Below, in pieces: positions 1 through 41,726 of a DNA stretch of 41,726 nt (the first letter of the stretch is position 1; each line of letters begins with the position of its first letter). A model generated the notes under the pieces. That model did no database searches, was not told the origin of the DNA, and was given only the letters and a program-made list of their open reading frames with translations. This DNA is from Caldithrix sp. Its GTDB lineage: Bacteria; Zhuqueibacterota; Zhuqueibacteria; Oceanimicrobiales; Oceanimicrobiaceae. The stretch spans positions 1-41,726 of the forward strand of contig SMXC01000167.1 in assembly GCA_004356825.1 (NCBI GenBank), in the 5' to 3' direction. Position numbers and translations under genes: made by a program.

Positions 1-501
1 AAAATTATTGCTATCATCAACAGATATAATCGCACCTTGAGTGACAGCTCAAAATACGCCATTGCCAGTGAAATTCAAAAAATGAGCGTTAAATATTCAA
101 ACTTGGATATAAATCTGATTTGTGCGACCATTACTCATGAAAGCGCCCGGAGTTGGCAGCCGGAAGTTGTGTCCCACGCAGGAGCTTTGGGATTGATGCA
201 AATTATGCCATATACCGGAAAACTTCTTGTCAAGCATGAAGGGATTAAGTGGACATCTTCACGAGAGGTTCTGTTTAACCCGATTATCAATATAAGAATA
301 GGCTGCCGTTATCTTTCCATGTTGATCGAACTTTACAGTGTTGATGGCGGGCTGGCCGCTTATAACGGCGGGCCAAGACGAGCTAAAAAATGGATCGCCA
401 GCGGACGTAATTATGACGTTTTGTTTGAAGAAACACGTTATTATGTCCCTGCAGTTTTGGAATTATACGATCATTACAAACGCAGAACTTTGTTAGATTA
501 G
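1..501 (+). CDS. Lytic transglycosylase, SLT domain (5' end cut by window edge)
   Basis: The reading frame is open to base 1, so the TTG at 37 in the ORF track is probably internal. The upstream residues (KIIAIINRYN) fit the start of a soluble lytic transglycosylase domain. The SLT fold is clear: a catalytic Glu in ITHESA, then GALGLMQIMP and AYNGGP with conserved spacing. Enzymes of this family cleave the MurNAc-GlcNAc bond of peptidoglycan in the periplasm, forming 1,6-anhydro-MurNAc. Any signal peptide would lie outside the window. The stop is 13 bases before the next gene, so it appears to be the first visible gene of the pseudo-HPt/FtsZ operon. This links wall remodelling with that system, but only by position. 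Confidence 0.88.
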   Translation, partial: KIIAIINRYNRTLSDSSKYAIASEIQKMSVKYSNLDINLICATITHESARSWQPEVVSHAGALGLMQIMPYTGKLLVKHEGIKWTSSREVLFNPIINIRIGCRYLSMLIELYSVDGGLAAYNGGPRRAKKWIASGRNYDVLFEETRYYVPAVLELYDHYKRRTLLD

Positions 502-514
502 GTTAGAATAGGAT

Positions 515-2227
515 ATGCCAGTAAAACCGAACCAGTTGTCAATTGAAAGTTTTCGTAACGAGCTTATAAATCGTTTTTTTCATCCGGATAGTTACTTTAT
601 GCATTGTTTCAGCCACCACCTCCAGGCTTTTCTAGATAAGGGTGGCAACTCAAATAATAATGAGTATCTGCTCGTTGGAAATTTAATGGATAAACTCGTC
701 GCTTCTCAAAATGCCATTGAGGATCTCGAGTCTGTTTTAGCACTGCAGGGTTTTGAGTCGTTCAATGAAAGACTGTCAAAAGGAATAGATTACCTCTATG
801 AGTCCGACCTGGAACCTGAAAAAATGAAAATCGAGATTGAGAGCTTGGCGCAATCCATGTTCAGTGGCGCTGTAGCTGCTCTGCAAAATAAAGAAAGTAA
901 TGACGAAATAACAAGCCTGCTTGGTATTAATCGTACACCGACAGATAATGTGGATGAGTTAGAGGTACAAGAGCCATCTTCTGAAGGACCAGGATTAACG
1001 AAACCGGAATTCTCAGTGGAAGAGATAGAAGACATGGATGCCACTCCTCAGAATCTATTAGAAGAAAAAGATTTTCTTCTGCCTTTGGATGAGTGTAAGG
1101 AAGCAAACCCCGGTAAATCGGAAGTTAGTTTGGTTGAAGAAGATGGCTCTCGTAACTTTGCTCAGGACGATGTTATCCTGGTTAATACAGAGATAAATCA
1201 GAAACCCGAAAGCGTTTTTGCAGGCTTTCAGACGGCGGTTGGAAATCAAATAGAACAATTACAGAATAAAATTGACCTTCTGAGTTCCAAGAACGGCTTG
1301 CTGGAATGTGATGGAATTTTTGAAAGTATCATTTCCAGTTCGATGATTTATGGTTTTGATGCTGTTGAAGAAGTCGCCGAAAAAGCAAGAAGATTTTTAT
1401 CGAAGGTTAGCAGGCAGTCAGCTTTTGACAGCAATCGTGTAACCTCAGTATTGACAAAAACAATCAGTCTTCTTAAGCGGACTCTTGAAAACGGCCCGGA
1501 TAACGTCGACAAACAAGCAATCTCGGATTTTTCTCAAAACCTGCTGAACCAAGAAACGATTCTGCCTGCCAAAAAAGAAAATTGCGCGACTCGAACACAA
1601 AGCGATGAAAAGAAAGATGAGCCGGGTCCTTCGCGGTCCTCCAGCCTTGAGGAATTTAAACTGCCTGGCGAGGATGAGATAGCTAGCTTATTAAGCGAGA
1701 TATCTGAAAACTGTCCACTTCAAAAAGACGAAGGTCTGCAGCCGGACTCGCCAGAACCGTCAGAGTCGGAAGTTTTAGTTATGGATGTTCCACAGGTAGT
1801 GCCCGGAGACTTGCTTTCAAGTTATAAACAGCAAGCTAAGCTCTATTTTGACGTGATTGAGCAAGCGTTGAATCTTCTTGAGGGGCAACCCGGCCATAAA
1901 ACTGCTCTTGAGGATGTTGAGCTAGCTTGCAATTCACTCTACGGTCTTGTATTGAAAATGGAACTGGACTCCATTGCGAAAACCCCCGAGCTGATCGCTG
2001 AACTGATTAGAAATATCATAGGTAATAGATATTCGCTGTCTAAAAACGAGCATGGCTTACTCAAGAATTCACTCCGGGATTTCAGGAATATATCCAACGT
2101 AATTGACGTGGAAAGGCAAGAATTTAAGGAAAACATCGTTTCATTACAAACCTTGAATTCAAAAATTTCAATGAGTCGGTCTTCATTTCGTAAAGCCAAA
2201 AGTATAGACAGATTTAAAATGAGATAA
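515..2227 (+). CDS. Acidic helical protein with three predicted pseudo-HPt modules
   Basis: I do not recognise a named family. The 570-aa product has no signal peptide or membrane segment. Three helix-rich segments (about 28-125, 234-346 and 433-550) are separated by acidic, Ser/Pro-rich linkers that look disordered. Segment 3 can be laid on CheA P1: an N-terminal helix (YFDVIEQALNLLEG), then ELACNSLYG where HPt domains have AHSLKG, then amphipathic helices. Segment 2 contains SSSMIYGFDAVEEVAEKA, which closely matches AMIHGYHGVESIARKI in the gene two places downstream. The phospho-accepting His is absent in all three. It may be a scaffold or adaptor, possibly for the adjacent FtsZ. The start is the ATG after a weak GGA-type ribosome site, and ftsZ begins 40 bases after the stop. 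Confidence 0.75.
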   Translation: MPVKPNQLSIESFRNELINRFFHPDSYFMHCFSHHLQAFLDKGGNSNNNEYLLVGNLMDKLVASQNAIEDLESVLALQGFESFNERLSKGIDYLYESDLEPEKMKIEIESLAQSMFSGAVAALQNKESNDEITSLLGINRTPTDNVDELEVQEPSSEGPGLTKPEFSVEEIEDMDATPQNLLEEKDFLLPLDECKEANPGKSEVSLVEEDGSRNFAQDDVILVNTEINQKPESVFAGFQTAVGNQIEQLQNKIDLLSSKNGLLECDGIFESIISSSMIYGFDAVEEVAEKARRFLSKVSRQSAFDSNRVTSVLTKTISLLKRTLENGPDNVDKQAISDFSQNLLNQETILPAKKENCATRTQSDEKKDEPGPSRSSSLEEFKLPGEDEIASLLSEISENCPLQKDEGLQPDSPEPSESEVLVMDVPQVVPGDLLSSYKQQAKLYFDVIEQALNLLEGQPGHKTALEDVELACNSLYGLVLKMELDSIAKTPELIAELIRNIIGNRYSLSKNEHGLLKNSLRDFRNISNVIDVERQEFKENIVSLQTLNSKISMSRSSFRKAKSIDRFKMR

Positions 2228-2267
2228 AGTTTTATTCACCGTAAACCATGATGATAGGTTTAGTACA

Positions 2268-3911
2268 ATGTCAAACAAAACTAACGCTGAAATAGATAAG
2301 GAACTGGAAGAAGTCCTCGGTTCACACAAAACTAAAATTCGTATTATCGGTACGGGTGGAGGAGGCAATAACACAGTCACCCGTCTGCTAGAAGTGAGCG
2401 TTAGTGAAGTTGATGTGATTGCAGTGAACACTGATGCGCAGGACTTACTCTATGCGAAAGCCGATCACAAAATTTTGATTGGCAGGAATATTACGAACGG
2501 CCTGGGAGCTGGCAGCGATCCCCAAAAAGGTGAAGATTCAGCAAAAGAAACCATTGAAGAACTGGAGGAGATTCTTTCTGGTAGCGATATGGTATTTATC
2601 ACCTGCGGTCTGGGCGGCGGCACGGGAACAGGGTCGGCGCCGGTCATTGCTGACATTGCAAAGAAAAGCGGTGCGCTGACCATAGCTGTGGTGACGTTAC
2701 CATTTAGTGACGAAGGCATTGTTAGATGGGAGAATGCTCGAAAAGGACTTGAACAACTTCAGAATAGCGTTGATACGGTCATTGTTGTTCAGAATGACTT
2801 GCTTTTAGATTTAGTCCCGGATATGCCGCTAAATGCTGCTTTTAGATTTGCCGACGAAATTTTAGTCAATGCAGTTAGAGGAATTACTGAACTAGTAACA
2901 GAGCGGGGCCTGGTGAATCTCGACTTTGCCGATGTGAAAACCATCATGCAAAATGGCGGCCTTGCGATGATTGGTTTAGGGGAAACTGAATCGCAGGATG
3001 ATATCGAAGAAGCAGCCCAAAAGGCCCTGCAAAACCCGCTGCTTGATATTGATATTACCGGCGCGAAAAGCGCTTTAATTCACATAACCGGCGGTCAGGA
3101 ACTGTCTTTAAAATCTGCGAAAACTATTATGAAAACTGTCGCTGAGCGTCTGGATCCATCGGCAAAAATTATTTGGGGAACTCGTATCGATGAATCGATG
3201 GGTCACTCTCTGCGAGTAATGCTTATTGTGACTTGTTTGAAATCTGAGAAATACATAACGTCTAAGACCGACCGTTTCCGAACCGAATCGACTCCGAACT
3301 TCGAAATAAGTGATGAATCACACGGGCAGGATGAAACTACCGAAGTCGAAGTGATTGAGGCTTCAGAACAAGCCTCTTCACTCCACTCCTCTAAATCGCA
3401 AAAAGTGTTTTCCGAAATTTTCATGGAAGAGGCCGAAACCGACATTTCAGTTATGGCAGAGGCTATTGGCAACTTAGACGCAAAGAGCGATAATAAGAAA
3501 TATCTTCAGGATATTAGCAACTCTGCTTCGTCGATTTATAGTTCATCTGAATTGTTTGACTATAATAAAATATCAGAATTTGCAGAACTTCTTGGTGAAC
3601 TGACAAAAGATGGATTAAATGGCAAACTCATTCTGTCGGAAGAGGTTCTGGAATTATTTCAACAAATGCCGCCGGCGCTAAGAAATGCCATAGACGGCAA
3701 TGAACAAGACCTCGAAGCAATAAAGCTAAAGATTCTGACATTACTAGACTCCGTTACCCAATCGGGTGATACAGATTCGGCTCAGGATTTTGATTCCGCT
3801 GATGAGGAACCTGAGATTCTTAATGAATCCGAAGCCCGGGCAGATGAAATTGAGGATCTTGAGTATTCAAATGTTCGTGAAGCGGTAAAATATTTCGATA
3901 AGCTTCTTTAA
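2268..3911 (+). CDS. Archaeal-type FtsZ GTPase with acidic pseudo-HPt C-terminal extension
   Basis: This is a tubulin/FtsZ-superfamily GTPase of 547 aa. The core (about 20-345) has GTGGGGNN near the N-terminus, the tubulin signature GGGTGTGS near residue 117, and an intact T7 synergy loop NLDFADVKTIM near 215, so polymerisation-dependent GTP hydrolysis is expected. Several segments read like archaeal rather than bacterial FtsZ: FITCGLGGGTGTGSAP, VVTLPF, LLDIDITGAKSALIH and RLDPSAKIIWG (bacterial FtsZ usually has TAGMGGGTGTGAAP, TKPF, IIFG). The extension is acidic and holds a helical HPt-like segment (about 383-497) with no His at the phosphorylation position. The usual bacterial C-terminal FtsA/ZipA-binding peptide is absent; the protein ends VKYFDKLL. 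It is not in a dcw cluster, so it is probably a second FtsZ rather than the main divisome one, which is inference. Confidence 0.9.
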   Translation: MSNKTNAEIDKELEEVLGSHKTKIRIIGTGGGGNNTVTRLLEVSVSEVDVIAVNTDAQDLLYAKADHKILIGRNITNGLGAGSDPQKGEDSAKETIEELEEILSGSDMVFITCGLGGGTGTGSAPVIADIAKKSGALTIAVVTLPFSDEGIVRWENARKGLEQLQNSVDTVIVVQNDLLLDLVPDMPLNAAFRFADEILVNAVRGITELVTERGLVNLDFADVKTIMQNGGLAMIGLGETESQDDIEEAAQKALQNPLLDIDITGAKSALIHITGGQELSLKSAKTIMKTVAERLDPSAKIIWGTRIDESMGHSLRVMLIVTCLKSEKYITSKTDRFRTESTPNFEISDESHGQDETTEVEVIEASEQASSLHSSKSQKVFSEIFMEEAETDISVMAEAIGNLDAKSDNKKYLQDISNSASSIYSSSELFDYNKISEFAELLGELTKDGLNGKLILSEEVLELFQQMPPALRNAIDGNEQDLEAIKLKILTLLDSVTQSGDTDSAQDFDSADEEPEILNESEARADEIEDLEYSNVREAVKYFDKLL

Positions 3912-4496
3912 TTGCCTCTAATTAGACAGAAAGGCATGAACTCGCATTTTAAACAAACCCAGCCATTTCAAAAATCCTATGTTCGTAAGGTGATGCGTGG
4001 ACTGAAAAATATAACGATTGCTCTTGCTAAAATGCATGACAACCCGAACGATCGTGAAGCCGCTATTGAAATTCGGGGAATCGCCAAAGCGATTTCAGAA
4101 CTTGCAATGATTCACGGCTATCATGGCGTGGAAAGCATTGCTCGCAAAATTTCTACTTCATTTAAATGTTCCAGGGTTAAATCAGATGCTGATTTTCTTT
4201 CTAAAATCGAACTAGCTATTAAGGGCATTCATCACGTCGTTGCAATGGAAGACGGGATTGAAAGTAAACTAATTATTGAAAAAATAACTCGGGCTGGCAA
4301 AGGGTCCCCTAGCCAAATTTCAAGTCTCGATGAACTTAGTGAAGAACAGCGCCGAATGGTTGAATCGGAAAGCGATGCGAAACTTCTATTTGATATAAAA
4401 GAGAGCGATTTTTTGAGTCATCTTCCAAGTGGGTTCATCCCCGAAAATCTAAAAGCTATATCAGAACGAAGACCAGCAGTTAAGATACCTTCCTAA
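3912..4496 (+). CDS. Small pseudo-HPt protein linked to the archaeal-type FtsZ
   Basis: This 194-aa protein belongs to no named family I recognise. Residues about 22-127 follow the HPt pattern well: a first helix (MRGLKNITIALAKM), the typical NPND turn, a second helix where the HTLKG motif would sit but which reads IAKAISELA, then IHGYHGVESIARKI. The phospho-accepting His is therefore missing. The C-terminal 65 residues are acidic and probably flexible. The TTG at 3912 directly follows the ftsZ stop codon, implying translational coupling. An ATG at 3936 is an alternative start, but its AGAAAGG lies only one base upstream. Co-transcription and the shared module suggest it works with the FtsZ extension and the 570-aa protein. 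Confidence 0.75.
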   Translation: MPLIRQKGMNSHFKQTQPFQKSYVRKVMRGLKNITIALAKMHDNPNDREAAIEIRGIAKAISELAMIHGYHGVESIARKISTSFKCSRVKSDADFLSKIELAIKGIHHVVAMEDGIESKLIIEKITRAGKGSPSQISSLDELSEEQRRMVESESDAKLLFDIKESDFLSHLPSGFIPENLKAISERRPAVKIPS

Positions 4497-4803
4497 GCAG
4501 ATAAATAAAAATTCGCCTCATAGTACCTCTTACAGCCGGTTTTTCAAATCGGAAGCGGCTTTACTTCAAGTCAGTTTTGATCTGAATTCTAATTGATAAT
4601 TCAAGTGGCAGCATGGCGGAAATAAACCAGACTGGTAGAAGATTGTTTCAGTCAGGATCGAATCCTTAAGATGATTCTTTGCGGAGAATAACAAAGTTGA
4701 TTCCGCGATGTGAACAGCATTCCCCCCCCCCAAAAAACCTTCGAATATTTCGCAGCTACATAGTTATATTTAGAAAACGGTTGATTTTTTCGACGAGATT
4801 CAT
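4497..4803 (+). other. Intergenic stretch with a C10A6 homopolymer run
   Basis: No gene is supported here. It contains a run of ten C followed by six A (about 4722-4737), prone to slippage or assembly error. A short GCGGA/TCCGC inverted repeat lies near 4680-4706. A tRNA-Leu-like 5' string (ATGGCGGAA...TGGTAGA) occurs near 4613-4640 but does not fold into a tRNA. It separates the FtsZ operon from the MITE and guaB. Confidence 0.5.
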
Positions 4804-5000
4804 TAAAATAACCTGAGTTCGATATAAGAAATCAAAGACCAAAAACTTACCCATACCGTCATTCCGGCAATCTTTAAGCCGGAATCTAGTTGTAATGACG
4901 ACAAGATTCCTGCCTGCAATCCGCAGGAATGACATTGGACGGGTCGTTTTTGGTCTTTGATCCTCCATTTTATTCCTTACGTCGAACTGACGTTAAAATA
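4804..5000. mobile_element. MITE-like element, copy A (about 197 bp)
   Basis: The ends form an imperfect terminal inverted repeat. Reading inward, the left end is TAAAATAACCTGAGTTCG and the right end is TATTTTAACGTCAGTTCG, and both run into ATCAAAGACCAAAAAC. Inside are two perfect 8-bp hairpins: ATTCCGGC/GCCGGAAT at 4861-4885 and ATTCCTGC/GCAGGAAT at 4906-4930. A second copy lies in opposite orientation at 40142-40337. There is no coding capacity, so it would be a non-autonomous element moved by a transposase elsewhere. It ends about 30 bases upstream of guaB and may influence that gene's expression. Confidence 0.8.
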
Positions 5001-5031
5001 GCTTTGGTTGAAATCATATTCTGGAGACTCA

Positions 5032-6504
5032 ATGAGCAAAAAAGCTGTCAGCGAAGCGTTAACTTTTGATGATGTTTTACTGGTGCCGGATTATTCGGAG
5101 GTCCTGCCCAAAGAGACAGATACCAAAAGCTGGTTAACTAAAAATATTCAATTGAACCTGCCTCTGGTTGCCGCCGCGATGGATACGGTAACAGAATCCG
5201 GGTTGGCGATTGCCCTGGCGCGCGAAGGAGGCATCGGGATTATTCACAAAAACATGTCTATTAAACAGCAGGTACAAGAGGTGGATCGCGTCAAGCGTTC
5301 GGAAAGCGGTATGATTTACGACCCAATTACTTTAACACCGGTGCACAAAGTTAAAGAAGCCATGTCGCTCATGAACCGGTATAGAATTTCAGGAATTCCC
5401 ATTGTCGAAGGCTCAAAATTGGTGGGTATTTTAACCAATCGTGACTTAAGATTTGAAGTCGATACTGAATTAGAAATTAAGCAGGTGATGACAAGCAGAA
5501 ATTTAGTGACGGTTCCGGCCGGCACTACCTTGGAGCAAGCTGAGAAGATCTTGCAAAAAAACCGCATTGAAAAACTCCCGGTGGTCGATGGCGACAACAA
5601 TCTGAAAGGTTTAATTACGGTGAAAGACATCCAGAAAAAACGCCTTTACCCAATGGCCGCGAAAGATGAACACGGGCGGCTGCGAGTTGGGGCTGCTGTC
5701 GGCGTTGCAAGCGATACTCTGGAGCGGGTGCAGGTACTGGATGATGTACAGGTAGATGTTATTGCAATCGATACTGCCCACGGACATTCAAAAGGAGTGA
5801 TTGAAACGGTCAAGCTGGTGCGGCAGAAATATCCGCAAGTTGAAATTATTGCCGGGAACGTTGCGACGGGCAAAGGGGCACAAGCTTTAATTCAGGCAGG
5901 CGCAAATGCTATAAAAGTTGGGATGGGACCGGGCGCAATTTGTACTACTCGAGTGGTTGCCGGTATCGGGATGCCGCAGATCACAGCAATTATGAATTGC
6001 GCTGAAGTCTGTCAAGAGCACCGGATTCCTCTAATCGCAGATGGCGGAGTAAAGCAGACCGGTGATATCCCGAAAGCGATTGCCGCAGGAGCGGACACGG
6101 TTATGATTGGCAACTTGTTTGCCGGAACCGAGGAGAGCCCAGGCGAGAAGATTTATTTGGGAGGCAGAAGCTTTAAAGTTTACCGGGGTATGGGGTCCCT
6201 GTCCGCAATGCAACATGGGAGCAAAGACAGGTATTTTCAGGAAGGGGAGAAGGATTTGCGAAAATTAGTTCCCGAAGGAATTGAAGGCCGGGTTCCTTAT
6301 CGTGGAAAATTGAGTGAGGCGGTTTATCAAATGGTTGGCGGTCTAAAAGCGGCCATGGGGTATTGCGGCACAAAGAATATTGAAGAACTCCAGAAAAAAG
6401 GTCAATTTGTCAAGATTACAGGTGCCGGCTTAATGGAGAGTCATCCTCACGATATTGTCATTTCCCGCGAGGCGCCCAATTATAATATCGATCGAATTCA
6501 ATAA
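5032..6504 (+). CDS. guaB: IMP dehydrogenase
   Basis: The enzyme oxidises IMP to XMP with NAD+, the committed step of GMP synthesis in the cytosol. The protein is about 490 aa, normal for the family. The N-terminus [11 protein letters not shown] is typical, two CBS domains occupy roughly residues 90-205, and the catalytic loop reads GPGAICTTR with the nucleophilic Cys. The flap region has the expected R-Y motif (GRVPYRG). I start at ATG 5032 ([12 protein letters not shown]), with GGAG at 5022-5025, rather than at the ORF-track start 5008, which lacks a ribosome site and adds non-conserved residues. It is monocistronic: a MITE lies upstream, and rpsT follows on the other strand. Confidence 0.97.
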
Positions 6505-6509
6505 AAAAA

Positions 6510-6578
6510 GAAACCGGGGTTGCAAGCCTTTACCGGGATTAGGGGGAGTTACCGGTCCAGACACGCGTGCCCGGTTTC
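6510..6578. terminator. Long inverted repeat between convergent guaB and rpsT, likely bidirectional terminator
   Basis: GAAACCGGG at 6510-6518 pairs perfectly with CCCGGTTTC at 6570-6578 around a 51-base G-rich interior. An A-run lies just left (TAAAAAAAG) and a T-rich stretch lies just right, as expected for termination in both directions between convergent genes. The loop is unusually long for a simple intrinsic terminator, so an additional RNA fold is possible. Confidence 0.5.
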
Positions 6579-6602
6579 ACATATTTTATTAAAATATGAG
6601 TG

Positions 6603-6854
6603 CTAAAGGTTGTTGACAAAGATGGTTAGTCGTGATTTTTGATTTGCAGCTTTGTTTCGATGAATAATCCGTTTTGAAGCAAGCTTGTCCAGCAAGGAAG
6701 AGGTGTGCGGCAATAACTTTTCTCCGTCCTCCTTGGTTTTTGAGGAAAGCACTTTCTTGATTGCTGATTTCATCATTGACATGTAATGTCGATTGCGTTG
6801 CCTTGATTTTTCACTTCTCCGAATCCGTCTGACAGACGATGCGTAATTAGCCAT
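6603..6854 (-). CDS. rpsT: 30S ribosomal protein bS20
   Basis: The 83-aa basic protein starts MANYASSVRRIRRSEKSRQR, a typical bS20 N-terminus, and contains SAIKKV and the closing HRNKAANQKSRL segment seen in the family. bS20 binds 16S rRNA early in assembly of the small ribosomal subunit. It is transcribed alone on the reverse strand from a near-perfect promoter at 6898-6926, with AGGA just upstream of the ATG. No gene was found that could share its transcript. Confidence 0.95.
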   Translation of the reverse strand: MANYASSVRRIRRSEKSRQRNRHYMSMMKSAIKKVLSSKTKEDGEKLLPHTSSLLDKLASKRIIHRNKAANQKSRLTIFVNNL

Positions 6855-6897
6855 TTTGTCCTAACGTATCTGCTTAATATTCAGTTTTTATGTTCCT

Positions 6898-6926
6898 AAT
6901 ATACAAAAACAGATCACTTTTGTCAA
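6898..6926 (-). promoter_or_regulatory. Sigma-70-type promoter for rpsT
   Basis: On the reverse strand, TTGACA (6921-6926) is followed by exactly 17 bases and TATATT (6898-6903). The predicted leader to the rpsT ATG at 6854 is about 37 bases and includes an AGGA ribosome site. Confidence 0.85.
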
Positions 6927-7165
6927 TAGAAAAAACCATTCAAATTTTTATAGATTTCCTTGATCGGTTTTCGCTTAATGCCTATATTCCAAACACAAAG
7001 ATGAAGGCTCGTACAAATGAAAAAGAAAAAATAGAATCCTGTCAAATATTGAATGAAACCTTTTCCAATCGAAACTTGTTAAGCTAACGGGCGCAATACT
7101 TTAGAAATTCCTTTGTGAGATTCCATTTTTGCGGGCGATTAATTTTTAAAATAATTTGGTAAAAA

Positions 7166-9802
7166 GTGTCCAAATCCGAGTCAATAAAAATGACACCTAT
7201 GATGGAACAGTATCTTTCCATCAAAGCCAAACATCAGGATTCAATTCTGTTTTTCCGGATGGGGGATTTCTATGAGTTATTTTTTGACGACGCCAAAACC
7301 GCCTCTGAGGTCCTCGGACTGACCCTGACATCTCGGTCGCACGGAAAAAAATCAGCCGGCGTGCCCCTCGCGGGTTTTCCGCACCACAGCCTCGATACTT
7401 ACTTATCCAAAATGATTAAAGCGGGATTCCGGGTTGCAATTTGTGAGCAGCTTGAGGACCCCAAGACAACCAAAACCATTGTCAAGCGCGATGTCACCGA
7501 AATAATTACACCCGGCACGGTTCTCACAGATGATTTGCTTGACAGCAAACGGAATAATTTTCTGTGTTCGCTTTATTTTAAAAAGGAAACCTGCGGCCTG
7601 GCATTGGTCGATATTTCTACCGGCGAATTTGCCGTTGACGAAATGCCGAGGGAACAGTTTGTCGAAGAAATAAATCGAACCTCACCGGCGGAGATTTTAG
7701 TTTCAGAGGAGCAAGCTGCGTTTGTGGAAGGCAAATTGGGTACCGTTGAGAAATACTTTTTTACAAAACGGGAGGAGTGGATTTTTTCACGGGATTATGG
7801 CTACGAAACCTTGATCTCTCATTTCGGGACACTCTCTTTGAAAGGGTTCGGCTGCGAGGATCTTGACGCGGGAATATGTGCGGCGGGCGCTGCGTTCCAT
7901 TATTTAAAAGAAGTTCAAAAGTCTAAATTGCTGCATATCAGTCGAATCCAGCGTCAGCCCGTAAACCAATTTGTCGGCATTGACAGCGATACCAGGAGAA
8001 ATCTTGAGCTGATTAAATCGATGCGAAGTGGAACCAGTCAGGGAACTTTGATTTCAACTATCGATAGAACCAAAACGGCAATGGGGGGCCGCAAGGTGGT
8101 GCAGTGGATGCTGAGGCCGCTGCTGAATCCAAACAAAGTCCTGAAACGATTAGATGCTGTCGAGGAACTATTGAAATCCAGCAGGCTGCTGAACGAGGTT
8201 CGTGAAATCCTCGCACGCATTGGCGATCTTGAAAGATTTGTCTCGAAGATCATTACCAACCGTGCTACTGCGCGGGATTTAAATTCTTTAAAAAATTCTT
8301 TAAAGACATTTCCTGAATTAAAAGAAAGTCTGGGCAAAGTTGAGTCAGCGGATCTGGTTTCGGTTCGGAATAAAATCGATAATTTAGAGAACCTGGTTGT
8401 GGAAATTGAAAAGGCTATTGTCGATGACCCGCCGCTGGCGGTTACTGAAGGCGGCATCATCAAACGCGGGTACAATAAAGAGCTTGATGACCTGAGGGAC
8501 ATTTCATATTCTGGCAAAGATTGGATTGCCCGGCTGCAAACCCAGGAGCGTGAAAAGACCGGCATTCCATCTTTGAAAGTAAGCTTCAATAAAGTTTTCG
8601 GATATTACATTGAAGTTACCAAAGCGAATTTTTCAAAAGTCCCTGATTACTACACCCGCAAGCAGACCCTGGTCAATGCCGAAAGATTCATCATACCGGA
8701 TTTAAAGGCGTATGAAGAAAAAATCTTGGATGCCGAGGACAAAATTGTCACCATCGAGTATGAGCTCTTTGATAAAATTCGCAAAATGGCTGCTATGCAA
8801 GCTATAATAATCCAGGAAAACGCCAAGTTGATTAGTACACTGGATTGTTATGCCGGCTTTGCACAACTGGCGGTCGAAAATAATTATGTTCGTCCCGAAA
8901 TCAACAACGGTTCAAAAATCTCGATTAAAGAAGGTCGCCACCCTGTCGTGGAAAAACTGCTGCCTTATGGGGAATCTTTTATTCCCAATGATTCCCAGCT
9001 GGATACCCAGAAAGAGCAAATTATTATCCTGACCGGGCCCAACATGGCGGGGAAGTCAACATATCTGCGACAGGTGGGTCTGATTGTACTGCTGGCGCAA
9101 ATTGGGTCTTTCGTACCCGCGAAAGAAGCAAAGATTGGAGTGGTGGATAAAATTTTTACAAGGGTCGGTGCCTCGGATAATTTGGCAGGCGGTGAAAGCA
9201 CCTTCCTTGTGGAGATGAATGAAACCGCGAATATTTTAAACAACGCCACGCCAAAGAGCCTGATTCTACTCGATGAAATCGGCCGTGGCACCAGCACTTT
9301 TGACGGTCTTTCGATTGCCTGGGCAGTGGCCGAGTACCTTCATAATTCACCCCAGGTCGCTGCTAAAAGCATTTTTGCAACCCATTATCACGAGTTGACC
9401 GAGCTCGCTTTGATCTTAAAAAGAGTAAGAAATTACAATGTCGTGGTTAAGGAATGGGGAGAAAACGTCGTTTTTCTAAGAAAGATCGAAGAAGGCGCCT
9501 GCGACCACAGTTACGGCATTCAAGTGGCCAAATTAGCCGGTCTTCCGAACTCATTGCTGAACCGGGCAAAAGAAATTCTCTCCAATCTTGAAGCGGAAGA
9601 ATTGACCGCAAACAATCTGCCGAAATTGGCTGTCAGTAAAAATGGTCACTTGAAAAAGGAAGCTGAGCAATTAGATATTTTTGAAAAACAGGAACAGGTC
9701 ATTCGCACTGAAATCCAAAACTTGAAGTTAGACGAAATGACGCCTTTGCAGGCTTTAAATAAATTAAATGAGTTGAAAAGTACGGTTGAGAAGGCGAATT
9801 GA
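7166..9802 (+). CDS. mutS: DNA mismatch repair protein MutS
   Basis: MutS recognises mismatches and small loops and starts repair through ATP-driven clamp sliding and MutL recruitment. The 878-aa protein starts with GTG, and its early TPMMEQYL matches the family N-terminus. The mismatch-contacting F-x-E motif is in GDFYELFFDD. The ATPase domain carries Walker A GPNMAGKST (about 624), the Walker B/signature DEIGRGTSTFDG and the ATHYHELTEL switch. The C-terminus includes the dimerisation helices (MTPLQALNKLNELK). No mutL is in the window. The ribosome site is weak, and the 310-base region upstream holds the divergent rpsT promoter. Confidence 0.97.
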   Translation: MSKSESIKMTPMMEQYLSIKAKHQDSILFFRMGDFYELFFDDAKTASEVLGLTLTSRSHGKKSAGVPLAGFPHHSLDTYLSKMIKAGFRVAICEQLEDPKTTKTIVKRDVTEIITPGTVLTDDLLDSKRNNFLCSLYFKKETCGLALVDISTGEFAVDEMPREQFVEEINRTSPAEILVSEEQAAFVEGKLGTVEKYFFTKREEWIFSRDYGYETLISHFGTLSLKGFGCEDLDAGICAAGAAFHYLKEVQKSKLLHISRIQRQPVNQFVGIDSDTRRNLELIKSMRSGTSQGTLISTIDRTKTAMGGRKVVQWMLRPLLNPNKVLKRLDAVEELLKSSRLLNEVREILARIGDLERFVSKIITNRATARDLNSLKNSLKTFPELKESLGKVESADLVSVRNKIDNLENLVVEIEKAIVDDPPLAVTEGGIIKRGYNKELDDLRDISYSGKDWIARLQTQEREKTGIPSLKVSFNKVFGYYIEVTKANFSKVPDYYTRKQTLVNAERFIIPDLKAYEEKILDAEDKIVTIEYELFDKIRKMAAMQAIIIQENAKLISTLDCYAGFAQLAVENNYVRPEINNGSKISIKEGRHPVVEKLLPYGESFIPNDSQLDTQKEQIIILTGPNMAGKSTYLRQVGLIVLLAQIGSFVPAKEAKIGVVDKIFTRVGASDNLAGGESTFLVEMNETANILNNATPKSLILLDEIGRGTSTFDGLSIAWAVAEYLHNSPQVAAKSIFATHYHELTELALILKRVRNYNVVVKEWGENVVFLRKIEEGACDHSYGIQVAKLAGLPNSLLNRAKEILSNLEAEELTANNLPKLAVSKNGHLKKEAEQLDIFEKQEQVIRTEIQNLKLDEMTPLQALNKLNELKSTVEKAN

Positions 9803-9866
9803 ATAAAGGGCACGTATCTTAAAATATTGAATCGAATTCAGATGTTAATTTTAATGAGGTTAGTAG

Positions 9867-10895
9867 ATGTTTAAGTTGAGATTTAAAATCTTGTTCGCCG
9901 CTTTGTTCTTATTATCAGGAAACCTGTGCGCACAGAGTTTATCGAAATATGCCGGTGAGTTCTTGGCGCTTGGTGTGGGAAGCAGATCATTGGGGATGGG
10001 CAGCGCCTATGTAGCAGTTGCCCGGGATGTCTCCGCGGGATATTGGAATCCCGCTGGTCTGGCGTTCATTAACTATCCCGAAATTATGCTGATGCACTCG
10101 AGACAGTTTTCGGGCTTGGTCAACTACGATTATGGCGGTGTTGGATTGCCGGTTGGAAACAGAAGTAGTCTGGGATTCGGTTTAATCCGTCTGGGAGTAG
10201 ACAATATTAAAGAAACCGACATCCCAAATCCGGATCTGGCAGTTGGTGAAATTTTTGTAGACGAAAACGGACAGGTAGTCCGAAATACACCTTTTGAAAA
10301 AGGCAGTTTTGGCGCTACGGACTACGCGTTGTTTTTGACCTATGCGAAGCGACTGGGGGAAAATTTTTCATACGGCGGCAATATCAAGTTGTTGAACCGC
10401 TCGATCGGGGACAATTCGGCCTGGGGCATCGGTTTTGATGTGGGCGTTATTTTTAACCCCGTTTCCAAACTTATCGTTGGCCTGAACCTGCAGGATGTGA
10501 CCTCAACAATGATTGCCTGGGATACAGGCCGCAAGGAGTTGATTACACCATCGTTGCGGACCGGTATTTCTTATCCGATTCAATTTGGGTTTATGGGAGG
10601 ACAAATTCTGCCGGCGATGGATATCCACTTCCGATTTGAGAACAGAAGATCGTCTGCTCAGGGAAATGTCGGACGTATAAGCTATGATCTCAATTTCGGC
10701 TGGGAATATCAGTATCATGATGCTTTTGCAATTCGGCTTGGCTCATCGGAGTTCGCACCATTTACTGCCGGTGTCGGTTTGCATTTACCTAAAATGCAAA
10801 TCGACTATGCTTTTTATCAACACCAGGATTTGAACAACACGCATCGTATTTCAGCAAAAATCACTCTCGAGGAACCAAAATTCAAGCGTAAGTAA
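9867..10895 (+). CDS. PorV/PorQ-like outer-membrane beta-barrel protein (UPF0164-type)
   Basis: The 342-aa product has a signal peptide ending near NLCAQS and then the family's opening pattern: GSRSLGMGSAYVAVARDVSAGYWNPAGLAF. The rest is a string of amphipathic strands typical of a FadL/PorV-type barrel. In Bacteroidota, PorV escorts type IX secretion substrates to the cell surface. In other FCB lineages many paralogues exist with unknown roles, so the T9SS link is an inference helped by the sorting-domain protein at 40330-41487. It stands alone between mutS and the yicC promoter. A related but diverged protein is encoded at 19475-20503. Confidence 0.8.
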   Translation: MFKLRFKILFAALFLLSGNLCAQSLSKYAGEFLALGVGSRSLGMGSAYVAVARDVSAGYWNPAGLAFINYPEIMLMHSRQFSGLVNYDYGGVGLPVGNRSSLGFGLIRLGVDNIKETDIPNPDLAVGEIFVDENGQVVRNTPFEKGSFGATDYALFLTYAKRLGENFSYGGNIKLLNRSIGDNSAWGIGFDVGVIFNPVSKLIVGLNLQDVTSTMIAWDTGRKELITPSLRTGISYPIQFGFMGGQILPAMDIHFRFENRRSSAQGNVGRISYDLNFGWEYQYHDAFAIRLGSSEFAPFTAGVGLHLPKMQIDYAFYQHQDLNNTHRISAKITLEEPKFKRK

Positions 10896-11088
10896 CCTAC
10901 CTTAGAGAGATAACCTTTGAAAAGTTCAGGAAGAAAGAACGATTTTTAATAGAACGTCTGAAAATATTTTAATCGCCTAAACCTCGCTTTCTTTTTAAAT
11001 CCCTTCATAGGTTTTTTTCTGCTTGACGAGGAGGCCTTTTTGTTGTATTTACAAGGGTTTCGCTCACCAAAAAAGTTGAAATTTTATT

Positions 11089-11117
11089 TGACAATTGCAA
11101 AAAATAGTCGTATAATT
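11089..11117 (+). promoter_or_regulatory. Consensus sigma-70-type promoter for the yicC-gmk-rpoZ cluster
   Basis: TTGACA (11089-11094), a 17-base spacer and TATAAT (11112-11117) form a perfect consensus. The predicted start site is about 100 bases upstream of the yicC ATG, leaving an AT-rich leader. The 330-base gap from 10896 holds nothing else that I can support as a gene. Confidence 0.88.
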
Positions 11118-11226
11118 TAACTCAATTTGTGTGTTCTAACTCAATGTATTTTAAATTTTTACAAATTGCACATTTCGATACCATTTTGCGAAAAATACAA
11201 ATGGGCTGGGAGTTTAAAATAGATTC

Positions 11227-12105
11227 ATGATTGCAAGTATGACGGGGTTTGGCCGTGGCGAATCAAAACATAATGGTATGGTTGTATCTGCGGAAATTCG
11301 TTCATTGAATCATCGTTTTCTGGATGTTGAGCTTCATTTGCCGAAAAGCTTATGTGCCTTCGAGAGAGAGCTGAAAGGAATCATTAGTTCCGGATTGTCG
11401 CGCGGTAAAGTGAATGCAACAATAATGATTAAGGGCGAAGAAATCGCTTCGGCAGGGTTGACCATTGATAAAAAGTTAGCAACAACCTATATCAAACTAC
11501 TAAATGAACTCAAAGATGACCTGAAGATTGATGATTCCATAAAACTGGAACAATTGCTGAATTTCCCTGACATTATTACGGTTGACACCTCAAAGGAATT
11601 GGATGAAACCGTTTGGGCAGCTGTGAAAACAGCCATTGAATTGGCGATGGTCGACTTAAAGGATATGCGCCTCAAAGAAGGCTTGGAAATCAACAATGAT
11701 TTGGAGTCTCGGGTTGCCGCGATTGAAGACAAGATCGTTACAATCGAAAGTAGTTCAAAAGAAAAGTCTAAAGAAGAATTTGAGAAGTTAAAAAAGAGAG
11801 TTGAGGAGTTGGCGAGTTCCGAAATCATTAATGAAGGCCGCCTGGAAATGGAGATTGCCCTTATTGCTGAAAAAGTCGATACAACGGAGGAATGTATTCG
11901 TTTTAAAAGCCACAATAAGCTGTTCTTAGAATTGCTCAAAAACGGAAAGTCCGAGGGACGTAAACTAAATTTTCTCGTTCAGGAAATGCATCGGGAAGCG
12001 AATACAATCGGCTCTAAAGCCAACGATGCATCCATTGCCCATTTGGTGGTTGGAATCAAGGAGGAAGTGGAAAAATTACGCGAGCAAATCCAAAATATTG
12101 AATAA
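11227..12105 (+). CDS. yicC: YicC/YloC family endoribonuclease
   Basis: The 292-aa protein shows the family hallmarks: the N-terminal IASMTGFGRG, SLNHRFLDVELHLP and the C-terminal GRKLNFLVQEMHREANTIGSKA. Characterised members are RNA endonucleases linked to mRNA or small-RNA turnover in stationary phase. The middle is a long coiled-coil-like helix (KSKEEFEKLKKRVEEL). It is first in the cluster behind a consensus promoter, and gmk begins 9 bases after its stop, a pairing common across bacteria. Confidence 0.93.
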   Translation: MIASMTGFGRGESKHNGMVVSAEIRSLNHRFLDVELHLPKSLCAFERELKGIISSGLSRGKVNATIMIKGEEIASAGLTIDKKLATTYIKLLNELKDDLKIDDSIKLEQLLNFPDIITVDTSKELDETVWAAVKTAIELAMVDLKDMRLKEGLEINNDLESRVAAIEDKIVTIESSSKEKSKEEFEKLKKRVEELASSEIINEGRLEMEIALIAEKVDTTEECIRFKSHNKLFLELLKNGKSEGRKLNFLVQEMHREANTIGSKANDASIAHLVVGIKEEVEKLREQIQNIE

Positions 12106-12114
12106 ATTACATCT

Positions 12115-12690
12115 ATGGGAAGAAAAGGCCTTCTGGTTGTCATCTCTGCACCGTCCGGCGGTGGGAAAACGACAGTGATCCGGAGGGTTCTTGCATCGGG
12201 AAACGATAATTTTACTTATTCCATTTCGGCGACTACTCGCCGGCTTCGTGCTGGCGAAGTTGATGGTCAGGATTATCACTTTTTAAGCCTTGAAGAATTT
12301 AACCACAAAAAGGAAAAGGGTGAATTTGTGGAATGGGCAGAAGTCCATGGTAACTACTACGCTACCCCCAGAACACCGATTCAAAAATGGCTTAACGAAG
12401 GCAGGACAGTCTTGCTGGATTTGGATGTAAACGGTGGATTGGAAGTAAAAAAAGATTTCAAAGATTCTGCTCTTTTGATTTTTATTAAACCGCCCTCGGT
12501 CGAAAGCCTGGTGCACCGGCTCAAGGGTAGGAAGACCGAAACTCAAGCTGAAATTGATAAGCGGCTGACGCGGGTTCCTGAAGAGATGTCCAAATCACAT
12601 CAGTACCAATATAGAATTTTAAATGAGGATTTAGATATTACTACAACTGAAGTATTAAAAGTAATTAAAAACCATAATCATCGAGACTAA
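12115..12690 (+). CDS. gmk: Guanylate kinase
   Basis: It phosphorylates GMP to GDP with ATP, feeding GTP and (p)ppGpp pools. The 191-aa length is typical. The P-loop reads SAPSGGGKTT near residue 11, followed by ATTRRLRAGEVDGQDYHFL (the GMP-binding segment), GNYYATP, and the lid/arginine region KGRKTETQAEIDKRL. It sits between yicC and rpoZ in the same transcript. A ppGpp synthetase (16379-18568) lies in the same co-directional run. Confidence 0.96.
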   Translation: MGRKGLLVVISAPSGGGKTTVIRRVLASGNDNFTYSISATTRRLRAGEVDGQDYHFLSLEEFNHKKEKGEFVEWAEVHGNYYATPRTPIQKWLNEGRTVLLDLDVNGGLEVKKDFKDSALLIFIKPPSVESLVHRLKGRKTETQAEIDKRLTRVPEEMSKSHQYQYRILNEDLDITTTEVLKVIKNHNHRD

Positions 12691-12703
12691 CTGGAGTAAT
12701 TGC

Positions 12704-13009
12704 ATGATCAAAACACTTCCCATTCACAAATTTGACGATATGGCTGATAACATTTATGAAGCCATAATTGTCTTGTCAAAACGAGCTCGTCAAATTAATG
12801 ATTTACAAAAACAAGAATTAAGTCGAGGCCGGGAATATGATGACGAATACGATGATTACCGTGATGAGGAAATCATCGAGGATCCGAGTGAGACAAAATA
12901 TGTGAAGCTTCCCAAACCCGCTTCAGTTGCTTTGGAAGATTTCTTTGCTAAAAGAGTCAAATATGAATATCGTGAAAAGTCGGATGAAAATGAGCAGACA
13001 GAATCCTGA
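12704..13009 (+). CDS. rpoZ: DNA-directed RNA polymerase omega subunit
   Basis: The 101-aa protein has the omega core DNIYEAIIVLSKRARQIN at about residues 15-32, which latches onto the beta-prime subunit and helps RNA polymerase assembly. The segment after it (EYDDEYDDYRDEE) is strongly acidic, longer than in E. coli and typical of the diverged omegas of FCB bacteria. The canonical gmk-rpoZ-coaBC order supports the call. A GGAG ribosome site lies just before the ATG. Confidence 0.88.
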   Translation: MIKTLPIHKFDDMADNIYEAIIVLSKRARQINDLQKQELSRGREYDDEYDDYRDEEIIEDPSETKYVKLPKPASVALEDFFAKRVKYEYREKSDENEQTES

Positions 13010-13014
13010 TTTTA

Positions 13015-14244
13015 ATGAAGTTGGCAACTAAAAAAATTGCCATTGGCGTAACTGGAGGAATCGCGGCCTACAAGTCGTTTGAGCTGATTCGTGAGCTAAA
13101 AAAATCCGGCGCCGAAGTGCGGGTTGCAATGACCGATTCAGCGCGAAAATTTGTGACGAATTTGACGCTGGCAACGCTTTCCGAGAACCCGGTTTTGGAC
13201 TCTCTTTTTGAAGGAAACGAAAAGTTGGGTACGGTTCATATCGATTTGGCGCGTTGGTGTGACGTTTTTGTGATTTGTCCTGCGACGGCGAACATCATCG
13301 CCAAAGCCGCGGCTGGTCTTGCCGATGATGTTATTACGACTTCTATTTTAGCGACTCAGGCGAAAGTTATTTTCTGTCCAGCCATGAACTCAGTGATGTG
13401 GGAGAAACCAATTGTGCAGCAGAATATTACCAGGCTAAAAGAGCTTGGCTGCGATTTCGTCGATCCGGAATGGGGCAAACTTGCCACCAAAGCAGAAGGT
13501 GAAGGGTGGGGACGTTTGGCCTCCATCGAAAGTATTGTGCAAAAGTTGGAATTTACGCTTCTGGCTACAAGCGAATTGGTTGGCAAAAAAGTTCTGGTGA
13601 CTGCCGGGCCAACCAGGGAGCGCATTGATCCGGTTCGATTTATCACAAATTATTCGTCTGGTAAAATGGGATTTGCTTTGGCTGAAGCGGCTAAATTAAA
13701 AGGTGCTGATGTCGTTTTGATTTCCGGTCCGAATAATCTTAATAAACCGCAAGGGCTAAAATATGTCGAAGTGGAAACGGTTGAAGAACTGAGAAAAGCA
13801 GTTGAGGCTGAATATGAAGAGGCGGATATCCTTTTAATGTCAGCCGCAGTTTCTGATTATCAGACAAAAAAGGCCTCTGCTAAGAAAATAAAAAAGACCT
13901 CTGCTGAAATCACATTGCAATTAAAAAGATCCCCTGATATTCTGGCGCTTCTGGGAAAGAAAAAAGCCGATTGTATTCATATTGGGTTTGCCCTCGAAAC
14001 GGAAAATGGCGTCGAAAATGCAACTGAGAAGCTTAATACAAAGAATCTGGATCTGATTGTTTTGAACAATCCTCTTGAGCCCGGCGCTGCATTCGGAGGA
14101 GACACCAATATTGTCTCAATTATCAATAAAGATAAGCAGGTTGAGACCTTTACAAAACTGCCGAAAAACAGGGTTGCGGAGATCATTTTAAATAAAGCGG
14201 TCGAAATTTTACAGGATCGCAATCGCCAAGTGATTGCAGTTTAA
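13015..14244 (+). CDS. coaBC: Bifunctional phosphopantothenoylcysteine decarboxylase / phosphopantothenate-cysteine ligase
   Basis: Two consecutive steps of coenzyme A synthesis are fused in one 409-aa protein. The N-terminal FMN-dependent CoaC half (1-190) has GVTGGIAAYKS, the catalytic His region GTVHIDLARW and the CPAMNSVMW clamp. The C-terminal CoaB half has AGPTRERIDPVRFITNYSSGKMG, the CTP/phosphopantothenate site, and a KR(S)PDIL lysine loop. It starts 5 bases after rpoZ. CoA supply matches the fatty-acid cluster farther along, though the two are not linked transcriptionally. Confidence 0.95.
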   Translation: MKLATKKIAIGVTGGIAAYKSFELIRELKKSGAEVRVAMTDSARKFVTNLTLATLSENPVLDSLFEGNEKLGTVHIDLARWCDVFVICPATANIIAKAAAGLADDVITTSILATQAKVIFCPAMNSVMWEKPIVQQNITRLKELGCDFVDPEWGKLATKAEGEGWGRLASIESIVQKLEFTLLATSELVGKKVLVTAGPTRERIDPVRFITNYSSGKMGFALAEAAKLKGADVVLISGPNNLNKPQGLKYVEVETVEELRKAVEAEYEEADILLMSAAVSDYQTKKASAKKIKKTSAEITLQLKRSPDILALLGKKKADCIHIGFALETENGVENATEKLNTKNLDLIVLNNPLEPGAAFGGDTNIVSIINKDKQVETFTKLPKNRVAEIILNKAVEILQDRNRQVIAV

Positions 14245-14259
14245 TCCCCCAGGGACCCT

Positions 14260-14973
14260 ATGCTAAACCAGGAATCCAAAATAGAATTAACCAAAGAATA
14301 CTTTATTCAACAGAGTGAATTATACGGTAAAGAATTTTATGCAGATGTAGATTTCTCTTTTGCGGCAAAAAGCGCTGGGCCAGAAACGCTGAGTGAATTT
14401 AATCTTAAAATTCAGAATTGTCAGGATTGTCCGCTGTCGAAATCGAGAACCCAGGTGGTATTTGGTTCGGGTAATCCGCGGGCAAAACTGATGTGCGTTG
14501 GGGAAGCCCCTGGTTACGAAGAGGATAAACAAGGCAAGCCTTTCGTGGGCGCTGCCGGTCAGCTTCTCGATAAGATCTTGGCTGCAATCGGATTTAACCG
14601 CGAAGAAGTTTATATCGCAAATATCGTTAAATGCCGCCCCCCCGGCAATCGTGACCCTGAACCCAAAGAGGTGGCTGAATGCCTGCCGTTTTTGAAAAAA
14701 CAAATTGCCATGATTCAACCAAAGTGCATTTTGGCTTTAGGGCGTGTGGCCGCTCAGAATCTACTAGCTACGCGGCAGTCCCTCAGTAGTTTGCGCCGGA
14801 CGGTCCAACAATTTGAAAATATCCAGGTAGTTGTTACCTATCACCCGGCGGCGCTTTTAAGAAATCCGCAATGGAAACGCCAAACCTGGGAAGATGTCCA
14901 GACTCTCCGGAAACTCTATGATAAAATCGTTGGCGATAAACCGCCCATTTTGTCGAAAGCCAGCGAGACTTAA
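14260..14973 (+). CDS. Uracil-DNA glycosylase, family 4 (Fe-S)
   Basis: This 237-aa enzyme removes uracil from DNA in base-excision repair. Family-4 hallmarks are the motif GEAPGYEEDKQGKPFVG, the C-terminal HPAALLRNP, and cysteines placed for a 4Fe-4S cluster (CQDC, KCRPP and ECLPF). The first 45 residues are a short variable extension. Family-4 enzymes are common in thermophiles, archaea and FCB bacteria. It lies between coaBC and dnaB with short spacers and is probably co-transcribed. Confidence 0.93.
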   Translation: MLNQESKIELTKEYFIQQSELYGKEFYADVDFSFAAKSAGPETLSEFNLKIQNCQDCPLSKSRTQVVFGSGNPRAKLMCVGEAPGYEEDKQGKPFVGAAGQLLDKILAAIGFNREEVYIANIVKCRPPGNRDPEPKEVAECLPFLKKQIAMIQPKCILALGRVAAQNLLATRQSLSSLRRTVQQFENIQVVVTYHPAALLRNPQWKRQTWEDVQTLRKLYDKIVGDKPPILSKASET

Positions 14974-14989
14974 AATTTTTTACTAACAA

Positions 14990-16375
14990 ATGAATAAGAA
15001 AAAAGAACCCAAAAAGGAAGGCCTTATCGAGCGAATGCCGCCGCAGTCGATCGAAGCGGAAATGGCGGTTTTGGGTTCCATGCTTATCGACAATGAAGCG
15101 GTCAGCAAGGCGATAGAAATTTTGGATGATTCCTCATTTTATCGGATGGCGCATCGAAAAATTTTTCAGGCCGCTGTTATGCTTTTCGAGCAGCAGGGGA
15201 ATGTTGACATGCTGACCGTCTCCAACCAACTGGAAAAGATGGGGTGTTTGGAAGAAGTCGGCAGTGCCTATTTTTTAACGGAATTGGTGAACCAGGTACC
15301 TTCATCAGCAAGTGTCGAGCATTATGCAAAAATAGTTTTAGAAAAATCCTTATTTAGAAAATTAATTGGTATTTCAACCGAGATCGCTTCGGAAGCTTAC
15401 GAAGCCAGAGAGGACGCTGCTGATCTCATTGACAGGGCCGAACAAAAAATCTTCTCCTTGTCCGAACGAAGACTCCGCAAAGGTTTTTTGTCCATCGACC
15501 CGATTTTACACGATACGTTTGAAATTATCGACGGCTACCATAAAAGAAAAGGAAGCGTTACCGGTATCCCAACCGGTTTCAGGGAGTTAGACAAGTTGAC
15601 CTCCGGATTTCAAAATTCCGACTTGATCATTGTGGCAGGTAGACCCTCGATGGGGAAAACGGCGTTTTGTTTAAATATCGCCCGCAATGCGGCTGTAAAG
15701 CACCGGATACCGGTAGGAGTGTTCAGCCTGGAAATGTCAAATACCCAGCTGGCAATGCGCATGTTATGTAGTGAAGCACGAGTAGATTCCCACAAGGTAA
15801 GAACAGGTACATTGCCAAATAAGCAATGGTCGGATTTAAGTAAAGTTGTGGGAAATTTATCCGATGCTCCAATTTATATCGATGATTCGGCCGCTTTGAG
15901 CGTCTTGGAAATCCGCGCGAAGGCAAGGCGTTTAAAAGCTGAAAAAAATGTTGGGCTTTTAATTATCGATTACTTGCAACTTGTCAGGGGTCCAAAGTCC
16001 TCAGAGAGCCGACAGGTCGAGATTTCTATGATTTCCCAATCTTTAAAAGCGCTTGCCAAGGAATTGGAGCTTCCGGTGGTTGCACTTTCGCAATTATCTC
16101 GTGCAGTGGAATCGCGTGGTGGAGACCGAAAACCGATTTTATCCGATCTACGGGAATCCGGCGCAATCGAGCAGGACGCAGATGTTGTCATGTTTATTTA
16201 CCGCCAGGAGGTGTATGGCCCGGTGGAGTTTCCAGGCATTGCCGAGATAATCATAGCTAAGCAGCGAAACGGCCCTACAGGTACGATTGAACTGCACTTT
16301 CATAAAAACTATGTATTGTTTGCTGATTTGGACAAAAATCGTGAAGAATCAGCTGTTGTCGAAGAGGCCTTTTAA
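14990..16375 (+). CDS. dnaB: Replicative DNA helicase DnaB
   Basis: This hexameric 5'-3' helicase drives the replication fork. The 461-aa protein has the N-terminal domain starting PPQSIEAEMAVLGSMLID, a linker, and a RecA-like C-terminal domain with Walker A GRPSMGKTA (about residue 216), Walker B LLIIDYLQLV, and the SDLRESGAIEQDAD motif followed by the arginine finger region. No intein is present, although DnaB is a frequent intein host. The start ATG follows an AT-rich spacer with little ribosome-site signal, and the next gene begins 3 bases after the stop. Confidence 0.97.
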   Translation: MNKKKEPKKEGLIERMPPQSIEAEMAVLGSMLIDNEAVSKAIEILDDSSFYRMAHRKIFQAAVMLFEQQGNVDMLTVSNQLEKMGCLEEVGSAYFLTELVNQVPSSASVEHYAKIVLEKSLFRKLIGISTEIASEAYEAREDAADLIDRAEQKIFSLSERRLRKGFLSIDPILHDTFEIIDGYHKRKGSVTGIPTGFRELDKLTSGFQNSDLIIVAGRPSMGKTAFCLNIARNAAVKHRIPVGVFSLEMSNTQLAMRMLCSEARVDSHKVRTGTLPNKQWSDLSKVVGNLSDAPIYIDDSAALSVLEIRAKARRLKAEKNVGLLIIDYLQLVRGPKSSESRQVEISMISQSLKALAKELELPVVALSQLSRAVESRGGDRKPILSDLRESGAIEQDADVVMFIYRQEVYGPVEFPGIAEIIIAKQRNGPTGTIELHFHKNYVLFADLDKNREESAVVEEAF

Positions 16376-16378
16376 ACA

Positions 16379-18568
16379 ATGAAAAATGGGTATAAAAAAC
16401 CTTTCCAAGAATTGTTGCGAAGACACCGGCGTTTTACAACTCACAATGATACCGTTTTGCTCACACGTGCGTTCGAATTTAGCTTTGAAGCTCATAAAGA
16501 TCAGTTGCGTAAATCCGGTGCGCCTTATTTTGACCATTGTTTTGAAGTCGCTAAAATCTTAACTGATCTTAAAATGGATTCTGTGACGATTGCGAGCGGC
16601 TTTCTTCATGACATCGCAGAAGATACCGGTTATACTATTGAGGATGTTTCCGAAATGTTTGGCGCAGATGTCGGGCTTTTGGTCGATGGAGTGACTAAAA
16701 TAAGCGAACTCCGATTCGATAGCGTTGAAGAGCGGCAGGCTGAAAATTTTCGCAAGATGATTATTTCGATGATCAAGGATATTCGAGTGATTTTAATCAA
16801 GTTCGCTGATCGGTTGCACAATATGAGAACACTTGAGTTCTTGCCTAAAAAGAAGCAAGAACGCATTGCCATAGAAACACGTGATGTCTACGCGCCATTG
16901 GCGCACCGTTTGGGAATCGCCAAAATTAAGTGGGAGCTCGAAGATTTGATATTAAAAGCCCTGCATCCTGATTCTTATTGGGATTTGGTCAAAAAAATTT
17001 CTGATAAACGGGAAGAAAGAGAACGTTACATTCGGAAGGTTACGAATCCTATTCGAAAGGAACTTCGCCAGGGAAATATAAAGGCCACCATTACCGGCCG
17101 TCCAAAACATTTTTATAGCATTTATGGTAAAATGCACAAGCGAGAATTACCCTTTGAGCAGATCTACGACCTGTTGGCCATTCGAGTTATTTTAGAAAAA
17201 GTAGAGGACTGTTATTTTGTTCTGGGGATTGTGCATAACCTTTATACTCCGGTTCAGGAACGGTTTAAAGACTATATTGCAACGCCTAAGTCGAATTTTT
17301 ATCAATCTTTACACACGACTGTTGTTGGGCCATACGGCAGAATGGTGGAGATTCAGATTCGCACCGAAGAAATGCATCGAACCGCTGAAGAAGGCATCGC
17401 TTCCCATTGGCGTTATAAAGAAGGCAAACAGAAAGAGGACGAGCTTGACAAACATTTGTCCTGGCTCAGGCAGATGATAGAATCTCAACAGGAGGCCAGC
17501 GATGCCTCTGAGTTTATGGAGAATCTGCGCATCGAGCTTTTCAGAGATGAAGTCTTCGTCTTTACGCCAAAAGGAGATTTGTTGAGGCTGCCCCTTGGTT
17601 CGACCACCGTAGATTTTGCCTATGCGGTTCACACCGACGTTGGGTACCATTGTATCGGGGCAAAAGTGAATGGTAAAATGGTAGCGATCCGATATGAGTT
17701 GAAAAGCGGTGATTCGATCGAAATTATTACTTCGCCAAACCAAAAGCCAACCCCGGATTGGATTAAATTTGTTAAGACTTCTAAAGCACGGAGCAGAATT
17801 AAGCGCTGGTTAAGGGAATCATTCTATGAGCAAAGTTTGAAATTGGGCGAGGAGATTTTAACGAAGAGTCTGAAAAAGCATGGTATCAAAAAAGAGATCG
17901 ATTTGAATGAAATAGCCCAGAGTTTTAATTTCCAAAAAGCCGAACAGCTTTTTGCTTCAATTGGAGGTGGCGATACATCAATTCAGGCGGTAATGAACCG
18001 GATTGCCCCCGAGGAAAGAGTTGAGATCAAAGACAAGTCGGTCCTGCAAAAGTTCATAAAAAGAGCTCGAGGCTCTGTTAAGGGTATCCGGGTTCAAGGC
18101 TTGGATGATTTAATGATCAAGTTTGGCGGCTGCTGTCATCCTGTTCCGGGCGACAATATTTTGGGCTTCATTACCAAAGGCCGGGGTATTGTTGTTCACC
18201 GCAGTGATTGCAGAAATATAATTAATTTGCTGGAGAATCCTGACCGGAAAATCGATGTTGAATGGGACGTAGATAAAGACAAACATTTTATGGTGCGGCT
18301 GCAGTTGATAGGCGGAGACCGAAAAAATTTTTTACGGGATGTGTCTGATTCCATTTCTCAAACAGACACTAATATCGTCAGCATAGACATGAAAGTTGAG
18401 GATGCCGTTGTCAATAGTAATATCATTCTTGAAGTTAGAAATCTACAACACTTAACTCGAATTGTTAAAAAAATAAGCCAAGTGAAAGGAGTGATGAACG
18501 TAGAAAGACTAAATGGTACAGGCGAAAACATATCAGACATGAGTACTTTTGTTAGTGAAGATTCTTAG
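16379..18568 (+). CDS. Bifunctional (p)ppGpp synthetase/hydrolase (RelA/SpoT, Rel)
   Basis: It makes and degrades the stringent-response alarmone (p)ppGpp. The 729-aa protein has all standard domains: an HD hydrolase domain with an intact HDIAEDT (about residue 76) and DRLHNMRT, the synthetase domain with RPKHFYSIYGKM and IYDLLAIRVI, a TGS domain (VFTPKGDLLRLPLGSTTVDFAY, near residues 390-415), a zinc-finger-like segment with KFGGCCHPVPGD, and a C-terminal ACT domain. Since the HD motif is intact it should work in both directions. It follows dnaB by 3 bases, so the two are likely co-translated. Confidence 0.96.
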   Translation: MKNGYKKPFQELLRRHRRFTTHNDTVLLTRAFEFSFEAHKDQLRKSGAPYFDHCFEVAKILTDLKMDSVTIASGFLHDIAEDTGYTIEDVSEMFGADVGLLVDGVTKISELRFDSVEERQAENFRKMIISMIKDIRVILIKFADRLHNMRTLEFLPKKKQERIAIETRDVYAPLAHRLGIAKIKWELEDLILKALHPDSYWDLVKKISDKREERERYIRKVTNPIRKELRQGNIKATITGRPKHFYSIYGKMHKRELPFEQIYDLLAIRVILEKVEDCYFVLGIVHNLYTPVQERFKDYIATPKSNFYQSLHTTVVGPYGRMVEIQIRTEEMHRTAEEGIASHWRYKEGKQKEDELDKHLSWLRQMIESQQEASDASEFMENLRIELFRDEVFVFTPKGDLLRLPLGSTTVDFAYAVHTDVGYHCIGAKVNGKMVAIRYELKSGDSIEIITSPNQKPTPDWIKFVKTSKARSRIKRWLRESFYEQSLKLGEEILTKSLKKHGIKKEIDLNEIAQSFNFQKAEQLFASIGGGDTSIQAVMNRIAPEERVEIKDKSVLQKFIKRARGSVKGIRVQGLDDLMIKFGGCCHPVPGDNILGFITKGRGIVVHRSDCRNIINLLENPDRKIDVEWDVDKDKHFMVRLQLIGGDRKNFLRDVSDSISQTDTNIVSIDMKVEDAVVNSNIILEVRNLQHLTRIVKKISQVKGVMNVERLNGTGENISDMSTFVSEDS

Positions 18569-18636
18569 TGTAGTTTTTAGATTCGGATCAATTAATAGGT
18601 TAGAGTGCGGACAAGTATCCAAAGAGAGAGGATTTC

Positions 18637-18954
18637 ATGAAAAAAACCATTACCAAAAAGGATGTTGCTAAAAGAACCGCTAAATTAGTAGGCGAAAAGA
18701 TTTATCAGGCTGAAAGAATAGTGGACGGAGTTTTCACATCGCTGCGGCAGTTTATGGCTGAGGCTGACCCGGAAGTTAGAATTGAAATTCGCGATTTCGG
18801 AGTCTTTGAAGTAAAAAAAACAAAGCCTAAGCCAAAAGCCCGTAATCCCAAAACTGGGGAAATTATCTATGTTCCTGCTCGTCGAAAGACTCATTTTAAG
18901 GCAGGTAAACTTTTAAAAGATGTTTTAAAAACCCCACTGGATCAGATTAAATAA
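18637..18954 (+). CDS. HU/IHF family DNA-binding protein
   Basis: This 105-aa histone-like protein bends and compacts DNA. It starts MKKTITKKDVAKRTA and has the family signature FGVFEVKKTKPKPKARNPKTGE, where the P of RNPKTGE intercalates DNA, and PARRKTHFKAGK. It is slightly longer than the standard 90 aa. A GAGAGAGG ribosome site precedes the ATG. It lies in the gap between rel and ruvX, where about 70 bases could hold its own promoter. Confidence 0.95.
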   Translation: MKKTITKKDVAKRTAKLVGEKIYQAERIVDGVFTSLRQFMAEADPEVRIEIRDFGVFEVKKTKPKPKARNPKTGEIIYVPARRKTHFKAGKLLKDVLKTPLDQIK

Positions 18955-19019
18955 ATTTATGAGCCGGTCGTAGAACTGGACTCTTAAGATTCTAATTAAA
19001 TACTCGCTCTATCCTGAGG

Positions 19020-19451
19020 ATGCAGGGAAGAATTTTAGGCATTGATTATGGCAAAAAGAGGATTGGGTTGGCAGTTAGCGATCCAATGAGGAAAATTGCA
19101 CAAGGCCTGCCGACCCTTACAAATAGCAACCTTGCCCAGGTATTCACCGATTTGGAAAATATCATAAGCGAGCACGAAATAAAAAAAATTGTGATTGGTC
19201 TCCCGATTACGATGAAGGCTGAGGTTGGGAAAGCAGCCCAAGTCACTAATAAATTTGTTACGGCTTTAAAGGATCGGTTTGAGCTCCCTACAATGGTTTG
19301 GGATGAAAGGCTCACCAGCGTTTTAGCCAGGCGTACCATGAGAGAGCTTGGAAAATCGCCCAGTAAAAACAAAAACAAAGTTGATGAAATAGCAGCTATT
19401 CTTATTTTACAAAGCTATTTAGACAGTATTCCGCATAGTTTTAAGGATTAA
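19020..19451 (+). CDS. ruvX: Holliday-junction resolvase-like nuclease RuvX/YqgF
   Basis: The 143-aa RNase H-fold protein has the catalytic first Asp in GIDYGKKRIGLAVSD, the second acidic site in WDERLTS and the C-terminal KVDEIAAILILQ with the last Asp. Characterised YqgF proteins act on the 5' end of pre-16S rRNA, while the Holliday-junction activity is known for some lineages. All catalytic acids are present. The gene is followed closely by the second PorV-like gene. Confidence 0.94.
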   Translation: MQGRILGIDYGKKRIGLAVSDPMRKIAQGLPTLTNSNLAQVFTDLENIISEHEIKKIVIGLPITMKAEVGKAAQVTNKFVTALKDRFELPTMVWDERLTSVLARRTMRELGKSPSKNKNKVDEIAAILILQSYLDSIPHSFKD

Positions 19452-19474
19452 AATGGTGGTTGAGAATATATTCG

Positions 19475-20503
19475 ATGTTACAAAAGATTCTAGCTTGTAT
19501 TTTGATTTTAACCGCAAATATTATTTGTGTTTTTGCCCAGAGCAATCGCTTTATAACTTTAAGCCATGTGAAAGCTCGTCCACTAGCGATGGGTGGCGCC
19601 TTTACCGCAGTTGAAGATGACCTGGCCGCGATTAACTTTAACCCCGCGGCATTTTCGCTTTATAAATTAAAGAAATCAAAACGGTTCACATTTTTCTTGA
19701 ATCCAGTTGCACCGATTATTGGGGCGATTGATAACAAAATATTATTTCAAGGCAGTGGGTCGAAGATTGAGGATTATTTGTTTTCGCTGGGTCTCCTGTT
19801 AAAATCCGTTTCTATCTCTCTAGGTTCGATCGATTTCGGCTTTTTACTCAGTGAGGAGGGCTTAAACTTACCTGACATCTTTGTTGATGAAAAATTCTTT
19901 AGAGTTTCGGGTTTTCGTCAAAACCATTCCCACACCTTTGTTGCTCGCTTAAAACTCGCAGATAAAGTTTCCTTTGGCGGTTCCGCCAGCGTTTTGTTCG
20001 GCAGCCAGGAAGCAGACCCCTTAGAACGCCAGAGTGGATTCGGCTTCAGTTACGGAATTTTGCTAAAACCCGAAAAAGGACTGAGCATTGGGGTTTCTTT
20101 TGTTAATATGGCTGATTCGCTGAAAGGATTTAGATTGCAGAGCGAAAGAATCGTTGACGAGTCTGTTAATGTTGGTATTTCTTATCAACCTTTTAACGGC
20201 ACCCTGCTTTCACTCGATGTTCGAAACGTGGGCGAAGAAGGTTCGAAAGTTGTGCGCGAATTTCATTTTGGACTTGAGCAGGTTATATTTTCACATGTGG
20301 CAATTCGGGGAGGGTATTATTTTAAAGGGGGTGGCGATAACGTTTTTAGTGGCGGAGTTGGAATTTTTGACTTGAACACTATCTTTGATTTGGAGGATGC
20401 TTTTAGCCATCGAAATTTTGTGCTTAATTATGCGTTTGTTTATGAAGAAACCGGAGTGATAAACGATCGTCGGCATTTTCTGTCTTTTTTGCTGAGACTA
20501 TGA
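19475..20503 (+). CDS. PorV/PorQ-like outer-membrane beta-barrel protein, second paralogue
   Basis: The product has a signal peptide ending VFAQS and then the family pattern KARPLAMGGAFTAVEDDLAAINFNPAAFSLYK, related to the barrel protein at 9867-10895 but clearly diverged. The rest is alternating strands with Gly/aromatic turns, ending in a typical outer-membrane C-terminal aromatic/Leu strand (HFLSFLLRL). I use ATG 19475 (MLQKILACILIL) instead of the TTG at 19460 because it gives a normal signal peptide. It precedes a hypothetical exported protein and bamD, forming an envelope-biogenesis group. Confidence 0.75.
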   Translation: MLQKILACILILTANIICVFAQSNRFITLSHVKARPLAMGGAFTAVEDDLAAINFNPAAFSLYKLKKSKRFTFFLNPVAPIIGAIDNKILFQGSGSKIEDYLFSLGLLLKSVSISLGSIDFGFLLSEEGLNLPDIFVDEKFFRVSGFRQNHSHTFVARLKLADKVSFGGSASVLFGSQEADPLERQSGFGFSYGILLKPEKGLSIGVSFVNMADSLKGFRLQSERIVDESVNVGISYQPFNGTLLSLDVRNVGEEGSKVVREFHFGLEQVIFSHVAIRGGYYFKGGGDNVFSGGVGIFDLNTIFDLEDAFSHRNFVLNYAFVYEETGVINDRRHFLSFLLRL

Positions 20504-20572
20504 TATTCGTTTATTGCTTTAGCCGCCTTTAATCCGGTGGAACTTTGAAAGATCATAATAAGTTAGTATGAA

Positions 20573-21205
20573 GTGCTCTTTAAAAAACGGACAATATTGA
20601 TTGGCTTCTTATGGCTAATTGCAAGTTTTTCAAATCGTTGTTTGGCTCAAGAAAGTAATTTTTTGTTTATTTCAAGTTTGACAGACAGCTTATTGGACTT
20701 AGCTACAACTCAGTTAACTAGTGAAAAAGCCAGCCAAGCAGTCCTTAGAAGTTTAGAAGATAACAACATAAACTGGTTTTTTGAAGATAGGCTTGTAGAG
20801 TTATTAAAGCGAAAAAATATAGCTCATATTTATTTTGAAGATAAAGTTGAGGGGTCACGTGATTCTGAGAATTTATCCTTAGGTTTTGAATATAAAGTAT
20901 TCAAACTGGACGTAAAATATATGAAGCAAAGCAGGAATTCGAAGAGGGTTAAAAGAATTGCTGAAGTTGAATTTTTTTTAAGAATTATTCAACATGCCAC
21001 GGGTACGGTTTTATTGAGTGAAAACTTCGAAGGGAAAAAAGAAAAATGGCTTCATGTAAACCAGGCAAACTTGCAAGAGACAAGTGATATTCAATTTAAC
21101 CCGAGTCAACCAAAGCAAAAAAAAATAAATATCCTTCAACCGATATTAATTTCAAGTGTCACTGGCATTATCGTATATTTATTTTATGGATTGCGTAGCC
21201 GATAA
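20573..21205 (+). CDS. Hypothetical exported protein with C-terminal membrane segment
   Basis: I do not recognise this 210-aa protein. It starts with GTG (the ATG 5 bases upstream is out of frame and soon hits a stop), then has a signal peptide (IGFLWLIASF...CLAQES), a soluble mixed helix-strand domain of about 130 residues and a C-terminal hydrophobic segment (ILISSVTGIIVYLFYGL) followed by RSR, so it may be anchored in the inner membrane facing the periplasm. It is AT-rich like its neighbours. Position between a PorV-like barrel and bamD suggests an envelope role, which is inference only. Confidence 0.7.
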   Translation: MLFKKRTILIGFLWLIASFSNRCLAQESNFLFISSLTDSLLDLATTQLTSEKASQAVLRSLEDNNINWFFEDRLVELLKRKNIAHIYFEDKVEGSRDSENLSLGFEYKVFKLDVKYMKQSRNSKRVKRIAEVEFFLRIIQHATGTVLLSENFEGKKEKWLHVNQANLQETSDIQFNPSQPKQKKINILQPILISSVTGIIVYLFYGLRSR

Positions 21206-21237
21206 CTTAACAAAAGAATTAGTGATAGGGTAGGTGA

Positions 21238-22059
21238 ATGATAGTTAATTTAACAAGACATTGGAAATGGTTACTGATCTTAATTGTGGTTCAGTTCGGA
21301 TGTAAATCCTATAACGTGAGGCCCAATCTAACCGCGGAAAAGCGAATTGAATTAGCACGGTTAATGTTTAACAATAAAGATTATGTTGAGGCTAAAACTC
21401 AATATAAAATTTTGACCTTGAATAATCCCGGGCTACGATTTATTGATGAAGCGCAGTTTTTTTTAGCTGAATGTCACTTTAATATAAAAGAGTACATACT
21501 CGCTGCGGATGAATATAGTCGTTTGACCCGTTTGTATTCGAAGAGCCCCTGGGTTGACGACGCCTATTTTAAGATTGCACTCTGCAATTATAAACTCTCA
21601 CCGAAGCCTGCGCTGGATCAAAAATATACCAAGTTAGCCGTTTTGCATTTCGCAGCATTTATTGAAGATTTTCCGAACAGCGAGATTGTCCCCGAAGCCG
21701 AACGCCTGCTGAAAAGATGCAGAACCAAGTTAGCCGAAAAAGAATTTAAGGCAGGTGATCTCTATCGAAAGTTGAATATTAATCACGCAGCGCTTGTGTA
21801 TTTTGACAGTGTTTTGGAAACCTATTATGATACAAAGTATGCAAAAGACGCCTTATTTCTAAGAGGTGAGAGTCTGTACGAACTTGACCGTAAAGTTGAG
21901 GCAGATAAGGCATTTAAAGAGTTTATTGCTAAGTATCCGCAAAGCAAACTCGTTAGTAAAGCGAAGAGTCGTATTAAGGAAATCACATCCGAAGTAAACA
22001 AAGTACGGAAAGCAAACGGCGTTTCTCCTTCAGCGAAACAAGAACAAAAAAAACAATGA
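21238..22059 (+). CDS. bamD: Outer-membrane assembly lipoprotein BamD
   Basis: The 273-aa protein has a lipoprotein signal with lipobox QFGC-K near residue 22 and a chain of TPR-like helical hairpins (for example AQFFLAECHFNIKEYILAADEYSRL and EAERLLKRCRTKLAEKEF), which is the BamD/YfiO layout. BamD works with BamA to insert beta-barrel proteins into the outer membrane, fitting its place after a barrel protein gene. A Lys-rich tail follows. The nadD start lies 8 bases after the stop. Confidence 0.9.
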   Translation: MIVNLTRHWKWLLILIVVQFGCKSYNVRPNLTAEKRIELARLMFNNKDYVEAKTQYKILTLNNPGLRFIDEAQFFLAECHFNIKEYILAADEYSRLTRLYSKSPWVDDAYFKIALCNYKLSPKPALDQKYTKLAVLHFAAFIEDFPNSEIVPEAERLLKRCRTKLAEKEFKAGDLYRKLNINHAALVYFDSVLETYYDTKYAKDALFLRGESLYELDRKVEADKAFKEFIAKYPQSKLVSKAKSRIKEITSEVNKVRKANGVSPSAKQEQKKQ

Positions 22060-22066
22060 GCTTAAA

Positions 22067-22648
22067 TTGAAAATCGGTTTATATGGTGGCACGTTTGATC
22101 CGATTCATACCGCCCATTTGTTAATTGCTCAATATATTACAGAGGAACTAAATCTTCAAAAAATAATATTCATTCCTTCAGCAGACCCGCCACATAAAGC
22201 AGTCTATTCCAGCTCCGAGCATCGTTTTAAAATGCTACAACTTGCTATTTTAAAAAATACTGCCTTTGAAATCTCGGCATTTGAAATTAAAAAAAAGGGC
22301 GTATCTTTTAGTGTTGACACTATAGAGCAGCTTAGAAAACAACTAAATGTGGATAAACAAAACCTTTTTTGGATAATCGGCTCTGATAACTTTGTGGATT
22401 TTCCGAATTGGAAAGATCCGGATAAAATTTTTGAGTTATGCAATGTGGTGGTTTTTCCAAGAAACACCGATGATTTTGAAAAGGCTCCAAACGAATATCA
22501 GGAACGAGCGTTTTACTTGAAGAATACGCCTTTGTTAGATATATCCTCTACACGAATCCGAACCTTAGTCAAGGAAAAACGCTCAATTAAATATTGGGTT
22601 CCGCCCGCCGTCGAAGCGTTTATTCACTCTGAGAAGCTTTATGCTTGA
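22067..22648 (+). CDS. nadD: Nicotinate-nucleotide adenylyltransferase
   Basis: It transfers AMP to nicotinate mononucleotide in NAD synthesis. The 193-aa protein starts with TTG and the nucleotidyltransferase motif GLYGGTFDPIHTAHL, has the SADPPHK substrate loop, WIIGSDNF, and ends with the second ATP motif ISSTRIR. It is translationally close to bamD. Length and motifs match the family fully. Confidence 0.95.
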   Translation: MKIGLYGGTFDPIHTAHLLIAQYITEELNLQKIIFIPSADPPHKAVYSSSEHRFKMLQLAILKNTAFEISAFEIKKKGVSFSVDTIEQLRKQLNVDKQNLFWIIGSDNFVDFPNWKDPDKIFELCNVVVFPRNTDDFEKAPNEYQERAFYLKNTPLLDISSTRIRTLVKEKRSIKYWVPPAVEAFIHSEKLYA

Positions 22649-22699
22649 ACATTATAATAATAGTACATCTGTTTAGTTTCCAATTTCAAACCATAAAAA

Positions 22700-23165
22700 G
22701 TTTTATGTTTTTGCGATGAACACACTCTTTTTTGTGCAAAAATTGAGCAGCAATGGCATTCATTGTTTTCTGTTCCCGTGCCAAAAGGGTGGCTCAAGGC
22801 AGTTGACATGGTGCAGTGAAAAAAATGAAAGTGATGATGAATCTTTTAAGCGGGCATTGAGTGTATTGAAAAAAAGGCGCATCGTTTTTATGGCGCCCGA
22901 AGAAACACAGCAGATTGTCCCGTTGTTCCAATAGCGCTTGCAGGGACAAGAGCAATTCTGCCGCCGGGAGCAAAATTTCCCCGGTTTGTTAAGGTTAGCG
23001 CAAATGTGGGCAAAGAGATTAGATTTAAAGTGAATGCTATTTAGAAAATCGCGGTGAGCTGCAGGAGCAAGCAACCCAGGGAATGCATGCAATCTATCAA
23101 CTTAAAGATGAGCTTTTAACAAATATAAGTAACGGTTTTTCAAAAAAACATTACTACATGATCTA
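22700..23165 (+). pseudogene. Decayed 1-acyl-glycerol-3-phosphate acyltransferase (PlsC-like) remnant
   Basis: Only fragments in different frames remain. Frame 1 (from ATG 22716) gives SFKRALSVLKKRRIVFMAPEETQ, matching the region leading to the FPEGTR motif of PlsC proteins, but the motif is damaged. Another frame gives CPVVPIALAGTRAILPPGAKFPRF and ANVGKEIRF, the downstream PlsC motif, ending in TAG; a third continues GELQEQATQGMHAIYQLKDELL. The segment between motifs is shortened, and the N-terminal HX4D region is missing. PlsC makes phosphatidic acid. Because the rest of phospholipid synthesis is core, another plsC must exist elsewhere. Confidence 0.7.
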
Positions 23166-23183
23166 ACTGTCCCGGTTTTTTGG

Positions 23184-23690
23184 ATGAAGTATTTTGTTAA
23201 GGTGTCGGGGAGAAAACTCTCGGTAGAAGTTGGCAAAGGTGATGATGAGCTTTCTCTCATTGTTGATGGCAAATCCTACCATACTGAACTTAAGAGAGTT
23301 GACTCAGGCAATATCTTTTCCTTAATTGTAGACAATTATTCTTATCAGTTGTTTTTCGAGGAGGCAGAAAACGGAAATTGGGTCTCGGTTGATGGTCACA
23401 AGTTTTTTGTTGAACTGGAAGACAAGAAAGCACACCTCATCCGCGGATTCATCAAAGCCGATCAAAAACCTCGGCGGCTGACCGAAATTACTGCGCCGAT
23501 GCCGGGCCGAATTACAAGACTTTTTGCCAAAGAAAATCAGTTGGTCAAAAAAGGCGACGGACTTGTTATCATTGAAGCTATGAAAATGGAAAATGAAATT
23601 CGCGCGAATGGCGATGGTACGGTGAGGGAGGTTTTAGTAAATGAAGGAGATTCGGTCGACAAAGACGCCGTGCTAATCCTGATGAAATAA
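23184..23690 (+). CDS. Biotinyl-domain carboxyl carrier protein (stand-alone)
   Basis: The 168-aa protein ends in a biotinyl domain with the biotinylation motif EAMKMENEI (Lys in AMKM) and the preceding APMPGRI turn. The first 90 residues are a strand-rich domain of the kind found before the carrier domain in acyl-CoA carboxylases and oxaloacetate/methylmalonyl-CoA decarboxylase gamma-type subunits. It would carry CO2 between a biotin carboxylase and a carboxyltransferase. Neither partner is in the window, so the substrate (acetyl-CoA, propionyl-CoA or other) cannot be decided. Confidence 0.88.
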   Translation: MKYFVKVSGRKLSVEVGKGDDELSLIVDGKSYHTELKRVDSGNIFSLIVDNYSYQLFFEEAENGNWVSVDGHKFFVELEDKKAHLIRGFIKADQKPRRLTEITAPMPGRITRLFAKENQLVKKGDGLVIIEAMKMENEIRANGDGTVREVLVNEGDSVDKDAVLILMK

Positions 23691-23763
23691 TTCTATACCT
23701 CTACCGGACTGATAATACTTCTACTTCGTAGAAAGTAACCGTTTAAAAGAGTTTAGCAATATA

Positions 23764-24456
23764 ATGCCACCCAAAACCATCGGTATCCTTGGCGGGATGG
23801 GGCCTGATGCAACTGCGCTGTTTTTCCAAAGAGTTATCGCGCTAACTCCGGCCCAATGCGACCAAGAGCATATACCCATAATTATCAACAATAACCCCCA
23901 AATTCCTGACCGCACCGATGCTATCCTTGCAAATGGTGAAAATCCGGTCCCTGCCCTGCAAGATGCAATAATAATTCTTGAAAAAGCATCCGTGGATTTT
24001 ATTTTCATTCCGTGCAATACCGTCCATGTTTACTACGATGAAATGCAGCGGTGCGTGGATGTGCCGATCGTCAATTTAATTGAAAGTGTGGTTGACGATA
24101 TCTTGAAAAGGTTTCCGGACATCAATAAAGTTGGATTACTTTCTACCCTCGGCACTATTAAGTCCGGCCTCTATCATAATACCCTGCTTAAGCATGATAT
24201 TGAGTTAGTTGCACCGAATGAAGTTCAGCATGATAACCTCCAAGGTGCTATTCAGGAACTAAAAAAACAGTCCAAAGATACCTCTGCTATTCAGTCGTTA
24301 GCTAATGATTTAGTCCGGGCCGGCGTCCAGGGAATAATTTTAGGATGTACAGAACTTTCTCTTATTGCAAAGCAGCTAATATTAAGCGTGCCGGTTTTTG
24401 ATTCGATTGAAATTTTAGCTGAAAAAGCAGTTCGACTTGCTTTTGGGGGAAAATAA
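23764..24456 (+). CDS. Aspartate/glutamate racemase family protein
   Basis: The 230-aa protein has the PLP-independent racemase layout: TIGILGGMGPDAT at the N-terminus, first catalytic Cys in IPCNTVHVYYDE (about residue 83), and second Cys in GIILGCTELSLI (about 197). Both cysteines are present, so activity is expected. The closest pattern is the aspartate racemase (RacD/YgeA) subgroup rather than MurI, judged by the GGMGP start. D-amino acids could feed peptidoglycan. The reverse-strand terminator of the next gene overlaps its stop region. Confidence 0.9.
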   Translation: MPPKTIGILGGMGPDATALFFQRVIALTPAQCDQEHIPIIINNNPQIPDRTDAILANGENPVPALQDAIIILEKASVDFIFIPCNTVHVYYDEMQRCVDVPIVNLIESVVDDILKRFPDINKVGLLSTLGTIKSGLYHNTLLKHDIELVAPNEVQHDNLQGAIQELKKQSKDTSAIQSLANDLVRAGVQGIILGCTELSLIAKQLILSVPVFDSIEILAEKAVRLAFGGK

Positions 24457-24482
24457 AAAAGCCCCCAGCATTCGCCAGGGGC
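24455..24482 (-). terminator. Rho-independent terminator of the response regulator
   Basis: Read on the reverse strand, GCCCC (24482-24478) pairs with GGGGC (24465-24461) and is followed by a run of six T. An inner GC/GC pair extends the stem. The T run overlaps the last codons of the racemase gene on the other strand, so the two genes share this sequence. Confidence 0.85.
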
Positions 24483-24505
24483 CCGGAGGGAGGAAAAAAT
24501 GAGTA

Positions 24506-25201
24506 TTAAAGGAAACGATATCCTGTGCCATGAATTGTTTCAATATACTGAGATGGGTATTTGTATTCACCCAATTTTTCCCGTAACCTTTTAATATGAA
24601 CATCCACTGTTCGGTTGGTCACGTAGACCTTCTTTCCCCAGACTCTATCGAGAATTTCTTTACGTGAAAATACATTCATTCTGCGAGATGCCAGGAGGTA
24701 AAGCAGTTTAAATTGGATGTAAGTTAAATCAATTTGCTTGCCAGCTTTACTTACACGATGCTCGTCGAGATTGATTTCGATATCCTTAACTTTTATCTTT
24801 TTCCCTTCATTAAAATCTAGTCTGCGGCTCAACGCTTTAATTCTAGCAACAAGTTCGCGTTTGCTGTAGGGTTTATTAACGAAATCATCAGCACCAATGT
24901 CAAAACCTTTGATTCGCAATGACTCGTCATTAGCAGATGATACTAGTATAATACCGGTTCGACGTGTTGCGATGTCATCTTTTAATTCCAAGCAGGTTGA
25001 CCAGACACTATCCCCAAATTCATCAAGATCGATGATAACAACCGAAGGTTTTGTGCGCATTGTCACTTCAAGTACATTCTGAAGGCTTTCGAAATGATTC
25101 GCCGTGTAACCCTCTCGTTCCAAAATTTCGTCAAGAACTCTGCCGCCGTTGAGCAATGATTTGTCAAAAAATGCAATATTAGTTTTTTCAACCTTTTCCA
25201 T
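24506..25201 (-). CDS. OmpR/PhoB-family response regulator, orphan
   Basis: The 231-aa protein has an N-terminal receiver domain (1-120) and a C-terminal winged-helix DNA-binding domain ending TNRTVDVHIKRLREKLG...IETIHGTGYRF. The phospho-acceptor Asp is in VVIIDLDEF and the conserved Lys in NKPYSKREL. The N-terminal acidic pair usually written DD is reduced to one Asp (AFFDKS), so Mg2+ binding and phosphorylation may be weakened. No histidine kinase gene is adjacent. A GGAGGA site precedes the ATG, and an ACACCG/CGGTGT hairpin lies in the upstream region at 25283-25300. Confidence 0.93.
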   Translation of the reverse strand: MEKVEKTNIAFFDKSLLNGGRVLDEILEREGYTANHFESLQNVLEVTMRTKPSVVIIDLDEFGDSVWSTCLELKDDIATRRTGIILVSSANDESLRIKGFDIGADDFVNKPYSKRELVARIKALSRRLDFNEGKKIKVKDIEINLDEHRVSKAGKQIDLTYIQFKLLYLLASRRMNVFSRKEILDRVWGKKVYVTNRTVDVHIKRLREKLGEYKYPSQYIETIHGTGYRFL

Positions 25202-25838
25202 GGTTTGTCCTCCAAAGAGTTTGGTTACTATTTAATAGTTATGCCACTTTCGAATTTGAATTATTCCATTAATTCAGGTCTCACACCGAGAAAACGGTGT
25301 CTTGTTAAAACTGGAATTTAATGTCTCTAAACTCTTCCTTTTAAATTGTGTTTAGGACAATCCGGCGATCCCGGCGTGAGACAACTGCTGAACATCATGA
25401 TGCGTGATTGAAATTTCAATTATGAAATCTGTGGTTTCTTTTTGCAACATCTGTGCCATTAGAAGACACTTTTGATCATAGTTCATGTTTTAAAGTAATG
25501 TTTGTTTCGATAAAGACATCGTTATCTTTAATTATTTAAATAAGTTAATGGCGGACGGAAAGTGCCGTTATTGTAAAAGAGATAATGTTTCATTTATAAA
25601 CATTGCATTGACGTCGTTTATATGTAGTAGATTTTATACGGTTAGAAATCGTGCAACTGCTCGAAAACAGTACATAATTTTCGCAAAATGATACAGTATT
25701 TCAATAAGTTTTAGCGTTTGGAGTTAAATAATCACTTTTTTCTATGGTAAGTATCTCTGTATAGAATTTACCTGATTCCAGGGGAAAAAACCGGACAAGA
25801 TGGTGCTCCTATTTAGGATTTTTGTGCCTAAAAAGACC
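25202..25838. other. Gene-free intergenic region of about 0.64 kb
   Basis: I see no supportable coding sequence here. It is AT-rich and holds the divergent control regions of the response regulator and the cpgS-like gene. A 6-bp hairpin, ACACCG-agaaaa-CGGTGT, lies at 25283-25300, about 80 bases upstream of the regulator gene. A TTGACG at 25608-25613 is followed by AT-rich DNA but no well-spaced -10 box. It could encode a small RNA, but nothing in the sequence proves it. Confidence 0.4.
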
Positions 25839-25867
25839 TTGCAAATTGGTTTTATTTGTAGTATATT
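25839..25867 (+). promoter_or_regulatory. Promoter for the cpgS-like gene and carbamate kinase
   Basis: TTGCAA (25839-25844), a 17-base spacer and TATATT (25862-25867) precede the gene by about 48 bases. A TGGAGG ribosome site is just upstream of the ATG at 25915. Confidence 0.7.
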
Positions 25868-25914
25868 CTCCCCGAATTATTTGAGGATTAGTTGATTAAA
25901 CAACTGGAGGCTTT

Positions 25915-27228
25915 ATGCAACCAACAAAAGTTCTCATAATGGGAGCGGCAGGTAGAGATTTTCATAATTTTAATTTACTGTATAGGAATAACGACCAATA
26001 CAAGGTTTTAGCTTTTACTGCCGCCCAAATTCCTGATATCGAGGGTAGAATATATCCACCTGAGCTCGCAGGTAATCTATATTCTGAAGGCATTCCGATT
26101 CATCACGAAGACGAACTGGAAAGTCTGATTCAAGAGAAGCAAGTCGATGAAGTGGTGTTTTCTTATAGTGACGTTTCCCATGAATATGTTATGCACCAGG
26201 CGGCCTTGGTAAACGCTGCCGGTGCATCTTTTGTGTTGTTGAATACCCGCAAAACTATGATAAAAAGTACCAAGCCAGTGGTGGCAATTTGTGCCGTTCG
26301 CACGGGCTGCGGCAAAAGTCAGACTACCCGTGCCGTCGCTTCAATCTTAAAGAAAATGGATAAGAAATTAGTCGTTGTACGGCATCCGATGCCTTACGGG
26401 AATCTGGTTGCGCAAAAGTGCCAAAGGTTTGCGAATTACGATGATTTAAAAAAGCACGACTGCACAATTGAGGAGCGAGAAGAGTATGAACCGCATTTGG
26501 CAATGGGGTCAATTATTTATGCCGGAATTGACTATGAGGAGATTTTAGCCAAGGCACAAGTAGAAGCAGATGTCGTAATCTGGGATGGTGGCAACAATGA
26601 TACACCCTTTTTTAAGCCTGATTTGCACATTGTTGTCACGGATCCGCTTCGGCCCGGGCATGAACTAAGATACTATCCCGGTGAGACCAATTTGCGCATG
26701 GCGGATGTGGTTATTATTAATAAAGAGGGAAGTGCGAAGTTAGAAGATATTGAGAAAGTGCGGGAAAATACGCATAAGCTAAATGGTAAAGCAACTGTAA
26801 TTGATGCAGTATCCCCTATCTCTGTTGAAGATTCGGCCATTATTAGAGGTAAAAGAGTTTTAGCTGTCGAAGATGGGCCGACTCTCACCCATGGCGAAAT
26901 GAAATTCGGCGCAGCTGTGGTTGCAGCGAAAAAGTTCGGAGCTGCGGAAATTGTTGACCCAAGACCATTTCTCGAAGGTACTTTAAAGGAAACATTTAAA
27001 CTTTATCCCGAAATTGGTGCGGTCTTACCCGCTATGGGATACGGTTCTGCCCAGATGAAAGATCTGGAAACAACGATTAATAATACGGATTGTGACGTGG
27101 TTATTATCGGTACGCCCATTGATCTCAGAAAGCTGATTAACCTAAACAAACCGGCGGTTCGGGTGACCTACGATCTTCAGGAAGTTGGTAAACCAAATCT
27201 GGAAGACGTCCTGCAAAGATTTGCATAG
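25915..27228 (+). CDS. Cyclic 2,3-diphosphoglycerate synthetase-like P-loop protein
   Basis: The 437-aa protein has an N-terminal nucleotide/sugar-fold region (KVLIMGAAGRDFHNFN) and a central P-loop domain with Walker A AVRTGCGKSQTTRAV near residue 126, followed by VVIWDGGNNDTPFFKPDLHIVV and GHELRYYPGETNLRMADVVIINK. This matches the family of archaeal cyclic 2,3-diphosphoglycerate synthetase, which closes 2,3-diphosphoglycerate with ATP in hyperthermophilic methanogens. Bacterial homologues are often annotated only as GTPase-like, and their substrate is not established. It has its own promoter and sits 8 bases from a carbamate kinase gene, so a related phosphoryl-transfer function is possible. 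Confidence 0.82.
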   Translation: MQPTKVLIMGAAGRDFHNFNLLYRNNDQYKVLAFTAAQIPDIEGRIYPPELAGNLYSEGIPIHHEDELESLIQEKQVDEVVFSYSDVSHEYVMHQAALVNAAGASFVLLNTRKTMIKSTKPVVAICAVRTGCGKSQTTRAVASILKKMDKKLVVVRHPMPYGNLVAQKCQRFANYDDLKKHDCTIEEREEYEPHLAMGSIIYAGIDYEEILAKAQVEADVVIWDGGNNDTPFFKPDLHIVVTDPLRPGHELRYYPGETNLRMADVVIINKEGSAKLEDIEKVRENTHKLNGKATVIDAVSPISVEDSAIIRGKRVLAVEDGPTLTHGEMKFGAAVVAAKKFGAAEIVDPRPFLEGTLKETFKLYPEIGAVLPAMGYGSAQMKDLETTINNTDCDVVIIGTPIDLRKLINLNKPAVRVTYDLQEVGKPNLEDVLQRFA

Positions 27229-27235
27229 ACATAAA

Positions 27236-28198
27236 ATGAAGGTGGATAGTTCAAATAGCGGCACAATTGCAGTGGTTGCGTTGGGGGGAAACGCAATTTC
27301 GCGGGAGTTCGAAGAAGGAAACATAGCGCAACAATTCGAAAATACGCGCCGCAGTCTCCTTGGAGTCCTCCACCTGATAAAAAAAGGCTACCGCCTGGCA
27401 ATCACGCATGGCAACGGCCCGCAAGTTGGAAACAATCTGATACGAGTTGAGGAAAGTCGACATTTGGTTCCACCCCTGCCGCTGGGGGTCATTGTTGCGG
27501 ATTTGCAAGGCGGCATGGGATACATGATCCAGCAGACGTTGCAAAATAAGTTGCATCTTGCCGAAATTAAACGCGAAGTTGCCACTATTTTGACCCAGGT
27601 AATTGTAGATAAGAATGATCCTTCTGTTTTAGAACCGACCAAGTTTGTCGGTCCCTATATAAAGGAGGCGGAACTAGGTGACGTGACCCGGAAGCGCGGC
27701 TGGGTTATAAAAGAGGATTCCGGTAGAGGCTACCGCAGGGTTGTTCCATCCCCCGTTCCAATTGAAATTGTGGAGAAAGAAACCATCAGGCATTTAGTTG
27801 AAAACGGCACTATTTTAGTCTGCGGCGGCGGCGGCGGGATTCCGGTTTATGTTGAGAACGACGGGACTTATGAAGGGGTCGATGCTGTTATTGACAAGGA
27901 TTTAGCAGCTGCGATCTTAGCGCGAAATATTAGGGCCGAGGAGTTATACATTTTGACCGCTGTTGAAAAAGTCGCTTTAAACTTCCGAAAAGCGAATGAA
28001 ATTCAACTCGATAAAATAACAGTCCGGGAAGCAAGAAAGTATCTTGAGGATGGCCAGTTTCCAAAAGGCAGCATGGGACCGAAGATTCAAGCGGCTATCA
28101 ATTTTATCGAAGAGGGTGGCAAAGAAGTGATTATTAGTTCAATTGATAAAATGACCGATGCTGCTGAAGGAAAAACCGGAACAAAGATTGTTGCTTAA
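27236..28198 (+). CDS. arcC: Carbamate kinase
   Basis: The amino-acid-kinase-fold enzyme converts carbamoyl phosphate and ADP to carbamate and ATP. Motifs: VVALGGNAIS, ITHGNGPQVGN, VCGGGGGIPVY, the nucleotide-binding DKDLAAAILA and LYILTAVEKVAL, and FPKGSMGPKI. I start at ATG 27236 (MKVDSSNSG), since the ORF-track start at 27185 lies inside the upstream gene. No arginine deiminase or ornithine carbamoyltransferase gene is nearby, so the source of carbamoyl phosphate is unclear. Its partner in the operon is the cpgS-like gene. Confidence 0.92.
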   Translation: MKVDSSNSGTIAVVALGGNAISREFEEGNIAQQFENTRRSLLGVLHLIKKGYRLAITHGNGPQVGNNLIRVEESRHLVPPLPLGVIVADLQGGMGYMIQQTLQNKLHLAEIKREVATILTQVIVDKNDPSVLEPTKFVGPYIKEAELGDVTRKRGWVIKEDSGRGYRRVVPSPVPIEIVEKETIRHLVENGTILVCGGGGGIPVYVENDGTYEGVDAVIDKDLAAAILARNIRAEELYILTAVEKVALNFRKANEIQLDKITVREARKYLEDGQFPKGSMGPKIQAAINFIEEGGKEVIISSIDKMTDAAEGKTGTKIVA

Positions 28199-28207
28199 GC
28201 TGAGAAG

Positions 28208-28243
28208 TAATAATTTTCGAGCCGATCTTGTCGAGAATTATTA
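28208..28243. repeat. 13-bp stem-loop between arcC and sucC
   Basis: TAATAATTTTCGA (28208-28220) and TCGAGAATTATTA (28231-28243) are complementary apart from one G-U/mismatch position, around a 10-base loop. No T run follows, so it is not a typical terminator. It may be an operator, an RNA processing site or a transcript-stabilising hairpin ahead of sucCD. Confidence 0.6.
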
Positions 28244-28291
28244 ACAACTGCTTTCACAAAACTAGAATATCCCAATTTACAGGAGGTAGAT

Positions 28292-29449
28292 TTGAAAATT
28301 CACGAATATCAGGCAAAGGCAATTTTAAAGAATTTTGGCGTTGAGGTGCCTCGTGGCTATCTGGCGGAAACAGCGATCGAAGCTAAAAAGTTTGCTGCTG
28401 AATTAGGGGGGACTGTAGTTGTGAAAGCCCAAATACACGCGGGCGGCCGCGGCAAAGGGGGGGGCGTAAAAATTGCCAAAAACGCAGACGAGGCTGAAGC
28501 TTTTGCAACGGAAATGATCGGCATGAATCTCGTCACCCACCAAACCGGGCCGAAGGGGAAAAAAGTCCGCAAAGTCTTGATTGAAGAAGGGTTGGATATC
28601 CTGCGCGAGCTCTATTTGGGAATCGTTTTAGACCGGACCAATGGCCAACTGGTTTTTATGGCCAGTACCGAAGGCGGTGTAGAAATCGAAAAGGTGGCCA
28701 GCGAAACCCCGGAAAAGATTTTGAAAGAGCACATCGATCTTACGGTGGGGTTGCAGCCTTTTCAAGCGAGAAAGTTGGCGTTCGGTTTAGGTTTGCAAGG
28801 TGAACAGGTAAAGCATGCTTTAAAGTTTTTCAATGCGTTGTACAAAGCATTTATGGAATCGGACTGTTCAATGGCGGAAATTAACCCGCTGGTGGTGACC
28901 AAAGATGGCAACGTTCTCGCCCTAGATGCCAAAATAACTTTCGATGATAACGCCATGTATCGTCACAAAGATTTTGCTGAACTGCGGGACGTATACGAAG
29001 AAGAACCGCTGGAAGTGGAGGCATCGAAATACGGTTTAAACTATATTAAGTTGGACGGCGTGGTAGGGTGTATGGTAAACGGTGCGGGTCTGGCGATGGC
29101 AACAATGGACATGATAAAGATTGCCGGCTCTGAACCCGCTAACTTCCTGGATGTTGGCGGCGGCGCTAGCGCCGAAACTGTGGAAAACGGCTTCAAAATT
29201 TTGTTGTCCGACAAAAACGTCAAGGCTGTTTTGATTAATATCTTTGGTGGCATCGTGCGCTGCGATAGGGTGGCGAAGGGTGTCATTAAGGCAGCTTCGA
29301 AAATGGACATTAATGTGCCTGTGGTGGTTAGACTTGAAGGTACCAACGCGGAGGAAGCCGCCAAACTCCTTGAAGAGTCTGACTTATCTTTCGAAGTTGG
29401 CCGAAATTTCCAGGAGGCTGCTGAAAAGATTGTCGCAGCCATCGCTTGA
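28292..29449 (+). CDS. sucC: Succinyl-CoA synthetase beta subunit (ADP-forming)
   Basis: The ATP-grasp subunit of the TCA-cycle enzyme that makes ATP (or GTP) from succinyl-CoA. The 385-aa protein begins [20 protein letters not shown] and has [37 protein letters not shown] and the C-terminal [13 protein letters not shown], all conserved. The start codon is TTG, with a strong AGGAGG 5 bases upstream. It is followed by sucD after 47 bases. Confidence 0.97.
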
Positions 29450-29496
29450 TAATTACTTACGGACCTAGTTTTTATAAATCGTGAAGGAGAAATAAA

Positions 29497-30369
29497 TTGA
29501 GCATATTAGTTGATGAAAATACCCGACTTGTTGTTCAGGGGATAACCGGGAGTGAAGGGTCATTTCATACCCGCCAGATGATTGAATACGGGACAAATGT
29601 TATCGCTGGTGTTACACCGGGTAAAGGTGGCCAAAAGTTCGATGACAAGGTCCCGGTTTTTAATACACTAGATGAAGCAGTTCGGGAGACCGGGGCGAAT
29701 GCTTCTGCTATTTTTGTGCCTCCACCATTTGCTGCAGACGCAATCATGGAATCTGCAAATGCCGGAATTGCTTTGGTGGTCTGCATCACCGAAGGTATTC
29801 CCACCTTGGACATGGTAAAAGTCCATGCATATTTAAAAGATCGCAATACCCGCTTAATCGGTCCGAACTGTCCCGGAGTTATTTCACCCGGGAAATGCAA
29901 AATCGGAATCATGCCCGGTTTTATTCATCAACCGGGCAAGGTTGGCCTTATCTCTCGAAGTGGCACCCTCACTTATGAAGCAGTGAAGCAGCTCAGCGAT
30001 TTGGGGATCGGTCAATCAACTTGCATCGGAATAGGCGGCGATCCGATTATTGGTACAACATTTACCGACGCGCTTAAGATTTTCAAAGATGACACGGATA
30101 CCGAAGCCGTGGTCATGATTGGTGAGATCGGTGGCACTGCTGAACAAGAAGCCGCTGCTTATATAAATGAGAACCTGGATAAACCGGTGGTGGCCTATGT
30201 GGCGGGTCGGACGGCACCTCCTGGAAGACGAATGGGGCACGCCGGTGCAATTATTTCGGGAAGCGAAGGGACAGCCACTGAAAAAACCGAGATTTTGCGG
30301 AATGCAGGCGTTCATGTTGCGGAGACTCCCGCAGAGATTGGCGCAACGATGCAGAAAGCTTTAAGCTAA
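29497..30369 (+). CDS. sucD: Succinyl-CoA synthetase alpha subunit
   Basis: The 290-aa subunit binds CoA and carries the phosphorylated His. It starts with TTG after AAGGAG. Motifs: [17 protein letters not shown] (CoA-binding), [30 protein letters not shown], and the active-site His in [10 protein letters not shown] near residue 247. It forms the enzyme together with the sucC product, and the two genes are clearly one unit. Confidence 0.97.
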
Positions 30370-30672
30370 ACTAAATTTAATCAACTCAACTCAACTCAAC
30401 TCACTTGTGCATTATTCATAAAAGTTTACTACAGAGACACTAAGCCTGTCCTGAGCGTGCCGAATGGACACGGAGAATAAAAGATTTATAACGAGCGTGT
30501 TTTCAAAACAAAGTTTTTGAAATCGAAATGATTACGCTGACATATGTTCAATATCTCCAATATAATCAAACCTCTGTGCCTTTGTGTCTCTGTGGTTCAT
30601 GAATTATTCAAACTCACTTCAGTTTGGTTTTTGTGAATTGGAGTTTATCTTTTAATCTAAGGAGAATATGTT
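30370..30672. other. Intergenic region with pentanucleotide and palindromic repeats
   Basis: No gene is seen. A TCAAC tandem repeat (four copies plus TCA) lies at 30381-30403. A segment TACAGAGACAC...GACACGGAGAATAAAAG near 30430-30480 is partly complementary to CTCTGTGCCTTTGTGTCTCTGTGG at 30572-30596, making a long interrupted inverted repeat. Embedded in the left arm is CCTGTCCTGAGCGTGCCGAA, which resembles a widespread dispersed repeat type. A weak promoter for ndk (TTGTGA, 16 bases, TAATCT) may lie near 30633-30660. Confidence 0.5.
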
Positions 30673-31101
30673 GTGGAGCTAACTTTGGCAATATTAAAAC
30701 CTGATTGTGTCGGGGCAAATAAAATCGGTAAAGTTGTAGAAAGAATCGAGGCGGCGGGCTATCAAATTCTTTCGATGAAGATGGTTCGTTTAACAAAAGA
30801 AACCGCCGGCGAGTTTTATGCCGTTCATAACGAGAGACCATTTTTTACGGATTTGGTACAATTCATGAGTTCGGGAAAGTGTGTCCCGATGGCTTTGACC
30901 AAAAAAAATGCAGTCGCTGATTTTAGAAAATTAATTGGCGCAACCGACCCCGCCGAAGCTGACCAGGGCACCATTCGCCGGGATTTTGCCGAAAGTAAAC
31001 AAAACAACATTGTCCATGGCTCTGATTCCGTCGCAAATGGAAAACTGGAAATTGGCTTCTTTTTTTCTGAAAAGGAACTTGTCGAGAATAACCTGGCTTA
31101 G
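30673..31101 (+). CDS. ndk: Nucleoside-diphosphate kinase
   Basis: It balances NTP and dNTP pools by phosphotransfer through a His intermediate. The 142-aa protein starts with GTG, preceded by GGAG; the nearby ATG at 30668 is out of frame. Motifs: [32 protein letters not shown], and the catalytic His in [12 protein letters not shown]. Only GTG 30673 gives a proper N-terminus. It is followed by a separate promoter at 31122. Confidence 0.96.
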
Positions 31102-31121
31102 TTAGCTCAGCCAATTTTTTC

Positions 31122-31150
31122 TTGACTCTTGCCCGAAGAAGTGTTACATT
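31122..31150 (+). promoter_or_regulatory. Promoter for the yceD-rpmF-plsX-fab cluster
   Basis: TTGACT (31122-31127), 17 bases and TACATT (31145-31150) lie about 29 bases upstream of the yceD ATG, so the leader is short (about 22 bases). Confidence 0.75.
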
Positions 31151-31178
31151 AATTGTATTATTTGTAGACTCTTAATGT

Positions 31179-31694
31179 ATGAAGATTAATGTTCACAGCC
31201 TTACAGATGGCGTCCATATCTTTGAATTCGACTTAGATGGCTCTGAATTGGATCTGGGAAAACAAGATTTTTCTATTAAGGAGATATCTTTACGGTGTAC
31301 CGTAAATAAAAGCGATAAGAATGTTTATATAGCTTTCAGGGCAAGGGCTAAGGTTGGCTTTGTTTGTGACAGTTGCCTGGTCGATTTCGCCGATGTTTTA
31401 GTAGAGGAGTTCTCTATATTTTACACTTCAGAAAAAGAGACGGTTAAATACGATGACGAGCAAGTCGTTCAGTTATTCAAACCGGGCACTCCAATAGATC
31501 TGAGCAATGGACTCAAAGAGAATCTACTCTTAGCCATCCCGATGAAAATTGTCTGTTCAGAGGATTGCAAGGGTTTATGCTTATCCTGCGGTATGAATTT
31601 GAATGAAGATAGATGTAATTGTAAAAAGACTGTGGTGGACCCGAGATGGGCTGGCTTAGAACAATTAAGAAACGAATCACCCTGTATAAATTGA
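31179..31694 (+). CDS. YceD/DUF177 family protein
   Basis: The 171-aa protein is the usual partner preceding rpmF. It carries the DUF177 Cys signature: CDSCLVDF in the middle and CSEDCKGLCLSCGMNLNEDRCNC near the end, probably a metal site. YceD proteins are linked to 23S rRNA and ribosome biogenesis in several bacteria, though the exact mechanism is unsettled. The start ATG is supported by the promoter upstream and lack of overlap with ndk. Confidence 0.9.
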   Translation: MKINVHSLTDGVHIFEFDLDGSELDLGKQDFSIKEISLRCTVNKSDKNVYIAFRARAKVGFVCDSCLVDFADVLVEEFSIFYTSEKETVKYDDEQVVQLFKPGTPIDLSNGLKENLLLAIPMKIVCSEDCKGLCLSCGMNLNEDRCNCKKTVVDPRWAGLEQLRNESPCIN

Positions 31695-31713
31695 GTTAAA
31701 TAAGGAGAATAGG

Positions 31714-31896
31714 TTGCCATTACCGAAAAGAAGACATTCGAAATCACGGAGAGATAAAAGAAGAACGCATTGGAAGCTGACGGCGCCGAATGTAGCGGAA
31801 TGCTCTAACTGTCATCAACCGAAACTGCCGCATCATGCCTGTCCAAATTGCGGCTACTATAATGGCCGTTCGGTATTTCTTCCAAAAGAAGTTTAA
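31714..31896 (+). CDS. rpmF: 50S ribosomal protein bL32
   Basis: The 60-aa basic protein begins with MPLPKRRHSKSRRDKRR and has the zinc-ribbon pair CSNC and CPNC spaced as in bL32. It is a structural protein of the large subunit. The start is TTG after AAGGAG, and it sits between yceD and plsX, the standard order linking ribosome assembly with lipid synthesis. The protein ends YNGRSVFLPKEV, the normal C-terminus. Confidence 0.96.
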   Translation: MPLPKRRHSKSRRDKRRTHWKLTAPNVAECSNCHQPKLPHHACPNCGYYNGRSVFLPKEV

Positions 31897-31961
31897 TCTG
31901 CAGAGTTGGGATTGAGGTTACCGCCTTTGGAGGGGTCTGACCACAATAATCTAAGAAATAA

Positions 31962-32984
31962 ATGAAGATCGCCATTGACGCTATGGGCGGTGATTATGCC
32001 CCTGAAGCCATCATCCATGGAGGCGTTGAGGCTGCCAAGTCTGGGAAAGGAGAATATGAGGTCGTATTTGTTGGAGATGAATCCACAATAAGTTCAATTC
32101 TTTCCAGACATTTTAGAATCCAAGAATATCCAATATCAATTATTCATGCATCTCAAAAGATCGAGATGTGTGAAACTCCTACCGTTGCTTTGAAAAAAAA
32201 ACCCGATGCTTCTGTTGTCGTTGCGATGAAGTTGCACAAACAGGGCAAAGTCGACGCCGTTGTAACTGCGGGTCATACCGGCGCTTCGATGGCTTCAGCT
32301 TTTTTTAGCTTGGGCAGGATAAAAGGAGTCAGGCGTCCTGCCATCGGCTCGCTCATCCCCCATGGGCAGGGAGTGACTTTACTCATTGATGTCGGTGCCA
32401 ATTTAGAATGTAAACCGATTCACTTATTACAATTTGGAATAATGGGTGACATCTATATGAAAAATGTTTATCATATTGCTGAGCCCAAAATAGGTTTGCT
32501 TAATATTGGCGAGGAAGCGACAAAGGGTAACAAAATTCATAAAGAAGGAAATAGAATTCTTACTGAGAGTAACTTGAACTTCGTCGGCAATGTTGAGGGC
32601 AGAGACATCATGAGCGGACTCGTGGATGTCATCGTCTGCGAGGGCTTTGTCGGCAATGTTGTCTTGAAGTTTGCTGAGAGTTTTAACGGAGTTTACTCCA
32701 AAACTCTAAAAAGAAAGATTGGGAAAAAAGTATTTTCAAACATCGGTGCGTTTTTTTTAAAACCGACGTTTAAGAGACTGCGTCGAATTTATGACTATGA
32801 AGAATATGGTGGCGCTCCTTTGTTAGGCATAAACGGAACCTGTATGATTTGTCACGGAAGTTCGACCCCCAAGGCAATTATGCACGCAGTCATAGAGGCA
32901 AGCTCCATGATTAAGCAACGGGTGAATGAAAAGATAAGTCAGGAACTTGTCGGAATGATGGAGGAGGGAAAAAATGCAGAATAA
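31962..32984 (+). CDS. plsX: Phosphate acyltransferase PlsX
   Basis: It converts acyl-ACP to acyl-phosphate, the substrate for PlsY in phosphatidic acid synthesis. The 340-aa protein starts MKIAIDAMGGDYAPEAIIHG and has TAGHTGASMASA, LLIDVGANLECKP and GVNGTC-type residues in the C-terminal part (GINGTCMICHGSS). It overlaps fabH by 11 bases, suggesting translational coupling. Confidence 0.96.
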   Translation: MKIAIDAMGGDYAPEAIIHGGVEAAKSGKGEYEVVFVGDESTISSILSRHFRIQEYPISIIHASQKIEMCETPTVALKKKPDASVVVAMKLHKQGKVDAVVTAGHTGASMASAFFSLGRIKGVRRPAIGSLIPHGQGVTLLIDVGANLECKPIHLLQFGIMGDIYMKNVYHIAEPKIGLLNIGEEATKGNKIHKEGNRILTESNLNFVGNVEGRDIMSGLVDVIVCEGFVGNVVLKFAESFNGVYSKTLKRKIGKKVFSNIGAFFLKPTFKRLRRIYDYEEYGGAPLLGINGTCMICHGSSTPKAIMHAVIEASSMIKQRVNEKISQELVGMMEEGKNAE

Positions 32985-33966
32985 GACTGTGAGTTCAATG
33001 ATCTGCGGGATAGGCGCGGCCGTTCCGGAGAGAATTCTCACCAATGCCGATTTGGCAAAAATGGTGGATACCACTGACCAGTGGATTCATGAACGCACGG
33101 GAATGAAAGTCCGTCATATAGTTGACGATAAGGTGCAGAATTCTGACTTATCTGCACAAGCTGCAAAGAAAGCTTTGGACGATGCACAAATGACCGCCGA
33201 AGAAATTGACACAATTATCGTCGCGACAGTGACCGGCGATGTCAGATTCCCTGCCACCGCCTGCTATGTCCAGGAAAAAATTGGCGCTGTAAATGCCGCC
33301 GCTTTTGATATTTCAGCCGCGTGTTCAGGCTTTCTTTTCGGACTTAGAATCGCCGACGCATTTATCGCATCCGGAAAAAGTAAGAATGTCCTGATCATTG
33401 GCTGTGAAATTCTGTCCAGAATAGTGGATTGGAAAGACCGGGCAACCTGTGTTTTATTTGGCGATGCAGCAGGTGCTGCCATTGTGGGCCCGGCAAATAA
33501 CGACGGCCGCGGTGTTTTAGGAACATTTATCAAGACCGATGGCAGGCTCACTCAACTCTTGTGGGCGCCCGGCGGCGGTACCCGATTCCCTGCGGAGGTA
33601 GCTTTAAGTGAGAACATGAATAGTATCAAAATGAAGGGGCAGGAGGTGTTCAAAGCTGCAGTTACTGCAATGGGTGACGCGGCTGTCCATATATTGGAAG
33701 AAACCGGGATAACGCCGGATGAGATCGATCTTCTGATCCCTCACCAGGCAAATATCAGGATCATTAATGCGACTGCGCGCCGTTTGAAAATGCCGATGGA
33801 AAAAGTTTTTGTAAACGTACAAGACTATGGCAATACTTCGGCGGCCTCTATTCCGTTAGCGCTCACCGAAGCACGCCAAAAAGGAATTTTAAAAGACGGC
33901 GACATTTGTGTGATGGTAGCTTTTGGCGGCGGCTTTACCTGGGCTTCGGCTGCGGTCCGATTTTAA
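32974..33966 (+). CDS. fabH: Beta-ketoacyl-ACP synthase III
   Basis: It starts fatty-acid synthesis by condensing acetyl-CoA with malonyl-ACP. The 330-aa protein has all catalytic residues: Cys in DISAACSGF, His in IPHQANIRI and Asn in GNTSAAS. The overlap with plsX and the following fabD, fabG, acpP and fabF place it in the standard lipid operon. The start chosen (ATG 32974) gives MQNKTVSSMICGIGAAVPE, a normal N-terminus. Confidence 0.96.
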   Translation: MQNKTVSSMICGIGAAVPERILTNADLAKMVDTTDQWIHERTGMKVRHIVDDKVQNSDLSAQAAKKALDDAQMTAEEIDTIIVATVTGDVRFPATACYVQEKIGAVNAAAFDISAACSGFLFGLRIADAFIASGKSKNVLIIGCEILSRIVDWKDRATCVLFGDAAGAAIVGPANNDGRGVLGTFIKTDGRLTQLLWAPGGGTRFPAEVALSENMNSIKMKGQEVFKAAVTAMGDAAVHILEETGITPDEIDLLIPHQANIRIINATARRLKMPMEKVFVNVQDYGNTSAASIPLALTEARQKGILKDGDICVMVAFGGGFTWASAAVRF

Positions 33967-34003
33967 ATCCATTTACGATTTTTGAATTTTACGGAGGGTA
34001 AAA

Positions 34004-34921
34004 ATCGGTAGACTAGCATTTATATTTCCTGGCCAGGGTTCGCAGTTTGTGGGAATGGCAAAAGATCTATATGACCGTTGTGAGTATGTAAAGCAAACCT
34101 ATAAGAGGGCCAATGAAATTCTTGGGTTTGATTTGGCCGAAATCTGTTTTAACGGACCCGAGGAAGAACTCAAGCAAACCCGGGTCACTCAGCCGGCAAT
34201 TTTTGTACACAGCGCTCTCTTAATAAATTTTTTTAGTGATAAGAATATTAAGCCGGCAATGGCGGCCGGACATAGTCTTGGCGAATATTCCGCTCTTTAC
34301 TGCGCAGAGGCTTTGACCTTCGACGACACATTAAGATTGGTCAAAGTTCGTGCAGAACTTATGCAAAAAGCCGGTGAAATCAATAAAGGGACTATGGCAG
34401 CGTTCATTGGCTTGCAGGAGGATGTTGTTGCAGAAGTTTGTGAAAGTGCAAGTTCCGCGGGCGTTGTTCAGGTTGCGAATTTTAATTCACCGGGACAAAT
34501 TGTGATTTCCGGATCTGTTGCCGGGGTAAATCGCGCTATCGAAATCGCCAAAGAAAAGGGGGCGAAGCGGGCAATTCTGCTTGGAGTTGGCGGCGCCTTT
34601 CATTCTCCTTTAATGGAATATGCTTCCGAAGGATTGCAGAAAGCGCTGGCAGAAGTTGAGATTAAGCCCACAAGTATCCCGGTTTATTCAAATGTGCATG
34701 CGAAGCCAATTACTCAACCGGACGAAATCAGACAGCTTTTGGCAGCACAGCTAACAAGTCCGGTGCAATGGCTGAAGATTGTAAGAAACATGATCCAGGA
34801 TGGCGCTTCGGAGTTTTATGAAGTGGGACCCGGCTCGGTTTTAAGAGGCCTTTTAAAACGGATTAACCGAGAAGTTACCGGAAAATCGATTGGTAAATTA
34901 TCTGATTTGGAAAATAACTGA
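34004..34921 (+). CDS. fabD: Malonyl-CoA:ACP transacylase with apparent AUC start
   Basis: It loads malonate onto ACP. Ser of the nucleophile motif GHSLGEYSAL and the His of GAFHSPLM are present. The ORF-track start (GTG 34049) would delete the essential N-terminal FPGQGSQ oxyanion motif, which is encoded in frame just upstream. Between the preceding in-frame stop at 33983 and that motif there is no ATG, GTG or TTG. A GGAGGG ribosome site (33993-33998) points to ATC at 34004, giving GRLAFIFPGQGSQ, exactly where a FabD start belongs. It may be a real non-canonical AUC start or a one-base error. The stop is 3 bases before fabG. Confidence 0.9.
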   Translation: MGRLAFIFPGQGSQFVGMAKDLYDRCEYVKQTYKRANEILGFDLAEICFNGPEEELKQTRVTQPAIFVHSALLINFFSDKNIKPAMAAGHSLGEYSALYCAEALTFDDTLRLVKVRAELMQKAGEINKGTMAAFIGLQEDVVAEVCESASSAGVVQVANFNSPGQIVISGSVAGVNRAIEIAKEKGAKRAILLGVGGAFHSPLMEYASEGLQKALAEVEIKPTSIPVYSNVHAKPITQPDEIRQLLAAQLTSPVQWLKIVRNMIQDGASEFYEVGPGSVLRGLLKRINREVTGKSIGKLSDLENN

Positions 34922-34924
34922 GCG

Positions 34925-35665
34925 ATGAGTCGACCGGATAAAATTGCAATTGTGACCGGGGCCTCACGGGGAATTGGTCGAACCATTGCACTCAGACTTG
35001 CCAAAGAAGGCGCCGACCTCGTGGTAACGGCAACAACATTTGCAAGTGCCAATAAGGTAGCCGGAGAAATTGAGCAGCTTGGCCGAAAAGCGCTGGCCTT
35101 TGCTTTAAATGTCGCCGAAATTCGGGAATGTGAAAGCTTGGTCAAAACTACCCTGGAGAAATTCTCCAGGATCGATATTCTGATAAACAATGCAGGCGTC
35201 ACCAGCGATAATCTTCTCATTCGGATGAAAGAGGAAGAATGGGATAAGGTAATCGATGTAAATCTGAAAGGGACATTCAACTGCATTCGAGCCTCTACCA
35301 AAACTTTCATGAAACAACGGGCCGGAAAAATTATTAATATCACATCGGTGGTTGGAATTAGCGGCAACGCCGGTCAGGCAAACTACAGCGCCTCCAAAGC
35401 AGGCGTGATTGGATTAACAAAGTCAGTGGCCAGGGAACTTGCCCCACGGAACATTCAAGTGAATGCGGTAGCGCCCGGTTATATTGAGACGGATATGACC
35501 AAAAGTTTGCCCGACGATGTCATGCAAACTTTGATAGATGCTATTCCACTTCGCCGCATGGGCACTACGGAGGATGTGGCGTCTTTGGTTTCATTTCTGG
35601 CCTCTGAAAATTCTGATTATATTACGGGTCAAATCATTAGCGTCGACGGTGGGATGGTGATGTAG
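34925..35665 (+). CDS. fabG: 3-oxoacyl-ACP reductase
   Basis: NADPH-dependent reduction of beta-ketoacyl-ACP in fatty-acid elongation. The 246-aa SDR protein has the cofactor motif TGASRGIGRT, NNAG, the catalytic Ser-Tyr-Lys set (ITSVVGIS, YSASKAG) and the C-terminal ISVDGGM. It starts 3 bases after fabD. The N-terminal dinucleotide fold is complete. Confidence 0.97.
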   Translation: MSRPDKIAIVTGASRGIGRTIALRLAKEGADLVVTATTFASANKVAGEIEQLGRKALAFALNVAEIRECESLVKTTLEKFSRIDILINNAGVTSDNLLIRMKEEEWDKVIDVNLKGTFNCIRASTKTFMKQRAGKIINITSVVGISGNAGQANYSASKAGVIGLTKSVARELAPRNIQVNAVAPGYIETDMTKSLPDDVMQTLIDAIPLRRMGTTEDVASLVSFLASENSDYITGQIISVDGGMVM

Positions 35666-35781
35666 CACCGTCACTACCCTGTTATTCGATCAGATAGAGT
35701 CATCTGATGATGCCCCTTACTAAAATGTCAAAATAAAGAGTTGTTTAAAGAAAATCTAATCAAATAAGGGAGGAGAGTTTA

Positions 35782-36024
35782 ATGGCACTAAAAGACAAAG
35801 TTAACGAAATAATAGTTGAACAACTAGGCGTGGAGGCAAGCGAAGTAAAAGACGGAGCTTCATTTATCGATGATCTTGGCGCTGATTCGCTGGATACGGT
35901 AGAACTTGTAATGGCATTTGAGGAGGAGTTTGACATTGAAATTCCGGATGAGGATGCAGAAAAGTTAAACACCGTTGGCGATGCTGTCAAGTACTTAGAA
36001 GATAAAATAGCAAAGAAAGAATAA
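35782..36024 (+). CDS. acpP: Acyl carrier protein
   Basis: The 80-aa acidic protein carries the phosphopantetheine-attachment Ser in [14 protein letters not shown], with the normal helix pattern and a C-terminal Lys tail. It shuttles acyl chains among the Fab enzymes. A strong GGGAGGAGAG ribosome site precedes the ATG, as expected for a highly expressed protein. The 116 bases after fabG could hold a separate promoter, but I see no clear one. Confidence 0.97.
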
Positions 36025-36049
36025 AATTTCCAGGAATCATTTAAGCTCT

Positions 36050-37315
36050 ATGTCATCGATGACCAAAACCATAGAACTAAAAAGAGTCGTAATCACAGGT
36101 ATGGGCGTTGTTTCTCCTCTAGGTCACGATGTGCAGGAATTTTGGCAAAATCTATTGGCCGGCAAAAACGGCATCGATATGATTACGGGTTTTGATACAA
36201 AGGAGTTTACTACCAAATTCGCTGGTGAAATTAAAGACTTTTCACCAGAGGAATTCATGGATCGCAAAGAGAGCCGGAGAATGGACCGGTTTACCCAGTT
36301 TGCCCTTGTTGCGGCTGAAAAAGCTATTGAGCACTCCCAAATCGATTTTGACAATGAAGACAAAGATCGAATCGGCGTTATTGTTAGCTCGGGAATTGGT
36401 GGGATGCAAACCTTCGAGCAACAATCACGCGCCCTCTTTGAGCGCGGCCCGCGGCGAATCAGTCCGTTTTTTATTCCAATGATGATTGCCGACATTGCAC
36501 CCGGCCGAATATCCATACGATACGGTTTAAGAGGGCCCAATTTTTCCACTGTTTCAGCTTGTGCCTCCAGCTCACATGCAATCGGCGAGGCCTTCAGAAC
36601 GATTCAGCGAGACGATGCCGATGTCATGTTGTGTGGCGGCGCCGAGGCAACAGTGACTCCAATGGGAATTGGAGGTTTTAACGCAATGAAGGCTTTGTCT
36701 ACCCGAAATGATGAACCTCAAAAAGCCAGCCGGCCCTTTGACAAACAGAGAGACGGTTTCGTTATGGGAGAGGGCGGAGGCGTTATTATTCTGGAAAGTC
36801 TTGAGCATGCTCTTGACCGGGGCGCTGAGATTTGGGGTGAAATGGCGGGTGTTGGCTATACGGCAGATGCACATCACATTACGGCCCCGGCGCCCGGTGG
36901 TGAAGGTGCCACCCTTGCCATGCAAAAGGCCCTGCGTGATGGTGATTTGGCGCCGGAAGACATTGACTATGTTAACACACATGGGACCTCGACGCCATAC
37001 GGTGATATCGCCGAAACCAATGCGATTAAAGCAGTTTTCGGTGACCACGCCTATAAAATGAATATCAACTCTACAAAATCTATGATTGGCCATTTACTCG
37101 GCGCTTCGGGTAGTGTGGAATTTGTCGCGACGACGATGTCTGTTAGAGAAGATGCGGTTCACCCAACTATCAATCAGGAAGAGCCGGATTCGGAGTGCGA
37201 TTTAGATTACACCGCAAATGAATACAGAAAAAGACCGGTCCGGGCCGCCATTTCAAATTCCTTTGGATTTGGTGGCCATAACGTTTCAATCGTTGTAAAA
37301 AAATATCAAAACTAA
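36050..37315 (+). CDS. fabF: Beta-ketoacyl-ACP synthase II
   Basis: It elongates acyl-ACP with malonyl-ACP. The 421-aa thiolase-fold protein has the nucleophile Cys in VSACASSSHAIGEA, His in NTHGTSTPYGD and GHLLGASG, and the Gly-rich SFGFGGHN terminus. It follows acpP by 25 bases. N-terminus RVVITGMGVVSPLG is typical; ATG 36062 is an alternative start. Confidence 0.96.
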   Translation: MSSMTKTIELKRVVITGMGVVSPLGHDVQEFWQNLLAGKNGIDMITGFDTKEFTTKFAGEIKDFSPEEFMDRKESRRMDRFTQFALVAAEKAIEHSQIDFDNEDKDRIGVIVSSGIGGMQTFEQQSRALFERGPRRISPFFIPMMIADIAPGRISIRYGLRGPNFSTVSACASSSHAIGEAFRTIQRDDADVMLCGGAEATVTPMGIGGFNAMKALSTRNDEPQKASRPFDKQRDGFVMGEGGGVIILESLEHALDRGAEIWGEMAGVGYTADAHHITAPAPGGEGATLAMQKALRDGDLAPEDIDYVNTHGTSTPYGDIAETNAIKAVFGDHAYKMNINSTKSMIGHLLGASGSVEFVATTMSVREDAVHPTINQEEPDSECDLDYTANEYRKRPVRAAISNSFGFGGHNVSIVVKKYQN

Positions 37316-37517
37316 TAATGGACAGCTGAAAAGTTAACCGGGCACTCAAATCCTTCGACGGAGTTTACTTTTCAATGCCGAAAAGTTCAGGATGAAGATA
37401 AGAATTCCTTCATGGTGAGCCCTTCGGTAAGGTTGGGATAACTTTAGTCGACTCCCTGTTTTTTTAAATTAGACCTTTTCAGCCTTTTAGCAACCTCAAA
37501 GTGTGTTACATCTAAGT

Positions 37518-38264
37518 ATGCTCAACTGGCTAAAGCTTCGTTTTAAGAAAACCCCTGCCAATTCAAAACCGCGAATAGATTTCACGGCACTAAAAGAAAC
37601 TCTCGGCTATGATCTGGTTAATGAAGAGTTTTTTGTGCAGGCTCTGAAACATCGCTCCTACTTGCCGGTAGCACAGGAAAATAGAATCGACTCAAATGAG
37701 CGGCTTGAACTCCTCGGTGATGCAGTTTTGGGATTCGTCGTTGTCGAGCATTTGTACCGGCGTTTTCCGGACAAAGATGAGGGTGAGCTGACGAACATGA
37801 AATCTCTCATTGTCAGCCGGGCAATTTTAGCCAAAATTGCCTGGGCATTAAAGCTGGGAGATTTTCTTTTGTTAAGCGAGGCTGAAATCAAATCCGGCGG
37901 TCGAAAACGAGCTTCGATCAATTCCGATGCGATGGAAGCAATAATGGGAGCGATTTATCTGGACGGCGGTTTGGAACCGGCACGCGAATTCATCGAACAG
38001 AAAGTTCTTTGCAACTTTGATGAGCTCATTTCCGAGGAGCTGCACAAGAATTTTAAGAGTATGCTTTTGGAGTACGCACAGAGTCAGAGTCTGGGCTCTC
38101 CGGCCTACTTAGTTCATTCAGTGAACGGCCCGGATCATGAAAAAGAATTTACTATCGAAGTAAAAATTCAAGATGATGTTTTAGGCTCTGGAACAGCAAA
38201 CAGCAAAAAACGGGCAGAGCAGTTGGCAGCTCGTGAAGCTCTGAAGAGCTTATATATTATTTAA
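37518..38264 (+). CDS. rnc: Ribonuclease III
   Basis: It cleaves double-stranded RNA, including rRNA precursors. The catalytic signature is NERLELLGDAVLG, with the second acidic pair in DAMEAIMGAIYLDGG, and a C-terminal dsRNA-binding domain ends SKKRAEQLAAREALKSL. I prefer ATG 37518 (MLNWLKLRF) to the ORF-track GTG 37503. It sits at the end of the fab cluster, as in many genomes. Its last 8 bases overlap the 3' end of the convergent amidohydrolase gene. Confidence 0.96.
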   Translation: MLNWLKLRFKKTPANSKPRIDFTALKETLGYDLVNEEFFVQALKHRSYLPVAQENRIDSNERLELLGDAVLGFVVVEHLYRRFPDKDEGELTNMKSLIVSRAILAKIAWALKLGDFLLLSEAEIKSGGRKRASINSDAMEAIMGAIYLDGGLEPAREFIEQKVLCNFDELISEELHKNFKSMLLEYAQSQSLGSPAYLVHSVNGPDHEKEFTIEVKIQDDVLGSGTANSKKRAEQLAAREALKSLYII

Positions 38265-39951
38265 TATGCTGTAGGAGTCCTTCCTTTGTGTAAACAACCC
38301 TTCCCCCAACAATCGTATACAACACTTCTACTTTGGGTATAGCATTCACCGGTATGGTGAGAATATCCTCAGCAAGCACAACCATATCCGCTAATTTACC
38401 CGGCGCGATTGAACCTTTGATATGATCTTCAAATGAAGCATATGCCGAGGTAAGGGTATAAGCTTCGATAGCTTCCTCAACGGTTATTTTTTGTTCTGGA
38501 AACCAACCCTCCGGATTTGCGCCATCAGTGGTGCGGCGAGTCACAGCGGCGTCGATACCGAGAATAGGGTTCAGCGGCGCAACCGTCCAGTCGGAGCCGA
38601 AGGACAGCTTGACGCCACTATCCAGAAATGTGCGAAAGGGGTAAGTGGTTTTACCGCGCTCATGGCCGATGCGTTTTTCCGCCCAACGGCCATCATCGAT
38701 CGCGTGATAGGGTTGGACACAGGCAATCACGCCTAGTTCAGCGAAGCGTTCAAAATCCTTCGGATCAATATGCTGCGCGTGCTCGATGCGAAACCGGCGA
38801 TCTCGTCTTCCATTTGTATTTATTGCTTCTTCAAAAATGTCAAGTAATTCGGAATTGGCGCGGTCGCCAATCGCGTGAATGGCGAGGTGGAGGCCCGCCC
38901 TGTCCGCCTCCAGTATGTTGCGTTTCAGAACTGCGGGCCGGGTGGTATAAACGCCGCTGGTCGAGGGATCTTGAATGTAGGGTTCAAAAAATAAGGCGGT
39001 ACTCGAACCGAGCGATCCGTCGACATATTCCTTGAGCCCGCCAATTTTAATCCAGTCATTGTTGGTGAAATTACGCGTGATGCCCATGTCGGCCAACTCG
39101 CGCCAGCGGCTCATTGCCCAACGTCCGTTTATTCTGGCGGTCAGTTTTCCTTCACGGAGTAAATCCTGATAAATACGCAGGGTTCTAGGATTCAAGTTCA
39201 TATCCTCGAGGCTGGTGACACCGACGCGCCGGGCCTCCGCCAGGGCTGCTCCAATGGCCTGGCGTACTTCTGTGACACTGCGCTCCGGGATGACGCGATA
39301 GACCATCTCCTGCGCCGTGTCTTTAAGAACCCCCGCCGGAACTCGCGAACCAGGTTTGCGGACAATTACCCCGCCAGGCGGATCGGGGATGGTTGCACTG
39401 ACGCCTGCCATTCTCATGGCGAGACTATTGGCCACCGACATGTGACCATCGTAGCGGCTGACAAAAACCGGCCGATTGGGTACAAACCGGTCGATTAGCT
39501 CGGCAGTCGGCAGGTTGCCGCCGGGCCAATTGTCGTGATCCCAGGTGCCGCCGGTAATCCAGGCGCCGGGTGGCAGCTCTTTGGATTTTGCCGCCAGTCG
39601 CCGACCGAATTCTTCCTCATTTTCGGAGTCTTTAAGTTTGACCCCAGTCAGCCAAAAACCACCCTGGACAAAATGGGTGTGGTTGTCGTGAAAACCGGGC
39701 AGAACGAGCTTACCATCTAAGTCAAGAACCTTCGTTTCAGGCCCAATGAGGCTTCTAATTCTTGCCGTAGTGCCGACGGCAAGAATTTTTCCTTGCCAAA
39801 TTGCGATGGCTTGCGCCCGGGGTCTTGTTTGGTCAACTGTCCAGATTTTGCCGTTGGTAAGTATCAGATCCGCTTTAACCGGCGAATCACCGGAGCAGCC
39901 TGTCATTAAAAGGCTGAGAGCGATGAAAAAACAGATTAAAATGCGATTCAT
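38257..39951 (-). CDS. YtcJ-type amidohydrolase, lipoprotein
   Basis: The 564-aa protein starts at M 39951 with a lipoprotein signal and lipobox LLMTGC-S. Metal motifs of the amidohydrolase-3 (YtcJ) subgroup are LPGFHDNHTHF (about residue 87), LAIHAIGDRANS, RIEHAQHID (about 388) and FGSDWTVAPLNP (about 452). It is probably a periplasmic or outer-membrane-anchored hydrolase, but the substrate is unknown. Its codons are richer in G and C than those of the neighbouring core genes, hinting at a separate origin. The ORF extends upstream in frame into a kinase remnant (39968-40026), so a longer fusion protein cannot be excluded. Confidence 0.85.
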   Translation of the reverse strand: MNRILICFFIALSLLMTGCSGDSPVKADLILTNGKIWTVDQTRPRAQAIAIWQGKILAVGTTARIRSLIGPETKVLDLDGKLVLPGFHDNHTHFVQGGFWLTGVKLKDSENEEEFGRRLAAKSKELPPGAWITGGTWDHDNWPGGNLPTAELIDRFVPNRPVFVSRYDGHMSVANSLAMRMAGVSATIPDPPGGVIVRKPGSRVPAGVLKDTAQEMVYRVIPERSVTEVRQAIGAALAEARRVGVTSLEDMNLNPRTLRIYQDLLREGKLTARINGRWAMSRWRELADMGITRNFTNNDWIKIGGLKEYVDGSLGSSTALFFEPYIQDPSTSGVYTTRPAVLKRNILEADRAGLHLAIHAIGDRANSELLDIFEEAINTNGRRDRRFRIEHAQHIDPKDFERFAELGVIACVQPYHAIDDGRWAEKRIGHERGKTTYPFRTFLDSGVKLSFGSDWTVAPLNPILGIDAAVTRRTTDGANPEGWFPEQKITVEEAIEAYTLTSAYASFEDHIKGSIAPGKLADMVVLAEDILTIPVNAIPKVEVLYTIVGGRVVYTKEGLLQHIK

Positions 39952-39967
39952 TGCCAGCTTTCCTTTC

Positions 39968-40026
39968 AAAGTGCCTTCGCCGAGTTTTTCGATAGTTTTG
40001 TAGTGGGATATAGTTTTGCCAATCAT
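39968..40026 (-). pseudogene. 5' remnant of a Ser/Thr protein kinase fused in frame to the amidohydrolase
   Basis: The reverse strand encodes MIGKTISHYKTIEKLGEGT, the characteristic first residues of a large bacterial Ser/Thr kinase family (normally continuing into GGMGVVY). Homology stops there and the frame runs without a stop into the amidohydrolase signal peptide. Only the kinase start survives. Confidence 0.75.
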
Positions 40027-40141
40027 CGACTCTCTCACAAGACTTTAGCTTTTTAGAGGGGCCGATTCGAACTCCCGACCTTTGGGTGCAGAGGATTGCT
40101 AGAGCGGTTCAGGTAGTTTTTTCTGCACACTATGATTGCAT

Positions 40142-40337
40142 TATTTTAACCTCAGTTCGACGTAAGGCATAAAATGAGGATCAAAGACCAAAAACGACCC
40201 GCCCAACGTCATTTCTGCGGATTGTAGGCAGGAATCTTTTCGTTTTTACAAGTAGATTCCGGCTTAAAGATTGCCGGAATGAAGGTATATGTAAGTCTTC
40301 GGTCTTTGATTTCTTATAGCGAACTCAGGTTATTTTA
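40142..40337. mobile_element. MITE-like element, copy B (about 196 bp, inverted relative to copy A)
   Basis: This is the reverse complement of the 4804-5000 element, strongest in the shared ATCAAAGACCAAAAACGACCCG block and both hairpins: ATTTCTGC/GCAGGAAT (40211-40235) and ATTCCGGC/GCCGGAAT (40256-40280). Its right end overlaps the last codons and stop of the secreted-protein gene at 40330. Confidence 0.8.
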
Positions 40338-41487
40338 CCAACAACATTTTGGCCACTTTTTGAAAACTACCTGTTTCAAGTCGGTAGAGATAAAGTCCGC
40401 CGGGCACAGGTCGTCCTGCCTCATTGCGTCCATCCCAAACTGCCGAATACTCACCCGCGGCAAGCTCCTTTTGAACAAGCGTGCGAACCGGCCGGCCAAT
40501 TACATTGAATATCGTCAGCTTGACTTGTGAGCGTTGAGGGAGCCGGTAGGTAATCGTGGTCAGGGGATTAAACGGATTTGGATAATTCTGCGCCAGCGAA
40601 AAAGCTTCGGGCAATTCAGCCGCAACCGCCAATGTCGTTGATTCCACCGTAGTTACCAGGCCGTCTCTTGTTGATGCGCCGACTAAATCATTGAGAAAGC
40701 CTGTAAGTTGTAACGTGCCGCTGCCCGAGGCTTCAGTTGTCTGAAATACTACTTTAAGCAAAATTCCGGACCCTGTTGCTGGCATGGCCTCAAATCCGCC
40801 AATTATGATTTGACCATCGGTGTTCTCACTACAACCAGTGGCGAACCAACCATCCGTAAGGGTTTCTGCCGCATCGCAATTCATGAAATCAAGTAAATCT
40901 GCAGGATAGTTGAGCTTCAATCCAAAAGCATCTATTGAGTCGGAAGCTGGATTTGTCAGGAAAAGTGGGATGCTGATAAGAGTATCATCCGCATTCCATT
41001 TAACGCTGTACGGTGGCCTGAGATCAAATTCGTCGATTATCTCAACCATGCCATCCGTCGTTGCCGCCGTCGTTAGATCATCGCCAAAATCTCTGAGTTG
41101 CAACGTCCCGTTGCCCGGGACTTCTGTTGTCTGAAATACTACCTTAATCAAAACTCCCGACTCTGTTGCTGGTGTCGTATGAGATCCGCTAATTGTAATT
41201 TGACCTTCTGTGTTCTCATTGCAATCAACCGTAGTCCAACCAGCCGTAAGTGTTTCTGCAGGGTCGCAACTCATGAAATCGAGTAAAACTGCCGGATAGT
41301 TGAGTTTCAATCCAAAAACGCCTATGGCTTCGGAAGCTGGATTAGTCAGATTTAATCGAATTTCGACCGTTTGACCGGGCATTTGCTGCAAAAGTATGTT
41401 TGCCGGATCAAGCTCAAGCTGACCCATTGCTTGCAACGAGCAAAAACACTGGAACACACCAAGAAGTAAAAGACATTTTTTATACAT
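40330..41487 (-). CDS. Secreted protein with two cohesin-like domains and T9SS-type C-terminal domain
   Basis: The 385-aa product has a signal peptide ending LQAMGQ, then two tandem cohesin-like domains (about 23-150 and 155-285; pattern FGLKLNYPA..LLDFM, ENT.GQI.I, G.L.KVVFQTTE). The C-terminal 85 residues are a FlgD-like/T9SS sorting domain: NYPNPFNPLTTITYRLP, LTIFNVIGRPVRTL, GEYSAVWDGRNEAGRPVPGGLYLYRL, AKMLLVK. It is probably exported and anchored or released at the surface. The two domains are also very similar at DNA level. The stop codon TAA lies in the end of MITE copy B. Confidence 0.88.
   Translation of the reverse strand: MYKKCLLLLGVFQCFCSLQAMGQLELDPANILLQQMPGQTVEIRLNLTNPASEAIGVFGLKLNYPAVLLDFMSCDPAETLTAGWTTVDCNENTEGQITISGSHTTPATESGVLIKVVFQTTEVPGNGTLQLRDFGDDLTTAATTDGMVEIIDEFDLRPPYSVKWNADDTLISIPLFLTNPASDSIDAFGLKLNYPADLLDFMNCDAAETLTDGWFATGCSENTDGQIIIGGFEAMPATGSGILLKVVFQTTEASGSGTLQLTGFLNDLVGASTRDGLVTTVESTTLAVAAELPEAFSLAQNYPNPFNPLTTITYRLPQRSQVKLTIFNVIGRPVRTLVQKELAAGEYSAVWDGRNEAGRPVPGGLYLYRLETGSFQKVAKMLLVK
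40680..41365 (-). repeat. Tandem duplication of the cohesin-like domain coding unit
   Basis: Copies at about 41080-41365 and 40680-40990 share long identical blocks, for example TTGTCTGAAATACTAC, TAATTTGACC and GGAAGCTGGATT (plus-strand reading). By eye, similarity exceeds 70 percent, implying a fairly recent duplication inside the gene. Confidence 0.75.
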
Positions 41488-41489
41488 AA

Positions 41490-41703
41490 TCAGAGAGTCT
41501 CTAGTGTTGAACCGGTTTTAGTGAGCGCCGGTTGGCCTTTCATTTTTGCCAGTCCGAAATCCATGACTTTCACCAGACCGTCGTCGGTCACCATGATATT
41601 GGCCGGTTTGATGTCGCGATGCACGATGCCCTTTTTGTGGGCGGCCTGCAGGCCTTCGGGAATTTGGGTGGCATAATCGATGATTCCAACCAACGTTAAC
41701 GTA
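41490..41703 (-). pseudogene. Ser/Thr protein kinase catalytic-loop remnant
   Basis: The reverse strand encodes [27 protein letters not shown] and [10 protein letters not shown]: kinase subdomains VIb and VII with the catalytic Asp of HRDIKPAN and the DFG. The frame stops right where the activation segment would continue (STLETL-stop instead of STLGTLAYMSPEQ). Upstream it runs into a palindromic repeat, so the N-lobe is lost. It is therefore a fragment, not a working kinase. Confidence 0.82.
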
Positions 41704-41726
41704 GGGGCGGGTTTCAAACCCGCCCC
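41704..41726. repeat. Perfect GC-rich palindrome at window end
   Basis: GGGGCGGGTTT and AAACCCGCCCC form a perfect 11-bp inverted repeat around one C. This resembles dispersed REP-type palindromes. It marks the 5' break of the kinase remnant and may continue beyond the window. Confidence 0.75.

Follow-up and report, generated by a model that had tools for sequence, protein, structure and literature searches.

The fabD locus of Caldithrix sp. raises the question of whether a core gene of fatty-acid synthesis starts at an AUC codon and, if so, what such a start does. In the window, which is the whole stretch of 41,726 nucleotides that was analysed, the gene order is plsX-fabH-fabD-fabG-acpP-fabF-rnc. 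The fabD gene (34004..34921, + strand) encodes a malonyl-CoA:ACP transacylase of 305 amino acids, an essential enzyme of fatty-acid synthesis. It lies between fabH (beta-ketoacyl-ACP synthase III; 32974..33966, + strand; in the open reading frame list and over the cut-off of NCBIfam PRK09352/fabH) and fabG (34925..35665, + strand; over the cut-off of TIGR01830). ATG is the start codon of its neighbours fabH, fabG, acpP, and fabF. Elsewhere in the window, TTG starts sucD (29497) and rpmF (31714), and GTG starts ndk (30673) and rnc (37503); among 596 starts preceded by a Shine-Dalgarno (SD) sequence in 1.57 Mb of Oceanimicrobiaceae loci, 116 are TTG and 100 are GTG.

After an in-frame TGA (33983..33985, + strand), the fabD frame reads ATT TTA CGG AGG GTA AAA, the ATC at 34004..34006 (+ strand), GGT AGA CTA GCA TTT ATA, and then FPGQGSQ. 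The sequence-only reading held that no ATG, GTG, or TTG lies between the stop at 33983 and FPGQGSQ, and this is confirmed: the first in-frame canonical codon is a GTG (34049..34051, + strand) that follows GQGSQ and lies 15 codons downstream of the ATC. This GTG lacks an SD, and a start there deletes strand 1 and the GQGSQ motif. The ribosome site that the same reading placed at the right distance is equally borne out, since 5 nt separate the ATC from the upstream SD GGAGGG (33993..33998, + strand), whose duplex with CCUCC in the 16S tail of this same genome has an energy of -10.0 kcal/mol. The fabH stop precedes the ATC by 37 nt.

The protein read from this ATC, with a predicted N-terminus of (M)GRLAFIFPGQGSQ, is recognizable as FabD over almost its full length. 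It scores 360 bits against TIGR00128 (ACP S-malonyltransferase; curated cut-off 260.9), with profile positions 3-289 of 290 matched at residues 4-290, and solved FabD structures in the PDB align to it from residue 3. The translation contains both AFIFPGQGSQ, which comprises the N-terminal strand and GQGSQ, and GHSLGEYSA with the GHSLGE motif. A search of the genome itself, a fragmented draft of 358 contigs, found this gene as the single stand-alone copy; the other two FabD matches lie inside polyketide-synthase-sized frames. Four relatives (G001, G002, G006, and G007) have one FabD match each.

The start codon was compared across eight separately assembled genomes from seven genera of the Oceanimicrobiaceae, an uncultured family, including that of the window (G000). 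An AUH codon (AUC, AUU, or AUA) occupies the homologous position in all eight: ATC in five (G000, G001, G004, G006, and G007), ATT in G002 and G005, and ATA in G003. The third base thus varies among C, U, and A and is never G. Each of the eight codons is preceded by an SD, with energies of -7.3 to -10.4 kcal/mol; the 16S tail used for the calculation is the one identified in G000, G001, and G002. The AUC start proposed from the window is therefore strongly supported by comparison. The alternative raised with it, a one-base assembly or consensus error hiding a true ATG, has in its favour that the genome is a fragmented draft of 358 contigs and that ATC and ATG differ by one base. It is refuted because seven further genomes carry AUH at that codon; a non-G third base recurs in eight separate assemblies from seven genera with three different letters, which leaves an error with practically no probability. 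A rare start in every species examined indicates that the odd fabD start is a real, inherited feature.

Initiation could instead occur at another codon: either at an upstream start in a different frame, joined to FabD by frameshift or fusion, or at a GTG or ATG further downstream. A six-codon ATG mini-ORF overlaps the site in G005 (read by eye), and in some genomes a GTG or TTG stands a few codons downstream. No other-frame upstream start is common to the Oceanimicrobiaceae, however (also read by eye), the downstream candidates at +15/+17 fall beyond GQGSQ with no SD before them, and N-terminal conservation of FabD begins at the AUH codon itself; this route is accordingly very improbable. The AUC of G001 and the AUU of G005 each directly follow an in-frame TAA, and no in-frame ATG occurs until 17 codons further on, past the active-site motif, so initiation at AUC or AUU is close to forced. 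Under a strict criterion, the stretch from the upstream stop to the end of GQGSQ is free of canonical codons in five of the eight genomes, that of the window included. The remaining canonical codons are a TTG four codons upstream of AUH and overlapping the SD in G006, GTG/TTG codons 21-23 codons upstream and inside fabH in G007, and codons 5-6 codons downstream, directly before FPGQG, in G002 (GTG) and G007 (TTG). As fabD starts in G002, G006, and G007, these codons are implausible.

Outside the family, the AUH codon aligns with the ATG, GTG, or TTG of fabD orthologues in other families of the class, and in the loci that were read one of these three codons stands at or next to the position. 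The comparison with related genomes proposed in the sequence-only reading is thus favourable within the Oceanimicrobiaceae, where no ATG occurs, and turns to canonical codons in more distant families. Further loci from a search of genome contigs have ATG, GTG, or TTG fabD starts, except L033, which matches G007's own record. A single change accounts for the AUH label on the FabD tree, and none of 500 shuffles gives a count as low; the AUH group has a bootstrap of 86 and an SH-aLRT of 25. A scan of 82 genomes of the phylum for the SD-AUH-FPGQ pattern finds AUH fabD starts in the Oceanimicrobiaceae only, and two other fabD-like matches (G079 and G049) are ATG and GTG starts. Comparative sequence evidence thus strongly supports an AUH start of fabD that is real and, in the sampled genomes, confined to one family.

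AUU, AUC, or AUA starts of infC, which encodes initiation factor IF3, underlie IF3 autoregulation in E. coli, Streptomyces, and S. aureus. In the Oceanimicrobiaceae, infC starts at AUU or AUC in seven of the seven genomes where it was found (L154:9322-9837 in G000, and L133-L139), which is consistent with the same autoregulation, and many members of the class outside the family likewise have an infC without a canonical start. The fabD start is of the same codon class and likewise stands behind an SD. The two genes differ in that infC forms a widespread feedback loop on IF3 itself, whereas fabD is the gene of a metabolic enzyme and, among the sampled genomes, has an AUH start in one family only.

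The fabD start probably serves as a deliberately weak, IF3-discriminated initiation site that limits FabD and ties it to the level of IF3. The AUH codon, AUC in Caldithrix sp., would be decoded by the ordinary fMet-tRNA(CAU). A strong SD helix, probably together with ribosomes finishing fabH just upstream, would bring the 30S subunit to the codon, where the third-position mismatch would yield a weak initiation complex that is a target of IF3 proofreading. FabD synthesis from such a complex would be slow and would vary inversely with IF3, declining as the factor accumulates and recovering as it becomes scarce, in parallel with infC, whose start is of the same kind. Sensitivity of fabD to IF3 is a sound inference given how AUH starts are known to behave, and infC is AUH in the same genomes. 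A reduced FabD yield, and any physiological tie of fatty-acid synthesis to translation capacity, are inferred as well.

A different use of a real AUH start is to set a fixed, low FabD:FabH ratio through weak re-initiation after fabH, with the IF3 level carrying no signal. In its favour, only 24-37 nt separate the fabH stop from the fabD start in seven of the eight genomes. In G004, however, the stop is 149 nt upstream and AUC behind a strong SD is retained, and a weak SD with AUG would tune the ratio as well; fixed-ratio control is thus an unlikely explanation. Re-initiation in E. coli is itself reduced when IF3 is over-produced (PMC2268962), so the re-initiation and IF3-proofreading readings overlap, and the two cannot be separated by sequence.

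The initiation machinery of the genome appears ordinary. The 3′ tail of its 16S rRNA is GGATCACCTCCTTTCTA, a standard anti-SD, and tRNA-Met(CAU) has the initiator hallmarks of three G-C pairs in the anticodon stem and no 1:72 pair. IF3 aligns with solved IF3 structures over nearly its whole length. A changed initiator tRNA or anti-SD is rejected on the CAU anticodon, the initiator hallmarks, and the standard 16S tail; with a normal tail, tRNA, and IF3, the odd start belongs to particular genes. A cis-regulatory RNA at the fabD start is also rejected, as the site has no Rfam match and the structure around it shows nothing consistent (z from -1.8 to +1.7).

The proposed IF3-discriminated initiation at fabD leads to the question of how many genes share such a start. 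The ortholog test covered 1.57 Mb of Oceanimicrobiaceae DNA with about 1,090 called genes and 86 orthogroups with members in at least two genomes. Beyond the chance background, this test and scans for SD plus AUH over the same 1.57 Mb single out infC, fabD, and one ABC exporter and no other gene, on which genome-wide relaxed starts are rejected. The 257 genes of a 400 kb control, taken from another family, give one chance-like match. Because each genome is only partly represented in the 1.57 Mb, other AUH genes have likely escaped notice. In G003, L298:7587-8408 has an SD and a candidate ATT start without an NCBIfam match, and may be a further AUH gene or a chance match.

The ABC exporter (G000:C262:2702-4438, - strand, L321) is related to MsbA and SmdA, yet scores below their curated cut-offs. 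AUH stands behind an SD in six of seven genomes (L321, L253, L252, L255, L257, and L258), as ATC in G000, G001, and G004, ATT in G002 and G003, and ATA in G006; the exception is the GTG of G005 (L256). Orthologues elsewhere in the class mostly start with ATG. G020 belongs to a different family of the class; its version of this exporter (L272) may also start at ATC or ATT, with no ATG, GTG, or TTG before the conserved N-terminus. The exporter is a hint that infC, fabD, this MsbA/Smd-like gene, and perhaps more genes form an IF3-controlled regulon defined by the start codon alone, which is a tentative proposal more doubtful than true. If such a regulon exists, free IF3 would couple membrane-lipid synthesis and export to translation capacity.

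Other non-canonical starts provide several parallels. In S. aureus, AUA and AUU starts with an extended SD give about 10% of AUG output, and those of ccpN (AUA), cvfC1 (AUU), and citZ (AUA) have been shown by Ribo-Ret and reporters (PMC13009471). The fabD site has the same anatomy of AUH, SD, and no conserved RNA structure, and citZ is also a gene of central metabolism; the S. aureus cases concern other genes in another phylum, whereas the fabD case is known from comparative genomics alone. Streptomyces sigR resembles fabD in its genus-wide conserved non-canonical start and strong SD, and repression by IF3 is demonstrated for its GTC-started form (PMC5472188). It differs in using GUC or GUU rather than AUH and in encoding a sigma factor with a known stoichiometry partner. 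E. coli pcnB has an AUU start (Binns and Masters 2002) and is likewise a gene outside translation kept low by its start. It is non-essential, whereas fabD is a core FASII gene present here as a single stand-alone copy. Conserved AUH starts are a known kind, of which fabD in this lineage is a new case, unusual in that the product is a core enzyme of fatty-acid synthesis; searches of the open-access literature turned up no fabD with a non-canonical start.

To our knowledge, few bacterial genes start at AUU, AUC, or AUA by design. Gene calling restricted to ATG, GTG, and TTG would truncate FabD in several Oceanimicrobiaceae genomes and lose its active-site motif. A core fatty-acid-synthesis gene with an AUH start kept across seven genera offers a clean, testable case of metabolic output set by start-codon proofreading, and if further envelope or lipid genes share this start, the family would possess a start-codon regulon.
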